From assembly GCA_947464275.1 (NCBI GenBank), contig CANHVU010000010.1, positions 1 to 64,000 on the forward strand: a stretch of DNA of 64,000 nt, given 5' to 3'. Origin of the DNA: Bacteroidota bacterium. Lineage in GTDB: Bacteria > Bacteroidota > Bacteroidia > UKL13-3. The notes under the pieces are model-generated. The model did no database searches. It was not told the DNA's origin and was given only the letters and a program-made list of their open reading frames with translations. The translations under genes and the position numbers were made by a program. Shown here in pieces: positions 1 to 64,000 of the stretch (positions within the stretch are counted from its first letter, which is position 1; the number at the start of each line of letters is the position of its first letter).

Positions 1-131
1 CAACTATTTTTACCAACCAAAATTTGCAGCTTAAAAATTAGCTATTCTATAAATGAAACTAAACACGTAATAAAGGACATTTTAAACCTATTTTTTATTA
101 AAAACTTAGTTTTTTCACAACCTGACGTTCC

Positions 132-245
132 GCAGCTTGGCGAAGTGGCGGATTTACAGCACAAAAGTTCAATCGAAGAACTGCACTTGAACCTACCACA
201 AAACTGTAATACGAAGCACTGAACCCGCCATTACGCCAAACCGCT
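132..245. repeat. attC-like nested palindrome
   Basis: Three nested inverted repeats share one centre. The outer arms are 132-151 and 225-245, sharing TTGGCG and TGGCGG with small mismatches. The middle arms are TTACAG at 154-159 and CTGTAA at 204-209. The inner arms are GTTCAA at 167-172 and TTGAAC at 187-192. A long, interrupted, imperfect hairpin next to GTTAGC is how integron attC sites are built, but the core here (GTTAGCA) is not the exact GTTRRRY consensus and no integron integrase is in the window. The fold is visible in the sequence; a recombination role is inference. Confidence 0.5.
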
Positions 246-1126
246 GTTAGCAGTAGTGGTTCTGTTTTCGTCCGTCATTTCGATAGTTTCAAGATTTTAA
301 ATGCTCCTTGTCCAACGATGAAAAATACAATTGTCCCAACGATAAGGTCAGGATATTTTGAGTTTGTCAAGTAAACAAGTCCGCCTGCTACGATTACTCC
401 AAGATTTACAATTACGTCATTAGAAGTAAAAATCATACTTGCTTGCATATGAGCTTCTTTGCTTTTACTTTTTTGCAGTAAATACAAACAAAGTCCATTA
501 CCAATAAGAGCAAGAATTGAAATAATTATCATTGTCTGAAATGCTGGAATTGTTTCCGTTCCAACAAATCGTCTGATAACTTCTATAAAACCAAAAACCG
601 CAAGTGTCAATTGAAAATAACCTGCCGATTTTGCAATATTTTTCTTTCGTGTCATTGTTCCGCCAACTGCAAAAAGTGCAAGTCCGTAAACAATACTGTC
701 GGCAAGCATATCCAAACTGTCCGCTACAAGTCCCATTGAGTTTGAAATAAAACCTGTCGTAATTTCAAGTGCAAAAAAGAAAAAGTTGATGGCTAAAACT
801 TGCCAAAGTAATTTTTTCTCTTGGTCAGTGTTGTTTTTCGTTGCAGTAAAATTGTCTACTGAAACGCTGTCAATAATTGAAGTGTCAAATTTTAAGTTGT
901 CAAGTCGCTGAAAAATTTGGTCGTGGTTGTCTGTGTGAAAAACGGTCAGTTGTCTGTTTGCAATATCAAAGTCCAAGGAGTTGATGTTTGTCAAGTCGGC
1001 AAGTTTCATCCGTATCATTTGTTCTTCGGATGGGCAGTCCATTTTTGAAATTTTAAATGTCGTTTTTTTCATTCTCTATCTTTGTCGGTTGGGTTGTCCT
1101 ACCATTACTGCTAACTTGTATATAAC
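246..1126 (-). mobile_element. Putative single-gene cassette carrying a cation transporter
   Basis: A 15-bp inverted repeat, GTTAGCAGTAGTGGT at 246-260 against the complement of 1101-1115 (14 of 15 identical), closely brackets the transporter gene. On the minus strand the unit opens with GTTATATACAA (complement of 1116-1126) and ends in the nested palindrome at 132-245. A second, unrelated gene at 57498 is preceded by a near-identical GTTATATGCAAC at 57469. The pattern resembles an integron cassette (one ORF plus a folded recombination site) without a recognisable integrase. The boundaries are inferred. Confidence 0.4.
275..1072 (-). CDS. Cation diffusion facilitator (CDF) family transporter
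   Basis: This 265-residue protein is predicted to export a divalent metal cation across the inner membrane. Residues 1-75 form a small HMA-like cytoplasmic domain beginning with a KMDCPSEE motif, which has one Cys instead of the usual CxxC pair. Residues 88-265 hold about six hydrophobic segments. TM2 carries the acidic motif ADSLDMLADS, and TM5 has SNDVIVN where many CDF proteins have HxxxD, so metal preference is uncertain. Its codons (more GTC, ACG and CCG) look less AT-rich than those of neighbours, and it sits alone between inverted repeats, which suggests acquisition as a mobile cassette. The family is well supported; the substrate is not. Confidence 0.85.
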   Translation of the reverse strand: MKKTTFKISKMDCPSEEQMIRMKLADLTNINSLDFDIANRQLTVFHTDNHDQIFQRLDNLKFDTSIIDSVSVDNFTATKNNTDQEKKLLWQVLAINFFFFALEITTGFISNSMGLVADSLDMLADSIVYGLALFAVGGTMTRKKNIAKSAGYFQLTLAVFGFIEVIRRFVGTETIPAFQTMIIISILALIGNGLCLYLLQKSKSKEAHMQASMIFTSNDVIVNLGVIVAGGLVYLTNSKYPDLIVGTIVFFIVGQGAFKILKLSK

Positions 1127-1435
1127 CCTGATTTTATCAGGCATATCTACCCAATTTGGAGAGATAACCCTGATAGTACTAAGATTTTATTTTTCAAATG
1201 TATTTTATAATTAGAACAAACAAACATAATTTTATGATATTTTTGAAAGCTGATTTGCTGAATAAAATTTTTACTAAATATCTAACTGGAAAGTGAAGTA
1301 TTGACTTAAAATTGTACCTTATTTGTACCTTTTAAAAATTAAAAACTCGTAAATAACTTAAAAACAATATATTATAATTATTATTACTTTCTGTATCGGA
1401 AAGTAATTTAATTATTGATAACGCTGTTAAACTAT
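1073..1435. other. Intergenic region with TTGTACCTT direct repeat
   Basis: No coding signal is seen. The right flank of the cassette lies at 1101-1126. The rest is AT-rich and holds two copies of TTGTACCTT at 1312-1320 and 1323-1331, 11 bp apart. Such short spaced direct repeats could be recombinase or regulator binding sites, but nothing nearby identifies a partner. Confidence 0.4.
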
Positions 1436-1957
1436 TTATCTATTCAGGTAAATAGTTCCTTTGAAAATAGTAGAACCAAGACCTAAATCAAGTAAATAAA
1501 AATAGGTACCAACTGGAAGTTCGTCACCACCAATAGTAATGCCGTATTGAGAGTGTCCGCTCCAATTATTGGTATACGGACTTTCTTCAAAAACTTTTTG
1601 TCCCCAACGGTTAAAAATTTCTATTTTATTGTTTGGATAATTTTCAATTCCTCTAATCACCAATAAATCATTTATACCATCGCTGTTAGGAGAGAAACCT
1701 TCTGGAATAAAAAAATCATTAGGATTTGGAACAACCACAACAACACTGGGTTGATGAAATCCTTGGGTAAAGTAATAATCAGCACTTGCAAAAGTTTCAA
1801 TCATTACCTCCCCTATAGTCCATTCCATAGAACCATATGGTGAAGTAGCAAATGTTCCAGCCGAACCAATTATTTCTCGTGCAAATGATTGTGCTTTTAC
1901 TTGTTGAAATATTAAAGTAAATAGAAGCAAGTTGAAAAAGAAAAAAGTTTTTTTCAT
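1436..1957 (-). CDS. Small secreted protein with type-B T9SS sorting domain
   Basis: The 173-residue product starts at the internal Met that opens a clear signal peptide (MKKTFFFFNLLLFTLIF, cleavage near VKAQS). An upstream in-frame Met at 1981 would add eight charged residues and is less likely. Roughly residues 85-173 match the gliding motility-associated C-terminal domain (FIPEGFSPNSDGINDLL, then EIFNRWGQKVFE and a terminal FKGTIYLNR), which directs export through the type IX system and surface attachment. The passenger between signal and sorting domain is only about 60 residues, including a MEWTIGEVMIET segment common in such proteins. It ends a pair with the collagen-like gene 43 bp upstream in the same direction, so the two may be co-transcribed surface proteins. 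Confidence 0.85.
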   Translation of the reverse strand: MKKTFFFFNLLLFTLIFQQVKAQSFAREIIGSAGTFATSPYGSMEWTIGEVMIETFASADYYFTQGFHQPSVVVVVPNPNDFFIPEGFSPNSDGINDLLVIRGIENYPNNKIEIFNRWGQKVFEESPYTNNWSGHSQYGITIGGDELPVGTYFYLLDLGLGSTIFKGTIYLNR

Positions 1958-2000
1958 TTTGATTTTTTTAAGTTCATCCAATTTTTAATAAAACATCATG

Positions 2001-4328
2001 CTAATTAATCTTCTTGATAGTTAAGCTTTGAGTGTTGGCATGTGTATTTGCTCCATTAGCTGGAGTAATAGTAAGAGCGGGTGTATTTCCTATTGGATTA
2101 ATTACTGCCAATATAGAATTAACGGAAGTAGTGGTAATAAAGAAATTACCCATAATTGGATGTCCGCCCGCAGTTGGATTCATATTTACCGCAACCGTTT
2201 CGGGTAAATCAACATTATTCAATTCGAGTTGTAATTGACCAGGCTCTGTAGTATTTACATGAAAAATAATTTCATAAGTTCCAATGCTTGGCAATGTAAA
2301 ACTAGTATTATCTAAACGAGTTATTCCTGTTGCAGGACCATTACGTGGAAAGGTAACTCTACCTGTTCCAACAGTTGTTTTAACAGCTACTGTTGCAGCA
2401 TAATCCGTTCCAATACTGTTTCCAGTTCCGGCAGTTAAGCCATAAAACATAGCAAATTGTAGGATGGTTCCAGTAACTCCAATTAGTCCTTGAGCACCAG
2501 TTGCTCCTGAATCACCTTTTATTCCTTGTATTCCTATTGCTCCAGATAAGCCTGTTAGTCCAATTGAACCTTGTGGGCCAGTTGAACCTGAGTCTCCTTT
2601 TACACCTTGTGTTCCTGTAGCTCCAGTTAAACCAATTGAACCTTGCGGGCCAATTGCGCCTGAATCTCCTTTTATTCCTTGAATTCCTATTGCTCCTGTT
2701 AAACCAATTAAACCTATATAACCTTGTGGACCAGTTGAACCTGAATCTCCTTTTATACCTTGAATTCCTGTTGCTCCTGTTAAACCTGTTAAGCCTGTTA
2801 TACCAATTGAACCTTGTGGACCAACTGCGCCTGAATCGCCTTTTATACCCGGAATTCCTGTTGCTCCTGTTAAACCTGTTAATCCAATTGAACCTTGTGG
2901 ACCAGTTGAACCTGAATCTCCTTTTATACCTTGAATTCCTGTTGCTCCTGTTAAACCTGTTAGTCCAATTAAACCTTGTAGACCTGTTGCACCTGAATCT
3001 CCTTTTAAACCTTGTATTCCTGTAGTTCCTGTTAATCCTGTTGCTCCTGTTAAGCCTGTTATACCAATTGAACCTTGTGGACCAATTGCTCCCGAATCAC
3101 CTTTCAACCCTTGTATTCCATTTGCACCTGTTAAGCCTGTTAAACCAATTGAACCTTGCAAACCAACTGCGCCTGAATCACCTTTTAAACCTTGTATTCC
3201 ATTTGCGCCAGTTAATCCTGTTAGACCAATTGAACCTTGTGGGCCAGTTGTACCTAAATCTCCTTTTACACCTTGAATGCCATTTGCACCTGTTAAGCCT
3301 GTTAATCCAATTGAACCTTGAGGACCAACTGATCCTGAATCGCCTTTTATACCTTGAATTCCTATTGCTCCTGTTAAACCAATTAAACCTATAGAACCTT
3401 GTGGACCAATTGAACCTGAATCACCTTTTATACCTTGTGTTCCAATTGCTCCTGTTAAGCCAGTTAAGCCAATTGAACCTTGCAGACCAGTTGAACCTTG
3501 CGGACCTACTGCGCCTGAATCACCTTTTATACCTTGTGTTCCTGTAGCTCCGGTTAAACCAATTGAACCTTGTGTACCAATAGAACCTGAATCTCCTTTC
3601 AATCCTTGTATTCCGGTTGAACCTGTTAAACCTGTTAGACCAATAGAACCTTTTTGACCAACAGCTCCTGAATCACCTTTCAACCCCTGTATTCCACTTG
3701 AACCAGTTAATCCTGTTAAACCAATTGAACCTTGTGAACCAACTGCACCAGCATCACCTTTTACGCCTTGTATTCCTGTTGCTCCCGTTAAACCTATTAA
3801 ACCAATTGAACCTTGAGGACCAATTGCGCCAGCATCACCTTTTACGCCTTGTAATCCTGTTGCTCCAGTTAAACCTGTTAGTCCAATTGAACCATGCAGA
3901 CCAGTTGGGCCTATAGGTCCAACAATTCCATTGCCACAATTAAGTGCATACGGTACACTTAATAATTGCGATGCTCCCATTGCTATAAATCCACTGCCAA
4001 AATTGGCTTGTATTTCCATCCAATTTGTTCCAATAGCCCAAGAGATAGCTGAAAAAGTTCCGCTTTCGACAGTTCCATTTCCAATTTCAAGATTTATTAA
4101 TCCAAACTGATTAGTGGTTACATTGTGTGATTCTTGATATAATATTGGACCTGTAACAGAGTTTGCATGAATAATTGCCATTATCCGGATAGAAGCGTTA
4201 GCCAATGGAATTCCATCAGTAGATCTTACTATAGATTGATATTTGAAAGCTTGAGGTGGTACTTGTGAAATTGCAAAATGACAGCGAATAATAAAAAGAA
4301 TTGCTGTTATTAGAATATTTTTTTTCAT
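2001..4328 (-). CDS. Collagen-like triple-helix surface protein
   Basis: This 775-residue protein has a signal peptide (residues 1-21), an N-terminal domain of about 110 residues of a type common before collagen or tail-fibre-like repeats in Bacteroidota (starts PPQAFKYQSIVRS), then about 484 residues of Gly-X-Y (137-620) and a 155-residue C-terminal domain. The collagen part is 17 units of about 27 residues, each with KGD(S/A/L)G and commonly QGSIGLTGLTGATG. The C-terminal domain (FAMFYGLTAGTGNSIG to SLTIKKIN) resembles the trimerising C1q/TNF-like head of Bacillus BclA-type proteins. A trimeric fibre on the cell surface is the expected form. No T9SS domain is present at its end, but the next gene carries one. 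Confidence 0.9.
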   Translation of the reverse strand: MKKNILITAILFIIRCHFAISQVPPQAFKYQSIVRSTDGIPLANASIRIMAIIHANSVTGPILYQESHNVTTNQFGLINLEIGNGTVESGTFSAISWAIGTNWMEIQANFGSGFIAMGASQLLSVPYALNCGNGIVGPIGPTGLHGSIGLTGLTGATGLQGVKGDAGAIGPQGSIGLIGLTGATGIQGVKGDAGAVGSQGSIGLTGLTGSSGIQGLKGDSGAVGQKGSIGLTGLTGSTGIQGLKGDSGSIGTQGSIGLTGATGTQGIKGDSGAVGPQGSTGLQGSIGLTGLTGAIGTQGIKGDSGSIGPQGSIGLIGLTGAIGIQGIKGDSGSVGPQGSIGLTGLTGANGIQGVKGDLGTTGPQGSIGLTGLTGANGIQGLKGDSGAVGLQGSIGLTGLTGANGIQGLKGDSGAIGPQGSIGITGLTGATGLTGTTGIQGLKGDSGATGLQGLIGLTGLTGATGIQGIKGDSGSTGPQGSIGLTGLTGATGIPGIKGDSGAVGPQGSIGITGLTGLTGATGIQGIKGDSGSTGPQGYIGLIGLTGAIGIQGIKGDSGAIGPQGSIGLTGATGTQGVKGDSGSTGPQGSIGLTGLSGAIGIQGIKGDSGATGAQGLIGVTGTILQFAMFYGLTAGTGNSIGTDYAATVAVKTTVGTGRVTFPRNGPATGITRLDNTSFTLPSIGTYEIIFHVNTTEPGQLQLELNNVDLPETVAVNMNPTAGGHPIMGNFFITTTSVNSILAVINPIGNTPALTITPANGANTHANTQSLTIKKIN
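2469..3920 (-). repeat. Tandem coding repeats of the collagen domain
   Basis: About 1.45 kb of degenerate tandem repeats, mostly 81 bp (27 codons) with 72-bp and longer variants, encode the Gly-X-Y region with 17 KGD motifs. Third-codon drift makes the copies imperfect, yet blocks of identity of 20-40 bp persist. Copy number could change by slippage or recombination. Confidence 0.9.
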
Positions 4329-4679
4329 TGTGATAGAATTTATTTCCTTGATAGCCGAAAGAAAACGGCAAAAGTTATCTTGTCACAAAGGTGATTTAGT
4401 ATTTCAAGTTATGTTTACACATCATTTCATAAGTGTTGTATAAATCACATAAAAAAAATTAACAAAAATTTCAACTTCAAAAAAATAATTCAAATGCTTG
4501 CTAACACCAACATTTACAATATATTTACTCATAAACCAACATATAAAAATTAAAAAAAAGTTGAATTTATTATTAACTTATAAATTGCAAAATGTTAATT
4601 TTTAAATAAATATCTTTCATGAGTAAAATTAATGATTAAATTTGTAATCTTAATTACCAAACCTTAATACATCATTTTT
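4329..4679. other. Divergent intergenic region
   Basis: This AT-rich spacer lies between the minus-strand collagen-like gene and the plus-strand gene at 4680. Apart from the promoter at 4615-4644 I see no gene or RNA. The first 60 bp upstream of the collagen gene contain GCCGAAAGAAAACGGC, a short hairpin at 4354-4369 in its leader. Confidence 0.5.
4615..4644 (+). promoter_or_regulatory. Bacteroidota-type promoter for the gene at 4680
   Basis: TTTC at 4615-4618, an 18-bp spacer and TAAATTTG at 4637-4644 match the TTTG / TAnnTTTG promoter class with one mismatch in the upstream box. The start codon is 35 bp downstream of the -7 box. Confidence 0.55.
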
Positions 4680-5048
4680 ATGAGAGACGCTGGAGTTTAT
4701 ACGCAACTTTGGAAAAAATATTTACCCGTTATTAGACTTTTATTAAAAAAAACAGTTGATAACGATCAAAAACTTCAAATTTATAAGCACGAGTTTGTAT
4801 CTACTGGAGCTAAAAACAAATTAGGTTATATTTTTAACTTAGAAATTGTAAACGGTAAAGCTATCAACAAATCAAACACTTTAGCTTCTTCATTTGATTT
4901 ATTAAATGTTTTAAATGATAATGAGTTAACCTCAGAGTGGTTAAAAGGAAAAAATGTTAAAATTAGTGTAAATAAGGCATGTGAGTTATCCTTACAACTT
5001 ATAAATAAGCCAGAAGAAGTTCAGCAATTAGAAACTGCAAACGCTTAA
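4680..5048 (+). CDS. Conserved hypothetical protein (122 aa)
   Basis: I do not recognise the family. The protein is soluble, mixed alpha/beta in character and lysine-rich, with no signal peptide or membrane segment. It begins MRDAGVYTQLWKKYLPVIR and ends in a polar tail. A good promoter upstream, a terminator just after the stop and strand-consistent coding sense support it as a real monocistronic gene. Function is unknown. Confidence 0.75.
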   Translation: MRDAGVYTQLWKKYLPVIRLLLKKTVDNDQKLQIYKHEFVSTGAKNKLGYIFNLEIVNGKAINKSNTLASSFDLLNVLNDNELTSEWLKGKNVKISVNKACELSLQLINKPEEVQQLETANA

Positions 5049-5054
5049 TAAAAT

Positions 5055-5096
5055 AAAAAAGGTGGAGTATTATAAATATTCCACCTTTTTTTTGTT
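5055..5096. terminator. Bidirectional intrinsic terminator
   Basis: GGTGGAGTAT at 5061-5070 pairs with ATATTCCACC at 5076-5085, flanked by A and T runs on both sides. It lies between two convergent genes and can serve both. Confidence 0.85.
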
Positions 5097-5099
5097 TCC

Positions 5100-6059
5100 T
5101 TACCTTAATCTAATTTTTCGGCCTCTCTTAATTTTCGACTTTTTAGACAATTTATTTAACCTAGCCAAACGCTTAACAGATATGCCATATTCTCTGGCTA
5201 TTTTATATAATGTATCGCCTTTACGTGCCTTAATATATTTAGGTGTCTTAAGTTTTAATTTAGCTGCTTTAACCTCGTAAAGGTGCTTGAAACAGCTTTT
5301 ATCAATTTGTAACGAATCCGACAAAAGTGAACCTGTAGGGAAATGTACAAGTTTATTAGGGTTTATTTTTTCTCCTTTAAACCTTACCTCAAAATGCAAA
5401 TGAGGCCCTGTAGACCTACCAGTACTTCCTGCCAAACCAATTATATCACCAGCATTAACATATTGACCAGGAAAAGATAATAGTTGAGAAAAATGAGCGT
5501 AAAGTGTTTCTAAGCCATTGTCATGCCTAATCAAAACCATATAACCATAATCCGCACTTCGTTTTGCAATTCTAACAACCCCAGCAAAAGCAGCATAAAC
5601 AGGATCACCAACATCCATTCTTACATCTACTCCAAAATGAAACTTAGCTCTCCTACCCCAACGCCTAAAACCAAAAGTTGAACTTAAATCACCAATTGCA
5701 GGAGGATGAAACCCACAACCATCAGTTATTAATGGAAGAATTATGGTATCATCCATTAATTTTAAATCGCGTTTATATGGATTGATAACAACTGTATCCC
5801 AAAAATTGTAATACTGATTTGCGGGTGCCTGACTTGTATCAAAACTAAAATTACGAGGCCTTAAAAAATCCCAATAAGGACCATTATTATCTACTATAAC
5901 ACTATCAAATTCAATAGCTTCTTCATCTTCCTCATCCTCTTCTTCAGTATCAACCAATTCTGTACTATCTGGCTGTGATGACCCAATTTGCGCATAAACA
6001 TTTTGAGAAATAAAAAAACCAAAACACAATACAAAAACCAAACAAATTCTTTTTATCAT
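5100..6059 (-). CDS. M23 family peptidoglycan endopeptidase with LysM
   Basis: This 319-residue secreted protein is expected to cut or bind peptidoglycan in the envelope. A signal peptide (about residues 1-23) precedes an acidic linker rich in Asp and Glu, then an M23/LytM-type domain around residues 115-235 with the zinc motif HFGVDV and the HLHFEVRF motif, both intact. A C-terminal LysM of about 45 residues (KARKGDTLYKIAREYGISV) ends in a very basic KRGRKIRLR tail. Its order, catalytic domain first and LysM last, is common in Bacteroidota cell-division or remodelling hydrolases. Which bond it cuts cannot be told. Confidence 0.9.
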   Translation of the reverse strand: MIKRICLVFVLCFGFFISQNVYAQIGSSQPDSTELVDTEEEDEEDEEAIEFDSVIVDNNGPYWDFLRPRNFSFDTSQAPANQYYNFWDTVVINPYKRDLKLMDDTIILPLITDGCGFHPPAIGDLSSTFGFRRWGRRAKFHFGVDVRMDVGDPVYAAFAGVVRIAKRSADYGYMVLIRHDNGLETLYAHFSQLLSFPGQYVNAGDIIGLAGSTGRSTGPHLHFEVRFKGEKINPNKLVHFPTGSLLSDSLQIDKSCFKHLYEVKAAKLKLKTPKYIKARKGDTLYKIAREYGISVKRLARLNKLSKKSKIKRGRKIRLR

Positions 6060-6209
6060 TTATATATAGTAAACACTAAATAATTTTTATTATTAAGTGT
6101 AGGTAAAACAATCTAACAAGATTATTAATTTTAGAAAATTAATAGTCATCAAAAATAAACTATTTCAAGTAAGAATTGCTACTATGGTATAAGTTGTGAG
6201 TATAAATTT

Positions 6210-6824
6210 CTATTCATTTATTACACCCTTACCTACTCTAATCAATACAATTTCATCATTGGTACAATCAATAATTGTAGATGGAATATTTCCACCATTT
6301 CCACCATCAATTACTACATCCACTAAATTCCCAAACTTATCATTAATTTCTTCGGGATCAGTCATATATTCAATAATCTCATCATCATGATGAATAGAAG
6401 TAACCACAAGTGGTGTTCCTATTTCCTCAACTAACGTTTGAGCAATAATATTGTTAGGGACTCTAATTCCAATTGTTTTTTTATTGCCTTCAAAGTATTT
6501 GGTAACATTACCTGTTGCTTTCAAAATAAATGTAAATGCCCCAGGCAAATTATTTTTCATTAACCTGAATACTGATTTATCTAATGCGGTAGTATAATCA
6601 CTAAGATGACTAAGACTTGAACATAATAAAGAAAAATTTACTTTATCTGGTTTTTTACCTACTATTTTACACATACGCTCAATAGCTTTTTTACTATCAA
6701 GTTTACATGCAATGGCATAAATTGTATCAGTTGGAATTATTATTACACCATGATTATTTAGTATATCTACTACTTTTTTATAATCTCGTGGATTAGGATT
6801 TTTTGAATGTAAAACTATAATCAT
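6210..6824 (-). CDS. YrdC/Sua5 family protein (threonylcarbamoyl-AMP synthase-like)
   Basis: The 204-residue protein is a single YrdC-like domain. The signature IIPTDTIYAIACKLDSKKAIERMCKIVGKKP matches the nucleotide/threonine pocket of the family, followed by KVNFSLLCS and GIRVPNN. Family members make threonylcarbamoyl-AMP from Thr, bicarbonate and ATP for the t6A modification of tRNA position 37. The length and the KPDKVNFSLLC stretch fit the YciO-like branch better than TsaC itself, so the exact reaction is uncertain. It lacks the extra Sua5 C-terminal domain. A TACTTTTG promoter box lies just upstream. Confidence 0.85.
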   Translation of the reverse strand: MIIVLHSKNPNPRDYKKVVDILNNHGVIIIPTDTIYAIACKLDSKKAIERMCKIVGKKPDKVNFSLLCSSLSHLSDYTTALDKSVFRLMKNNLPGAFTFILKATGNVTKYFEGNKKTIGIRVPNNIIAQTLVEEIGTPLVVTSIHHDDEIIEYMTDPEEINDKFGNLVDVVIDGGNGGNIPSTIIDCTNDEIVLIRVGKGVINE

Positions 6825-6840
6825 AATTATAAATTTTTAA

Positions 6841-6848
6841 CAAAAGTA
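6841..6848 (-). promoter_or_regulatory. -7 box TACTTTTG for the YrdC-like gene
   Basis: The complement of 6841-6848 is an exact TAnnTTTG box 17 bp before the start codon. No matching TTTG box is seen at the expected upstream distance. Confidence 0.4.
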
Positions 6849-6864
6849 GTCATTTAAAAAATAA

Positions 6865-6897
6865 AAAAGCCTCATCAAAAAATTTGATAAGGCTTTT
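6865..6897 (-). terminator. Terminator of the histone-H1-like gene
   Basis: AAAAGCCT-ATCAAA and its complement form a 15-bp stem with one mismatch, followed on the minus strand by TTTTTTATTTTTT. It lies 20 bp after the H1-like stop codon. Confidence 0.75.
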
Positions 6898-6916
6898 CAG
6901 TAAAAAGTAAAATTTA

Positions 6917-7234
6917 CTATTTCTTTTTTGCTGCTGCTTTTTTAGGAGCTGCTTTTTTTACCGCTGCTTTCTTTGGAGCTGCTGCTTTTTTAGGAGCCGC
7001 TTTTTTTACTGCTGCTTTCTTTGGAGCTGCTGCTTTTTTAGGAGCTGCCTTTTTTACTGCTGCCTTTTTAGGAGCTGCTACTTTTTTAGGAGCTGCTTTT
7101 TTAGGAGCTGCTGCTTTCTTTGGAGCTGCTTTTTTTGCTGCTACTTTTTTAGGTGCTGCTGCCTTTTTAGGAGCTGCTTTTTTTGCTGCTGCTTTTTTTG
7201 GAGCCGCCTTAGTTGTTTTTTTAGCTGTTGCCAT
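6917..7234 (-). CDS. Histone H1-like lysine/alanine-rich DNA-binding protein
   Basis: All 105 residues are drawn from almost only Ala, Lys, Pro, Val and Thr, arranged as repeats of KKAAPKKAAA and KKAAVKKAAP. This matches the C-terminal tail of eukaryotic H1 and bacterial Hc2/AlgP-type proteins, which neutralise and compact DNA. There is no globular domain. The coding DNA is a matching simple repeat, so copy number may vary between strains. A well-formed promoter and a terminator show it is an expressed single gene. A nucleoid role is inferred from composition. Confidence 0.85.
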   Translation of the reverse strand: MATAKKTTKAAPKKAAAKKAAPKKAAAPKKVAAKKAAPKKAAAPKKAAPKKVAAPKKAAVKKAAPKKAAAPKKAAVKKAAPKKAAAPKKAAVKKAAPKKAAAKKK

Positions 7235-7267
7235 AATTTGGTTAATTATTTAATTTGATTACGAAAA

Positions 7268-7298
7268 CAAAGTTATGATGTATGATATAAAAGTCAAG
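7268..7298 (-). promoter_or_regulatory. Promoter of the H1-like gene
   Basis: Read on the minus strand: CTTG (7295-7298), a 19-bp spacer, then TAACTTTG (7268-7275), one mismatch from TTTG-N19-TAnnTTTG. The start codon follows 33 bp later. Confidence 0.6.
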
Positions 7299-7767
7299 TG
7301 TTTACAAATTCATTTGAAAAATAAATATACTTTATATAAAATATTTACTGTTAACAATTAAAGCATGATGACTGAAGACGCCTTTATTTATTGACATCAC
7401 ACACATTCATGTTTTTATAAAACTATGTTATTAACTCGTGAAAAATTTATAAACTTATTATAAACAAAAAGTTATATTACATAATAAGTAAGCATAAAAT
7501 TTTTAACATATAATAAAACATAATCTTTGTTAACACCTTATTTTACTATACTCTCAACGATTTATATAAAACAGATTTATAGTTATTCAATAATGATAAA
7601 ACATTTTACTTAAACTTTTGATGATTAAAAATTAACATAAAAATTAGCATAAAATAGTAGTATAAATTATACATAAATATTAATCATGTATCAAATAATT
7701 TTTTGAATTTCTAGAATCATTATAAAAAAATATTTAGTAATGTTGTTGAGAATAAAATAAAATAAAT
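7299..7767. other. AT-rich divergent spacer
   Basis: About 470 bp of very AT-rich sequence lie between the H1-like promoter and cinA. I see no ORF, strong hairpin or RNA gene. Confidence 0.5.
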
Positions 7768-9003
7768 ATGAAGGCAGAAATTATAACGATTGGTGATGAA
7801 TTATTAATAGGTCAAGTAATAGATACAAATAGTGCATGGATTGGTCAACATCTGAATTCACTGGGCATTAGCCTATATCAACGGACTGCTTGTGGTGATA
7901 ACAAAGAACAAATATTAGCATGTTTAAATGATGCATCACTTCGCAGTGATATAATAATTTTAACAGGTGGTTTAGGTCCTACCAAAGATGATATTACAAA
8001 GAAAACTTTATGTGAATATTTTAATACATCATTAGTTATAGATGAGAAAGTACTTGAATGGGTTACTCGAATTTTTAGAGTAAGAAAAATGCCTATGTTA
8101 GATATTAATTTACAACAAGCACAAGTACCATCAAATTGTAAAACATTATGGAATAGAAGTGGAACAGCACCAGGCATGTGGTTTGATATTAATAATAAAA
8201 TTTTTATATCTCTTCCAGGTGTACCTTTTGAAATGAAAGTTATTTTTGAAGAAGAAGTAACCCCTTTATTGAAACAAAAATTTGAACTACCATTCATATA
8301 CCATAGAACATTACAAACTTGTTCTATTGGTGAAAGTTTTTTAGCTGAAAAAATTAAGGATATAGAGAACGAATTACCTAGCCATATAAAATTGGCTTAC
8401 TTGCCATCAGTTGGTGCTGTAAGACTTAGACTAAGTGCCTATGGTAATAACGAAGAGCAATTAATTAATGAAGTTAATGTAATTTGTAATAAAATGTATG
8501 AAAATATTGGTGAATATATTTTTGGTGAAAACAATGATTCATTAAGTGAGGTAGTTGGAAATTTATTAAAGCAAAAAAACAAAACATTAGCTACTGCAGA
8601 AAGTTGTACCGGAGGTTTTATTGCACATCAAATAACTTCTATACCTGGTAGCTCTAAATATTTTATTGGGAGCATCATTAGTTATGATAATAAAATTAAA
8701 CAACAGGAACTAAATGTAACCAATGATACTTTATTAAATGATGGTGCAGTTAGTGAAGAGTGTGTTAAACAAATGTCTATTGCAATTCTAAATAAATTTG
8801 GTGTTGATTATGCTATTGCCACAAGCGGAATTGCAGGACCTGATGGAGGCACAGATGAAAAACCTGTTGGCACTGTATGGATTGCAATTGCAAGTAAACA
8901 TGAAGTAATAACAAAAAAATTTAATATGGGTGATAACCGGGAACGAACTATTTTAAGAACTAGTTTGATGGCATTGGATATGCTAAGAAAGATGATTCTA
9001 TAA
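7768..9003 (+). CDS. CinA-family protein (NMN deamidase / competence-damage protein)
   Basis: This 411-residue protein has the full two-domain CinA layout. An N-terminal MoaB/COG1058 domain begins AEIITIGDELLIGQVIDTN and carries TGGLGPTKDD. The C-terminal domain carries ATAESCTGGFIAHQI and ATSGIAGPDGG, typical of nicotinamide-mononucleotide deamidases (PncC), which recycle NMN released by NAD-dependent DNA ligase. Some CinA proteins also act as ADP-ribose pyrophosphatases. Length is usual for the family. It stands alone, converging on the SDR gene. Confidence 0.95.
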   Translation: MKAEIITIGDELLIGQVIDTNSAWIGQHLNSLGISLYQRTACGDNKEQILACLNDASLRSDIIILTGGLGPTKDDITKKTLCEYFNTSLVIDEKVLEWVTRIFRVRKMPMLDINLQQAQVPSNCKTLWNRSGTAPGMWFDINNKIFISLPGVPFEMKVIFEEEVTPLLKQKFELPFIYHRTLQTCSIGESFLAEKIKDIENELPSHIKLAYLPSVGAVRLRLSAYGNNEEQLINEVNVICNKMYENIGEYIFGENNDSLSEVVGNLLKQKNKTLATAESCTGGFIAHQITSIPGSSKYFIGSIISYDNKIKQQELNVTNDTLLNDGAVSEECVKQMSIAILNKFGVDYAIATSGIAGPDGGTDEKPVGTVWIAIASKHEVITKKFNMGDNRERTILRTSLMALDMLRKMIL

Positions 9004-9035
9004 TTCTATATTTTAGTTTATAAACTATAGTTGAT

Positions 9036-9689
9036 TTATAAATCTAGCATTTGTTTATTACTAATGATTTGAGTCCCTTTTTTATGATTTGTACTTGCTA
9101 GCCAAAACATTGCTTTAGCTACTTGTTGGCTTTCAATTGCTGCATATTTTTTCATACTTCCAAACATCAGTTTTGATATTGGTTTCATAATAATTTGCAT
9201 GATTTTTTCACCTAACCTAAATTCATTTCTATTGCCTAATAACAAGGAAGGACGAAATATATAAAAGGAGTTGAAACCAACTTTACTAATGGCTTCTTCC
9301 AATTCACCTTTCACTTGATTATAAAAAATTTTAGACTTTGAATTAGCTCCTAAAGCTGATACTAAAAAAAAGTTTTTCGATCCTTTTTTATGCGTTTCTT
9401 TTGCTAAGTTTAAACAGTAATCATAATCAACTTTTTTAAACGCTTCTTGTGAACCTGCCTTTCTGATTGTAGTTCCTAAACAACAAAATACATCATCGGC
9501 TTTTAAATTATCTGCTATTAAAGGTAGGTTATCAAAATCAATAATTACTTGAACCAATTTTGGTGAATGGAAAGGAATTTCTTTTCGAACCAAAGCAATT
9601 ATTTTATCATATACCTCGCTTTCTATTAAATTGAATAATAACTGCTTTCCAATTAATCCTGTTGCGCCTGCTATAATTGCCGTTTTCAT
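9036..9689 (-). CDS. Atypical SDR (HTATIP2/TIP30-like) NAD(P)-binding protein
   Basis: The 217-residue protein opens with the Rossmann motif AIIAGATGLIGKQLL, then has CCLGTTIRKAGSQEAFKKVDYDY and FFLVSALGANSKSKIFYNQVKGELE. The latter places Ser and the YxxxK-like YNQVK where extended or atypical SDRs bind cofactor. It is a cytosolic oxidoreductase-like protein; the substrate is unknown. Homologues are often labelled NAD-dependent epimerase or semialdehyde dehydrogenase without proof. The gene is monocistronic and converges on cinA. Confidence 0.8.
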   Translation of the reverse strand: MKTAIIAGATGLIGKQLLFNLIESEVYDKIIALVRKEIPFHSPKLVQVIIDFDNLPLIADNLKADDVFCCLGTTIRKAGSQEAFKKVDYDYCLNLAKETHKKGSKNFFLVSALGANSKSKIFYNQVKGELEEAISKVGFNSFYIFRPSLLLGNRNEFRLGEKIMQIIMKPISKLMFGSMKKYAAIESQQVAKAMFWLASTNHKKGTQIISNKQMLDL

Positions 9690-9801
9690 TATATTATATC
9701 CGTTTAAAATTATTTACAAATAAAAGTGAAAATATTTAAGAAACACTTTTCAATTTATGAATGTATAAATTTATAATTGCATCAATTAATAAAATAAAAC
9801 T

Positions 9802-10593
9802 ATGGCAAACAATCATGAAATAGACTACCGTTTATTTGGTAGCGAAATGCAATGTGTAGAAATTGAATTAGACCCCAACGAAACTGTTATGGCAGAGCCT
9901 GGCAGCTTCATGATGATGAATGATGGTGTTCAAATGCAAACTATTTTTGGAGATGGTAGTCAAGATAACGGAGGAATGTTAGGCAAATTATTTAGTGCAG
10001 GTAAACGACTACTAACTGGTGAAAGTTTATTTATGACAGCTTATACCAATATGGGGCAAGGAAAAAAGCAAGTAACTTTTGCAGCACCTTATCCAGGTAA
10101 AATTATTCCTTTAGATCTTATGCGTTTAGGTGGTAGAATAATTTGTCAAAAAGATTCATTTTTATGTGCAGCAAAAGGTGTTGCAGTTGGAATTGAATTT
10201 CAAAAAAAATTAGGTACTGGTTTATTTGGAGGCGAAGGTTTTATCATGCAAAAACTAGAAGGAGATGGAATGTGTTTTGTTCATGCTGGTGGACATGTGG
10301 AAGAACGAGAATTATTCCCTGGTGAAATGTTGAAAATAGATACAGGATGTATTGTTGCGTTTACAAAAGATGTTGACTATGATATTCAATTTGTAGGTGG
10401 AATAAAAAATACACTTTTTGGCGGAGAAGGAGTATTTTATGCTACCTTACGTGGTCCTGGTAAAGTTTGGATACAAACATTACCAATTAGTCGTTTGGCT
10501 GGTAGAATACTACAATATGGAACTCGTGGCGGTAAAGAACAAGGTAGCATTTTAGGCGGACTTGGCAACTTGCTTGACGGAGATGGGTTTTAA
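9802..10593 (+). CDS. TIGR00266/AIM24 family protein
   Basis: A 263-residue soluble protein of the AIM24/TIGR00266 family, a beta-rich double fold of unknown biochemical role. Motifs seen are MAEPGSFMMMNDGVQMQT near residue 32, a Gly-rich GEGFIMQKLEGDGMCFVHAGG in the middle, FTKDVDYDIQFVGG and the closing GGLGNLLDGDGF. There is no signal peptide. An intrinsic terminator follows, so it is a single-gene unit. Confidence 0.85.
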   Translation: MANNHEIDYRLFGSEMQCVEIELDPNETVMAEPGSFMMMNDGVQMQTIFGDGSQDNGGMLGKLFSAGKRLLTGESLFMTAYTNMGQGKKQVTFAAPYPGKIIPLDLMRLGGRIICQKDSFLCAAKGVAVGIEFQKKLGTGLFGGEGFIMQKLEGDGMCFVHAGGHVEERELFPGEMLKIDTGCIVAFTKDVDYDIQFVGGIKNTLFGGEGVFYATLRGPGKVWIQTLPISRLAGRILQYGTRGGKEQGSILGGLGNLLDGDGF

Positions 10594-10651
10594 TTAATAT
10601 TTATTTTAAAATTTATAAAATAACTTCAAAAATATTATCAACTCCTTATAT

Positions 10652-10688
10652 AAGCGTAGTTCAAATTCATTTTGGACTGCGCTTTTTT
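10652..10688 (+). terminator. Terminator after the AIM24-family gene
   Basis: AAGCGTAGTTCAAA (10652-10665) pairs with TTTGGACTGCGCTT (10671-10684) using two G-U pairs and is followed by a T run. Confidence 0.75.
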
Positions 10689-10764
10689 TGTGTTGTATTA
10701 AATAACTTTTTTAGCCAATTAAATAGTGTGATTTATTATTATTGCCAAAGGCAAAACAATAAAA

Positions 10765-11124
10765 ATGATAGATAAAATACGAAAGACAGAAAACTTGCAT
10801 GTGGTGTTTTGGCTGTTTAAAGATATGTGTTGGATGATGGAGTATAAAACAGCGGGCGCTTTGCTTATTTTACCTACGTTGGCAATGGCTTTTTATGTGC
10901 TTTATTTATCAAAAAACAAATTAGATTTAATTATAGTAAATGTGGCCATCATTTTTTGGATTTGTGCCAACAGCGCATGGATGCTGAGCGACTTTTACAA
11001 TGATTTACCAAAATCGGTTTCATTACTGTTTTTTATAGCAGGTATTTTAACTATGTTTTTTTATGTTTGGATTGCCTTTATAAAACCTAATTATACAAAA
11101 CAAAATACCGATGACAAACTCTGA
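10765..11124 (+). CDS. Small four-helix membrane protein
   Basis: I do not recognise this 119-residue protein. After a polar start (MIDKIRKTENLHV) it has about four hydrophobic helices (near residues 30-47, 53-71, 80-100) and a polar C-terminus. Its last 14 bases overlap the start of the PolX-like gene in another frame, so the two are translationally linked. A role beside a DNA-repair protein is not evident. Confidence 0.7.
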   Translation: MIDKIRKTENLHVVFWLFKDMCWMMEYKTAGALLILPTLAMAFYVLYLSKNKLDLIIVNVAIIFWICANSAWMLSDFYNDLPKSVSLLFFIAGILTMFFYVWIAFIKPNYTKQNTDDKL

Positions 11125-12781
11125 TATAGCCGATTTATTTAAGCTTTTTGCCGATTTAAGCGAACTTCATGGCGCCAATCCTTTTAAAATCAAACAATTT
11201 AGCAATGCCTATTTTAGGATTGATAAAATGATAAATCCTTTGGAGGGTTTAACCATTCCTGAATTAGAAAAAATAGAAGGAATTGGTAAAGGAATAGCTG
11301 CTAAAATAGATGAAATAAACAAAACAGAAACCTTTACTGAACTGAACGATTTAATAGCTCAAACGCCTGCTGGTGTTATGCAAATGATGCGTATAAAAGG
11401 AATAGGACCTAAAAAAATTGCTATTATTTGGAAAGAGTTAGAAATAGAAGAAATAGGCGAACTACTTTATGCATGTAAAGAAAACAGGTTGGCACAAGCC
11501 AAAGGTTTTGGTTTAAAAACACAGCAAAACGTAATCAATCAAATTGAGTTTATGTATGCCAGTGCCAATAAATTTCATTATGCCAAAGTTGAAAATGCTG
11601 CTTTAAACTTAGTGAAATTATTGGAGCAAAATAGCAGTTTTACCAACGTTTCTATTTGCGGAGCCATGCGCAGAAAATTAGAAGTAATTGATGAAATTGA
11701 AATATTAGTAGCAAGCAATGATGTAAATGCTACAGAAAATAGCTTAGCTCAAATAGATGCTTTAACTGATTTAACTAATAACGACAAAGGATTCAGTGCA
11801 AAATATGAGCAATTTCCTGTTCAAATTTACGCTTGTAATTCACAAACATTTACTTGGGAGTTATTTGAAAAAACTGCTATTCAAGCGCATTTGCAATTGC
11901 TAAACTTAGCTGCTATTGACAAAAACGCCAATTCAGAAAAAGCCATATATCAAAGTATCAATTTGCAGTACATTGAACCTGAAATGCGAGAAGGAACCAA
12001 TGAAGTTAAGTTAGCTGAGCAAAATAAACTTCCTACTTTAATTGAATACAGTGATTTAAAAGGGGCTTTGCATAACCATTCAACTTGGAGTGATGGATTA
12101 AATACCATTGCTGAAATGGCCAAGGCTTGTCAAAAAATGGGTTACAATTATTTTGGTATTGCAGACCATAGCAAAGCTGCATTTTATGCTAATGGATTAA
12201 GCGAAGAACGCATTATTGCGCAGCACGAAGAAGTAGATAAACTGAATGCAAGCAACCCCAAATTTACCATATTTAAAGGAATTGAGTGCGATATTTTATA
12301 CAGTGGTCAACTAGATTACGCTAATGATGTTTTGGCTACATTTGATTATGTGGTGGCTTCGGTTCATAGTATTTTAAAAATGAATGAAGAAAAAGCCATG
12401 AGCAGAATAATTACTGCTATTGAAAATCCTTATACCACTATTTTAGGGCACCCAACTGGCAGGTTATTATTATTACGCGAAGGTTACCCAATTAACCATC
12501 ATAAAATAATTGATGCTTGTGCGGCCAATAATGTAGCCATAGAAATTAATGCCAATCCATACCGATTAGACCTTGATTGGCGCTATATTGATTATGCTTT
12601 AAACAAGGGAATTAAACTATGTATAAACCCTGATGCACATAGTATTGACGGGTTAAAAGACATGTATTACGGAACCTTAATTGGACGTAAAGGTGGCTTA
12701 ACAAAAGAAAATTGTTTAAACGCATTTACCACTGAGGAACTAAAAAATTACTTTAAACAAAAAAATAACACTAATTCATAA
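11111..12781 (+). CDS. PolX-like protein: HhH, degenerate polymerase X and intact PHP domains
   Basis: The 556-residue protein has the layout of bacterial PolX: a helical N-terminal domain with two helix-hairpin-helix motifs (EKIEGIGKGIAAKI near 53, IKGIGPKKIAIIW near 95), a nucleotidyltransferase domain (about 155-300) and a PHP phosphoesterase domain (about 315-550). The PHP metal ligands all seem present: H321, H323, D328, then ADHS, GIECDI, SVHS, GHPTGR and PDAH. In the polymerase domain, the usual GDxD pair reads D-E-I-E at 194-197 and the third aspartate position is Q238. Gap filling by this protein is therefore doubtful, while 3'-5' exonuclease or phosphatase activity is plausible. It follows and overlaps the small membrane-protein gene. 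Confidence 0.9.
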   Translation: MTNSDIADLFKLFADLSELHGANPFKIKQFSNAYFRIDKMINPLEGLTIPELEKIEGIGKGIAAKIDEINKTETFTELNDLIAQTPAGVMQMMRIKGIGPKKIAIIWKELEIEEIGELLYACKENRLAQAKGFGLKTQQNVINQIEFMYASANKFHYAKVENAALNLVKLLEQNSSFTNVSICGAMRRKLEVIDEIEILVASNDVNATENSLAQIDALTDLTNNDKGFSAKYEQFPVQIYACNSQTFTWELFEKTAIQAHLQLLNLAAIDKNANSEKAIYQSINLQYIEPEMREGTNEVKLAEQNKLPTLIEYSDLKGALHNHSTWSDGLNTIAEMAKACQKMGYNYFGIADHSKAAFYANGLSEERIIAQHEEVDKLNASNPKFTIFKGIECDILYSGQLDYANDVLATFDYVVASVHSILKMNEEKAMSRIITAIENPYTTILGHPTGRLLLLREGYPINHHKIIDACAANNVAIEINANPYRLDLDWRYIDYALNKGIKLCINPDAHSIDGLKDMYYGTLIGRKGGLTKENCLNAFTTEELKNYFKQKNNTNS

Positions 12782-12806
12782 AAAAAATAAATAGTTTCGA
12801 AGCGTT

Positions 12807-13298
12807 ATGATTGAAAATTTAATAAACTTAATAAAAGAAAATGCTGGAGATTTAATTGTTAATAATCAAGCAATTGCAAATGAGCACAACGATGCTGCTA
12901 TATCAGAAACAGGAAATTCAATCATAAATGGATTGAAAGCTGAAGTTTCAAAAGGAAATATTGCTGGTTTATCTGATATTTTAAAAACCAATGGAAATTT
13001 AACCAATAACCCTATTGTAGCCAATATTATCAGTGGCCTAGGTAGTAATTTGGTAAGCAAGTTTAATGTAAATCAAACAGATGCAAACCATATTTCTAGC
13101 GAATTGATTCCAAATGTTATGAACCAATTAATTTCTAGAATAAACGACCCTAACGATGATTCATTTAATGTACAAAGTATGTTAAGTAATTTAGGTGGTG
13201 GTGGTTTAAGTGGTATGCTTATAAACATGTTTGGAAATAAAAATAACAGCGAAGAAAAAGGCGGTATCAGCGGAATGTTTAAGAATTTTTTAGGATAA
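12807..13298 (+). CDS. DUF937-like protein
   Basis: This 163-residue protein has short helices and Gly/Asn-rich turns, with a Gly-rich stretch GGGGLSGMLINMFG near the C-terminus. The pattern resembles DUF937/YidB-like proteins of unknown function. There is no signal peptide. It starts 25 bp after polX, so it probably belongs to the same transcript. Confidence 0.6.
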   Translation: MIENLINLIKENAGDLIVNNQAIANEHNDAAISETGNSIINGLKAEVSKGNIAGLSDILKTNGNLTNNPIVANIISGLGSNLVSKFNVNQTDANHISSELIPNVMNQLISRINDPNDDSFNVQSMLSNLGGGGLSGMLINMFGNKNNSEEKGGISGMFKNFLG

Positions 13299-13362
13299 AC
13301 TTTGTAAAGTCAAAGTAAAAATTATATTTGCTAAAGTTCAAAAACAAAAAAATCATTCACTC

Positions 13363-13740
13363 ATGGCTCGTAAACAAGTAATAATTGAATTCCCAATAAA
13401 AGCATCTCCTGCTTTATTATTTAATTATATCAGTACCCCTAGCGGTTTATCGCAATGGTTTTGCAACGATGTAGATATTAGAAATAACACCTATAAATTT
13501 AAATGGGATGGTGAAGAAACTAGTGCCGAATTACTGAAAAAAGTCAATAATAAAAGCATGAAGTTTAAATGGATGAATACTGAAAAAGATGAGTTTTTAG
13601 AATTTGACATTAATGTAGATGAACTTACTGATGATGTAGCTTTAGTAATAACTGATTATGCAGAAGAGGGTGATGAGAAAAATACCATTCAACTTTGGGA
13701 AAGCCAAGTACACGATTTAAAAAGTTGTATTGGCGCCTAA
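13363..13740 (+). CDS. START-like (SRPBCC fold) domain protein
   Basis: This 125-residue single-domain protein begins ARKQVIIEFPIKASPALLFNYISTPSGLSQWFCNDV, the classic opening of AHSA1/START-like hydrophobic-pocket proteins, and ends in a helix (ENTIQLWESQVHDLKSCIGA-type, residues about 105-125). Bacteroidota carry this compact form widely; the ligand is unknown. It lies between the DUF937-like gene (65-bp gap) and an intrinsic terminator, so it probably ends the polX-led cluster. Confidence 0.8.
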   Translation: MARKQVIIEFPIKASPALLFNYISTPSGLSQWFCNDVDIRNNTYKFKWDGEETSAELLKKVNNKSMKFKWMNTEKDEFLEFDINVDELTDDVALVITDYAEEGDEKNTIQLWESQVHDLKSCIGA

Positions 13741-13756
13741 ATTCATACTAAATATT

Positions 13757-13786
13757 AAAAAAAGCTGCATTGTATGCGGCTTTTTT
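13757..13786 (+). terminator. Terminator after the START-like gene
   Basis: AAAAAAGCTGCAT pairs with ATGCGGCTTTTTT around a short TGT loop, ending in a T run. Confidence 0.8.
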
Positions 13787-13834
13787 GCTTTTTAGCCCTT
13801 CAATTCAACTGAAAAATTTTATAATTATTAGCTT

Positions 13835-13862
13835 TTTGAATTTTAAATAAAACCTATCTTCG
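13835..13862 (+). promoter_or_regulatory. Promoter of ffh
   Basis: TTTG at 13835-13838, a 16-bp spacer and TATCTTCG at 13855-13862; the -7 box has C for the third T of TAnnTTTG. The ffh start is 27 bp downstream. Confidence 0.55.
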
Positions 13863-13889
13863 CGCAGCAAAAAAATAATTCCAATACAC

Positions 13890-15218
13890 ATGTTTGAAAG
13901 TTTAAGTAGTAAGTTAGATAAAGCATTTAAAAACCTAAAAGGACAAGGCAAAATTACCGAAATTAATGTTGCCGAAACGGTTAAAGAAATTCGTAAAGCC
14001 TTAATTGATGCCGATGTTAACTACAAAATTGCTAAACAATTTACCGATACGGTTAAAGAAAAAGCTTTAGGTCAAAATGTGCTTACTGCCATTAGCCCAG
14101 GCCAACTATTGGTAAAAATTGTAAGCGATGAATTAACTGAACTTTTAGGTGGTAAAACCGAAAATATTAATACTAGTGGCAATCCAAGTATTATATTAAT
14201 GGCTGGTTTGCAAGGTAGTGGTAAAACTACTCACTCTGCAAAATTGGCTAGCTATTTCAAAAAACAAGGAAAAAGCGTATTACTAGCAGCTGCGGATGTT
14301 TACCGCCCTGCGGCTATTGAGCAATTAAAAGTATTAGGTGAACAAATCGAAGTGCCTGTGTACTTTGAAATGGAAAACAAAAATCCAGTTGAAATTGCCC
14401 AAAATGCAGTAAAAGCTGCAAAAGATGGCAACCACAAAATATTAATTATAGATACTGCAGGTCGATTAAGTATTGACGAAGAAATGATGGCTGAAATTGG
14501 CAATATTAAAGCCACCGTTCAACCACAAGAAATTTTATTTGTTGTTGATTCAATGACGGGTCAAGATGCTGTAAATACTGCAAAAGCATTTAACGATGTA
14601 TTAGATTTTACCGGTGTAATTTTAACCAAATTAGATGGTGATACACGTGGTGGGGCTGCACTTTCAATTAAAACAGTAGTTGAAAAACCTATCAAATTTG
14701 TGGGTATGGGCGAAAAAATGGAAGCCCTTGATGTATTTCACCCGGATAGGATGGCCCAACGTATTTTGGGTATGGGTGATATCGTTACTTTAGTAGAACG
14801 TGCTCAGTCGGTTTTTGATGAAGAAGAAGCTGCTAAAATCCAAAAGAAATTACTTAAAGACCAATTTACGTTTGAAGATTTTTATAGCCAAATTCAGCAA
14901 ATAAAGAAAATGGGTAACCTGAAAGATTTGATGGCTATGATTCCTGGAGTTAGTAAAGCAATCAAAGACATAGATATCAGTGATGATGCATTTAAAGGTA
15001 TTGAGGCTATTATTAACTCAATGACACCCGCTGAACGCAGAACTCCAGATATACTTAATGGAAGCCGTAGAAAACGAGTAGCCGAAGGAAGTGGAACCGA
15101 TATTCAACAAGTAAATCAATTACTGAAACAGTTTGAAGAAATGCGCAAAATGATGCGTACCATGAACAAAATGCAAGGAGCTGGTTTAAGTATGAAAAAC
15201 TTACCATTTAAAAGATAA
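13890..15218 (+). CDS. Signal recognition particle protein Ffh
   Basis: The 442-residue GTPase subunit of SRP binds signal sequences and 4.5S RNA and docks with FtsY for co-translational membrane insertion. The N domain (1-85) is followed by the G domain with P-loop GLQGSGKTTHSAKLA, G3 DTAGR and G4 TKLDGDTRGG, then a Met-rich M domain (about 300-442) ending MRKMMRTMNKMQGAGL. All motifs are intact and the length is standard. It is transcribed alone between its own promoter and terminator. No 4.5S RNA gene is seen nearby. Confidence 0.98.
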   Translation: MFESLSSKLDKAFKNLKGQGKITEINVAETVKEIRKALIDADVNYKIAKQFTDTVKEKALGQNVLTAISPGQLLVKIVSDELTELLGGKTENINTSGNPSIILMAGLQGSGKTTHSAKLASYFKKQGKSVLLAAADVYRPAAIEQLKVLGEQIEVPVYFEMENKNPVEIAQNAVKAAKDGNHKILIIDTAGRLSIDEEMMAEIGNIKATVQPQEILFVVDSMTGQDAVNTAKAFNDVLDFTGVILTKLDGDTRGGAALSIKTVVEKPIKFVGMGEKMEALDVFHPDRMAQRILGMGDIVTLVERAQSVFDEEEAAKIQKKLLKDQFTFEDFYSQIQQIKKMGNLKDLMAMIPGVSKAIKDIDISDDAFKGIEAIINSMTPAERRTPDILNGSRRKRVAEGSGTDIQQVNQLLKQFEEMRKMMRTMNKMQGAGLSMKNLPFKR

Positions 15219-15224
15219 ACCAAT

Positions 15225-15264
15225 AAAAAAGCCTCAAAAAACAAATGTTTTTTGAGGCTTTTTT
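15225..15264. terminator. Bidirectional terminator between ffh and the desaturase gene
   Basis: GCCTCAAAAAACA (15231-15243) pairs exactly with TGTTTTTTGAGGC (15246-15258), with A and T runs outside. It serves two convergent genes. Confidence 0.9.
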
Positions 15265-15280
15265 ATATAAACAATTCAAT

Positions 15281-16261
15281 TTATGCTAAAATCCAATTGA
15301 ATTTATATTCTGTATCAGGTATTTTAATTCTGTCAGCTATTTTAGCCATTCTATCAGGTAAAGCCATCACAAAGTCACGTGCTTTTTCACCATTTTCCTT
15401 CAACCCTGATAATCCTTCAATTTTCCATTCATCAATTAATGAACGCATAATATCAATATAATCGTGAGCTGTATAAACACCTAAACGTTGGGCAGCATCA
15501 CTAAAATTAGAGAAAATCCCTACTTCTTCGCCTAACTGACGTAAACATTGCGAAGGCATTAATATTTTTTTACGCATCATGACTTCAAAAGCCATCATCA
15601 TTTCGTTGGTATCTATTTCAAATATCTTACTTACAAAGGTTTTGTATGCTTTGGCATGTCTTGCTTCATCGGCCGCTACTAACCCACATAATTTTGATAA
15701 AATATTATTTCCTTCTTGTTTAGCCATACTAGCCACCCTGCGGTGTGAAATATTAGTTGCTAATTCTTGAAAACTAGTATACACAAAATTTTTGTAAGGA
15801 TCGTTTGCAGCTCCATTATCAAAACCATCGGCTATTAAATATTGAGTAGAGGCCTCAAATTGGCGCATATCAATTCTACCACATAAGTATAAATAACGAT
15901 TCAATGCATCGCCATGACGGTTTTCTTCGGCACTCCAGCTGCGTAACCATTTCATCCAACCATTATTTTCATATTGGTTGATACCTTGCACACCTGCTAA
16001 CCAAGTTTCATAAGTAGGCAAAGCCTCTTCTGTAATGGTATCAGCTACCAAAACAGCTAAAAAATCATATGACAAATTTTGAGCTTGGTCTTGAATGGTT
16101 TTCAAGTCGGCAATAAAAGTTTTATCTGATGTTAATGGAAGTAATTCAGATGCTTGCCAATTGGTTTCTACAGGTTTTAAATATTCATTATTTATTTCCT
16201 CTACGTTTTTACCAATATGAAGCATCACTTCAGATCTACTTGCACTTAATTGTTGTATCAT
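15281..16261 (-). CDS. Acyl-ACP desaturase (soluble ferritin-like type)
   Basis: The 326-residue protein belongs to the plant-type soluble acyl-ACP desaturases, which put a cis double bond into a fatty acyl chain on acyl carrier protein using a di-iron centre. The iron motifs are visible as SAEENRHGDAL (EExxH) and AADEARHAKAY (DExxH), in the right order and about 85 residues apart. There are no membrane segments, as expected. It has its own well-spaced promoter (16283-16313), and such genes usually tune membrane fluidity. The position of the double bond cannot be read from the sequence. Confidence 0.9.
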   Translation of the reverse strand: MIQQLSASRSEVMLHIGKNVEEINNEYLKPVETNWQASELLPLTSDKTFIADLKTIQDQAQNLSYDFLAVLVADTITEEALPTYETWLAGVQGINQYENNGWMKWLRSWSAEENRHGDALNRYLYLCGRIDMRQFEASTQYLIADGFDNGAANDPYKNFVYTSFQELATNISHRRVASMAKQEGNNILSKLCGLVAADEARHAKAYKTFVSKIFEIDTNEMMMAFEVMMRKKILMPSQCLRQLGEEVGIFSNFSDAAQRLGVYTAHDYIDIMRSLIDEWKIEGLSGLKENGEKARDFVMALPDRMAKIADRIKIPDTEYKFNWILA

Positions 16262-16282
16262 TTAAAAAAATTAATAAGTATG

Positions 16283-16313
16283 CAAGTTTAGCCTAATTAA
16301 TTGTTTTATCAAA
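16283..16313 (-). promoter_or_regulatory. Promoter of the desaturase gene
   Basis: On the minus strand: TTTG (16310-16313), exactly 19 bp, TAAACTTG (16283-16290), one mismatch from the Bacteroidota consensus TTTG-N19-TAnnTTTG. The ATG follows 21 bp later. Confidence 0.65.
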
Positions 16314-16458
16314 ACTAAGTTAATTGATAATAATTTGATGTTTTAACATGATAACATAAAAAATCTTTTTTAAACATTAATTATTGCCTATTATAAAAAA
16401 GCAATTGCATTTACATTCTCAATTCTGATATTCGAGCGTTAATAATTACAATAATTTC

Positions 16459-17529
16459 TTGAAAAAATACTTTTTTATAATACTAACCAATTTAGCGCTT
16501 ATAGCGCAAGCGCAACACATGAAAGTTACTAGTTTTACTACCAATTCTAATTTAAAAACCATTATTGATACCGCTAAATGGAAAGGAAATCCTTTAGATG
16601 AAAAAGGACTTTTTATGAACCATGAATTTCCGTTTTACCCCAAATTTAGTGAACTTTGGCAATGGCAACGTGAAACCAATCCGCAAAAAGAATTTAAGAA
16701 AAAAGATACTTTTCAATTGGCTTTATTACAAAACGACACCTCGTTTTTACATGCTAAAAATGATGTAATAGTTTGGCTTGGACACGCTACTTTTTTTATT
16801 AGAATAAATGGAATTAGTATAATAACTGATCCCGTATTTGGCAGTCCGGGTACATTTTTAAAACGTAAAGTTGCTATGCCTTTTGATCCAGCTATTATAA
16901 AAGGTCTTGATTATATTTTACTAAGCCACGATCATAGAGATCATTTAGACGAAAAAAGCATTCAACTAATTCATAAAAATAATCCAAACGCACCTATTTT
17001 AACTGGGCTAAAAATGGAAGAATGGCTTAATAAAATGCTGAATAAGCCTAAATACCAAACAGCAGGTTGGTACCAACAATACGATACAGATAATACGCAA
17101 ATAAAAATTTATTTTATGCCTGCTCGCCATTGGAGTAGACGAGGTTTAACTGATACCAATAAACATTTGTGGGGCTCTTTTGTAATTGAAGCAAATGGCA
17201 AACGCATTTTCTTTAGTGGCGATACAGGTTATGGAAGCCATTTAAAAGAAATTGGCGAAATATTTGGCAAAATTGATGTTTGTATTATTGGTGTGGGTGC
17301 ATTTAAACCTGAATGGTTTATGGGTGCTAATCATATTTCGCCTACGGATGCTATAAAAGCGGTAAACGAAATGGGTGCTCAAATGCTTATTCCCATGCAT
17401 TTTGGAACTTTCGATTTAAGCGATGAACCCATAGGCCAACCTCAACAAATACTGGAAACGGAAAACAAAAATGGCAACTTAAAAGCCAAGTTAAATGTGT
17501 TAACGGTTGGAAAAGCATTTGGATTTTAA
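16459..17529 (+). CDS. Exported metallo-beta-lactamase-fold hydrolase (UlaG/NAPE-PLD-like)
   Basis: The 356-residue protein starts at TTG; no ATG is available upstream of the signal peptide KKYFFIILTNLALIAQA, which supports that start. The hydrolase domain carries LGHATFFIRINGISIITDP, LSHDHRDHLDE (HxHxDH), FMPARHWSRRG, FFSGDTGYG and the late MHFGTFDLSD, the zinc ligands of the UlaG/NAPE-PLD-like branch. Relatives cut phosphodiester or lactone substrates; the substrate here is unknown, and a periplasmic site is inferred from the signal sequence. Confidence 0.85.
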   Translation: MKKYFFIILTNLALIAQAQHMKVTSFTTNSNLKTIIDTAKWKGNPLDEKGLFMNHEFPFYPKFSELWQWQRETNPQKEFKKKDTFQLALLQNDTSFLHAKNDVIVWLGHATFFIRINGISIITDPVFGSPGTFLKRKVAMPFDPAIIKGLDYILLSHDHRDHLDEKSIQLIHKNNPNAPILTGLKMEEWLNKMLNKPKYQTAGWYQQYDTDNTQIKIYFMPARHWSRRGLTDTNKHLWGSFVIEANGKRIFFSGDTGYGSHLKEIGEIFGKIDVCIIGVGAFKPEWFMGANHISPTDAIKAVNEMGAQMLIPMHFGTFDLSDEPIGQPQQILETENKNGNLKAKLNVLTVGKAFGF

Positions 17530-17640
17530 AAGTTAGTTAACATTGTTTCACTAAAATTATACTAGCAAATACTATACATTTTTTTATTCATTTCAAGTTT
17601 GCTGTGGCTAACATTTTTTACAACAACTCATTTTATAATC

Positions 17641-17648
17641 TATTTTCG
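17641..17648 (+). promoter_or_regulatory. -7 box TATTTTCG for murA
   Basis: TATTTTCG fits TAnnTTCG, a variant seen before several genes in this window, 17 bp before the murA start. The upstream box is only TTTT. Confidence 0.4.
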
Positions 17649-17665
17649 TATCAAAATAATAAAGA

Positions 17666-18973
17666 ATGTCATCATTTAAAGTAAAAGGCGGTAAGCAACT
17701 AAAAGGCGAATTGATTCCACAAGGAGCCAAAAACGAAGCATTGCAAATTATCAGCGCAGTGCTAATTACATCGGAAAAAGTAATCATTGAAAATATTCCA
17801 AATATTAGAGATGTAATGAAATTGATTGAACTATTGGCCGATATGGGCGTAGTAGTTGAACAAATCAATACCGACACTTACGCATTTACGGCCAATAATG
17901 TTAACTTGGAGTACTTATTAAGCGATGAGTTTAAAAAGAAGGGTGCTAGTTTACGCGGTTCAGTTATGATTATTGGACCACTTTTAGGCCGTTTTGGAAA
18001 AGCATTTATTCCAGAACCAGGTGGTGATAAAATAGGAAGACGTCATTTAGATACACACTTTAGAGGTTTTGAAGCTTTGGGTGCTCGTTTTGACTATAAC
18101 CACGATGAAAAGTTTTACAGCATTGATGCCAAAAACTTAAAAGGCGATTACATGGTGCTTGATGAAGCATCGGTTACTGGAACTGCAAATATTTTAATGG
18201 CAGCAGTTTTGGCTAAAGGTAAAACAGTAATTTATAATGCTGCTTGCGAACCTTATTTGCAACAGCTTTGTAAAATGCTAAACAGCATGGGCGCTAAAAT
18301 TACAGGTGTGGGCTCTAACTTATTAACCATTGAAGGTGTAGATAGCCTTGGAGGATGCACGCATCGTATGTTGCCCGACATGATTGAAATAGGCAGTTTT
18401 ATTGGTCTTGCAGCTACTACTAATTCAGAAATTACCATTAAAAATTGTTCTATTCCATCGCTAGGAAATATTCCAAAAATATTTGGCAGAATGGGAATAC
18501 AAATGGAGTTTAGAGGCGATGATATTTTTATACCAAAACAAGATTCTTATAAAATTGAAAGTTTAATAAATGGTTCCATGCTTACCATTAGAGATGGTAT
18601 TTGGCCTGCCTTTACGCCTGATTTAATTTCAATAGCTTTGGTTACTGCTACGCAAGCTAAAGGTTCAGTTTTAATTCATCAGTGGATGTTTGAAAGCCGC
18701 TTATTCTTTGTAGATAATTTAATAGATATGGGCGCTAAAATCATTTTATGCGACCCACATCGTGCGGTGGTTATTGGTAGTAACCGCGAACAAAAATTAC
18801 GTGGCATTACCATGAGTAGCCCCGATATTAGAGCAGGTGTGGCCATGTTAATAGCAGCTTTAGCAGCCGAAGGAACCTCAACCATTAATAATATTGTTCA
18901 AATTGATAGAGGTTATCAATTCATTGATACACGTTTAAATGCCATTGGCGCTGATATTACCCGCATTGATTAA
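17666..18973 (+). CDS. MurA, UDP-GlcNAc enolpyruvyl transferase with Asp in place of the catalytic Cys
   Basis: This 435-residue enzyme makes the first committed peptidoglycan precursor by moving enolpyruvate from PEP to UDP-GlcNAc. Substrate-contact residues are visible: K22-N23 in AKNEAL, the Arg of SLRGS (R97), the FTPD aspartate and the DIRAG arginine near the C-terminus. The active-site loop reads PGGDKIG, so residue 121 is Asp where fosfomycin-sensitive enzymes have Cys115. Asp at this site is active but is not alkylated by fosfomycin, as known for mycobacterial and chlamydial MurA. The downstream redoxin-like ORF overlaps its 3' end. Confidence 0.96.
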   Translation: MSSFKVKGGKQLKGELIPQGAKNEALQIISAVLITSEKVIIENIPNIRDVMKLIELLADMGVVVEQINTDTYAFTANNVNLEYLLSDEFKKKGASLRGSVMIIGPLLGRFGKAFIPEPGGDKIGRRHLDTHFRGFEALGARFDYNHDEKFYSIDAKNLKGDYMVLDEASVTGTANILMAAVLAKGKTVIYNAACEPYLQQLCKMLNSMGAKITGVGSNLLTIEGVDSLGGCTHRMLPDMIEIGSFIGLAATTNSEITIKNCSIPSLGNIPKIFGRMGIQMEFRGDDIFIPKQDSYKIESLINGSMLTIRDGIWPAFTPDLISIALVTATQAKGSVLIHQWMFESRLFFVDNLIDMGAKIILCDPHRAVVIGSNREQKLRGITMSSPDIRAGVAMLIAALAAEGTSTINNIVQIDRGYQFIDTRLNAIGADITRID

Positions 18974-19490
18974 TCGTGGCATAAAATATGGCTTTACACT
19001 AAGCTTGGCTTTACTATTTTGTAGTTTTTTAGTTGATAATAAAGAACTGAAAATTGGAAGCCAAGCTCCTGATTTTTCGGCCAAGTTATACAATAACAGA
19101 GATTTTAAACTAAGCAGTTTAAAAGGTAGTTATACCCTTGTTCAGTTTTGGGCTAGTTGGGATTTACCTTCGCTTAAAAGCCATGTAAAATTGGTAAAAA
19201 CTTATAACCAATTTAGGGATTACAAATTTGTGAATGGTAAAAAGTTTAATGTGGTTGAAATTAGCATTGACCAAAAACCTGAAACCTATAAAATAGCCAT
19301 AGCCCGCGAAAATGTTCCTTGGAATTATTTAATATGCGATTTTAAAGGTTGGGATAGTCCATTAATTGATACCTTTAATATAGAAAACATTCCTGCTAAT
19401 TTTTTACTTGACCCTAGTGGGACCATCATTGCTAAAAATATTTTTAACGATGATATAGAAAACGAACTTCAAAAAAATACAAAAAAATAA
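18939..19490 (+). CDS. TlpA/AhpC-like redoxin-fold protein lacking the CxxC motif
   Basis: The 183-residue product has a hydrophobic N-terminal anchor or signal (about residues 13-32) and a thioredoxin-like domain starting LKIGSQAPDFSAKLYN. At the active site it reads QFWASWDLPS, where TlpA-like thiol oxidoreductases have WCxxC, so both cysteines are lost. Late motifs IENIPANFLLDPSGTII include the cis-Pro region. The ATG used here overlaps murA by 35 bp; an in-frame TTG at 18966 just inside the overlap is an alternative. A non-redox, binding or structural role is inferred. Confidence 0.75.
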   Translation: MPLALILPALINRGIKYGFTLSLALLFCSFLVDNKELKIGSQAPDFSAKLYNNRDFKLSSLKGSYTLVQFWASWDLPSLKSHVKLVKTYNQFRDYKFVNGKKFNVVEISIDQKPETYKIAIARENVPWNYLICDFKGWDSPLIDTFNIENIPANFLLDPSGTIIAKNIFNDDIENELQKNTKK

Positions 19491-19514
19491 GCTGCTTTTA
19501 CTTTTCTTTCCATA

Positions 19515-19555
19515 AAACTGCCCCCAAATAGTGTCTAACTTTTTGGGGGCAGTTT
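19515..19555 (+). terminator. Strong terminator after the murA-redoxin pair
   Basis: AAACTGCCCCCAAA (19515-19528) and TTTGGGGGCAGTTT (19542-19555) form a perfect 14-bp stem. Confidence 0.85.
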
Positions 19556-19581
19556 ATTATTGTAGCTTTTTTTGTTTAAAA

Positions 19582-19652
19582 ATTATCTACCTCTCCCCTA
19601 CCAAATGTCCGCTCTTCAAGCATCGTTAATAAACATTTCGTCACCATCTTTT
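19582..19652 (-). pseudogene. Duplicated fragment of the M13 peptidase 3' end
   Basis: These 71 bp match 21549-21619, the last codons and the region after the stop of the intact M13 peptidase gene, with only three differences. Read on the minus strand the fragment encodes DGDEMFINDA, then a premature TGA where the intact gene has GGA, then RADIW and the same TAG. It is a recent partial duplication that is not under selection. Faint similarity (TGCTCA, TGGCGAGT) may continue to about 19680. Confidence 0.85.
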
Positions 19653-19662
19653 CAATGCTCAT

Positions 19663-19902
19663 TTGATATTGGCGAGTACGCCAACATTGGCTAAAAACGA
19701 GTTATTATTAAGCTTGCCTACCAATGCCAACTATTTGGTAGAAATAATTGACCTATTAGGTAAAACCCAAATAAATAGCATAATTAATAACAGTGGTGCA
19801 CAAATAAATACTAGCACCTTAACCAATGGTATATACATAGTAAAAATTAAAGATAATAATGGTACTATTGTGCTAACTAATAAACTATTAATAGAAAAAT
19901 AA
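19663..19902 (+). pseudogene. Orphan T9SS C-terminal sorting-domain remnant
   Basis: Seventy-nine codons hold only the end of a type-A T9SS sorting domain: YLVEIIDLLGKTQ, TLTNGIYIVKIKDNNG and the terminal NKLLIEK. There is no signal peptide or passenger. It resembles at protein level the last 65 residues of the intact protein encoded next to it (VEIIDMLSKT, NLTNGFYSVNL, NKLLIAK). Together with the M13 fragment immediately upstream it marks a rearranged or partly deleted duplicate. Confidence 0.75.
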
Positions 19903-19924
19903 ACCAAATATTAAAAACAAAACC

Positions 19925-20026
19925 AAATACTTTTCGAATGAACAAACTAAAATGGATATTATTATTAACTAGCCTTGCTTGTATGGTAAGTAAATTATAT
20001 AGCCAATGTTCGTTCGAAAAGTATTT
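19925..20026. repeat. 19-bp inverted repeat bracketing a start codon and signal peptide
   Basis: AAATACTTTTCGAATGAAC at 19925-19943 and its complement at 20008-20026 (18 of 19 identical) flank a 64-bp segment. The left arm contains the ATG of the T9SS protein gene; the right arm encodes the first mature residues (SFEKYF). In mRNA the start codon would lie within a 19-bp stem. Inversion of the segment would put an in-frame stop after ATG AAC. Confidence 0.75.
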
Positions 20027-21365
20027 TCCTTATACCAATACTTTAAATGGCAATATTTACAAAACATCCGATAATTATTTAATAGTAGCTGCTGACGGAA
20101 CAACAGATAGTAATGATCCTAGAAATGGGCAAATAGATTGTATTGCAATAAAAATGGATACCTGCGGGAATATAATTTGGCAGGATACTTACGGGCATCC
20201 AGTAGAAACTGATGAAATGAGTGGAGGTTTTACTGAAACAGATAATGAGGATTATATTTTTATAGGCAATGCTGCATTTCAGGCAAAAGAAGGCATTAAT
20301 ATTAGGTTTTACAAAACCAATAAAGATGGCAAAATGCTCAGCAATAAATTATACAATAAATATACAGCAGGGGCTAGGTTAGTAGTGAAAAATGGCTTTA
20401 AAAAAAATTCGTTTTTTGTTGGTGGTTTTGTCACAAATGGAGGATTTAGCAATACAGAACCTTATTTAATGGAGATAGATGAAAATGGAAACATAATAAG
20501 AGATAAAGTATTTTATTTTCCTGTGTATTCCGAAAGCAAATATTTAAGAAAAATATTACAACTCAATAATAATTCCATGTACGTATTTATGCAATTAAAT
20601 TACGACTCATTGGTGGTAGCTAATATTGATAGTAATTTTAATGTAAGATGGGTTAAAATACCCGCATCAGATACCATTCAAAATATTAAAAGCTATAACG
20701 ATGCTTGCTTTAGTTATGATAGTACTAGTATAGCTGTATTAGGTTCGTTTTTCGAATTCCGTAACCCTAACATATTTATAAGAGATAATTGGGTTAGTTA
20801 TGTAAAAACCGATTTAAATTTAAACTATCAAAAAGTAAACGGAGTAAAACAGGAGGATATGTATGGCGGATATTTGTTTATAAGGCCAACACCAGAAAAT
20901 GGCTATATAGTAAGTAATAGTAGAATAGATAGCAATTTAAATTTAACAAAAATTGACACATTCTATACTTTAGATGGTGAGCAAATATTTGATTATTGGA
21001 TTCCAAATGGTAATAAATCATTCTATGGGTTTGCCCGTGGCGCAAGGCCTACAGACCCATTTACAATAATTTTAGTAGCCAAAACCGACCAAGATGGAAG
21101 GGTAAATATAATAAAACCCAAACCCACCTTACCATTAAAAATATACCCTAACCCCGCTAAAGATATACTAAACATAGAAATAAGCGAAGAAGGAAAAACC
21201 TATACAGTTGAAATAATAGATATGCTTAGTAAAACCATACTTACCCGACAAATAGCAGGTACCAGTACCTTAAATATAGAAAACCTTACCAATGGTTTTT
21301 ACAGTGTAAACCTAACAGATAATACCGGTAAAGTAAGCGTAAATAAATTATTAATAGCTAAGTAA
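19938..21365 (+). CDS. Secreted protein with type-A T9SS sorting domain
   Basis: The 475-residue protein has a signal peptide (residues 1-22, ending SKLYSQ) and a passenger of repeated beta-propeller-like strands (IKMDTCGNIIWQDTYGH, YKTNKDGKMLSNKLY, MEIDENGNIIRDKVF), a pattern common in exported proteins whose repeats read D-x-x-G-N-I-x-W. The last 80 residues are a T9SS type-A domain: LPLKIYPNPAKDILNIEIS to NKLLIAK. It should be exported by the type IX system and either released or anchored. Its initiation region is held in the inverted repeat at 19925-20026. Function of the passenger is unknown. Confidence 0.85.
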   Translation: MNKLKWILLLTSLACMVSKLYSQCSFEKYFPYTNTLNGNIYKTSDNYLIVAADGTTDSNDPRNGQIDCIAIKMDTCGNIIWQDTYGHPVETDEMSGGFTETDNEDYIFIGNAAFQAKEGINIRFYKTNKDGKMLSNKLYNKYTAGARLVVKNGFKKNSFFVGGFVTNGGFSNTEPYLMEIDENGNIIRDKVFYFPVYSESKYLRKILQLNNNSMYVFMQLNYDSLVVANIDSNFNVRWVKIPASDTIQNIKSYNDACFSYDSTSIAVLGSFFEFRNPNIFIRDNWVSYVKTDLNLNYQKVNGVKQEDMYGGYLFIRPTPENGYIVSNSRIDSNLNLTKIDTFYTLDGEQIFDYWIPNGNKSFYGFARGARPTDPFTIILVAKTDQDGRVNIIKPKPTLPLKIYPNPAKDILNIEISEEGKTYTVEIIDMLSKTILTRQIAGTSTLNIENLTNGFYSVNLTDNTGKVSVNKLLIAK

Positions 21366-21466
21366 AATAGGTGTTATTAAAACCATTAAAGAGGCTTTCT
21401 CAAATGCCTCAAAATACTTGTCAGTTCGGACGAGAACTTAATATGTATGTTTTCAAAAACATTTCT

Positions 21467-21482
21467 ACCGATAGCTATCGGT
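21467..21482. repeat. Palindrome ACCGATAGCTATCGGT
   Basis: A perfect 16-bp palindrome in the spacer. Its core GATAGCTATC recurs at 27817-27826, and a related one, TTCCGAAAGCTTTCGGAA, is at 50893-50910; all three are intergenic. Confidence 0.6.
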
Positions 21483-21507
21483 ATCCGCTCAATGTGACAA
21501 AAAACAC

Positions 21508-21540
21508 AAGAGGCTGCCCTTTTGAGGCAGCCTCTTTATC
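21508..21540. terminator. Bidirectional terminator between T9SS gene and M13 gene
   Basis: AAGAGGCTGCC (21508-21518) pairs with GGCAGCCTCTT (21526-21536). It lies between two convergent genes and has T-rich sequence on each outgoing strand. Confidence 0.8.
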
Positions 21541-21564
21541 TATTACTTATTATCTACCTCTCCC

Positions 21565-23616
21565 CTACCAAATATCAGCTCTTCCAGCATCGTTAATAAA
21601 CATTTCGTCACCATCTTTTACTTTAAATGCCTCGTAAAAAGTAGGCATATTGCTCAATGGGCCTTTTACCCTAAATTCTCCTGGCGAGTGCGTATCGGTT
21701 AGTATTAACTGGCGAATAGCTTCTGGTCTTGCATTGTTTTTCCATAATTGCGCAAAACCAATAAAAAAACGTTGTTCAGGTGTAAAACCATCTTTCACTA
21801 CGTTTTCTTCAGGATGTTGTTTTAAGTATAATTTAAATGCATCGTATGCTATGCTTAAACCTCCTAAATCGGCAATGTTTTCGCCTAATGTAAGTTTACC
21901 ATTTACATATAAACTATCGCCTACTTTAAATTTGTTAAACTGCTCCACCAATACGTTGGTTCTGGCTTCAAATTGTTTTCTGTCGTTTTCTGTCCACCAA
22001 CTATTTAAGTTTCCGTTTGCATCGTATTTGCTTCCTTGGTCATCAAAACCATGTGTAATCTCATGGCCAATTACAGCACCAATAGCACCATAGTTTAAAG
22101 CAGCATCGGCATTTTCATCAAAAAATGGTGATTGTAAAATAGCTGCTGGAAACACAATTTCGTTATTAATTGGGTTATAGTAAGCATTTACTGTTTGTGG
22201 TAACATGCCCCACTCTGTCTTATCAATTGGTTTGCCCAAACGGTTAATCATTTCATTGTAATCAAACTCATTGGCAGCAAGTACATTTTCAAAATAGCTA
22301 GAATTGGTAATATTTAAAGCAGTGTAATCAGTCCATTTATCAGGATAACCAAACTTGCGCGAAATGCTTAATAATTTGGTATTTGCTTTTTCTTTGGTTT
22401 CGGCACTCATCCAAGCCAAACCTTTTAAACGAACAGCAAAAGCATCCGAAATATTAGAAACCATGGTATTTACTTGTGTTTTAGCATTTGGACTAAATGT
22501 TTGTTTTACGAATAACTGTCCTAACATTTCGCCCACACCACCATTACAAGCCGCAATGGCTTTTTTCCATAAAGGTTTTTGCTCCTTAGTTCCACTTAAT
22601 ACAGTAGCATAAAAGCTAAACTGAATTTGCTCTAACTCTGGTGTTAGTAATGAAATGGTATTATTCATAAAACTCCAACTCATGTATGTTTTCCATTCTT
22701 CAATACTGTATTTGGTCAGCAAATCGTTAAGGTTTTTGAAAAATTTAGGTTGTCCTACAATCAATTTATCGAACGAAGCAATGCCTGTTTTAGCAATATA
22801 ATTTTTTAATGGAACCGCGCTAATCTCAGTATAAAGTTCGTTTAATACATATTTGTTGTATTGTTTATCAGGGTCGCGTCTTTCTAATCTATTTAAACTA
22901 CCTGAAGCTAAATCGGTTTCTATTTTTAGAATCAATTGTGCATCTCGCACTTGTGTAATTGTATCTTTACCATAAACTTTTAAAACCTTAGTAATATAGT
23001 TCATGTACTCATTTCTAATTTTTACCGATTTTTCATCCGTTTTAAAGTAAAAATCTTTATCAGGCAAACCTAGTCCGCCTTGTGATAAATAGGGAATATA
23101 AACTTGGCTATTTTTGGCATCTTGCGAAACACCAAATCTAAACAAAGTAGAAATTCCAACTTTGTGCATTTCGGCTGCCAGAACAAACATTTGTGTAGTA
23201 TTTGATACCAATTGTATTTTGGTTAAAAAAGGCTCAGTAACCATTAATCTATCCATTTTACGTTTATTGGTATCAACATAAAGCTTATAAAAAGTAGCAA
23301 TTTTATCTTCAATAGAACCTGCCTTGTGAGTATTTATAGCTAAATTTTCTAAAATACCACGTAAAATATCATTGTTACGCTCGGCCACAATGTTAAAATT
23401 ACCCCAACGACTTTCTGTACTAGGAACAGGATTATTTTTAAGCCAAGTTCCGTTTGCGTATTGGTAAAAATTTTGATTTGGCTTTACGCTTAAATCCATT
23501 GTAGCCTTGTCAATGGCAGGTTTTTTAGCACTTTTCTTATCCTTTTTACCATCTTGAGCCGAGGTAGTAAGGGCACAAACTGCCGATGTTAACAATAAGT
23601 AATGTTTAATTTTCAT
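21565..23616 (-). CDS. M13 family metallopeptidase (neprilysin-like, PepO type)
   Basis: The 683-residue secreted zinc endopeptidase has a signal peptide (about 1-20), a Lys-rich linker and the M13 N-terminal domain (DLSVKPNQNFYQYANGTWLKNNPVP). The catalytic half carries NAYYNPINNEIVFPAAIL, the zinc motif HEITH at 518-522, and ENIAD at 579-583 giving the third zinc ligand. The C-terminal FRVKGPLSNMPTFYEAF and the final Trp are also typical. Length is standard. It probably digests peptides in the periplasm or outside. A 71-bp piece of its 3' end is duplicated at 19582. Confidence 0.95.
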   Translation of the reverse strand: MKIKHYLLLTSAVCALTTSAQDGKKDKKSAKKPAIDKATMDLSVKPNQNFYQYANGTWLKNNPVPSTESRWGNFNIVAERNNDILRGILENLAINTHKAGSIEDKIATFYKLYVDTNKRKMDRLMVTEPFLTKIQLVSNTTQMFVLAAEMHKVGISTLFRFGVSQDAKNSQVYIPYLSQGGLGLPDKDFYFKTDEKSVKIRNEYMNYITKVLKVYGKDTITQVRDAQLILKIETDLASGSLNRLERRDPDKQYNKYVLNELYTEISAVPLKNYIAKTGIASFDKLIVGQPKFFKNLNDLLTKYSIEEWKTYMSWSFMNNTISLLTPELEQIQFSFYATVLSGTKEQKPLWKKAIAACNGGVGEMLGQLFVKQTFSPNAKTQVNTMVSNISDAFAVRLKGLAWMSAETKEKANTKLLSISRKFGYPDKWTDYTALNITNSSYFENVLAANEFDYNEMINRLGKPIDKTEWGMLPQTVNAYYNPINNEIVFPAAILQSPFFDENADAALNYGAIGAVIGHEITHGFDDQGSKYDANGNLNSWWTENDRKQFEARTNVLVEQFNKFKVGDSLYVNGKLTLGENIADLGGLSIAYDAFKLYLKQHPEENVVKDGFTPEQRFFIGFAQLWKNNARPEAIRQLILTDTHSPGEFRVKGPLSNMPTFYEAFKVKDGDEMFINDAGRADIW

Positions 23617-23643
23617 ATAAATTTTTTACAAATTTTAAAGGAA

Positions 23644-23651
23644 CGAAAATA
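23644..23651 (-). promoter_or_regulatory. -7 box TATTTTCG for the M13 gene
   Basis: The complement of 23644-23651 is TATTTTCG, the same box as before murA, 27 bp upstream of the start codon. Confidence 0.4.
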
Positions 23652-23705
23652 TAAACTTACACCTAATTATTGGTATGAAATATTATAAATGGAAAATGAT
23701 GTTGG

Positions 23706-24110
23706 TTAAACTATTCGTTCCATCATTTTTTCGGGCGATTTCAAGGCAGTGAAACCAAACTTTTGATATATATAATGTGCATCGGTGGTGGCTAAACGCC
23801 AAACCTTTATGCTTTTAAGTTCAGGGCAATTTAAAATAAACTCCATTAACTGGGTTGAATATCCTTGCTTTTGGTGTTGTTCAATAATAAACACATCCAA
23901 TAGATAAGCAAAAGCTACGTAGTCTGTAACCACACGTGCGTAACCTATTTGTTGGTTATTTAAATAAATGCCAAAGTTAAAAGAATTGTCAATACAAGTT
24001 TGAACTTGTTCCAAACTGCGGCCTTTAGCCCAATAAGTATTACTGATAAACGCATGGATTAAGTTTATATCCAATTGGTTTTTATCGGTAGTAATGGTGA
24101 TGGTGTTCAT
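23706..24110 (-). CDS. GNAT family N-acetyltransferase
   Basis: This 134-residue protein has the GNAT core: a beta strand with IGYARVVTDYVAFAYLLDVFI, the acetyl-CoA loop region EQHQKQGYSTQLMEFIL (a variant of Q/RxxGxG/A) and a late YQKFGFTAL. The acceptor is unknown. It follows the 138-residue hypothetical gene by 9 bp and is probably the last gene of the murF-alr transcript. Confidence 0.85.
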   Translation of the reverse strand: MNTITITTDKNQLDINLIHAFISNTYWAKGRSLEQVQTCIDNSFNFGIYLNNQQIGYARVVTDYVAFAYLLDVFIIEQHQKQGYSTQLMEFILNCPELKSIKVWRLATTDAHYIYQKFGFTALKSPEKMMERIV

Positions 24111-24119
24111 GGCTAAAGA

Positions 24120-24536
24120 TTATCCTAAATTTTTAAAATAGTTTCTAGTTAACACCTTTTTCAATTCACGCACTATGATTTCATGCGCAATTACTTGTTG
24201 TTGATTATCAAAATTGTTTGTGTTACCATTAATAATTAGTGTTTGATTACTATTTGCTAATGAATGTTGAAGTGCTTTTTTGATAGCAATTTCCGAAAGG
24301 TCAATTCTATATAAAATGGATTGTAATTTACTTTTATCGTTAGCTAATAATTGTTTTACCTCTATAGTTAAACCATCCATTAATTGCTCGTAAGCAGTTT
24401 CTGTATTTCCATCAAACTGAATATTGATATTATACATCCCAAAATCTTTTTGAATTTGCGCAATAGTTTCGTTAATAATGGTTTCTTTATTTAGAAGCTG
24501 CGCAATATTTTGATGAGTAATTTCGGGTAAATTCAT
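24120..24536 (-). CDS. Hypothetical protein (138 aa)
   Basis: I do not recognise this protein. It is predicted soluble and largely helical, with an Asn/Gln-rich stretch (NGNTNNFDNQQQVIAHE) before a basic C-terminal helix (VRELKKVLTRNYFKNLG). It is 9 bp downstream of murF-alr and 9 bp upstream of the acetyltransferase gene, so it sits inside a tight cluster. Confidence 0.7.
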   Translation of the reverse strand: MNLPEITHQNIAQLLNKETIINETIAQIQKDFGMYNINIQFDGNTETAYEQLMDGLTIEVKQLLANDKSKLQSILYRIDLSEIAIKKALQHSLANSNQTLIINGNTNNFDNQQQVIAHEIIVRELKKVLTRNYFKNLG

Positions 24537-24545
24537 AGCTTTAAA

Positions 24546-27017
24546 TTATTCAGCGTAATACACTCGCTTTACACGTTGTGAAATAGAAGTCAATATTTCG
24601 TAAGGTATTGTTCCTAGTTTTTCAGCCAAAATTTCAATACCTAATTCACCACCAAACACTATTACTTCATCGCCTTCTTGGCAATTAATTTCCGTAACAT
24701 CTATCATGGTCATATCCATACAGATGCTACCAATAATAGGTGCTTTTTTTCCATTTACCAACATATAACCATTGCCATTACTCAACTTTCTATCCAATCC
24801 ATCAGCATAACCAATGGCAACAATAGCAATGCGCGAAGGTTTATTTACGGTGCCTCTTCGGCCATAACCAATGCTTTCATCTACACTTATATTTCTAATT
24901 TGCGAAATCACCGTTTTTAAACTTCCAATGGCTTGCAGTTGTTTTTGAACTTCCAATGCTGGGTCAATTCCATATAAGCCAATTCCCAAACGAACCATAT
25001 CGAACTGTGCATTTTTAAACCTAACAATTCCACTGCTGTTTAAAATATGCCTTAAAATTTTATATGGAAACACACTTGTTATTTTTTGCGAAAATTCATC
25101 AAACTTAGCTATTTGGTTTTGTGTAAAAGCATCGTGTTCATGCGCTTCACTAGCTGCCAAGTGCGATAAAATACTTTTTATTTGAATGTGATTATTATGT
25201 GCTAAAATATTTAATAAATCTGGCAATTGAGGTTCATCAAAACCCAACCGTTTCATACCTGAATCTAACTCAATATGAATACCTATTTCTTGTCCGTTGA
25301 TGGCTTTTATTAAATCGTTTAAAATACTTAAATTATAAATGGCCGGTTCTAAGTTGTATTTTACAATCAAATCAAAACTCGATTTTTCAGGATTCATTAC
25401 CATAATAGGTGTTTTTATTCCTGCTTTGCGCAACACCACACCTTCATCGGCATAGGCCACAGCAAAATAATCCACCTGATTAAATGCCAATGTTTTGGCA
25501 ATTTCATAACTACCTGTTCCGTAACTAAAAGCTTTTACCATAGCCATAATTTTGGTTTTGGGTTCCACCAATTTACGGTACACGTTAAAGTTATTGGTCA
25601 GTGCATTTAAGTTGATTTCAAATACCGTTTCATGCACACGTTTTTCGAGTAAAGCATTTATTTTTTCAAACTCAAATTGCCTTGCACCTTTTAATAAAAT
25701 AATTTCATTTTCAAAAGTTAAACTACTGAAAGCATCAATAAAATCTTGGGTTTTATTATAAAATTGTGTGTTTACTCGAAATAAATCTTTATGCGTTTCA
25801 AACATATTTCCAATACTGATAAACTTACTTATTTGGTTTACTTTTATCAATTCATTTACCTGTTCGCACAATGCTAAATCAGTTAAACCACTTTGAAAAA
25901 TATCAGATAAAATAAGGGTTTTGTTTAATCCATTACCTTGATGCAATAAAAAATTCAAAGCAATTTTTAAACTATCAATATCGTTGCTATAACTATCGTT
26001 TATTACAATACAATTGTTATTGGCTTCCTTTAATTGCAAGCGCATTTCAACTGCTTGCAAATTTTTAAATTCCACTAAAACTGTTTCTAAATCAAAAGCA
26101 AACAGCTGCAATTCATGCAACATTAATACCAATGCCAAACAGCTACAAGCATTCCAAATACTGGCTTCATCGGTAAATGGAATAATTATTTTATGTTGCT
26201 TAAAATTAATTTCGGTAACATTGATTTGTTCTTTTACCTCAAACTGAAAATGAGCCTCATTGCCTGCTTTACTCCAAGAAAATAAATTGGTGTGATGATG
26301 ATTAGCAAAACTTTGAATAGACTCATTTACCAAAGTTTGGTCTGCACAAAAAACCAGTTGTTTTACATGAGTAAATAGTTGTAATTTTTCGTTTAACTTT
26401 TCTTCATCATTGGTAAAACCTTCGCTGTGTGCATGTCCCAAATAATTAAACAAACCAATGGTTGGATTGATTATTTGAGTTAGCGTTTGCATTTCGTTTG
26501 GTTCCGAAATACCCGCTTCAAAAACGGCCAATTGTTGTTGGTTATTTAATTGCCATACACTTAGCGGAACACCTACTTGCGAATTATAACTTTTAGGATT
26601 TTTACAAACATTTAATTGGTTAGCAAACAATTGAAACAACCACTCTTTTACAATGGTTTTTCCATTACTACCTGTAATACCAATTATTGGAATATAAAAT
26701 AAATTGCGATGATGCTTGCTTAATTTTTGTAAAGCCAATTGTGTATTTTCAACTAAAATGATATTGGCATTTTTAAAAGGTGCAACATCAATTTTTTCAC
26801 TTACTATGAAGTTTCTAATACCAGCTTCATAAGCATCTAACAAGTATTTATGTCCATTATTTTTATTGCTTTTAAGCGCAAAAAACAAGCTTGTTTCAGC
26901 AAATATTATTTTTCTTGTATCAAAAAGTAAATGCGCAATTTTATCATTTCCATTGCTTTTTAAAAGCATGGTTCCGTTGATAATTGAGGCAATATTTTCA
27001 ATGGTGTAATGATTCAT
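24546..27017 (-). CDS. Bifunctional MurF ligase / alanine racemase fusion
   Basis: The 823-residue fusion joins two consecutive steps of peptidoglycan building. Residues 1-455 are a MurF-type ligase that adds D-Ala-D-Ala to UDP-MurNAc-tripeptide, with ATP loop GITGSNGKTIVKEW and the later NDSYSNDIDSL. Residues about 461-823 are an alanine racemase: PLP lysine K495 in AMVKAFSYGTG, catalytic-side GYGRRG tyrosine near 718, and SICMDMTMIDVT. This fusion is a known Bacteroidota arrangement. Neighbouring genes are close (23 bp to the ArsC-like gene upstream), suggesting a transcript. Both active sites look intact. Confidence 0.95.
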   Translation of the reverse strand: MNHYTIENIASIINGTMLLKSNGNDKIAHLLFDTRKIIFAETSLFFALKSNKNNGHKYLLDAYEAGIRNFIVSEKIDVAPFKNANIILVENTQLALQKLSKHHRNLFYIPIIGITGSNGKTIVKEWLFQLFANQLNVCKNPKSYNSQVGVPLSVWQLNNQQQLAVFEAGISEPNEMQTLTQIINPTIGLFNYLGHAHSEGFTNDEEKLNEKLQLFTHVKQLVFCADQTLVNESIQSFANHHHTNLFSWSKAGNEAHFQFEVKEQINVTEINFKQHKIIIPFTDEASIWNACSCLALVLMLHELQLFAFDLETVLVEFKNLQAVEMRLQLKEANNNCIVINDSYSNDIDSLKIALNFLLHQGNGLNKTLILSDIFQSGLTDLALCEQVNELIKVNQISKFISIGNMFETHKDLFRVNTQFYNKTQDFIDAFSSLTFENEIILLKGARQFEFEKINALLEKRVHETVFEINLNALTNNFNVYRKLVEPKTKIMAMVKAFSYGTGSYEIAKTLAFNQVDYFAVAYADEGVVLRKAGIKTPIMVMNPEKSSFDLIVKYNLEPAIYNLSILNDLIKAINGQEIGIHIELDSGMKRLGFDEPQLPDLLNILAHNNHIQIKSILSHLAASEAHEHDAFTQNQIAKFDEFSQKITSVFPYKILRHILNSSGIVRFKNAQFDMVRLGIGLYGIDPALEVQKQLQAIGSLKTVISQIRNISVDESIGYGRRGTVNKPSRIAIVAIGYADGLDRKLSNGNGYMLVNGKKAPIIGSICMDMTMIDVTEINCQEGDEVIVFGGELGIEILAEKLGTIPYEILTSISQRVKRVYYAE

Positions 27018-27040
27018 TTTATAAGCAATATTAGCATTTA

Positions 27041-27385
27041 TTACTTAAATATTTCAGCCCAAGTTACTTCATTAAATCCAACATAAACTTGATTGTTTAT
27101 TTCTATCAATGGACGCTTGATTACCGAAGTATTTTCATTGATTACACTAAAAGCGGTTTCAGGATTTAAAACTGCTACTTTTTTTTCATCAGTTAGTTTT
27201 TTAAATGTAGTTCCTTGCTTGTTTATAATTTGTTCCAAGGGTAATTTTGTTAACCAAAACTTAAATTGCTCCTCTGCTAATATTTCTTTTTTATAATCAA
27301 AAAACGTGTATTCAATGCCATTATTGTTTAACCATGTAAACGCTTTTTTCATGGTATCGCAGTTTTTTATTCCGTAAATTTTCAT
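27041..27385 (-). CDS. ArsC/Spx-family (YffB-like) protein
   Basis: The 114-residue thioredoxin-fold protein begins IYGIKNCDTMKKAFTWL, with a single N-terminal Cys in the CxxS/M position, and contains IKRPLIEINNQVYVGFNE, the conserved Arg-Pro of the ArsC family. The pattern fits YffB-like proteins rather than a proven arsenate reductase; true arsenic genes are absent nearby. Its start overlaps the preceding lipoprotein gene by 4 bp (ATGA), showing translational coupling. Confidence 0.85.
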   Translation of the reverse strand: MKIYGIKNCDTMKKAFTWLNNNGIEYTFFDYKKEILAEEQFKFWLTKLPLEQIINKQGTTFKKLTDEKKVAVLNPETAFSVINENTSVIKRPLIEINNQVYVGFNEVTWAEIFK

Positions 27386-27786
27386 TTTTTTCTTTCTTTA
27401 ATTAATCGTTCCGTAACTTCTTCAATTAACAAGCCAGCTCTCAGTGTCATGCGGGTTTGATACGTTTTACCATTTAAAACATATTGTGTACAATTACTTG
27501 AAGTAGTGGCTTTAAATAAAACTGAATCGTTTTGCATAAAGATTAAACTACCTTTTGGTGTGCAGCCTAGCTTCTTATCTTGTCGGCCATTCATTAATTC
27601 TTTAAAAGTAATAATGGTACTTTTATCTTGCGTAAAAGTAGTAAAAGTATCTCTGTTTTGATAAGCCTCAATGATAACTTTATTGCAGTTTTTCAGCTTG
27701 GTATCAAGTATTGCTTTCACCTCATCTTGATTGCTTGATGAACAAGAAAATAAGAATAAGATGGTTATTATGTTTATGTATTTCAT
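27382..27786 (-). CDS. Small lipoprotein, unknown function
   Basis: The 134-residue protein has a short lipoprotein signal (MKYINIITILFLFSC, lipobox LFSC) followed by Ser-rich sequence, then a mixed domain with VIIEAYQNRDTFTTFTQ and two later Cys residues. I do not recognise the family. It overlaps the ArsC-like gene by 4 bp. Confidence 0.7.
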   Translation of the reverse strand: MKYINIITILFLFSCSSSNQDEVKAILDTKLKNCNKVIIEAYQNRDTFTTFTQDKSTIITFKELMNGRQDKKLGCTPKGSLIFMQNDSVLFKATTSSNCTQYVLNGKTYQTRMTLRAGLLIEEVTERLIKERKK

Positions 27787-28037
27787 TTTTTTGTTTTTAG
27801 TCGTCTTTGAGATTCAGATAGCTATCGGAAACGAAGCAATCTCCTTCAACTTGGGATTGCCGCTCACGCTTTAGCGTGATCGCAATGACGTTTGATTGTA
27901 AGCCTATTTATTATTAATAAAATAAAAATCTCGTCATGCAGCGCATCTCCTTTGTTTATTGACCAACTTTTATAAATCAAAGTTGGTTGCCTTGTAAAGG
28001 AGTTTCCTTCTGAATGACACAAATTCATATTCGTTTT
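27787..28037. other. Intergenic spacer with repeat-like hairpins
   Basis: This 251-bp spacer contains GATAGCTATC (27817-27826), CACGCTTTAGCGTG (27874-27887) and CAACTTTTATAAATCAAAGTTG (a hairpin near 27963-27984), with ends that read like dispersed intergenic elements (GATCGCAATGACG; GTTTCCTTCTGAATGACAC). No gene is seen. Whether copies exist elsewhere in the genome cannot be tested here. Confidence 0.45.
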
Positions 28038-28457
28038 TCAACGAGAAACCTTTTTCAAATTTCGTATTTTTTTATTCGAATTTATTCCAATGTATTTTTT
28101 CAATTCTCCATAAATCAATAATGAATTGATAATTTCAGTATTATCATCTCTTATGTTAATTAACACACATTCAAAATCGTTGTTTGGTTTTGGTGTTAAA
28201 AATAAATTTTTCTTGTTTCCATATTGCTTACAAGTATCGTGTTTGGTTTGATTACAGTATTTGTAAGTGATGATGCTATTTGATTTAGGTTCATAACGGG
28301 TAAACGATAATGTATCCCAATTAAATAGTTTGGGTTGTTTAGTTATCAAAGAAGAATCTTTAGGAACTATTGCCACATTACACCAAACTATGCGCTGAGC
28401 TTGTGTTTTATTAATAAAAAGTAGTAAAAAAATAATTAATAAAAATTTACAATTCAT
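28038..28457 (-). CDS. Small secreted protein, unknown function
   Basis: The 139-residue product has a signal peptide (MNCKFLLIIFLLLFINKTQA, cleavage before QR) and a mature domain with three or four Cys (WCNV, KYCNQTKHDTCKQY, FECVLINI), suggesting disulfides in the periplasm. No family is recognised. It lies 44 bp downstream of the uridine-phosphorylase-like gene. Confidence 0.65.
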   Translation of the reverse strand: MNCKFLLIIFLLLFINKTQAQRIVWCNVAIVPKDSSLITKQPKLFNWDTLSFTRYEPKSNSIITYKYCNQTKHDTCKQYGNKKNLFLTPKPNNDFECVLINIRDDNTEIINSLLIYGELKKYIGINSNKKIRNLKKVSR

Positions 28458-28501
28458 AATTCAATATCCAAAATTCATAATCCAACATTCATAATTCATA
28501 A

Positions 28502-29356
28502 TTAAAGCGAAGCTAGTACTTCCCTAATGGTTCTATCAACTATTTCAGCAGGATTTTTACTAAACACATTATCAATTCTATTTGCTAAAATACAATTTAC
28601 CGAAACTGCATGATGACCTAAAACATTGGCCATTCCATATATTCCAGCCGTTTCCATTTCAAAATTAGTAACACTTTTACCGTTCACATTTAACTGATTC
28701 AACTTTTGAATTAAAGTATTGTTTACTCCTTTAGCCTTTAAAAATCGGCCTTGAGGCGCATAAAAACCACAGCAAGTAGCAGTAATTCCTTTTATATAAT
28801 TATTGGGTAATAAATCACTCAACGCTTTACTTCCATTTACCAAATAGGGATTGATAAAATCAAAACCTAGTTGTTGTTTTATGGACTGCTCCAAAACTTC
28901 ATCCTTTTCACGTTCATAAAAAAGCATCAAACTATCCAAACCAATGGCTTGTTCACTTACCAAAACAGAATTAATGGGAATATTTGATTGCAAAGCACCC
29001 GATGTACCAATACGAATGATATTTAAAGCAGTATGATTTTTTTTGATGGTTCGTGTAGCCAAATCAACATTTACCAAAGCATCCAACTCGTTCATTACTA
29101 TATCAATATTATCGGTACCAATACCCGTACTGACAACAGAAATACGTTTTTTACCAATAAAACCAGTATGTGTTACAAACTCGCGTTTCGCTTTTTTAAG
29201 TTCAATGCTATCAAAGTATTTACTAACTTCAGGAACACGCTCTTGGTCACCCACAAAAATGATGGTTTCGGCTATATCTTCTGGCAATAAATGTAAATGA
29301 TAAATGGAGTTATCGTTGTTTAAAATCAATTCGCTTTCTGGTATTTGGTATTCCAT
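28502..29356 (-). CDS. Nucleoside phosphorylase, uridine phosphorylase type
   Basis: The 284-residue cytosolic enzyme belongs to the PNP/UDP family that splits nucleosides with phosphate into base and ribose-1-phosphate. Visible motifs are IFVGDQERVPEVSKYFD (phosphate site), STGIGTDNIDIVMNEL, IRIGTSGALQ and FEMETAGIYGMANVLGH (ribose contact Glu-Met-Glu). These fit uridine phosphorylase better than purine types, but substrate choice is not proven. A TAATTTCG box precedes it. Confidence 0.88.
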   Translation of the reverse strand: MEYQIPESELILNNDNSIYHLHLLPEDIAETIIFVGDQERVPEVSKYFDSIELKKAKREFVTHTGFIGKKRISVVSTGIGTDNIDIVMNELDALVNVDLATRTIKKNHTALNIIRIGTSGALQSNIPINSVLVSEQAIGLDSLMLFYEREKDEVLEQSIKQQLGFDFINPYLVNGSKALSDLLPNNYIKGITATCCGFYAPQGRFLKAKGVNNTLIQKLNQLNVNGKSVTNFEMETAGIYGMANVLGHHAVSVNCILANRIDNVFSKNPAEIVDRTIREVLASL

Positions 29357-29377
29357 TTTATAAATGTTTAGCAGCTT

Positions 29378-29385
29378 CGAAATTA
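29378..29385 (-). promoter_or_regulatory. -7 box TAATTTCG for the phosphorylase gene
   Basis: The complement of 29378-29385 fits TAnnTTCG, 21 bp before the start codon. No clear upstream TTTG box is seen at 19 bp. Confidence 0.35.
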
Positions 29386-29464
29386 GTGTTTTTAGCTACA
29401 TTATTTTTTAAAAGAAAACAAAGATTTAGCAACTTAAATTCAATTAATTAAAAATCAAATTTTA

Positions 29465-32287
29465 TTACTTTGAAGCAGCTGTTAAAGAAAAGTAAATTTT
29501 AAAAGTAGTGCCAATATTTACTTCACTTTCCACATCTATTTTACCATTCATGGCTTCAATTTGGTTTTTAGTAATAAACAACCCAATACCACGAGAGTTT
29601 GGATTATTATGAAATGTTTTATACATGCCAAAAAGCTTATCTTTAAATTTATCTAAATCAAGCCCCAAACCATTATCTTTTACTAAAAGCACCAAATAAT
29701 CACCATCTGTTTGAGTAGAAATTTCAATAACAGGAAATCTATCTGGAGAGCGATATTTAATGGCATTGGTAACTAAGTTTAATAAAATACTATCTAAATA
29801 GGCAGGAATAACCTCTAATTCTATTAAATCAGAAACCTTATTTTCAATAGTAACTTGCGATTCTAAAATAACATCTTGCACTACTAAAAAAGTTCTTTCA
29901 ATTTCCTTTTTCAAATTGAGTTTTACCTTAGCTTGATTTAAATTATTTTGGATGGAAATAATTTCATTTAAGTTCTGAATAGTTTCCTCTAGTTTTTCAG
30001 TGCTTGTCTTCAGCATTTTAAACAAAGCCAATTTTTCTTCCTCATCATTGGTATTATCAATTAAATTTATCAAACCTGTTAAGTTTGCTGAGTGTGAGCG
30101 AATATTATGTGAGACTATATAAGTAAAATTTAAGAGTCGTTTATTTTGATCTGCAGTAACATCGGTCAGTGCTTGTAACTGCTTTTGTTTTTCCATTCGT
30201 TCAGTTACATCCTTCTTTACATCAATAAAGTTGGTACAAATGCCATTTTCATCAAATACAGGTGTAACAGAAATATCAAACCAAATTGGTTTGCCACTTT
30301 TAGTGTAGTTTAAAAGTGTTGCGTTGGTGGCTTCAAATACTTTGGTAGCTTCCATCATTACATTAACAGAACCCCAATCAGTTTTAGGACCAGCTAGTAA
30401 ATCTTTTTGCTCTTTACCGATAACTTCTTCTAAAGTATATTCAGTCATTTTTTCAAATGCACTGTTTACCCAAAGTATTTTAGCATTTGAATCGGTAAGT
30501 ATTACAGCATCGGAAGTTTTTGAAGCAACTAGTGCTAATTCTTTTATTTTTTCATCTTTTTCTTTTTGGATGGTTATGTCCTGTAAAGTACCGAATACTT
30601 TAATGCACTCACCATTTTCAAAAAGGGATTTTCCAATTGCTCTAACCCATTTATGATTTCCTTTAGCAGTAATAAGTTCTAATTCTTTATCATACTCCTT
30701 ACCATCAGTAACAGCTTGGTTAAAAAATTCAGTAATTTTTATACGACTTGGGCCTTTTTTAAAATAGCGAAGTATAGAATAGATATTGGGTTTAAAGTCT
30801 TTTTTATCAAGTTCATACATTTCGTAAATAAGATCTGTCCAAATTACTTCTTTGGTTTTCATATTTACTTCCCAACCACCTACTTTTGCTAAAAAACTAG
30901 TTTGTTCCAACATACTATTCAGCTGTTCAAACTCAATTCTATTCTTTTTTTGCTCGGTTATATCTCTTGCTACAATTATTTCTTTAATTTTTTTTCCATT
31001 TTCATCATAAAAAAAACTAAAGGTGTCTTCTCTCCAAACATAATTGCCATTTTTGTGCAAATAGCGGTATTCATATACTAAGTTTTCTTTCTTGTTAATT
31101 ATTGAATCATCAAAGGTTTTTAGTAAATTAGGTCTATCATCAGGATGAATCAAATTTAATATTTCTTCTTTGGTCCGTTTAAAATACTCCTCTTCTGAGT
31201 AACCAAACATATTAATGTAGGATTTTGATAAATAAGTTATTAATTTTTTATCTAAAACCACAATTCCGTCTGAAGTATTTTCGCTAATAAACCTAAATTT
31301 ATTTTCACTTGCCAAAAGTTTTTCTTCCTCAAGCTTTCTGTCAGAAATATCTTGTTTAAAACCATACCAAACCACCAAACCATCTGCTTGTTTTTCGGGT
31401 TTAGCTAAAATTAAAATGTGTTTTACTATACCACTTGGCGTAGTAATTTTATGCTCATTTGTAAAATAGGTTAAGTTGTTAAATGATGTTTTCAAATCAC
31501 TATTAAACTTATCAATAGTGTCTCCTGTAATCATTTTATACAATAAATATCCATCATTATAAAGTTGCTCACTTTTTACTTCATAAATATGTTCAATGGT
31601 GGAGCTGATGTAATTATAAACCACCTTCCCATTAACTCGCATACTAAATTGAAAACTAACACCAGGTAAATTTTCAGCTAATTTGTTAAAAAAATTCTTA
31701 CTTTCAATTAAATCAAGCTTACTTTTTTCAAGTTCTTCATTTTTTAATTGAACTAGTTTTCTTTCTTCGTTATAACTACTTTTAACACTGTTAACCAAAA
31801 TTTTAAGCATTACCATCGCTAAAATACAGCCAAATGTTATATCTAAAAATCGGTCAAGTCTATTTGGATAAGTTTGTAGAATAAAGTCAGGTCTTTGGTA
31901 TTCTATAACATGTAAAATAACAATAATGAAGATTGATAAAGCAAAAAACTTATTTTGATTTTTTATTTGAATAATAAACGAGGAAATAAAATAGAGTACA
32001 AATACTAGTAGATTAGTGCTACCAAGTGAACCCGAATTATTAAACCACAGAAAAATACAATAAATAAAAAATGATAAAACCACAGTTAAATTAGTTAATC
32101 TGATAGTTTGTTTTTTCTTTAAAGTATAATAAATACCAAAATAAAACAATGCACCTATTGCAGTAACTAATGCAGTAGCATGTAATTTTACAACCAAATT
32201 GGCAATAGTAGCCAATACCGACATGATTGCAGTATTAAGAGTTACTTTTTGTAAAATTTCAAATTCTAATGAATCTTTTCTTTGCAT
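29465..32287 (-). CDS. Membrane-bound PAS-sensor histidine kinase (4 PAS)
   Basis: The 940-residue kinase has an N-terminal membrane region of about five or six helices (residues 20-175), a short coiled coil, four PAS domains (about 195-325, 330-450, 455-580, 585-705), a divergent dimerisation/phosphoacceptor helix with YIVSHNIRSHS (His727) and an HATPase domain (about 820-935) with NLVTNAIKY, DNGLGLD and SRGIGLFI. The fourth PAS ends with GKEQKDLLAGPKT, a LOV-like motif lacking the flavin-binding Cys. No response regulator is next to it, so it is an orphan that must signal to a partner encoded elsewhere. The ligand is unknown. Confidence 0.92.
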   Translation of the reverse strand: MQRKDSLEFEILQKVTLNTAIMSVLATIANLVVKLHATALVTAIGALFYFGIYYTLKKKQTIRLTNLTVVLSFFIYCIFLWFNNSGSLGSTNLLVFVLYFISSFIIQIKNQNKFFALSIFIIVILHVIEYQRPDFILQTYPNRLDRFLDITFGCILAMVMLKILVNSVKSSYNEERKLVQLKNEELEKSKLDLIESKNFFNKLAENLPGVSFQFSMRVNGKVVYNYISSTIEHIYEVKSEQLYNDGYLLYKMITGDTIDKFNSDLKTSFNNLTYFTNEHKITTPSGIVKHILILAKPEKQADGLVVWYGFKQDISDRKLEEEKLLASENKFRFISENTSDGIVVLDKKLITYLSKSYINMFGYSEEEYFKRTKEEILNLIHPDDRPNLLKTFDDSIINKKENLVYEYRYLHKNGNYVWREDTFSFFYDENGKKIKEIIVARDITEQKKNRIEFEQLNSMLEQTSFLAKVGGWEVNMKTKEVIWTDLIYEMYELDKKDFKPNIYSILRYFKKGPSRIKITEFFNQAVTDGKEYDKELELITAKGNHKWVRAIGKSLFENGECIKVFGTLQDITIQKEKDEKIKELALVASKTSDAVILTDSNAKILWVNSAFEKMTEYTLEEVIGKEQKDLLAGPKTDWGSVNVMMEATKVFEATNATLLNYTKSGKPIWFDISVTPVFDENGICTNFIDVKKDVTERMEKQKQLQALTDVTADQNKRLLNFTYIVSHNIRSHSANLTGLINLIDNTNDEEEKLALFKMLKTSTEKLEETIQNLNEIISIQNNLNQAKVKLNLKKEIERTFLVVQDVILESQVTIENKVSDLIELEVIPAYLDSILLNLVTNAIKYRSPDRFPVIEISTQTDGDYLVLLVKDNGLGLDLDKFKDKLFGMYKTFHNNPNSRGIGLFITKNQIEAMNGKIDVESEVNIGTTFKIYFSLTAASK

Positions 32288-32300
32288 ATAAAAAATCTAC

Positions 32301-32335
32301 AAAATGGCAACTTGTTTTATATAAACTGCCATTTT
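32301..32335. repeat. Inverted repeat AAAATGGCA-N17-TGCCATTTT
   Basis: Nine-bp perfect arms at 32301-32309 and 32327-32335 lie just upstream of the histidine kinase start, on the shared divergent spacer with nuoJ. They could be an operator or a leader hairpin. Confidence 0.4.
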
Positions 32336-32550
32336 ACAATTGGCTAATTAAATATTTATTTATGGTAACAACAAAATAGATTTTTCAATCTTTGAAAAAT
32401 AAACCATTTTTTGGCTTTTTGGGGGACAATATGTGTTTTAAAGATGTTTTATACAAAAACCAAAATCTTTCCACAAAAACTAAACCTTGCATAAAGTGTT
32501 TAGAAAATTTAGTAGTAATTAGTATTATTGCAGGCTTTTAATAAAATATT

Positions 32551-33057
32551 ATGGTAATTAGTCAAATTATATTTTACATGCTAGCAGCATTTACCTTGTT
32601 AAGTGCGCTGTTTGTAGTGTTCAGTAAAAATCCAATTTACAGCGTTTTGTGGCTTATTTTGTGCTTTTTTTCAATAGCAGGCCATTTTGTAATGTTAAAT
32701 GCACAATTTTTGGCTGTGGTACACATTATTGTATATTCAGGCGCAATTATGGTTTTGTTTTTGTTTACCGTAATGCTTTTAAATTTAAACAGCGAAACAG
32801 AACCTCACAAGCCAACTTTATTAAAGTTTGCAGCAGTTCTTTCGGGAGGTGCGTTGTTTTTAATCATTATTGCGGCAGTTCGTAGCACCATGCCAGCACC
32901 TTATGTTGCCCCTCAATTATCAGAAGTAGGTTATGTAAAAAATATAGGTATGAAATTGTATCGCGATTATACTTTGCCTTTTGAAGTAGCATCAATATTA
33001 TTTTTATCGGCCATGATTGGTTCGGTAGTTTTAGCTAAAAAAGAACGTTTTAATTAA
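32551..33057 (+). CDS. NuoJ, complex I membrane subunit J
   Basis: This 168-residue protein has five membrane helices and is part of the proton-pumping arm of NADH:quinone oxidoreductase. The family signature AVVHIIVYSGAIMVLFLFTVMLLN, in the third helix, is clear. It is the first of five nuo genes and starts 2 bp before nuoK ends are joined (stop 33057, nuoK start 33059). No nuoA-I gene precedes it; a histidine kinase gene points the other way. Confidence 0.95.
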   Translation: MVISQIIFYMLAAFTLLSALFVVFSKNPIYSVLWLILCFFSIAGHFVMLNAQFLAVVHIIVYSGAIMVLFLFTVMLLNLNSETEPHKPTLLKFAAVLSGGALFLIIIAAVRSTMPAPYVAPQLSEVGYVKNIGMKLYRDYTLPFEVASILFLSAMIGSVVLAKKERFN

Positions 33058-33058
33058 T

Positions 33059-33379
33059 ATGGAAAATAGCATTCAATCAGTTCCTCAAAATTGGTATTTA
33101 TTACTAAGTACTTTTATGTTTTGTATTGGTGTAATGGGCGTGTTGTTACGCAGAAATGCCATTATAATATTAATGTGCATAGAGTTAATGCTTAATGCAG
33201 TCAACTTGTTACTAGTAAGTTACAGCAGCTATGCTGGAAATGCTGAAGGACAAGTGTTTGTGTTTTTTATTATGGTAGTAGCCGCAGCCGAAGTTGCTGT
33301 TGGTTTGGCGCTATTGGTTAGTATTTACCGAAATGTAGCCTCTACCGATATTGATATTTTAAATAGAATGAAGTGGTAA
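33059..33379 (+). CDS. NuoK, complex I membrane subunit K
   Basis: The 106-residue protein has three helices and carries the two buried glutamates used in proton transfer: one in MCIELMLNAVNLLL (helix 2) and one in VVAAAEVAVGLALL (helix 3). Length matches the family. It begins one base after the nuoJ stop codon. Confidence 0.96.
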   Translation: MENSIQSVPQNWYLLLSTFMFCIGVMGVLLRRNAIIILMCIELMLNAVNLLLVSYSSYAGNAEGQVFVFFIMVVAAAEVAVGLALLVSIYRNVASTDIDILNRMKW

Positions 33380-33480
33380 GAACCAAATTCGAAATTGAAA
33401 ATAATAAATCCGAAAAGAGCTTTAACTAACTAACAAATTAACAAACTAAGTACTTCGAACTTAAAACTAAGAACTTAAAA

Positions 33481-35412
33481 ATGACAGATACAGTTATACA
33501 AACATCAAACTTATTTATGCCAACAATACTCATTCCTTTGTTGCCGTTAATTGGTTTTATTATCAATGGTTTATTTGGCAAAAAATTAGGTCATGCCTCA
33601 GGTTGGATTGCCACCACCATGCTTTTGGCTTCATTTGCATGCGCCTTAGTTTTGTTTTTTAATCTTCCTGCAGGAGGTTCAGAAACGGTAGTTTTAAGCA
33701 ATTGGTTTTATTTTAAAGATATATTTATTCCATTTGCCTTCTTAATTGATCCTTTAACCATTACCATGCTTTTGGTTGTTACAGGTATAGGAAGTTTAAT
33801 TCATCTGTATTCAATTGGTTACATGCATGATGATGAAGGTTTTTCAAGATTCTTTACCTACTTAAATTTGTTTGTGTTTTTCATGCTTATTTTAGTAATG
33901 GGAAATAACTACTTAATGATGTTCATTGGATGGGAAGGTGTTGGTTTATGCAGTTATTTATTAATTGGTTTTTGGTTTAAAAATCAAGCTTATAATGATG
34001 CAGCTAAAAAAGCATTTATCATGAACCGTATTGGCGACTTAGGTTTTTTAGTTGGTATGTTCATGATGTTGTTCCATTTTAAAACTTTAAACTACGATCA
34101 AGTAGCAATTGGGGCTTTGAATTTAGGAATTGGTAATATTACTATTGTTGGAATTACATTGGCTTTATTTATTGGAGCTATGGGTAAATCGGCTCAATTA
34201 CCATTATATACTTGGTTGCCAGATGCAATGGCCGGTCCAACGCCAGTTTCAGCTTTAATTCATGCTGCAACCATGGTTACAGCTGGTATTTACATGATAG
34301 CTCGTTCAAATATTTTATATTCATTAGCTCCACATACGTTAGATGTAATTTTAATTGTAGGAACAGCTACATCAATTTTTGCAGCCATTATTGGTTTATT
34401 ACAAAACGACATCAAGAAAGTATTGGCTTATTCTACTGTTTCGCAATTAGGTTTAATGTTTGCTGCTTTAGGAATGGGCGCCTTTGAAAGTGGTATGTTC
34501 CATGTTGTTACTCATGCATTTTTCAAAGCATTATTATTCTTAGGAGCAGGTTCTGTTATACATGCATTAAGTGGTGAGCAAGATATGCGCAGAATGGGTG
34601 GTTTAGGAAAATACATCAAAATTACTTTTGCTACTTTCTTAATTGGAACAATTGCTATTTCTGGTATTCCTCCATTTGCAGGTTTCTTTAGTAAAGATGA
34701 AATTTTAGCAACCGCTTTTGAACATAATAAAATTATTTGGGGCTTATTATCATTTAGCTCTATGCTAACTGCATTTTATATGTTCCGATTATTGTATTTA
34801 ACTTTCTCTACTTCTTTTAGAGGAACTGATGAGGTAAAACACCATATTCACGAAAGTCCAATGGTAATGACTTTACCTTTGATGATTTTAGCAGTTTGCT
34901 CAATTGTAGTTGGTTTTATTGGTTTACCTCCAGTGTTAAGCCATACTCATAGTTTTAAAACTTATTTATCAAGTGTATTTGCGCAATCAAAAACTATTAT
35001 GCCTGCTGGCCATGAAATGAGTCATTCTATGGAATGGATTTTAATAGGAACTGCAGTTGGGTTAGCTTTGGTAAGTATTGCATTTGCTTACAATAAATAT
35101 GTTATGCAAAAACAAACTCCAGTTGAAGATGAGCAATTAAATGGCTTAAATAAAGTGGTAGCTAATAAATTTTATGTTGATGAAATTTACAATGTAGTTT
35201 TTGTAAAACCAATTATGCTTTTAAGTGATTTGTTCTTAGTAATTATTGATAAATTAATCATTGATTTATTAGTACATGCAGTGGCATTTATTACCAGCCA
35301 AGTTGGGCGATTATTGCGCTTATTCCAAAGCGGCCATGTTGGTTTTTACATGTTTGCAATGGTTATAAGCATGATTATTTTATTAGCAGTTCAAATTTTT
35401 GTTGTCATTTAA
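33481..35412 (+). CDS. NuoL, complex I antiporter-like subunit L
   Basis: The 643-residue membrane protein is the distal, longest antiporter-like subunit, with its long C-terminal amphipathic/lateral helix. Key charged residues are visible in FIGWEGVGLCSYLLIGFW (Glu) and GAMGKSAQLPLYTWLPDAM (Lys), plus SALIHAATMVTAGIYM. A 101-bp spacer of low-complexity AACTAA-type sequence separates it from nuoK, which is longer than the other gaps in the operon. Confidence 0.97.
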   Translation: MTDTVIQTSNLFMPTILIPLLPLIGFIINGLFGKKLGHASGWIATTMLLASFACALVLFFNLPAGGSETVVLSNWFYFKDIFIPFAFLIDPLTITMLLVVTGIGSLIHLYSIGYMHDDEGFSRFFTYLNLFVFFMLILVMGNNYLMMFIGWEGVGLCSYLLIGFWFKNQAYNDAAKKAFIMNRIGDLGFLVGMFMMLFHFKTLNYDQVAIGALNLGIGNITIVGITLALFIGAMGKSAQLPLYTWLPDAMAGPTPVSALIHAATMVTAGIYMIARSNILYSLAPHTLDVILIVGTATSIFAAIIGLLQNDIKKVLAYSTVSQLGLMFAALGMGAFESGMFHVVTHAFFKALLFLGAGSVIHALSGEQDMRRMGGLGKYIKITFATFLIGTIAISGIPPFAGFFSKDEILATAFEHNKIIWGLLSFSSMLTAFYMFRLLYLTFSTSFRGTDEVKHHIHESPMVMTLPLMILAVCSIVVGFIGLPPVLSHTHSFKTYLSSVFAQSKTIMPAGHEMSHSMEWILIGTAVGLALVSIAFAYNKYVMQKQTPVEDEQLNGLNKVVANKFYVDEIYNVVFVKPIMLLSDLFLVIIDKLIIDLLVHAVAFITSQVGRLLRLFQSGHVGFYMFAMVISMIILLAVQIFVVI

Positions 35413-35430
35413 CTTTTATATTTATCATTA

Positions 35431-36894
35431 ATGTTAACACTTATATTATTACTTATACCTTTAATAGCAAGCATTATTGCTTTATTTTTAAGAGGTGAAT
35501 TGGTTAAATGGTTTAGTTTAGTTGCTACTATTGTCCAATTAGCCTTCACTGTTTATGTATTTACAGTTTTTAAAACACCTGATACAACAGAAGTCACAAA
35601 AAATCTTTTATCGTTAAATATTGATTGGATTAATTCTCCAAAAATAAACTTCAATATTGGTTTAGATGGCATGAGTTTATTGATGGTTATTTTAACCAAT
35701 TTGTTAATGCCTTTAATCGTATTGGCGGGCTTTAACCGTAATCAAGAGCGCACCCATATTATGTATTCATTGATGCTTTTGATGCACTTTGCATTAATTG
35801 GTGTTTTTGTGTCGTTCGATGGCTTTTTATATTACATTTTCTGGGAGTTAGCATTGATTCCAATTTATTTTATTTCATTAAATTGGGGTGGTGTAAATAG
35901 AGCAACCGTAACTTTAAAATTCTTCATCTATACATTAGCAGGTAGTTTATTGATGTTGTTTGGTTTCATATTCTTGTATTGGAATACTTCAAGCCATAGC
36001 TTAAGCTGGGTAGATTTAACCATGAACCATATTTGCTCATGTAAACAAGGATTTATATTTTGGATGTTCTTTTTAGCTTATGCCATTAAAATTCCAATTA
36101 TTCCTTTCCATACATGGCAGCCAGATACTTATAGCTCTGCACCAACTCAAGGCACTATGTTACTTTCAGGAATCATGCTAAAAATGGGTTTATACAGTTT
36201 ATTGCGTTGGTTATTACCCATTGTTCCAATGGGAACTGCTGAATACACTCCTTATGTTATTGCTATGTGTTTTATTGGAGTGGTTTACGCTTCGGTAATT
36301 GCCATTATGCAAACAGATTTAAAGAAACTATTTGCTTATTCATCAATTGCTCACGTTGGATTAATAGCAGCAGGTATCTTTGCATTAAATGTTCAAGGTA
36401 TTCAAGGTGGATTGGTTCAAATGTTAGCGCATGGTATTAATGTAGTTGGAGTGTTTTATTGTGCTGATATAATTATTAACAGAACAGGAAGCTCAGATAT
36501 CAATACTTTAGGCGGTATTCGTGTATTATCACCTCGATTTGCTACTTATTTTATAATAATAGTTTTAGGCTCAGTAGCTTTACCATTAACCAATAGTTTT
36601 ATTGGTGAGTTTATGCTTTTATTAGGCTTATTTGAATACAACAGTTGGGCAGCTTTATTTGCAGGTTTAACAGTTATTTTAGGTGCAGTTTATATGTTAC
36701 GCATGTATCAAAAAGTAATGCTAGGCGATATAAACGAAAACGTTACCGTTTTTGAAGACTTGAAATGGAACGAAGAGTTGGTGTTAGCAACCATTGCCAT
36801 TTTAATTTTTGCATTTGGAATTTTCCCTAAACCTATATTAGAATTAGTTGCACCTATTTCGGAGCAAATTTATAGACTTAGTTTTGTTAGATAA
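35431..36894 (+). CDS. NuoM, complex I antiporter-like subunit M
   Basis: The 487-residue antiporter-like subunit carries YYIFWELALIPIYF (key Glu) and AYAIKIPIIPFHTWQPDTY (key Lys), both intact, and ends in LVAPISEQIYRLSFVR. It starts 18 bp after nuoL. Length and about 14 helices are usual. Confidence 0.97.
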   Translation: MLTLILLLIPLIASIIALFLRGELVKWFSLVATIVQLAFTVYVFTVFKTPDTTEVTKNLLSLNIDWINSPKINFNIGLDGMSLLMVILTNLLMPLIVLAGFNRNQERTHIMYSLMLLMHFALIGVFVSFDGFLYYIFWELALIPIYFISLNWGGVNRATVTLKFFIYTLAGSLLMLFGFIFLYWNTSSHSLSWVDLTMNHICSCKQGFIFWMFFLAYAIKIPIIPFHTWQPDTYSSAPTQGTMLLSGIMLKMGLYSLLRWLLPIVPMGTAEYTPYVIAMCFIGVVYASVIAIMQTDLKKLFAYSSIAHVGLIAAGIFALNVQGIQGGLVQMLAHGINVVGVFYCADIIINRTGSSDINTLGGIRVLSPRFATYFIIIVLGSVALPLTNSFIGEFMLLLGLFEYNSWAALFAGLTVILGAVYMLRMYQKVMLGDINENVTVFEDLKWNEELVLATIAILIFAFGIFPKPILELVAPISEQIYRLSFVR

Positions 36895-36922
36895 TTTTAC
36901 ATTTTAAATATACCATTCATTA

Positions 36923-38305
36923 ATGAATACTTTAATATATACAGCTTGTTTAGGATTATTTGGCTTACTAGCCGAAATATTTAATTTACGTAAATATTTA
37001 ATTCCAATTTTGGTATTGGGTTTAGCTGTTATTTTTAGCTTAAACTTACAAACTTGGAACAATCCGCAAACACATTTTAACGGCATGTTGAGCGATAGCA
37101 ATTTTTCAACTGCATTTAGTGGTTTGGCATTGTTTATCATGCTAATTATTTTAATTCTTTCTGGCGATTTTTATACCAGCACCGATGATGAAAAACACAT
37201 CAGTGATTATATGGCTATATTAATGTTTACACTTTGTGGTGCATTAATGATGTTTAGTTTTTCAAACATGGCTATGTTGTTTTTAGGAATTGAAACTTTA
37301 TCTATTTCACTATACGTAATGGCGGGAAGCCGTAGGTTTGAGTTAAAATCAAACGAAGCAGGTTTTAAATACTTTTTAATGGGTTCATTTGCTAGTGCAT
37401 TTTTATTATTTGGAATTGCTTTGGTATTTGGTGTAACTGGTACTTTTAGTATTGATGGAATTGGTAACTACATGCGCATGCATGCTGATAAATTAGATCC
37501 CTTATTTATTGTAGGTATGTTGCTTATGATATTTGCAATGCTGTTTAAAGTTTCAGCTGCTCCTTTTCACTTTTGGGCTCCCGATGTGTATGAAGGTGCA
37601 CCAAGCTTAATTACAGCATTAATGAGTACATTGGTTAAAATTGCTGCTTTTGCTGCATTTTATCGCTTGTTATCATCATGCTTTGTATTTGCATTAGGTA
37701 AAGCCGAAATAATTTTAACCATTTCTTGTGCAGCTACTTTGTTAGTAGGAAACTTAGTAGCATTGGTGCAAGACAACTTCAAACGTCTTTTAGCTTATTC
37801 TGGTATTAGTCATGCTGGTTATATGATGTTAGCCATTATAAGTATTCAAGGAAGTACCGATAGTGCATTGTTTTTATATTCGGTAGGTTATGCAGTGGCA
37901 AGTTTAGCTGCTTTTGCAATTGCCATTACTGTATTTAAAGCAACTGGAACTGAAAGCATAAGTGGTTTTAATGGATTGGCCAAAAAGAATCCTTTATTGG
38001 CTGCTAGTTTAACCATGGCTATGTTAAGTTTAGCTGGTATTCCTCCATTTGCAGGCTTTTTTGGTAAATACTTTATATTTAGCGAAGCTTTTAGAAATGG
38101 ATGGCAAAATATGGTTTTTGTTGCCATTATCAGTTCTATTATTGGTGTGTTTTATTACATGAAAGTAATTGTAGCTATGTACAGTAAACCAGCTAACGAG
38201 TTTGAAATTAAACCTACTTTTGCTTATCAAATGGTTATAGCAGTATGTTTAATTATAAGCATAGTTCTTGGTTTATATCCATGCGTTTTTACTAAGTTAT
38301 TATAA
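36923..38305 (+). CDS. NuoN, complex I antiporter-like subunit N
   Basis: The 460-residue antiporter-like subunit nearest the middle of the membrane arm carries MLFLGIETLSISLYVMAG (Glu) and MLFKVSAAPFHFWAPDVYEGAP (Lys), plus GYMMLAI and GIPPFAGFFGKYFIF. It ends the operon and is followed by a terminator at 38326. Confidence 0.97.
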   Translation: MNTLIYTACLGLFGLLAEIFNLRKYLIPILVLGLAVIFSLNLQTWNNPQTHFNGMLSDSNFSTAFSGLALFIMLIILILSGDFYTSTDDEKHISDYMAILMFTLCGALMMFSFSNMAMLFLGIETLSISLYVMAGSRRFELKSNEAGFKYFLMGSFASAFLLFGIALVFGVTGTFSIDGIGNYMRMHADKLDPLFIVGMLLMIFAMLFKVSAAPFHFWAPDVYEGAPSLITALMSTLVKIAAFAAFYRLLSSCFVFALGKAEIILTISCAATLLVGNLVALVQDNFKRLLAYSGISHAGYMMLAIISIQGSTDSALFLYSVGYAVASLAAFAIAITVFKATGTESISGFNGLAKKNPLLAASLTMAMLSLAGIPPFAGFFGKYFIFSEAFRNGWQNMVFVAIISSIIGVFYYMKVIVAMYSKPANEFEIKPTFAYQMVIAVCLIISIVLGLYPCVFTKLL

Positions 38306-38325
38306 AATTATTTTAGCAATTAACT

Positions 38326-38358
38326 AAAAGCCAAATGTGAAAACGTTTGGCTTTTTTT
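38326..38358 (+). terminator. Terminator of the nuo operon
   Basis: AAAAGCCAAA (38326-38335) pairs with TTTGGCTTTT (38346-38355), followed by T residues. Confidence 0.85.
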
Positions 38359-38382
38359 ATTAATATTGTTAATTAAGTACAA

Positions 38383-38598
38383 ATGAAAAAAATATATACC
38401 TACTTTATAGCTATGATTAGCACAAGCATATTAACATATGTTTTGGTAAGGTTTTTAATAAAAGATACTGAAATAATAGACACAGGATGGCATAATACTA
38501 TTTATCCTCCCGAAATAATTGCAATAGCTATTACTATTTTGATTTTGTTATTTATTACTCTAGCTTATTTATTATTTGGTTGGTTCAATAAAATTTAA
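38383..38598 (+). CDS. Small two-helix membrane protein
   Basis: The 71-residue protein has two hydrophobic helices (about residues 5-22 and 48-68) separated by a short polar loop with KDTEIIDTGWHNTIYPPE. I do not recognise it. It starts 25 bp after the nuo terminator and ends 6 bp before the stop of the convergent beta-CASP gene. Support comes only from its open frame and membrane pattern. Confidence 0.5.
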   Translation: MKKIYTYFIAMISTSILTYVLVRFLIKDTEIIDTGWHNTIYPPEIIAIAITILILLFITLAYLLFGWFNKI

Positions 38599-38604
38599 CT
38601 TGTT

Positions 38605-40005
38605 TTACAACTCAAAAAATTGGCCTTGTTCAGGCATTTCAGCTTTAATTCCTGATAAAGCTAATCTATCGCGCATGGCAGTCATTTGCGTTTCATCGCC
38701 ATGTACTAAAAACACATTTTTACAGCCATTTTGATGAGTTTGATTGATATAATTAAACACCTCATCGCAATCAGGATGAGAACTAAAAATATCGGTACTG
38801 GCTATTTTGGCAAACACACGTTTTACTTTATTTTTAATATTAATGGTTGATTGGCCATTTAAAAGTTTATGTCCAAAAGTTCCTTCAGCACAAAATCCTG
38901 AAATTAAGATGGTTGAAAAAGGATTTTCAATATTATTGGTAATATGCTCTTGAATACGCCCACCTTCAACCATTCCAGCAGCTGAAATAATGACACAAGG
39001 GTCGGTATAATACATCAAAGCTTCATGGTGTTTGAACTCGGTTAGGTATTCAATATCTTCATGTTCGAGTAATGAACCATATTGTTTTTGAAAGGCGAAT
39101 GCTTCAGGATTTAATAATTCTTTATGTTTTTCGTAAACATCTGTACTTCTAATTGCTAGTGGACTATCAACGAATATTTTTACATTTGGAAGGAATCCTT
39201 GACGTTTTAGTTGATTAATGGTAAATACAATGGATTGCGTTCTGCCTACACTAAAAGCAGGAATTACCAATCTCCCCCTAATATCAATACATGTGGTGGT
39301 AATATAATGCAACATTTCATCTTCGGCCGAGCGGGTAATTTTATGTTTTCTTCCTCCGTAAGTACTTTCAGAAACCAAAGTATCAATTCCGGTAAGTAAA
39401 GTAGTGTTATTTATTAACTTTGAATTACTTCTGCCTAAATCACCTGTAAAACCGATAGATTTGGTAATTCCATTTTCAACCACTTCCATTTTTACTGAAG
39501 CTGCTCCAAGTAAATGGCCAGCTTCAATTAAAGTAACTTTTACTTCTTGGTTTATGGTAAACGGTTCATTAAATTTTGCAATAGTAAATCTATCTACACA
39601 ATCTTTAACATGGCTTGTCATGTATAAAGGTTTTGGAACATTATTTCGTTTAGTTTTTTTGGCATTACCAAGTGCCTTTCGGTATTCCATTAATTGAATA
39701 TTGGCACTATCGTAAAGTAAATATTCGGTTAATTCGGCTGTAGCACCGGTACAAATAATGCTTCCTCTAAAACCTTGGTAAACCAAACTTGGCAAATTGC
39801 CAGAATGGTCAATATGCGCATGTGTGAGTATAACGGTATCTATATCGGCTGGATTAAAAGGAAAAATATCTTCTTTAAAAGTTGGGTTACGCTTTAACTC
39901 GTAATCCATACCACAATCTATTAGAATATTATAACCGCTTTCTAGCGTTACTAGGTGCATACTTCCCGTAACTTGTCGGGCGGCACCTAAAAAGGTAATT
40001 TTCAT
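38605..40005 (-). CDS. Beta-CASP metallo-beta-lactamase RNase-like protein
   Basis: The 466-residue protein joins a metallo-beta-lactamase domain to a beta-CASP domain, the layout of CPSF73/RNase J-type nucleases that process RNA. Metal motifs are THAHIDHSGNLP (HxHxDH), a GHLLGAASV His and the GFTGDLGRSN Asp. Beta-CASP motifs are IPAFSVGRTQSIVF, FVDSPLAIRSTDVY, VIISAAGMVEGGRIQEH and LVHGDETQM. The length, and no extra RNase J C-terminal domain, fit the YSH1/CPSF-like RNA hydrolase group. Its RNA target is unknown. Confidence 0.93.
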   Translation of the reverse strand: MKITFLGAARQVTGSMHLVTLESGYNILIDCGMDYELKRNPTFKEDIFPFNPADIDTVILTHAHIDHSGNLPSLVYQGFRGSIICTGATAELTEYLLYDSANIQLMEYRKALGNAKKTKRNNVPKPLYMTSHVKDCVDRFTIAKFNEPFTINQEVKVTLIEAGHLLGAASVKMEVVENGITKSIGFTGDLGRSNSKLINNTTLLTGIDTLVSESTYGGRKHKITRSAEDEMLHYITTTCIDIRGRLVIPAFSVGRTQSIVFTINQLKRQGFLPNVKIFVDSPLAIRSTDVYEKHKELLNPEAFAFQKQYGSLLEHEDIEYLTEFKHHEALMYYTDPCVIISAAGMVEGGRIQEHITNNIENPFSTILISGFCAEGTFGHKLLNGQSTINIKNKVKRVFAKIASTDIFSSHPDCDEVFNYINQTHQNGCKNVFLVHGDETQMTAMRDRLALSGIKAEMPEQGQFFEL

Positions 40006-40265
40006 GGAGTGTTTTTAGTTCTTAGTTTAAAGTACAAAGTACTTGTTTGTAAAGTCGCAATTAAATAATAAAAAATCACTTTTAATTATTCAACTTTATA
40101 ACAACTAACAAACAAATGGTAAAGGAGTTTTAACAATATCCAAATTCAACGCATTAAAGAAATAATCAATTTAAAACAAACAAATTGTGTCTAGAAAAAA
40201 TCAATCCAATTAACTGATTAATTTCCCTTTTGTAAAAAAAATTTAAGTGTACTGTAAATAATTTT

Positions 40266-40273
40266 TACATTCG
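40266..40273 (+). promoter_or_regulatory. -7 box TACATTCG for the S46 peptidase gene
   Basis: TACATTCG fits TAnnTTCG, 28 bp before the start codon. No TTTG box is seen at the expected distance. Confidence 0.4.
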
Positions 40274-40301
40274 CCACCCATTAAATAAATTTATTACAAA
40301 A

Positions 40302-42443
40302 ATGAAAAGAATAATTACAAGTTTACTACTTTTAATGATACTTGGTGTAGAGGTATCAAAGGCCGATGAAGGCATGTGGTTTTTAATGTCTATCAAAAGA
40401 TTAAACCACCGTGATATGGAGAAAATGGGTCTTCAATTAACAGCAGAAGAAATTTATGCTATTAACAACAGCTCGTTAAAAGATGCAATTGTGCAATTTA
40501 ATGGAGGTTGTACTGCCGAGTTAATTTCGAAAGATGCATTGGTATTAACTAACCACCATTGCGGATACGATGCAATCGCTGAATTATCAACTCCCGAAGC
40601 CAATTATTTAAAAAACGGTTACTGGGCTTCATCAAAAGATAAAGAATTAAAACCTAAAAGTTTATTCGTAAGGTTCTTCGTGAGAATGGACGATGTAAGC
40701 AAAAGAATTTTGGCAAAAGTAAATCCTCAAATGTCGGAGGCTGATAGAGATAAAGCCATAATGGAAGAAATAGCTTTAATTGAAAAAGAAAATAATGAAG
40801 GTGGAAAATACACTGTATCGGTACGTTCTTTTTTTCAAGGTAATGAATTTTACTATTTTGTTTACCAAGATTATAAAGATGTACGTTTTGTAGGTACTCC
40901 GCCTGAAAGTATTGGTAAATTTGGTGGCGACACGGATAATTGGGAATGGCCTCGTCAAACTGGCGATTTTTCTATGTTTAGAATTTATGCTGATGCAAAA
41001 GGTAATCCAGCTGAATATTCAGTAAATAATGTGCCATTAAAACCTAAAAAATATTTAACAGTAAATACTGGTGGTGTTAAAGAAAACGATTTTGCTATGA
41101 TTTTAGGTTATCCAGGTAGAACTAATCGTTGGATGCCTGCTGGTGGTATTGAGCAAAATGTAAAATTTGCATACCCAGCTTGGGTTGAAGGTTCAAAAAC
41201 AGGAATGGACAACATGAAAAAATACATGGTTCAAAATGATAAATTGAATTTAATCTATGCCTCAAAATATGCTGGTGTAGCTAACTATTGGAAAAACCGT
41301 CAAGGTATGATTGATGCTTTAACCAAATTTGGAACTGCAAAATCGAAAGCTGAGCAAGAAGCTAAATTTAATGCTTGGGCCAACAAACCAGCTAATAAAG
41401 CCAAATACGGAACTGTGGTTGAAAAGATTAACGCATACTACAAACTTACCAACGAAAAAGCACGTCATGATAATTACTTACAACAATTGTTAAGAACATC
41501 ATCGTTTGGATTTATTTCAAGAGGTTTTGGTAAACAATTAGCTAATTATGCCGCAGCTGATGCAGCTGGCAAAGAAAAAATGAAACCTGAGTTAACAACT
41601 GAGGTAAAATCGTTTTTTGAAGAAATGCACTTACCTGCAGAAAAAGATATTTTAAAAGCACAGTTAGCATTGTATAGTGCAAAATCGGTTGGTTATCCAT
41701 TAGCACCATCAGTAATAGCTATTGGTAAAAATTTTGATGCTTATGTAAATGCTATATTTACCATGAGTATTTTTACTTCAGAAGAAAAATTGATGGCATT
41801 TTTAGATGCACCTTCAAAAGGTCAAGTAACCAACGACCCAATCTATGCATTATCAAATGATTTAATGACACATTTAGGTTACAAATCAGATGAAGTAACT
41901 AAAGCTCAAAACGACTTCTTAGCTTCATATCGTTTATTAGTTGAAGGTTTAAGAGAATCAAAATTAGCTACCATTCAATATCCTGATGCTAACTCTACTT
42001 TACGTTTAACTTACGGAAAAGTACGTGCTTTACCAGCAGATAAAAGAAATGATGCTAAAGTAAATTACTACACCACAATGGAAAGTATGGTAAAAAAATA
42101 CAAAGCTGGCGATTCAGAGTTTGATTTACCTGCGCGTTTATTAGAATTATACAAACAAAAAGATTTTGGAAAATATGCTGATGCTAAAGGTTATATGCCT
42201 GTTTGTTTTTTAACTGATAACGATATTACTGGTGGAAATTCAGGTTCGCCTGTATTAAACGGTAAAGGTCAGTTAATTGGTTTAGCTTTTGATGGTAACA
42301 TTGAAGCTATGGCTGGTGATGTTATTTTTGATAAAAAATTACAAAGAACCATCAACGTGGATATTCGTTATGTACTTTGGGTTATTGAAAAATACGCTGG
42401 TGCAAAAAACATTGTTGACGAAATGGATATAGTGAACAAATAA
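40302..42443 (+). CDS. S46 family dipeptidyl-peptidase (DPP7-like)
   Basis: The 713-residue exopeptidase removes dipeptides from peptide N-termini in the periplasm, feeding amino-acid metabolism. A signal peptide (1-21) precedes a chymotrypsin-fold domain with TNHHCGY (catalytic His at 85), an Asp in QTGDFSMFR and the nucleophile Ser647 in GGNSGSPVLN. Eighteen residues on, the specificity residue is Gly665 (AFDGN), as in DPP7 for hydrophobic P1, whereas DPP11 has Arg there. The N-terminal NGGCTAELIS motif is also typical. It precedes the DUF4920 lipoprotein gene by 22 bp. Confidence 0.95.
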   Translation: MKRIITSLLLLMILGVEVSKADEGMWFLMSIKRLNHRDMEKMGLQLTAEEIYAINNSSLKDAIVQFNGGCTAELISKDALVLTNHHCGYDAIAELSTPEANYLKNGYWASSKDKELKPKSLFVRFFVRMDDVSKRILAKVNPQMSEADRDKAIMEEIALIEKENNEGGKYTVSVRSFFQGNEFYYFVYQDYKDVRFVGTPPESIGKFGGDTDNWEWPRQTGDFSMFRIYADAKGNPAEYSVNNVPLKPKKYLTVNTGGVKENDFAMILGYPGRTNRWMPAGGIEQNVKFAYPAWVEGSKTGMDNMKKYMVQNDKLNLIYASKYAGVANYWKNRQGMIDALTKFGTAKSKAEQEAKFNAWANKPANKAKYGTVVEKINAYYKLTNEKARHDNYLQQLLRTSSFGFISRGFGKQLANYAAADAAGKEKMKPELTTEVKSFFEEMHLPAEKDILKAQLALYSAKSVGYPLAPSVIAIGKNFDAYVNAIFTMSIFTSEEKLMAFLDAPSKGQVTNDPIYALSNDLMTHLGYKSDEVTKAQNDFLASYRLLVEGLRESKLATIQYPDANSTLRLTYGKVRALPADKRNDAKVNYYTTMESMVKKYKAGDSEFDLPARLLELYKQKDFGKYADAKGYMPVCFLTDNDITGGNSGSPVLNGKGQLIGLAFDGNIEAMAGDVIFDKKLQRTINVDIRYVLWVIEKYAGAKNIVDEMDIVNK

Positions 42444-42465
42444 AATAGACCATTAATTACCAAAG

Positions 42466-42864
42466 ATGAAAAACAGTATTTTAGTTTTAACTATTTTATT
42501 AAGTTTAATAGCCTGCGGAAACGATTCAAGGTCAAAATTACCTACCTCAGGTAATTTTGGTGCTGAGGTAAAAACCGATTCGTTAAAAACCGTAAGTGAT
42601 GTATTGAATGTTTTACAAACTCAAACAGAAGCTAATGTTAATGTAACAGGTACTATTGAAAAAGTATGCAAAGGCGAAGGCTGTTGGCTCACTTTAGAAA
42701 ACAAAGGTGGTGAGGCTTTATTTATAGAAATAGAAAAAAAAGCGTTTGTATTACCAAAAAACATTGAAGGTAAAATAGCTACAGTAACCGGTAAAGCTGT
42801 TAAAGAAACAAATAATGGTAAAACTGAAATAAAAGTTTTGGCTACGGCTGTTAACATACAATAG
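42466..42864 (+). CDS. DUF4920 lipoprotein
   Basis: The 132-residue lipoprotein has the lipobox LIAC, then an OB-like DUF4920 domain: ANVNVTGTIEKVCKGEGCWLTLENKGGEALFIEI and a later GKIATVTGKAVKE. The two Cys of VCKGEGCW are a conserved feature that might bind a metal or form a disulfide. It follows the S46 peptidase gene closely, so co-expression is likely. The role is unknown. Confidence 0.85.
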   Translation: MKNSILVLTILLSLIACGNDSRSKLPTSGNFGAEVKTDSLKTVSDVLNVLQTQTEANVNVTGTIEKVCKGEGCWLTLENKGGEALFIEIEKKAFVLPKNIEGKIATVTGKAVKETNNGKTEIKVLATAVNIQ

Positions 42865-42884
42865 TTAGCTCAAGCTAAATAAAA

Positions 42885-42921
42885 AAAAGAGGCTGTTCAT
42901 TTTTTGGACAGCCTCTTTTTT
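42885..42921 (+). terminator. Terminator after the S46/DUF4920 pair
   Basis: AAAAGAGGCTGTTC (42885-42898) pairs with GGACAGCCTCTTTT (42906-42919) and ends in a T run. The remaining 210 bp to the next gene show nothing clear. Confidence 0.85.
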
Positions 42922-43130
42922 GTTAATTCAATAATTACTTTTTAAGTTAATTGGTTTGGGTTAATGTGTTTTGCTGTGAACCAAATACTATTTTAAGAAA
43001 AAATCTTGTGGATGATTGCATAGTAATATTTAAATTAAATTAAATTTTACAAAATAGTTAAAAGATAATCATAAATATTGTTATTTGCAATCTAAGTAGC
43101 TTATTAAATAGTTTAAGCAGCGAACAATAC

Positions 43131-46100
43131 ATGATAAACAAAGAAAACTACCCTCATTATATAGTTGCCATTGGAGCTTCGGCCGGAGGATTAGAAGCAT
43201 TACAAGATTTTTTAACCAATTTTCCAGTAGAACTAAAAAATATAAGTATCATCATTGCGCAGCATTTAAGTCCAACACATAAAAGTATGTTGGTTCAGCT
43301 ACTTGGTAAAAACTCCAAATTAAATGTACAAGAAGCAAAGCACCTTGCAATAATAGAACCTAGTCAAGTTTATATAGCTCCACCGGATGCGGATATAACT
43401 GTAAGCAATGAAAAAATAATTTTAACCAAACCTCAAAATCAACTTGGGCCAAAACCTTCAGTCGATTTATTGTTTCAATCGTTGGCCAATGCATTACACG
43501 AAAGAGTAATTGGAGTAATTTTATCAGGTACAGGAACCGATGGTGCCATAGGTGTTAGGGCAATTAAAAAAAATGGAGGCTTTACCCTTGCACAAGAACC
43601 TCATACTGCTAAATACAATGGTATGCCAATAGCAGCAATAGATACAGGAGATATTGACTCGGTATTATTGCCTGAAAAAATGGGTGAGGAAATAAAAGAA
43701 TTTGTTTTAAACCCTGTTCAATTTAAAGTAATAAAGTATTCTGACAACGAAGAATATAATAGTTTAGACCAAATTTTTAAGCTTTTAAGCAGCAGAACAG
43801 GCACCGATTTTTCCAATTATAAAGAAGCTACCGTAAAGCGTAGATTAGAAAAACGCATTAATGAACTAAAGTTAAAATCAATAAAAGAGTATTTAGTGTT
43901 TATTGAAAACAATCCATCTGAATTAGATGAAATGTTTAATAAAATATTGATTGGAGTAACTAGTTTTTTTAGAGACAGCGAAGCATTTTTAGCATTAGAA
44001 TTATACATAAAAAAAATAATAAATAATTCAGCAAAAAAACACATTAGAATTTGGGCACCTGCTTCGTCAACAGGCGAAGAGGCTTATTCAATAGCCATTA
44101 TTTTGGCTAGGTTGTTAAAAGATAAGATTAACCAATATAATATTCAAATATTTGCTACTGATATTGATGACAGGGCAATAACTATAGCTCGAAAAGGTTT
44201 ATACACTCCAGAGGTTATTCAAAATATACCCAATGATATTTTAAACGAATATTTTTTAAAAAATGGCAACAATTACGAGTTAGTAAAATCAATTCGTTCC
44301 ATGGTATTATTTTCAAAGCATGATGTAACCAATAATCCTCCTTTTTTAAAATTAGATTTAATATGTTGTAGAAACCTGTTGATTTATTTTGGAGCCAATT
44401 TACAAAAACAAATTATTCCATTATTTCATTACTCCTTAAACGAAAATGGTTATTTATTTTTGGGTAAATCAGAAACAGTTGGTCAGTTTTCTGATTTGTT
44501 TAATACCATTGATGCAAAAAATAAAATATTCCAACACAAAAAAGGCTATGCCATAAAAACCATTCAGTTTTCGAACTTTAAAGCCAAATTACAGCATGCC
44601 ACTAAGTTAGATGATAACGCCAAAGCAAGTAAAACTAAAACAAGTAGTAGCTTAGAAGATATTATTAAAGAAACAATTTATACTGATTTTGAAAACCCAT
44701 ATGTAATAATTAACGAAAACTTTGACATTCAAAGCGTTCATGGCGATGTAAGGTTGTTTTTAAGTTTTACCTCCGGCAATGTAAATGTTAACCTAATAAA
44801 AATGGTAAATGCTGAGCTGCAAATAGAGCTCAGAGCCATAATTACTAGAGCAATAAAAGACTTTAAAAACATAAAAAGTCCTATAAAAAAGTTTAATTTA
44901 TTTGGGCAAATACATTATGTAAGACTTTGTGTTAAACCACTTAAATCAATTAGTTTCAGCGATAATTTATTGATGGTTATTTTTGAAAAACTTGAAATAG
45001 ATGAATTTATTTTAAAGGAAAATTTAATTACCGATAAAGAGCTAATAGATAATAGAGTTCAGGAGTTAGAAAAAGAATTAATTCAAACCAAAGAGCATTT
45101 ACAAACTTTTATTGAGGAATTAGAAACCAGTAACGAAGAATTACAATCTCTTAATGAAGAGATGCATAGTACAAACGAAGAGTTACAATCATCGAACGAG
45201 GAATTAGAAACCAGTAATGAAGAGTTACAAAGTACCAACGAAGAGGTTCAAATTGCTTATACCGAACTAAAATTGGTAAACGATGAATTATTTAAAAAAG
45301 AAAAATTATTAACTGAAAAACAAGCCAAATTAAATGCCTTGTTAGATAATAATTTGCAAGGTTTTATTTTGGTTGATGAATCGTATTTGGCTATAACTTT
45401 TAACGAAAAAGCCAAAAGCATTTTTAACTTATTTTCGTTTAAACCGCTACAAGAAGGAGCCTCTCTTTTTGATTATTTTGAATCCCAAGCTTTAGAAGAG
45501 TTGATAGTTGATTTTAAAACTGCCATATCAGGTAAAAGCATTACCAAGGATTTTTATATTAACGATTTAACTCAAAATAAACTATGTTTCAGTATTAATT
45601 TTACTCCTATTATTAATGAACTTGGAGAAGTAAAAAGTTTTTCATTTGGCTTAATTGAAATTACCAAAGCAGTAAAAACTTTAGAACAGCTAACTAAAGC
45701 CGAAAAGTTGTTAGACGCAGTATTTAATGCTACTGCAGTTGGGGTTTGTATTACCAACGAAAATGGGGTATTTGTTGATGTAAACAATGAATATTGTAAG
45801 ATATATGGATACACCAAAGAAGAATTAATAGGTAATAATTTTACCTTAGTTGTTCCTTTAGAATACAAACAAGCACTTCAAAACTTACACGATGAATTTA
45901 TTGATGGGAAAGAAGAATTAGCAGCAGAGTGGCAGGTTCAACGTAAAAATGGAACTATTATAGATATTTATGCCAGTGCAGAATTATTGGTTCAACCCGA
46001 TGGAAAAAAATATAAAGTAACTTCAGTACGCGATATTACCGAAAATAAAAAATACAAAAACTTATTATTTGAAACCCAAGAGTCGGGTAAAATTGGAGGA

Positions 46101-48989
46101 ATTGAACTTGATCTTATTACAAATGAATTTAGTTGCACTGAAGAAATTGCCACATTGTTTGATTTAGAATCTACTGAAATATTAACCTTTGAAAGCCTAA
46201 TTAATTATTTTAAGGATGAAGCCAAAATATCTATCAAAAACAACTTTGATGAGATTCAAAAAAATGGAAATTCATTTGATTTAGAATTGGAATTATTAAC
46301 TCAAAAAACAAAATATAAATGGGTAAGAATAACAGCTAAAGCTACTAAAAATGGTAATCATATTGTAAAGGCTTATGCTACCATTCAGGATATAACAAAG
46401 GAAAAACAACATGAACTTCAAATATTAAATAATAAAGAAAAGTATAAAGCCTTTGTTGAAAATTCGCTCAACTCATTTATAATTACCAATATAAATGGCG
46501 ATATAATAGAAGCAAATCAATCAGCTTGTAATTTATTTGTTTGTTCAAACGAAAAATTACTGACTAAAAATGTTTCGGATTTCTTTGAAATTGAATCTCC
46601 AGCATTTATTGAAATAACGAATAATCAAAAAACAAATAGAAAAGCCAAAGCTGAAATAAACGCTGTTAATGCTTTTGGCAACTATTTTATGGCAGATTAC
46701 TCATCAGTAGTTTACAAAGATTTAATAAGCCATGAAGATAGGATATTTATTTACTTATCAGATATTACCAATAGGGTTAAAAACACCAATTTACTGAACG
46801 AAATAAGTATTATGGGTAAAATTGGTGGTTGGGAAGTTGATTTGGTTGCTAATAAAGCCACTTGGAGCGATGTGACAAAATTAATTCATGAAGTTCCATT
46901 AGATTATGAACCTAATTTAAATACAGCTATTCATTTTTACAAAGAAGGCTTTAGTAGAGATACTGTTTCTAAATGTGTTGAAATTGCCATGACACAAGGA
47001 ACACCTTGGGATTTTGAATTACAGTTAATAACTGCTAAAGGCAATGAAAAATGGGTACGTGCTAAAGGAGAAGCAAGTTTTATTAATGGTAAATGTGTCA
47101 AATTATTTGGTGTTTTTCAAGATGTGACCTATCGTAAGGAACGCGACTTAAGAATAGAAGAACAAAGTAATGAACTGAATAATATTTTAAATACTTCGCT
47201 TGATATCATTTGCATTATTGATAATGAGAATAAATTTGAAATAATTAGTAAGTCAGCCGAAAATATTTTAGGATATAAACCAGAAGAACTTAAAGGAAAA
47301 CCTTTTTTAGATTTTGTATATATCGATGATGTAGAACAAACAAAAGCAATAGCAGCTAAGGTTTATGAAGGTAGATCAGTAACAAATTTTAAAAATAGGT
47401 ACGTACATAAAAACGGTAGTTTAGTGCCATTTTCTTGGGCAGCCAAGTGGGATAAAAATGCTGAGAAAATGTATTGCATAGCCAGAGACATTACCGAAAA
47501 TCAAAAATTTGAAAAAGAAATATTAGAAATAAACGAAAGGTTTGAATATGTAACCAAAGCTACTTTTGATGCCATTTGGGATTGGGATTTACAAAATGAT
47601 ATGATTTATTGGGGAGCAGGTTTTAAAACCCTTTTTGGTTATGACAACGTAAATACATTTGTAAAAGGTAAAGAAAATTGGGTTCAAAGAATTCATCAAG
47701 ATGATCTTGAAAAAGTAGAGTTAGAACTAACTAAATTCATTGAGTCAACCGAAAATAATTTAAAATTTGAGTACCGTTATTTAAGAGCAGATGGAACTTA
47801 TGTTTTTGTAATTGATAAAGCCATTTGCATCAGAAATGAAAAGGGGAAAGTGGTAAGAATGATTGGTGCAATGCAAGATTTAACCGAACAAAAAATTAAT
47901 GAAGAAAGGTTAAAGTTATTCCAATCGGTTATAGAAAACACAAACGATGGTGTAATTATTACCAAAGCTGAACCTTTTGATGCGCCTGGTCCTGAAATAA
48001 TTTATGCTAATAATGCAATGTCAAAAATTTCGGGATATACATTAAACGAATTAATAGGATCAAGTCCAAGATTAATGCAAGGCCCTGATACTAGTAGGGA
48101 AGAACTTGATAAAATTAGAAAAGCCATAGAAAATTGGCAACCGGTAGAAACGGAAATAATTAATTACAGGAAAAATGGGGAAGAATATTGGCTTAATTTT
48201 TCAATAGTTCCGGTGGCAAATGAAAAAGGTTGGTTTACTCATTGGATATCGATAGAACGTGATATAACTGCCCGCAAAAAAGCCGAACAAGAGCGCGAAC
48301 AACTATTAAATGAATTAACTAATAACAACAAAGAACTTAAGCAGTTTTCGTACATTACATCGCACAATATGCGTTCGCCATTGACCAATATATTGGCTAT
48401 TTTAGACTTGTTTAATTATGAAAAAATTAATGATAAAGAAACCACTGAATTAATTGATGCCTTAAAGCAATCAACCAATAAATTACATGAAACTTTAAAT
48501 GACTTAATAAAAATACTTATAATAAAAGAAAATACCAACCAAGAACTTGAAAATGTAAACATTGAAGAGGTTTTTATTGAGGTAAAAGATTCTATCAATT
48601 CATTAGTTACAAGAAGCAATGCCCAAATTAACCTTAATTTTTCAAAGGCAAATAAGTTAAGTTATAGCAAAAGTTATTTAGAAAGTATTTTCTTGAATTT
48701 ATTAACCAATTCAATTAAATATGCCAGTAAGGACCGAGACTTGCAAATTACAGTTAGTACTCAAATAGAAAACAAAAAAATTAAGTTAACCTATACCGAT
48801 AATGGTCTTGGCTTTGATATGGATAAAGTTAAAGATAAAATCTTTGGATTATATCAAAGGTTTCATACCCATACTGATAGTAAAGGAATTGGATTATACT
48901 TAGTTTACTCTCAAATAGTAGCTTTAGGTGGCAATATAAAGGTAGATAGCGAGGTTAATAAAGGCACTACTTTTACCATACATTTTTAA
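43131..48989 (+). CDS. CheB-CheR-PAS8 hybrid histidine kinase (1952 aa)
   Basis: This giant cytosolic protein fuses chemotaxis enzymes to a kinase. Residues 1-190 are a CheB methylesterase domain with no receiver, with catalytic S17, H45 and D137 (IGASAGG, AQHLS, SGTGTDG). Residues about 205-470 are a CheR methyltransferase with SFFRD and APASSTGEEAYS. A Glu/Asn-rich coiled coil of heptads ELETSNEELQS lies at 650-710. About eight PAS domains fill 730-1725; the last has a LOV-like SSPRLMQGPDT motif without its Cys. A histidine kinase core follows (YITSHNMRSP, His1745; NLLTNSIKY, DNGLGFD, SKGIGLYL). No regulator, receptor or chemotaxis gene is adjacent. Input and partner are unknown. Confidence 0.95.
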   Translation: MINKENYPHYIVAIGASAGGLEALQDFLTNFPVELKNISIIIAQHLSPTHKSMLVQLLGKNSKLNVQEAKHLAIIEPSQVYIAPPDADITVSNEKIILTKPQNQLGPKPSVDLLFQSLANALHERVIGVILSGTGTDGAIGVRAIKKNGGFTLAQEPHTAKYNGMPIAAIDTGDIDSVLLPEKMGEEIKEFVLNPVQFKVIKYSDNEEYNSLDQIFKLLSSRTGTDFSNYKEATVKRRLEKRINELKLKSIKEYLVFIENNPSELDEMFNKILIGVTSFFRDSEAFLALELYIKKIINNSAKKHIRIWAPASSTGEEAYSIAIILARLLKDKINQYNIQIFATDIDDRAITIARKGLYTPEVIQNIPNDILNEYFLKNGNNYELVKSIRSMVLFSKHDVTNNPPFLKLDLICCRNLLIYFGANLQKQIIPLFHYSLNENGYLFLGKSETVGQFSDLFNTIDAKNKIFQHKKGYAIKTIQFSNFKAKLQHATKLDDNAKASKTKTSSSLEDIIKETIYTDFENPYVIINENFDIQSVHGDVRLFLSFTSGNVNVNLIKMVNAELQIELRAIITRAIKDFKNIKSPIKKFNLFGQIHYVRLCVKPLKSISFSDNLLMVIFEKLEIDEFILKENLITDKELIDNRVQELEKELIQTKEHLQTFIEELETSNEELQSLNEEMHSTNEELQSSNEELETSNEELQSTNEEVQIAYTELKLVNDELFKKEKLLTEKQAKLNALLDNNLQGFILVDESYLAITFNEKAKSIFNLFSFKPLQEGASLFDYFESQALEELIVDFKTAISGKSITKDFYINDLTQNKLCFSINFTPIINELGEVKSFSFGLIEITKAVKTLEQLTKAEKLLDAVFNATAVGVCITNENGVFVDVNNEYCKIYGYTKEELIGNNFTLVVPLEYKQALQNLHDEFIDGKEELAAEWQVQRKNGTIIDIYASAELLVQPDGKKYKVTSVRDITENKKYKNLLFETQESGKIGGIELDLITNEFSCTEEIATLFDLESTEILTFESLINYFKDEAKISIKNNFDEIQKNGNSFDLELELLTQKTKYKWVRITAKATKNGNHIVKAYATIQDITKEKQHELQILNNKEKYKAFVENSLNSFIITNINGDIIEANQSACNLFVCSNEKLLTKNVSDFFEIESPAFIEITNNQKTNRKAKAEINAVNAFGNYFMADYSSVVYKDLISHEDRIFIYLSDITNRVKNTNLLNEISIMGKIGGWEVDLVANKATWSDVTKLIHEVPLDYEPNLNTAIHFYKEGFSRDTVSKCVEIAMTQGTPWDFELQLITAKGNEKWVRAKGEASFINGKCVKLFGVFQDVTYRKERDLRIEEQSNELNNILNTSLDIICIIDNENKFEIISKSAENILGYKPEELKGKPFLDFVYIDDVEQTKAIAAKVYEGRSVTNFKNRYVHKNGSLVPFSWAAKWDKNAEKMYCIARDITENQKFEKEILEINERFEYVTKATFDAIWDWDLQNDMIYWGAGFKTLFGYDNVNTFVKGKENWVQRIHQDDLEKVELELTKFIESTENNLKFEYRYLRADGTYVFVIDKAICIRNEKGKVVRMIGAMQDLTEQKINEERLKLFQSVIENTNDGVIITKAEPFDAPGPEIIYANNAMSKISGYTLNELIGSSPRLMQGPDTSREELDKIRKAIENWQPVETEIINYRKNGEEYWLNFSIVPVANEKGWFTHWISIERDITARKKAEQEREQLLNELTNNNKELKQFSYITSHNMRSPLTNILAILDLFNYEKINDKETTELIDALKQSTNKLHETLNDLIKILIIKENTNQELENVNIEEVFIEVKDSINSLVTRSNAQINLNFSKANKLSYSKSYLESIFLNLLTNSIKYASKDRDLQITVSTQIENKKIKLTYTDNGLGFDMDKVKDKIFGLYQRFHTHTDSKGIGLYLVYSQIVALGGNIKVDSEVNKGTTFTIHF

Positions 48990-49012
48990 AAAAAATTCTA
49001 TTAAAATTTAAC

Positions 49013-49057
49013 AAGCAGTTGTAAGGTATTTTACTTTATGACTGCTTCTTTTTTTAT
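49013..49057 (+). terminator. Terminator after the CheB-CheR kinase gene
   Basis: AAGCAGT-TG-TAAGGTA pairs with TACTTTA-TG-ACTGCTT and is followed by a run of Ts. Confidence 0.65.
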
Positions 49058-49125
49058 ACAAACACCAATAACCGATTTAATGGTTTATTCTAAAATATTT
49101 TATACTTTGTAAAAATAAGGTTAAT

Positions 49126-49148
49126 AATAGTTGATTTTGTCAACTATT
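49126..49148. promoter_or_regulatory. Candidate MarR operator
   Basis: AATAGTTGA at 49126-49134 and TCAACTATT at 49140-49148 form a perfect 9-bp inverted repeat with a 5-bp spacer; a further half-site TTCAACTA lies at 49155-49162. It overlaps the promoter of the marR-RND operon, fitting auto-repression by the MarR protein encoded 30 bp on. Confidence 0.6.
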
Positions 49149-49168
49149 GATTTATTCAACTACATTTG
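49136..49168 (+). promoter_or_regulatory. Promoter of the marR-RND operon
   Basis: TTTG at 49136-49139, a 21-bp spacer and TACATTTG at 49161-49168, an exact TAnnTTTG. The ATG of marR is only 9 bp downstream, so the mRNA may be leaderless or nearly so. Confidence 0.6.
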
Positions 49169-49177
49169 CTGCCATAA

Positions 49178-49675
49178 ATGGAAGATAAAGAAAACTGCAA
49201 ATCGGATTTTGGTACTCCATTGGCCTATAAGTTTACCCTTTTAGCCAAAAACTATTACGGAGCTGCTGCTGCTCATTTTACCGAATTTGATTTTGATAAA
49301 TACTTTTATGTATTAATGGTTATTGGTAATCATGAAAAAATTACCCAACAATGTTTAGCCAAATATTTTGATATTGACAAAGCAAGTATTGTTCGAATCA
49401 TTGATTATTTAACTGATAAAGGATTGGTAAATCGCGAAAAAAATGCACTCGATAGAAGAGAGCACATGATAGTTTGTACCGAAAAAGGCAAAACTTATTT
49501 ACCTAAAATAAACGAAGCCTTTAATTTGGTAAACAATTCAGCTTTTAAAAACTTTACAGAGCAAGAGCAAATATTATTTTTTGAAATGCTTAACCGAATG
49601 CTCCATAATATTTCGGGTTTACCTGCCGAGTACTACGAATTAAAATATGTAAAATCAAATAATGTAAGCAAATAG
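49178..49675 (+). CDS. MarR family transcriptional regulator
   Basis: The 165-residue winged-helix protein has the MarR layout: helical dimer ends, a recognition helix around QQCLAKYFDIDKASIVRIIDYL and a wing with LVNREKNALDRREHMIVCTEKGK, where the Asp-Arg pair is conserved. It heads an RND efflux operon (26 bp to the adaptor gene) and is likely its repressor, released by a small phenolic or drug-like ligand. Auto-control fits the inverted repeat over its promoter. The ligand is unknown. Confidence 0.92.
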   Translation: MEDKENCKSDFGTPLAYKFTLLAKNYYGAAAAHFTEFDFDKYFYVLMVIGNHEKITQQCLAKYFDIDKASIVRIIDYLTDKGLVNREKNALDRREHMIVCTEKGKTYLPKINEAFNLVNNSAFKNFTEQEQILFFEMLNRMLHNISGLPAEYYELKYVKSNNVSK

Positions 49676-49701
49676 AAGCTTATTATAATTTTAATAAAAA
49701 C

Positions 49702-50757
49702 ATGACTAAAAAACAAATTATAACTTATTCAGTAATTATAGCCATAGTAGCCTTGTTGGCCTATCCTAAAATTTTTCCTAAAACCGAAGCTAGTGCTTCG
49801 GGTGCAAAAGGTGGTAAGCCTAATGTTGCTCCAGTAAAAGTGAGTGTGGTAGTAGCTCAAAAACAAAGTGTATCAAGTTCAGTGCAAGCCATTGGCAATA
49901 TTATGGCTGATGAGGAAGTAGAGTTGCATGCCGAAACGCAAGGTAGAATTACAAAAATTAGTTTTACCGAAGGCGCTGTGGTGGCTAAAGGCAAACAACT
50001 TATTAAAATTTATGATGGCGATTTACAAGCGCAGCTAAACAAAGCATTGATTAACAAAAAGCTGAAACAAGAAACTGAAAAACGCAATAAACAATTGTTA
50101 GATAAAGGTGGAATTAGCCAAGAAGCTTATGATTTATCGCTTACCGACTTAAATTCAATCAATGCCGATATAGAAATACTTAAAGAAAGTATTAAGCATA
50201 CCGAAATTGTAGCACCATTTAGTGGTAAAATAGGTTTAAAATATGTAAGCGAAGGTTCTTTTGTTAATTCGGCTTCCAAAATTGCTTCTATTCAAAAAAT
50301 TGATAGGATAAAAATTGAATTTTCGGTTCCTGAAAGATATGTAGCTCAAATTAGCAATGGCACAGAAGTAAATTTTACTGTTGAAGGAATTCAAAAAACT
50401 TTTAAAGCTAAAATTTATGCCATTGAACCAAAGGTAGATGTGGTAAATAGAAATGTGGTTTTAAGAGCTATCTGCGAAAATAGCAATGGTGTTCTTTTAC
50501 CAGGATTATTTGCTAAAGTAAATGTGCCATTGAACGATAAAGAAGGTGTGTTTTTAATTCCAACACAATCAGTAGTGCCCATTTTAAAAGGGCAAAAAGT
50601 ATTTGTAGTAAAAGGTGATTCTGCGGTTGAACAAAAAGTTGAAGTAGCGGGAAGAAACGAGTTAAACGTAGAAATTATAGGTGGTTTAAAAACTGGCGAT
50701 TCGGTAATTGTAAGTGGAATTATTCAAATGAAACAAGGAGTGAAAGTTAAATTTTAA
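49702..50757 (+). CDS. RND efflux periplasmic adaptor (HlyD/MFP family)
   Basis: The 351-residue adaptor bridges the inner-membrane pump and the outer-membrane channel. It has an N-terminal membrane anchor (residues 5-24), a lipoyl-half (VQAIGNIMADEEVELHAETQGRI), a coiled hairpin (about 110-160), the second half (IVAPFSGKIGLKYVSEGSFV) and a beta-barrel with ending GLKTGDSVIVSGIIQMKQG. It follows marR directly. Confidence 0.93.
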   Translation: MTKKQIITYSVIIAIVALLAYPKIFPKTEASASGAKGGKPNVAPVKVSVVVAQKQSVSSSVQAIGNIMADEEVELHAETQGRITKISFTEGAVVAKGKQLIKIYDGDLQAQLNKALINKKLKQETEKRNKQLLDKGGISQEAYDLSLTDLNSINADIEILKESIKHTEIVAPFSGKIGLKYVSEGSFVNSASKIASIQKIDRIKIEFSVPERYVAQISNGTEVNFTVEGIQKTFKAKIYAIEPKVDVVNRNVVLRAICENSNGVLLPGLFAKVNVPLNDKEGVFLIPTQSVVPILKGQKVFVVKGDSAVEQKVEVAGRNELNVEIIGGLKTGDSVIVSGIIQMKQGVKVKF

Positions 50758-50880
50758 ATGTTGAATAATGAATGTTGAATTATTGCGGAATGCGAAATGA
50801 CAATCACGCAAGGCGTGGGTGAATTGAGAAGCGGGAAATGAGAAATAAAAAATTTAACTAAACAACAATTTATCTTTAAT

Positions 50881-51010
50881 TCCACAGGCTAATTCCGAAA
50901 GCTTTCGGAACATGTGGCAATTCATCAATAAGCAAACAGCAATTTAACAATTCAACCATTTAGCAATCTAACTATCTAGCAATCTAACAATCTCCAAATC
51001 AAAAAATCAC
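50881..51010. repeat. Palindrome and low-complexity spacer inside the RND operon
   Basis: The 274-bp gap between adaptor and pump genes holds the perfect 18-bp palindrome TTCCGAAAGCTTTCGGAA (50893-50910), itself bracketed by CCACA and TGTGG, followed by AATCTAACAATCTAGC-type low-complexity repeats up to about 51000. Similar repeats, as complement, fill 56820-56960. No gene is seen. Confidence 0.6.
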
Positions 51011-51031
51011 TAAATCTTTAAATAACAAAAA

Positions 51032-54000
51032 ATGAGTTTATCAAGTGTAAGTATAAGTAGGCCTGTATTAGCAACGGTTATGTCTATAGCCATTGTATTA
51101 TTTGGTGCTATTGGATATAAATATTTAGGTGTGAGGGAATTTCCTTCCATCGATCCACCAATTATAACGGTACGAACAAGTTATACCGGTGCCAATGCAG
51201 AAATAATTGAATCGCAAATTACAGAGCCATTAGAAAAATCAATTAATGGAATTGCGGGCATTCGTTCTATTTCGTCTGCTAGTAATTTAGGAACCAGTAA
51301 TATTACTGTGGAGTTTAATTTAGATGCCAATTTAGAAGAAGCTGCCAACGATGTGCGCGATAAAGTTTCGCAAGCTGTGAGGCAATTACCACAAGATATT
51401 GATGCACCTCCGGTAGTGAGTAAAGCCGATGCAAACTCAGATGCTATTTTGGGTATGACCATTCAAAGCGATAATAAAAACCAATTACAGGTAAGTGATT
51501 ATGCCGAAAATGTGTTGTTAGAAAAACTACAAACCATTCCAGGAGTTAGTACCATTCAAATTTGGGGACAAAAACGTTATGCCATGCGTTTATGGTTAAA
51601 TCCTGCTAAACTTTCGGCTTTAGGAGTTACTGCTTTAGATGTAAAACAAGCATTAGACAGAGAAAACGTAGAACTTCCGGGTGGTAAAATAGAAGGAAAT
51701 ACCACTGAGTTAACGGTAAAAACGGTTGGTAAATTTACTACCGAAGAGCAGTTTAACAACTTAATTATTAAAGCCGATGATACCAAAACCATTAAGTTAA
51801 AAGATGTTGGTTACGCCATTATTGGAGCAGAAAACGAAGAGACTATTTTAAAGGAATCAGGAATTCCAATGATTGGTTTGGGAATTGTACCTCAGCCAGG
51901 TGCTAATTATATTGAAATAGCTGATGAGTTTTATAAACGTTTTGAGCAAATTAAGAAAGAAGTTCCCAAAGATTTTAAACTGAATGTATCTATTGATAAT
52001 ACCAAGTTTATCAAAACATCTATTACCGAGGTAAAAGAAACTTTGTTAATAGCATTCATATTGGTTGTATTAATTATTTTCTTATTTTTTAGAGATTGGT
52101 TAATTGCTTTTAGACCATTAATTGATATTCCTGTTTCGCTGATTGGTGCATTTTTTATCATGTACTTGGCAGGTTTTTCTATCAATATTTTAACCTTATT
52201 AGCCATAGTGTTAGCTACAGGTTTGGTGGTTGATGATGGAATTGTAGTAACCGAAAATATTTTTAAGAAAATAGAAGAAGGTCTTTCGCCTCGCGAGGCT
52301 GCAATAAAAGGTTCAAACGAAATATTTTTTGCCGTAGTTTCAACTTCTATTACGTTGGCAGTGGTTTTTTTACCAATCATTTTCTTACAAGGTTTTGTGG
52401 GCAGGTTATTCCGCGAGTTTGGAGTGGTGGTAGCAGGTGCGGTTCTGATTTCTGCATTTGTTTCGCTTTCGTTAACGCCTATGTTGAATGTATTTTTAAC
52501 TAGAAAAGACCATAAAAAACGCAGTAATTTTTATATCAAAACTGAACCATTTTTTGAAGGATTGAACAATGCCTATAAAAAATCGTTGGATGCTTTTTTT
52601 GAACGCAAATGGTTGGCATTGGTAATCGTTGTAATTTCGTTTGGTTTAATATTTTTAATTGGAAATACCATTCAAAGTGAGTTAGCTCCACTTGATGATA
52701 GAAGTGTGATGCGCATAAGTTCCACTGCGCCCGAAGGTGCCTCGTACGAGTTTATGGATAATTACCAAGATAAAATTACTCAACTGATTTTAGATTCAGT
52801 TCCGGAAAAGAAAATTATTATCTCGGTAACAGCACCAGGTTTTACAGGAAGTGGAGCGGTAAATACTGGTTTTAACCGAATCATTTTAAGCGACCCTGAT
52901 GAACGCAAACGTTCGCAACAGCAAATAGCTGATATGCTTACCCGAAATTTAAAGAATTTTCCTGATGCTAAATCATTTGTAATTCAAGATCAAACCATTA
53001 ATGGTTCTGGAGGTTCGCGTGCTGGTTTACCTGTTCAGTTCATTTTACAAAATCAAGATTTCAGTAAAATTCAAGAATACTTACCAAAGTTTATAGAAGC
53101 AGTTTCGGCCAATAAAACTTTCCAAGGGTTTGATGTAAATTTAAAATTCAATAAACCCGAATTGGTGATTACGATTGATAGAGACAAAGCCAAAAGTTTG
53201 GGTGTTTCGGTTCAAAGTGTGGCGCAAACACTGCAATTGGCTTATAGTGGTTTGCGTTATGGATATTATACGCAACAAGGAAAACAGTATCAAGTTATTG
53301 GGCAAATGGACAGAGAAAACCGTGATGAACCTTTGGATTTAAAATCGCTTTACGTTAAAAACGATGCTGGTAAAATGATTCAATTGGATAACGTGGTTCA
53401 AATTACAGAACAAAGTAGCCCACCTCAATTGTATCATTACAATCGTTACAAAGCAGCTACTGTTTCCGCAGGTTTAGCACCTGGTAAAACCATTGGTGAT
53501 GGGATAAAGGAAATGGAAAAAATTTCGAAAAAGGTATTAGATGAATCGTTTACTACCGATTTGGCTGGTCCTTCTCGCGATTTTTCTGAAAGTTCGTCAA
53601 ATACCACATTTGCCTTTTTATTGGCTTTGGTTTTGGTTTATTTGGTATTAGCAGCTCAGTTCGAAAGTTTTGTTGATCCTTTAATTATTATGATTACTGT
53701 GCCAATGGCTTTGGCTGGAGCATTAATTTCATTGTGGTATTTTAACCAAACTATCAATATTTTCAGTCAAATTGGAATCATTGTTTTAATAGGTTTGGTT
53801 ACTAAAAATGGAATTTTAATTGTAGAATTTGCTAACCATCAAAAAGAAAGTGGTTTGCAAACCATTGAAGCTGTTAAACTTGCAGCAGTTCAGCGTTTGC
53901 GCCCAATCATGATGACCAGTTTGGCTACCATTTTAGGAGCTTTGCCAATTGCTTTAGCTCTAGGTGCTGGCGCAAAAAGTAGAACTGCTATGGGTATAGT

Positions 54001-54127
54001 AATTATAGGTGGTTTGTTGTTTTCAGGTTTTTTAACTTTATACGTAATTCCTGTTATGTACAGTTATATTTCTCGTAACAAAAAATCAAAAACCGATGTT
54101 GAATCAACCGAAGAAATTTCGGCTTAA
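51032..54127 (+). CDS. RND efflux pump, AcrB/HAE1 type
   Basis: The 1031-residue trimeric inner-membrane pump exports hydrophobic compounds using the proton gradient. Twelve helices in two halves enclose the periplasmic porter domains. Seen are the N-terminal SISRPVLATVMSIAIVLFG, the helix-4 proton residues in ATGLVVDDGIVVTENIF and LVTKNGILIVEFANHQKE in helix 10. Length is standard. It sits between adaptor and tolC genes in a marR-led operon. Confidence 0.95.
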   Translation: MSLSSVSISRPVLATVMSIAIVLFGAIGYKYLGVREFPSIDPPIITVRTSYTGANAEIIESQITEPLEKSINGIAGIRSISSASNLGTSNITVEFNLDANLEEAANDVRDKVSQAVRQLPQDIDAPPVVSKADANSDAILGMTIQSDNKNQLQVSDYAENVLLEKLQTIPGVSTIQIWGQKRYAMRLWLNPAKLSALGVTALDVKQALDRENVELPGGKIEGNTTELTVKTVGKFTTEEQFNNLIIKADDTKTIKLKDVGYAIIGAENEETILKESGIPMIGLGIVPQPGANYIEIADEFYKRFEQIKKEVPKDFKLNVSIDNTKFIKTSITEVKETLLIAFILVVLIIFLFFRDWLIAFRPLIDIPVSLIGAFFIMYLAGFSINILTLLAIVLATGLVVDDGIVVTENIFKKIEEGLSPREAAIKGSNEIFFAVVSTSITLAVVFLPIIFLQGFVGRLFREFGVVVAGAVLISAFVSLSLTPMLNVFLTRKDHKKRSNFYIKTEPFFEGLNNAYKKSLDAFFERKWLALVIVVISFGLIFLIGNTIQSELAPLDDRSVMRISSTAPEGASYEFMDNYQDKITQLILDSVPEKKIIISVTAPGFTGSGAVNTGFNRIILSDPDERKRSQQQIADMLTRNLKNFPDAKSFVIQDQTINGSGGSRAGLPVQFILQNQDFSKIQEYLPKFIEAVSANKTFQGFDVNLKFNKPELVITIDRDKAKSLGVSVQSVAQTLQLAYSGLRYGYYTQQGKQYQVIGQMDRENRDEPLDLKSLYVKNDAGKMIQLDNVVQITEQSSPPQLYHYNRYKAATVSAGLAPGKTIGDGIKEMEKISKKVLDESFTTDLAGPSRDFSESSSNTTFAFLLALVLVYLVLAAQFESFVDPLIIMITVPMALAGALISLWYFNQTINIFSQIGIIVLIGLVTKNGILIVEFANHQKESGLQTIEAVKLAAVQRLRPIMMTSLATILGALPIALALGAGAKSRTAMGIVIIGGLLFSGFLTLYVIPVMYSYISRNKKSKTDVESTEEISA

Positions 54128-54133
54128 TTAAAA

Positions 54134-55477
54134 ATGAAATTCATGTTGTTAAATAAATTGTTTTCAAATAAAATAGTTACAGTTTTTGTTTTAAGTTTAG
54201 TATTTATTGGAGCAAAAGCCCAACAAATACTTACTTTAAATGAAGCTTTAAAATTGGCATTGGCCAATAATTATTCCATTCAACTGGCTAAAAACGAAGC
54301 GGAAATTTCTCAAAATAGTAATTATGCCGGAGCTGCTGGCATGTTGCCAACTGTTGCTGCTACTGCTAGCCAAGATAATGTGGTAAATAATACCCAACAA
54401 AAGTTTTTAAATGGAACTGAAAATAATAAAGATGGTGCTAAATCTAATCAGTTAAATGTTGGGGTAGAATTGGGTTGGACTATTTTTGATGGTTTAAAAA
54501 TGTTTGCCACTAAAAATAAGTTGAATCAATTACAAGCCATAGGCGAATTGAGGATGCGTGCGCAAATAGAGCAAAATTTTAGTCGTATTATTCGTGCTTA
54601 TTTCGATATTGTTCAAAACAAAAAACAATTGAATGCTTTGCAACAAAGTGTAACTATTTCAACCGATAGGCTGAAGTTGGCTAACGATAAATTAGCTGTT
54701 GGAAAAGTATCAAAAACCGAGGTTTTAAAAGCGCAAGTGGATTTAAATACCGATAAATCGGCCTTGATGAAACAACAAAATTTGGTACAAAATGCCAAAG
54801 CCAATTTGAACCAATTATAAGCCCGCGACTTAACCACAGATTTTGAGGTAGATGATAAAATTGAAATCAATAAAGATTTAAAACTAGCCGATTTGCAAAG
54901 CAAAGCACAAACTCAAAATACCAACTTAATGATTACTAAAAAAAATTATCAAGTATCGGCATTTAGCATCAATGAAATTAGGGCTGAGCGCATGCCAACG
55001 GTTCAATTAAAAACAGGCTATAACTATAACAAACAAAACTCTGAAGCAGGTTTTTTACAATCGAGCCAAACCAATGGCTACCATTATGGTGCGGCTTTAA
55101 GTTTAAATGTATTCAATGGATTTAGCGTAGATAAACGTTTGCAAAATGCAAGGCTAAGTTTAAAATCAACTGATTTTGTGTTAAAAGATAGCTTAACAAA
55201 ATTGGATTTGGCTATACAACAAAACTATAATTCTTACGCCATGGCATTGCAATTACTTCAATTTGAAACTGAAAATGTAACAGTGGCTCAAAGTAATTTT
55301 GATTTAGCCAATGAGCAATATAAAGTAGGGGTAATTACAGCCTTAGAATTGCGCGATGCGCAACAAAACCTAGTATTAAGCCAAACCCGTTTATCGGCTG
55401 CGCAATACGATGCCAAAGTAGCTGAAACCGAACTTTTAAGGCTTACTGCAGAAATATTGAAAGTAGTAAGTAATTAA
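54134..55477 (+). pseudogene. TolC family outer-membrane channel, split by one in-frame stop
   Basis: A full-length TolC-like frame of 448 codons carries a signal peptide (FVLSLVFIGAKAQ) and two OEP repeats, but a TAA stands at 54818-54820 after ...AKANLNQL. The same frame resumes at once with ARDLTTDFEV and runs to the normal end (LRLTAEILKVVSN). TTA-to-TAA would be a single T-to-A change of a Leu codon, since LNQLLARDL fits the family. No other frame damage is seen. Translation could restart at TTG 54893, but the halves would not form one channel. Alternatives are a sequencing error or read-through. Confidence 0.85.
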
Positions 55478-55487
55478 ACCCTCTCTC

Positions 55488-56780
55488 CTACTCTACTTTC
55501 AAAACCATAAACTCCACCCTTCTATTAGCTGCTTTGCCTTCTTCTGTTTCGTTGGTGGTTATAGGAATTCGTTCTCCATAACCTTGCCAACTTAATCGTT
55601 TGGCATTTATTCCATGCTTGATTAAATACTTAACACAAGCCATGGCTCTGTTATTAGATAGAGTAATATTATACGCATCCGAATTTTGACTATCGGTATG
55701 TCCCATTATTTTTATTACCATTTTAGGGTACTCGCGCATAATGGATAATAAATTATCAAGTTCTACATACGATTGCGGCAACAACACATATTTATCCAAA
55801 TCAAAATTGATATTGCGCAAAGCATAAGTTTTTCCAATTTCAAATTTAGGTTTATAAACATACATGGTATCGCGGCAATCGCAAGTATTATCGTTTCTAA
55901 CTTCGGCCAAACATAAGTCATCGTAATACAAACGCACATGAAAATAAAATGGGTCAAGGTAAATTTGGTTTACAGAATCAAGCAGGTTATTGGTATTGTT
56001 TTGCACCTCCAATATCATCAAATTCAATTCTTTTTTAGCCGAATTCACAAAGTTAAACATGAGTTGCTTTTGCTTTTTGATGGCCTTTTTGCTATCACCT
56101 AAATCTGGAATATCTACTTTTAATTTGCTAAAACTATCGCGCAGGTGAATTATTTGCGCATCGCGCTCCTTAATCATTCTTTCTTTAATACTTACCAAAC
56201 TATCATATAAACTATAAGTAGAATCGGTATGAAACCTTCCTAAATACAAATAATCGCCACTGCTATTAGCTGTAAAAGTTAAATGATGGTATTGCCAAAA
56301 CGGACGCTCACGTTCTGGGTTTGAATCAATAGCAAATTGGGCTAAGGGTGTAGCTTTTATTCTGATTCGTATTGGAGTTACTTTTTCGTAATATGGCAAT
56401 ACTGCTAATTCAAAATGACCTAATTTTTCTATTCTATTCCAACTTTCATCTTTAACATAAGTTTTTACTTTAAAATGATAAGTTTTCCCAGCTACCACGG
56501 GCTTTTTAAGTTTAACACAAAGGTATTCGCTTGGCAATGGCATGATGGTACAAAGTCCATGCAAATAGTTCGAAATTTCTACTCCATTGGTATCAACCAT
56601 TTGGTGTTCGTAATGGTAAAAATCGCCTTTGGGTTGGGTCCAATACTTTGGAGTACCATCTTTTTGCCGCTCCTCGTAACCGGGGTTTGGAATTAAGTTT
56701 TGGGCATTGGTTATACCTAAAAACAAAACAAGCAAATATGTAAAATAGTATTTCAGATTTTTGAATTGATAACAGTGCAA
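55488..56780 (-). CDS. OmpA-family cell-wall-anchored protein
   Basis: The 430-residue protein has a signal-like stretch (KNLKYYFTYLLVLFLGITNAQ), a jellyroll-like domain (about 28-330) with LIPNPGYEERQKDGTPKYW and an OmpA C-terminal domain (about 330-430): NINFDLDKYVLLPQSYVELDNLL, GHTDSQNSD, SNNRAMACVKYL and GKAANRRVEF, which binds peptidoglycan. The start is TTG at 56780; no ATG precedes the signal sequence. The four Cys of CLAEVRNDNTCDCRD are noticeable. It lies convergent to the efflux operon. Confidence 0.88.
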   Translation of the reverse strand: MHCYQFKNLKYYFTYLLVLFLGITNAQNLIPNPGYEERQKDGTPKYWTQPKGDFYHYEHQMVDTNGVEISNYLHGLCTIMPLPSEYLCVKLKKPVVAGKTYHFKVKTYVKDESWNRIEKLGHFELAVLPYYEKVTPIRIRIKATPLAQFAIDSNPERERPFWQYHHLTFTANSSGDYLYLGRFHTDSTYSLYDSLVSIKERMIKERDAQIIHLRDSFSKLKVDIPDLGDSKKAIKKQKQLMFNFVNSAKKELNLMILEVQNNTNNLLDSVNQIYLDPFYFHVRLYYDDLCLAEVRNDNTCDCRDTMYVYKPKFEIGKTYALRNINFDLDKYVLLPQSYVELDNLLSIMREYPKMVIKIMGHTDSQNSDAYNITLSNNRAMACVKYLIKHGINAKRLSWQGYGERIPITTNETEEGKAANRRVEFMVLKVE

Positions 56781-57497
56781 TTATAATGGGTAATAGTAGT
56801 ATTTGCAATATTGGCCAATTGGAGATTGGTTGGATTATTAAATTGTTGGATGGTTGGATTGCTAGATGGTTGATTGTTTGATTGGTTAACCGATTAATTG
56901 TTGGATGGTTGAATTGGTTAATTGCTTATTGCTTATTGCCCATTGCTTATTGCTTATTGCTAATTCCCTCATAGTCATGCCAGAGGCATCTTTCTTAACA
57001 AGGGGTAATCATTGATTTCGCATTCAGTTTCCTGCCGTTGTTGCGTCTGCCGACCAACAACATATTGATACCATAACATTCCTTCATTTACAAACGAATT
57101 CATATTCCGAATTTTACATTCTGAAGTTTGTATTTCGTATCGGTATTTCAAATACTTTGTAGTTGCATATGTTGCGTGTTTCACTGTATCACGAATTTCA
57201 TTCGTGGCTATTTATAATAAACCCCTTCGAGGTTTTACAACCTTACTTTCCTTAATTAATAACCGCATTAAAATTCCGAATTCAAGATTCCGAAATCCGC
57301 ATTCTATAATTTTCTTCTTTAACATGTAAACTAAAAACCAAAGACCATTTAAAACCAAACAAGTATGTTTAATAAAATTTCAAATTAACTTGCTTTAATG
57401 CATGTAATAAATATGTTTGTAATACTAAAAAAGGGAATAAACATTCTAATGGCTACCCAAATTGGCGAGTTATATGCAACCCAAATAAATTAAAACT
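56781..57497. other. Repeat-rich 717-bp intergenic zone
   Basis: Contents in order: a low-complexity tract (56820-56960) made of GGATGGTTGGATTG- and TTGCTTATTGC-like units; a dispersed-repeat-like segment (56970-57240); then AT-rich sequence with the GTTATATGCAAC box at 57469. No gene is supported. Confidence 0.6.
56970..57240. repeat. REP-like hairpin block
   Basis: The segment contains several small palindromes: ATGCCAGAGGCAT (56976-56988), CACGAATTTCATTCGTG (57188-57204) and AAACCCCTTCGAGGTTT (57220-57236). An apparent 69-codon minus-strand ORF (56975-57184) lacks any domain and is probably incidental. The mix of compact hairpins resembles intergenic REP elements mobilised by Y1-type transposases; no such transposase is in the window. 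Confidence 0.4.
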
Positions 57498-58043
57498 ATG
57501 ATAAAATTATTTATTTCGACCTTAATCATTTTCGTCTTAACTTCTTGCGGTGGGACAATAAAAAAAGAAAATATTGACACATCTAAAATTATTTCGCCAA
57601 GTGACAATGCTGACAATAAAATTAAACAACTAGATACTATTTATCAAAGTGCAGTTCATGTAGACACATCATTAGCTGTTTTCAAAACTGATGCTGACCA
57701 ACAAAAATTGTTTGACGCATACTCGACATTTCTGCAAGACTTTGGCAAGTTTTTAAAACAAAAAGATTACACGTGGGGACAAGAAACAAAATGTTGGAAT
57801 AGGTTGTATTTTGACAAAGATGGATCGGTTGATTATTACATTTACAATTTCAAAAGTCAAATTGAAAAAACAAAAGAAGAACAGTTCAAATTGTTATTTG
57901 CAGAATACATTATGACACATAAAATAAATATTACAGCAGACAAAAAATTTGCTCAATGTAGTCCAGTGACATACCGCGACAACTAAAAAGGGAAGCACAT
58001 AATAACAGCTAACCATTATAGCTGTGCTTGCTAGCTTACCGCT
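57469..58043 (+). mobile_element. Second cassette-like unit around a lipoprotein gene
   Basis: The unit opens with GTTATATGCAAC (57469-57480), matching the box at the 5' end of the transporter cassette (GTTATATACAA). It ends after the ORF with TAACAGCTAACC and a hairpin built from AAGCACA/TGTGCTT and AGCTA/TAGCT arms near 57992-58030. A boundary box, one ORF and a folded terminus mirror the first unit, but it lacks the long GTTAGCAGTA inverted repeat. Mobility is inference. Confidence 0.3.
57498..57986 (+). CDS. Lipoprotein of unknown function in a cassette-like setting
   Basis: The 162-residue product has lipobox LTSC after MIKLFISTLIIFV, then a polar Ser/Asp-rich linker and a domain with YSTFLQDFGKFLKQKDYTWGQETKCWNRLYFDKDGSVDYYIYNFK, and a late PVTYRDN. 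I do not recognise the domain. Use of GAC and ACA codons looks unlike the nearest housekeeping genes. Confidence 0.7.
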   Translation: MIKLFISTLIIFVLTSCGGTIKKENIDTSKIISPSDNADNKIKQLDTIYQSAVHVDTSLAVFKTDADQQKLFDAYSTFLQDFGKFLKQKDYTWGQETKCWNRLYFDKDGSVDYYIYNFKSQIEKTKEEQFKLLFAEYIMTHKINITADKKFAQCSPVTYRDN

Positions 58044-58269
58044 GCCTTTTAAAAAGCCTCTGAATGAAAAACCAAAACCGCTTTAGCCAAAACTAAAGTG
58101 GTTTTTTATAGCTATTTTTGTAATTCAAAGTTCAATTTTTACTTTGTTTTTTATGCTTTTATGCGCATGTTTACATCTTGTATATTGAAGGTTTTTTTCG
58201 CGCGCTGATATGATAGAGAATCTTAGTATATAGCATCAACACAAAATAAATAGACCTAATTGTGATAAA

Positions 58270-58785
58270 ATGAATATCAAAAACTTCGAATTCAAAGCCA
58301 AAGTTGATAATTTAAAAGATTACGAAAACAAACTTTTAAAACTAAACCCAATTTTTAAAGGAACAGACCACCAAATAGACACTTACTTTAATGTTACAAA
58401 AGGTAGGCTAAAATTAAGAGAAGGAAATATTGAAAACTCGCTCATTAACTACGATAGAGAAAACATCAATGATTCGAAACAGTCAGACATCATTTTATAC
58501 CAACACGAACCCAATATTGCATTAAAAAACATTTTGACAAAACAACTTGGTGTGAAAATAAAGGTAGATAAAAAACGTAAAATATATTTTATAGACAATG
58601 TAAAATTTCATTTCGATGTGGTGGATGGTTTAGGAACGTTTATAGAAGTGGAAGCTATAGACAGTAACGAACAATTTACAATAGAACAACTCAAAGAGCA
58701 ATGTGACAAATATTTTAATTATTTTGGTTTAGATAAATTGCAGTTGGTGGATAAATCATATAGCGACCTTTTAGAAAAACCATAA
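58270..58785 (+). CDS. CYTH domain protein (class IV cyclase / thiamine triphosphatase-like)
   Basis: The 171-residue protein has the CYTH fold. NFEFKAKVDN gives the acidic-basic start (a form of ExExK), followed by DTYFNVTKGRLKLREG, the KVDKKRKIYFIDNVKFHFD strand and GTFIEVEAID. These residues make the polyphosphate/metal tunnel used by CyaB-type adenylate cyclases and triphosphatases. Activity in a given member is hard to predict. It stands alone with the decayed gene downstream. Confidence 0.85.
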   Translation: MNIKNFEFKAKVDNLKDYENKLLKLNPIFKGTDHQIDTYFNVTKGRLKLREGNIENSLINYDRENINDSKQSDIILYQHEPNIALKNILTKQLGVKIKVDKKRKIYFIDNVKFHFDVVDGLGTFIEVEAIDSNEQFTIEQLKEQCDKYFNYFGLDKLQLVDKSYSDLLEKP

Positions 58786-58799
58786 TAAACCACGAAAAT

Positions 58800-59181
58800 T
58801 TATAACAAGACAAAAAATATTGACAATTTCCATTTGGTTCATTTCAACATTTTAATTGGGCAAACATTCAATAAAAAATTTTGTGGACAATGGACAATGA
58901 CTTTTTGGAGTTATGAATTTAATAAAAACTGGACTTTTAAGAGGACTTTATCAGGAAAATTCGGAAATTAAGTGTTTAATGGAACCTATTTAATCCAATC
59001 TGACACTATCAATATTTTAAAAGATTTTGAAAATAACAACGAAACCATCAATGAATAATATTTGTTGGACAAAGATTCAATGCTGATTGACCTTGACAAT
59101 TTTTACAATTACTCACCCAATCATAAGGATTGGCAATACATTAGCAAGAAATGTTATGACACTCAAAAAAAGCCCAATTGA
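58800..59181 (+). pseudogene. Decayed gene with two in-frame stops
   Basis: One frame runs from about 58800 to TGA at 59179-59181 and reads like a real protein (QTFNKKFCGQWTMTFWSYEF, NGTYLIQSDTINILKDF, SPNHKDWQYISKKCYD) but is broken by TAA at 58969-58971 and 59056-59058. There is no convincing start codon. The sense (Gly-x-Trp, then GTYLI with a hydrophobic pattern) is like a small beta-barrel protein. It is a degenerate remnant between the CYTH gene and a terminator. Confidence 0.6.
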
Positions 59182-59202
59182 AAATATTTCAATTGGGCTT
59201 TT
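59168..59202. terminator. Bidirectional terminator
   Basis: AAAAGCCCAATTGAAA (59168-59183) and its exact complement at 59187-59202 form a 16-bp stem. It serves the minus-strand PKD gene 20 bp away and formerly the decayed gene. Confidence 0.9.
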
Positions 59203-59222
59203 AATTGGTAAATAGTAACATT

Positions 59223-59837
59223 TTATGGTTTACAAAATTTGGCAACCATGGTTTTGTTTTTTATAGTTAGATAAACCACATAGATACCACTATTTAAAAA
59301 GTTGGTTTCAATATTTTTAATGGTTTCGTTACTTTCTAAAGGAGTTTGATAAACTATATTGCCATTGATATTTCTGATTTCTAATAATCCATTATTATTA
59401 GATTTATTGGCAATCCTAATATTGCTGTTATCTAAATCGTAACTAATATTGGTTGTTTGTTTGTTAAAAAAAGTTTCTTGACTTTGGTCTTTATCGTAAG
59501 CAAATTCACCATGGTCTAAAGTATTAACACTTGGTAAAATTGTAATCAACCCTTTTTTACAAATAGTGTCTACTTGGGCACCTTTTGATACGATCATTTT
59601 CACATCATAAATACCTGGTTTATTATATTTATGAACAGGATTAATTGAAAATTCTATTTGTCCATCACCAAAATCCCATTTAACCCAATCGTAGTTTTCT
59701 GGATTTTGGGTAACAAAATATACCTCCACCTTTACCTTGGTGGTAATGTTTTTATTTGGAATAAATTGGTGATTTATTTCTGAAGCATTAGCTAATAATG
59801 AAATAAAAAGAGCTACTGTAAAAAATATGTTTTTCAT
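59223..59837 (-). CDS. Secreted PKD-domain protein with T9SS-like C-terminal domain
   Basis: The 204-residue product starts at the Met at 59837, which opens the signal peptide MKNIFFTVALFISLLANA; an upstream frame to 59882 adds only basic residues. Residues about 25-105 form a PKD-like Ig fold (WVKWDFGDGQIEFSINPVHKYNKPGIYDVKMIVSKG, with the WDFGDG motif). The end (GLLEIRNINGNIVYQTPL to YLTIKNKTMVAKFCKP) is a type-A T9SS sorting domain with the usual Gly-Ile-Tyr-Val strand. Function is not known. Confidence 0.8.
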   Translation of the reverse strand: MKNIFFTVALFISLLANASEINHQFIPNKNITTKVKVEVYFVTQNPENYDWVKWDFGDGQIEFSINPVHKYNKPGIYDVKMIVSKGAQVDTICKKGLITILPSVNTLDHGEFAYDKDQSQETFFNKQTTNISYDLDNSNIRIANKSNNNGLLEIRNINGNIVYQTPLESNETIKNIETNFLNSGIYVVYLTIKNKTMVAKFCKP

Positions 59838-60374
59838 AATATTTAGGGTTATTAGTTTTAAAATTATGATCCTTTTACGCAATTACTTTTCTATAAGTTA
59901 CTTTAAAATATGTGTTTATACATGATGGGAAATAAATTAAATATAAATGGTAAATATTAATGATTTGATTTTTTTGGCTAGCTATTAAAAAAAAAATTTG
60001 AAAAAAAGTCACCTAACTTCTAAAGTTTAATAATAATTTTAGGGAGAAGTAAACTAGTTGATAAAATACCATTACAAAACAAGTTTTATGGTTAGTGTAA
60101 AAATTAAGTTCTATGTTTGAATAATAGAGTTACACAAGAAGCAATTTATAGCGTGTTAATGCAAATATTGATTTAGCAAGCTATAACTACAATTACTTGA
60201 AATAGTTTACTTACTTTGAGGTTCATCCAAATCAAATAAATCAATGTTTATACAACAAAAAAAGGTTGAAAGAAACTAAATCCTTTCAACCTTTTAAAAA
60301 TATAATTTTGAAATCTTCTAATTTTTTAATTTTCTAATCAAAAAATATCCAAATCTATAAATCTCTAAATAAAG
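59838..60374. other. AT-rich intergenic region, 537 bp
   Basis: No ORF or RNA gene is seen. It contains the thiolase terminator at 60260-60295 and a low-complexity tail of AATCTATAAATCTC-type units just before the thiolase stop. Confidence 0.5.
60260..60295 (-). terminator. Terminator of the thiolase gene
   Basis: AAAAGGTTGAAAG (60260-60272) pairs with CTTTCAACCTTTT (60283-60295); on the minus strand a T run follows. Confidence 0.8.
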
Positions 60375-61553
60375 TTAGCAAGCTTCAATAACGATAGCAG
60401 AAGCTCCTCCGCCACCGTTACAAATACCTGTTACACCAATTTTTCCTTTTTCTTGTTGTAAAGCATGAGCTAAAGTAGCCACAATACGTGAACCACTGCT
60501 TCCTAGTGGATGACCAATTGCCACAGCACCGCCATAAACATTTACTTTAGCTGGATCAATATTTAATAATTGGGTATTAGCAATACCAACTACTGAAAAT
60601 GCTTCGTTTAATTCAAACAAATCAACATCTTTAATATCAATTCCGGCCCATTTTAAAGCTTTATTTACTGCTAACGCAGGCGCAGTAGTAAACCACTCAG
60701 GAGCATGCGCAGCATCGGCAAATGCTAAAATTTTAGCCAAAGGTTTTAAACCTAATTCTTTTACCTTAGCACCACTCATTAATACCAATGCACTAGCACC
60801 ATCGTTCAATGTAGATGCATTAGCAGCAGTAACAGTTCCGTCTTTTTCAAAAACAGGTTTTAAACCTCTAATTTTATCAAAGTTAACTTTGGTATATTCT
60901 TCATCGGTAGTTACCATAATACTGTCTTTACCACGTTGAGGAATTTCAACAGGAACAATTTCAGCATCAAATTTCTTAGCTGTATGAGCAGCAGCAGCAC
61001 GTGTGTATGATTCAATTGCAAAATCATCTTGTTGTTCGCGGGTAATTTTCATATCGCGAGCACACAATTCAGCAGCACTTCCCATATGGAAATCGTTGTA
61101 CACATCCCATAAACCATCTTTTACCAAACCATCAGTTAAAGTGCCATGGCCTAATTTATAACCATTACGAGCTTTATCTAACAAATAAGGCACATTACTC
61201 ATGCTTTCCATACCACCAGCAATAACCACATCGTTAATGCCCACCATAATGGTTTGAGCTGCTTGCATAATAGCTTTTGAGCCAGAAGCACAAACTTTAT
61301 TAATTACTGTAGCAGGAACAGTATTAGGAACACCAGCAAAAATGCTAGCTTGTGTAGCGGGCGCTTGACCTAAACCAGCACTTAATACATTACCCATAAA
61401 TACCTCTTGAACCATTTCTGGTGTAATTCCAGCTTTTTCAATAGCACCTTTAATGGCTTTAGCGCCTAACTGAGTAGCAGTTAAACTTGAAAGACTTCCA
61501 CCAAATGAACCCATTGGCGTACGCACAGCCGATACAATATAAACTTCTTGCAT
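60375..61553 (-). CDS. Acetyl-CoA C-acyltransferase (thiolase)
   Basis: The 392-residue thiolase either makes acetoacetyl-CoA or cleaves 3-ketoacyl-CoA. The nucleophile is C88 in INKVCASGSKAIMQ. The later ELNEAFSVVGIA, GGAVAIGHPLGSSGSRI and GICNGGGGASAIVIE supply the His and second Cys. Fold halves and length are standard. It is monocistronic with a TAAATTCG box upstream and a terminator. Biosynthetic versus degradative use cannot be decided here. Confidence 0.95.
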   Translation of the reverse strand: MQEVYIVSAVRTPMGSFGGSLSSLTATQLGAKAIKGAIEKAGITPEMVQEVFMGNVLSAGLGQAPATQASIFAGVPNTVPATVINKVCASGSKAIMQAAQTIMVGINDVVIAGGMESMSNVPYLLDKARNGYKLGHGTLTDGLVKDGLWDVYNDFHMGSAAELCARDMKITREQQDDFAIESYTRAAAAHTAKKFDAEIVPVEIPQRGKDSIMVTTDEEYTKVNFDKIRGLKPVFEKDGTVTAANASTLNDGASALVLMSGAKVKELGLKPLAKILAFADAAHAPEWFTTAPALAVNKALKWAGIDIKDVDLFELNEAFSVVGIANTQLLNIDPAKVNVYGGAVAIGHPLGSSGSRIVATLAHALQQEKGKIGVTGICNGGGGASAIVIEAC

Positions 61554-61581
61554 TGTTTTTTTTGTTTTTAAAATAGTGGGG

Positions 61582-61589
61582 CGAATTTA
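61582..61589 (-). promoter_or_regulatory. -7 box TAAATTCG for the thiolase gene
   Basis: The complement of 61582-61589 fits TAnnTTCG, 28 bp before the start codon. Confidence 0.4.
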
Positions 61590-61814
61590 TACTTATAAAG
61601 TAAACTTAGAAGTATTTTTTTATAATATTAGTTATGAAAAATAAAATTTGAAACAGAGTCTCAAATTGACACATAAACATCCCAAAAAGAGAAAAAGAAA
61701 AACCTTAAACAACATAACAATATTTCAATATATTGATTTTAAGTTATTTAAACAAAAATCGGGTTTTGGATTTAATATTGATATTTGATTGTTAAACTAA
61801 ATTATACTTATAAA

Positions 61815-62222
61815 ATGAAACATATTAAATTATTAACTGGAATTGCAATAATAATTGCCGCAAGTTCTTGTACTAAAATTAAGGATGCTGATTATACTCC
61901 AACCACCAGCCCCAAGGCTAATAATTTTAAAGAAATTAAGGTTGCTAACAATTTTAATTGGAGTACAACAAATAATATTGAATTAAATGTTCTTGGATTT
62001 GCCAGTATTTCGCCAATTTCAAATACTTTTATAGTTTCATCAGAAAATCAAAAAGAAGTTTACTTTGCTTCAAATACTTTGATGAGTGAAAGTTTCACAG
62101 CAAATTTTGATTTACCATCACATGTGAAACAAGTTAGAGTTACTTTTGGGTCTATTTCAAAAGTATTAGATGTAAACTCAAAAAATATTAGTTTTGATTA
62201 TCTTTTACCTGTTGTAGAATAA
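61815..62222 (+). CDS. Small lipoprotein preceding a LruC protein
   Basis: The 135-residue lipoprotein starts at the ATG at 61815 (an upstream in-frame TTG adds ten residues before the signal). The lipobox is AASSC. The mature part is polar with an Ig-like strand pattern (FNWSTTNNIELNVLGFASISP). Together with the LruC gene 18 bp on, it resembles pairs in which a short lipoprotein sits before a LruC-domain secreted protein. Function is unknown. Confidence 0.75.
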   Translation: MKHIKLLTGIAIIIAASSCTKIKDADYTPTTSPKANNFKEIKVANNFNWSTTNNIELNVLGFASISPISNTFIVSSENQKEVYFASNTLMSESFTANFDLPSHVKQVRVTFGSISKVLDVNSKNISFDYLLPVVE

Positions 62223-62240
62223 ATATTAAAAAATTAAACA

Positions 62241-63707
62241 ATGAAAAAAATAGCAATCTTATTAATTATTACTTTAACAGGTTTTGTTTCAAAATCTCAA
62301 ACAATGAGTTTGAATTGTGAGTCGGGTAATAGATCAATTGAACAGGGAAATTGTTGGGCTTTTGGCTCAGTAAGTTACTCCAACCTTGAATTTAGAATAA
62401 ATGGATTTTGGAGTATGCGTACAAACCAACTTACTAATTTATCAACTTCAGCATGTTGGGTTAAAACACCATGGTTTAAACCAGGTAGTGGTAATATTAC
62501 TATGAAAACAAGGTTAGAAAATGCAAGTGGTACAAGTAGAGGAATAGTTTTTACCTATGTGCCATATGATGCCAATGCAATTAGTTCAACAAAAGAAGGC
62601 ACTGGAACTCCGTTTTACACATACAATTTTGCAACGCCATTAGATATTTGGGTTAAAGATATTACTGTTCCTATTCCAACAGCTATTGCAAACTCAAATC
62701 AAGCATATAAAATAATTATTAGTTTTATTGGCTCTGGAGGTTCTGGTAGAGCTTTTGCTGATGATTTAGTAATTCCAGGAACCTATTGGGCTAATCCTAC
62801 AAATAATTGTTTACCTCAAGCATTGATTGTTGATGCTGATAATGATGGTGTTCAAGATATCGATGATGCTTATCCAAACGATGCTGCAAGAGCTTATAAT
62901 AATGTATTTCCTAGTTCAGGATACTCGACCTTAATGTTTGAAGATTTATGGCCAAGTTTAGGTGATTATGATTTTAACGATTATGTAGTTGATTACAAAA
63001 TAAACAGAATTACCAATGCTGCTAATAAAGTAGTTGAAATTAAAGCTGAATTTGTATCAAGAGCTGCTGGTGCTAGTAGACCTAATGGTTTTGCTTTTAG
63101 TTTTGATGGTTTATCAGGTTCAAAAATTACAGGTGTAACTGGTAATAAAATATTTACTCCAAATCCTCATACATTTAATGCTAATGGAACTGAAGCTGGT
63201 CAAACAGATGCCCACTTCGTAGTAGTTTCAAATATTTTTAAAGTACTTATTCCACAAGGTGGAGGTTCAGGAGGCGTTAATACAAATCCTACTGCGGTAA
63301 GAGTACCAAATGATACCACAAGAATGACAATATCATTTAACACAACAACCAACACCACAAATTTAAGCGAGGTTACATTAGCTAAATTTAACCCATACCT
63401 TATTGTTAACCAAACTAGAGGTACTGAAATTCATTTAGCTGATAAAACTCCAAGTTCATTAGTTAACTCAGCATTATTAGGTACTGCTGATGATAACTCA
63501 AATGCTGGTTCAAACAGATTTTACAAAACAAAAAATAACTTACCTTGGGCATTAAATGTAACTTCTAGCATACCTTACATGAAAGAAACCATTGATTTTA
63601 CTAAGGGTTACAACAATTTTATTGATTGGTCTGGAAGTAATGGAACAACTAATACTGATTGGTACTTAAATTTATCAAATTTAAGAGATAACAATAATTT
63701 GTATTAA
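62241..63707 (+). CDS. LruC domain secreted protein
   Basis: The 488-residue secreted protein has a signal peptide (MKKIAILLIITLTGFVSKS), a beta-rich N-terminal part (about 25-190), a Ca-binding-like loop DADNDGVQDIDDAYPND and the LruC domain (about 210-470), recognised by LMFEDLWPSLGDYDFNDYVVDYKI, the repeated aromatic-Asp pattern and PYMKETIDFTKGYNNFIDW. It is expected at or outside the cell surface. There is no T9SS domain at the end. A terminator follows. Confidence 0.88.
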   Translation: MKKIAILLIITLTGFVSKSQTMSLNCESGNRSIEQGNCWAFGSVSYSNLEFRINGFWSMRTNQLTNLSTSACWVKTPWFKPGSGNITMKTRLENASGTSRGIVFTYVPYDANAISSTKEGTGTPFYTYNFATPLDIWVKDITVPIPTAIANSNQAYKIIISFIGSGGSGRAFADDLVIPGTYWANPTNNCLPQALIVDADNDGVQDIDDAYPNDAARAYNNVFPSSGYSTLMFEDLWPSLGDYDFNDYVVDYKINRITNAANKVVEIKAEFVSRAAGASRPNGFAFSFDGLSGSKITGVTGNKIFTPNPHTFNANGTEAGQTDAHFVVVSNIFKVLIPQGGGSGGVNTNPTAVRVPNDTTRMTISFNTTTNTTNLSEVTLAKFNPYLIVNQTRGTEIHLADKTPSSLVNSALLGTADDNSNAGSNRFYKTKNNLPWALNVTSSIPYMKETIDFTKGYNNFIDWSGSNGTTNTDWYLNLSNLRDNNNLY

Positions 63708-63729
63708 TATGTAATATTAATACTTTATC

Positions 63730-63764
63730 AAACTCCTTTTATTCAATTAAAAGGAGTTTTTTTT
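63730..63764 (+). terminator. Terminator after the LruC gene
   Basis: AAACTCCTTTTA (63730-63741) pairs with TAAAAGGAGTTT (63748-63759) and ends in a T run. Confidence 0.85.
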
Positions 63765-63919
63765 GTTATAAAATAGATACCATTAAATTATCAATATTCA
63801 TTTAACAACTCTGAACACTTTTTTACACAATTAACAGACTATATTCGGAAAGTAATATTTAGTACAAATAATAAACAAAAATTAACAATTAGATTCGTAA
63901 ACAAATAGTTACAAAATAA

Positions 63920-63963
63920 TTGAATTTCATTTTGGGAAAATATTTTCCCAAAATGAAATTCAA
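63920..63963. repeat. Perfect 44-bp palindrome
   Basis: From 63920 the half-site TTGAATTTCATTTTGGGA continues to 63941 and is mirrored exactly to 63963, with no loop. It lies beyond the LruC terminator in an AT-rich spacer; the next gene is outside the window. It might be a terminator stem, a cruciform or a protein site. Confidence 0.8.
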
Positions 63964-64000
63964 CAAGTATTACATAATTATAAAAAATGTTTATTTATTT

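What the first reader, a model, noticed from the sequence alone, without database searches (positions are those of the whole stretch)
19925..20026. 19-bp inverted repeat around the start codon and signal peptide of a T9SS protein
Arms of 18/19 identity flank 64 bp holding nearly all of the signal peptide; the left arm includes the ATG. Two models: the mRNA hairpin hides the start codon (translational switch), or the segment inverts (phase variation) and puts a TAG 13 codons into the inverted sequence, silencing a surface protein. Chance is unlikely at this length and spacing.
Basis: partly seen in the sequence, partly recalled or inferred. Interest (0 to 1): 0.6.

Follow-up and report, generated by a model that had tools for sequence, protein, structure and literature searches.

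The report
Conserved hairpin burying a start codon
The start codon of one secreted Bacteroidota protein lies in a 20-base-pair RNA hairpin that pairs it with codons just past the signal peptide, and a related species keeps the same hairpin through paired mutations, so it probably controls how this protein is translated rather than being a DNA flip switch.

Summary
Arms 19925-19944 and 20007-20026 (20 nt, 19/20 Watson-Crick, 62 nt apart) flank the signal-peptide codons of a T9SS-sorted protein (19938-21365), with the ATG in the left arm. In the mRNA all 20 positions pair, because the one mismatch is U.G. Length alone is weak evidence (about 0.05 expected per genome). The decisive point is that the only close homologue found (64% aa, dS about 1.1, same genus) keeps the stem and the 62-nt loop with a perfect helix. 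Only 3 of 40 arm bases differ: one compensatory G-C to A-U change and one U.G to U-A change, both reachable through sense-strand G.U. A covariance model finds the hairpin only at this gene. The AUG is predicted open until transcription reaches about +75, then paired (unpaired probability 0.001). Best reading: a cis-acting translational brake of the internal-complementary-sequence kind. Inversion is not supported (same orientation in both species, private arms, no serine recombinase, no recombinase on the contig), but without reads it cannot be excluded. Template-switch maintenance without function is the main rival. Effect on translation is inferred, not shown.

The parts
19925..19944 (+). Left arm of the hairpin: 13 nt of 5' untranslated sequence plus ATG AAC A (start codon inside the stem)
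   Evidence: 19/20 identical to the G005 homologue
19938..19940 (+). ATG start codon, pairs 14-16 of the stem
   Evidence: predicted unpaired probability 0.001
19945..20006 (+). 62-nt loop encoding most of the signal peptide; same length in the G005 homologue
20007..20026 (+). Right arm of the hairpin = codons C24-S-F-E-K-Y-F30; both differences from G005 are synonymous and keep pairing
19938..21365 (+). 475-aa secreted protein with N-terminal signal peptide, low-confidence beta-propeller-like part and C-terminal T9SS type A sorting domain
   Evidence: dN/dS 0.25 against G005
21141..21356 (+). T9SS C-terminal sorting domain (Por_Secre_tail, residues 402-473)
19689..19902 (+). Orphan relic of a second T9SS sorting domain (5' part of its gene missing), also directly upstream in G005
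   Evidence: L024 4025-4324 (-)
19515..19555 (.). Terminator-like hairpin of the preceding redoxin-like gene, separating it from the hairpin gene

Best explanation
The inverted repeat is a cis-acting mRNA hairpin that limits translation initiation of a T9SS surface or secreted protein. Once the transcript extends past about +80, codons 24-30 pair with the last 13 nt of the leader, the AUG and codon 2 in an uninterrupted 20-bp stem, so a free 30S subunit cannot reach the AUG. Initiation is then possible only (a) on nascent mRNA before the right arm is made, after which ribosomes in transit keep the right arm single-stranded, or (b) when a ribosome arriving from upstream opens the stem. Shown: repeat, complementarity, uniqueness, conservation with one compensatory change. 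Computed only: AUG burial and its co-transcriptional timing. Inferred: that translation is repressed in the cell, and how the block is relieved.
For: A 20/20-paired stem on the sense strand. The same stem and loop length are kept in the G005 homologue (64% aa identity, dS about 1.1, dN/dS 0.25) with a G-C/A-U double change and a U.G/U-A change and no broken pair. Twelve of 13 non-coding left-arm bases are identical, although the sequence just upstream is gapped and pS is 0.585. If the 13 left-arm sites drifted freely, full pairing would survive with P = 0.017 at 33% divergence and 0.0002 at 58.5%. In the window, pairing is stronger on the sense strand than on the antisense (-24.6 against -20.6 kcal/mol). 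AUG accessibility is 0.001 against a sample median of 0.40, open (0.68-0.81) until +75, closed at +80. In Flavobacterium johnsoniae, a Bacteroidota model lacking Shine-Dalgarno sites, initiation is tuned by secondary structure around -20 to +20 (PMC6847099).
Against: Only two orthologous sequences exist in the searched sets, so covariation rests on one double change; with two rows, half of the shuffles reach the same score. No expression data. No canonical TAnnTTTG promoter within 450 bp upstream in either species, so even transcription is unproven. The 27%-identical homologue in G016 does not show a comparable stem. The relief signal is unknown.
Confidence: 0.52

Rival explanations
1. Quasi-palindrome mutation: a replication template switch copied the reverse complement of codons 24-30 in front of the gene, and later template switches keep the arms matched. 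The hairpin has little or no regulatory function.
For: Template switching can create perfect stems in one event and produce apparent compensatory changes (PMC8794818). The right arm is coding sequence that a distant homologue shares as C-[ST]-F-E, so the left arm could be the derived copy.
Against: It predicts no constraint on pairing for translation, yet the stem survives near-saturation of synonymous sites. The surviving window mismatch is a U.G on the sense strand, which template-switch repair would tend to erase. A stem burying an AUG should be harmful if it is not tolerated or useful.
Confidence: 0.2
2. Invertible DNA segment (intragenic inverton): a site-specific recombinase flips the 62-bp interior and switches the protein off.
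For: Perfect or near-perfect arms in both species; inversion gives early stops in both. Within-gene inversions are known in Bacteroidales (cited in PMC12632263).
Against: Same orientation in both assemblies. Arms not shared with other loci. No PF00239 recombinase in the genome; PF00589 proteins only on contigs C5, C9, C18 and C23, with a sub-threshold hit on C63. A 62-bp interval is short for known invertases (own knowledge). The arms changed in concert between species rather than being kept as a fixed recognition site.
Confidence: 0.13
3. Coupling element from a former operon: ribosomes finishing the upstream T9SS gene opened the stem and let this gene be translated; now that the upstream gene is a relic, the hairpin is a leftover lock.
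For: In both species a T9SS sorting domain in the same orientation ends just upstream: stop codon 20 nt before the ATG in G005 and 35 nt in the window. Coupling through a stem that hides the downstream start is known (PMC6728339).
Against: Here the 3' arm is in the gene's own coding region, not in the upstream gene. The upstream frame has no clear start in the window, and its stop lies 22 nt before the stem, so a terminating ribosome would barely reach it.
Confidence: 0.1
4. Chance repeat inherited by two related species.
For: About 0.05 such helices are expected per genome; the N-terminal region as a whole is somewhat better conserved than the gene average.
Against: Survival of all 20 pairs at this divergence has P of about 0.02 to 0.0002 if unconstrained.
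Confidence: 0.05

Closest known systems
E. coli gnd internal complementary sequence (ICS)
   Same: A coding-region segment pairs with the gene's own initiation region and blocks initiation (reference 13 in PMC6728339; details from own knowledge).
   Different: gnd pairs a ribosome-binding site with distant codons; here no Shine-Dalgarno site is evident, the arm is 62 nt away, starts at the signal-peptide boundary, and the helix is 20 uninterrupted pairs in a T9SS cargo gene.
E. coli rpoH RNA thermometer
   Same: Initiation region paired with coding sequence (PMC4166951).
   Different: rpoH is a complex structure opened by heat; this single long stem is predicted to persist even at 55-65 C, so it is not a plausible thermometer.
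Upstream-translation-dependent initiation (atpHA, rplJL, infC-rpmI-rplT)
   Same: A stem over the downstream start that ribosomes must open (PMC6728339).
   Different: There the partner lies in the upstream ORF; here in the gene's own ORF.
Intragenic and promoter invertons of Bacteroidales
   Same: Inverted repeats of about 20 bp around a short segment at a surface-protein gene.
   Different: No second orientation, no linked recombinase, no sister sites found; very short interior.

Membership tests
Cis-acting start-codon-sequestering element (internal complementary sequence type) | Initiation region pairs with a downstream coding segment | tested here: met
   20-bp stem includes -13 to +7 and codons 24-30; MFE and centroid agree; computed, not probed
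Cis-acting start-codon-sequestering element (internal complementary sequence type) | Pairing conserved by compensatory change | tested here: met
   One double change, one U.G/U-A change, none broken; but only two sequences
Cis-acting start-codon-sequestering element (internal complementary sequence type) | Pairing lowers translation | not testable with these tools
   Needs a reporter or ribosome profiling
Invertible DNA segment (inverton) | Inverted repeats flanking a segment | tested here: met
Invertible DNA segment (inverton) | Both orientations occur | tested here: inconclusive
   One orientation in two separate assemblies; no reads
Invertible DNA segment (inverton) | Linked recombinase or sister sites | tested here: not met
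   No PF00239 in the genome, PF00589 only on other contigs, arms unique; a trans-acting enzyme remains possible
MITE or other multi-copy inverted-repeat element | Several copies in the genome | tested here: not met
   Arm and hairpin model hit only this locus
Known Rfam regulatory RNA | Match above gathering score | tested here: not met
   No family at or above gathering; weak sub-threshold hits only, none over the hairpin
RNA thermometer | Stem melts in the physiological range | tested here: not met
   Stem still formed at 55-65 C in silico
T9SS type A cargo (the gene itself) | Signal peptide plus Por_Secre_tail domain | tested here: met
   TIGR04183 39.5 bits (cut-off 23); PF18962 51.2 bits (cut-off 27); signal peptide judged by eye

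The most novel reading that the evidence does not exclude
A 'nascent-transcript-only' initiation lock: because the AUG closes once about 80 nt of coding sequence have been transcribed, each mRNA can be loaded only during a short window of transcription or while ribosome traffic holds the right arm open. Output would then depend on ribosome supply and on coupling of translation to transcription, in a phylum that initiates without Shine-Dalgarno pairing, with the lock placed at the signal-peptide boundary of a secreted protein.
Probability: 0.15. Interest if true: 0.6.

Novelty: new variant of a known kind. Interest (0 to 1): 0.4.

Why it matters
Bacteroidota initiate translation without Shine-Dalgarno pairing, so start-site accessibility should matter more than usual; a conserved stem that buries an AUG is a clean natural test of that idea and of how a T9SS cargo gene could be held down after transcription. 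It also shows that an inverted repeat at a Bacteroidota surface-protein gene should be tested for sense-RNA covariation before it is called an inverton.

Tried and rejected
Dispersed repeat or MITE: arm and covariance model have no other hits beyond chance. Covariation with more homologues: only G005 has a close homologue among 64 family or order genomes and a 395-genome class sample; genome contigs gave the same one, plasmids none. Shared structure in the distant homologue G016: only a 9-bp complementarity (CTCAAAAGT / ACTTTTGAG) at the matching codons, not in its predicted fold, no excess over shuffles. A general class of start-spanning hairpins in the genome: next best helix 15 bp, which the Markov null explains. 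Known RNA family: none. Thermometer: too stable. Direct repeat 19582-19652 / 21549-21619 as a target-site duplication: rejected, because G003 carries the same degenerate peptidase-tail relic with a different gene next to it, so it is an older relic. The protein fold model is low-confidence (mean pLDDT 50) and its PDB matches, many of them propellers, are taken only as a hint.

Full report
Observation. The inverted repeat is real: 19925-19944 and 20007-20026, 20 nt, one mismatch, 62 nt apart. The left arm spans the last 13 leader bases and ATG AAC A (start codon, codon 2 and the first base of codon 3). The right arm is codons 24-30 (CSFEKYF) of a 475-aa protein with a signal peptide and a T9SS type A sorting domain. 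The single DNA mismatch (T of the ATG against G of the Ser codon) is a U.G pair in mRNA, so the sense RNA folds as 20 consecutive pairs, duplex -24.6 kcal/mol.

Chance. Within the window it is the only repeat of this length with a loop over 10 nt (the others of 17 nt or more are terminator-like). Among 316 ORFs in 451 kb of the same genome it has the longest start-spanning helix (20; next 15, then 13). A Markov null gives 1.7e-5 per start, based on one of 60,000 trials, so about 0.05 per genome if there are roughly 3000 genes. Length alone is thus suggestive only.

Comparison. The gene is rare. Of 64 genomes of the family (also all that is held of the order), only G005, same genus, has a close homologue; two others have homologues of 27-28% identity; a class sample of 395 adds none. 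G005's contig matches the MAG contig CAIUQQ010000267 (uncultured Bacteroidetes). Its homologue is 64% identical in protein, with dN/dS 0.25 and dS about 1.1, so the protein is under selection and synonymous sites are near saturation. In G005 the arms are AAATACTTTTCAAATGAACA / TGTTCATTTGAAAAGTATTT: perfect, one pair longer outward, same 62-nt loop. Three arm bases differ. The pair G12-C9 is A12-T9 in G005 (both sides changed), and the U.G at the AUG's U is U-A. Both right-arm changes are synonymous. No pair is broken in either species. Both differences can be bridged through a G.U on the sense strand: the window left arm still pairs at 20 of 20 with the G005 right arm. On the antisense strand the window has a broken pair and weaker duplex. 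This points to sense RNA, not DNA, as the level at which pairing is kept. With only two sequences this is one compensatory event, and the shuffle control has no power.

Persistence. If the 13 non-coding left-arm sites drifted freely, all 20 pairs would survive with probability 0.017 at the regional divergence (33%) and 0.0002 at the synonymous divergence (58.5%). Something therefore keeps the arms matched: either selection, or recurrent template-switch repair, which is a known way to create and maintain stems (PMC8794818). The retained U.G in the window is mildly against repair.

Mechanism. Predicted AUG accessibility is 0.001 in both species, against a sample median of 0.40 (third lowest of 316). 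When growing transcripts are folded, the window AUG stays open (0.68-0.81) until about +75 and shuts at +80; G005 behaves the same but less sharply, 0.35 by +70. In F. johnsoniae, which lacks Shine-Dalgarno sites, initiation is tuned by structure in the -20 to +20 region (PMC6847099). The simplest reading is a cis-acting brake: initiation on nascent mRNA or under ribosome traffic, closed otherwise. What opens it is unknown. Heat is unlikely. Coupling to an upstream gene was perhaps the original setting, because a T9SS sorting-domain relic in the same orientation ends 20 nt (G005) or 35 nt (window) before the ATG. I found no TAnnTTTG promoter motif within 450 bp upstream in either, so expression itself is unproven.

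Inversion model. Inversion would give stops at codon 15 (window) or 16 (G005). However, both assemblies have the same orientation, the arms are unique in the genome (control-level hits elsewhere), no serine recombinase was found in the genome, and tyrosine recombinases are unlinked. I rate it 0.13; reads would settle it.

Kind and novelty. Functionally it resembles the internal complementary sequence of E. coli gnd and other stems that hide a start codon (PMC6728339; PMC4166951), without an evident Shine-Dalgarno site and with an unusually long, uninterrupted helix that begins its 3' arm at the signal-peptide boundary. No Rfam family matches. I call it a new variant of a known kind, with function inferred and not shown.

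Noticed in passing
window 19689-19902 and L024 4025-4324 (-): Orphan T9SS sorting-domain relic directly upstream of the hairpin gene in both species, although the wider neighbourhoods differ; relic and gene seem to have moved as one unit.
   Followed up: partly
window 19553-19697 and 21549-21619; L043 5265-5406 and 6316-6410: A degenerate copy of the 3' end of the M13-like peptidase gene (21565-23616, minus) lies left of the T9SS gene. G003 has the same relic next to the same peptidase but a different gene (L043 5471-6223) in between, so this is a slot whose content differs between relatives.
   Followed up: partly
G005:C249:10077-12131 (L035): The G005 homologue of the M13-like peptidase carries one in-frame TAA according to the search table; assembly error or pseudogene.
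   Followed up: no
L061 11345-11484, L064 11764-11917, L061 1189-1507, L050 1127-1451: Palindromic repeats (GGTTGGTGTTTTCACCAACC and CCGATAGCTATCGG types) recur in the sampled genome, resembling REP-like elements.
   Followed up: no
G029:C1:266959-268340: A 27%-identical homologue of the hairpin gene is split over two frames with an in-frame TAA (probable pseudogene or frameshift).
   Followed up: no
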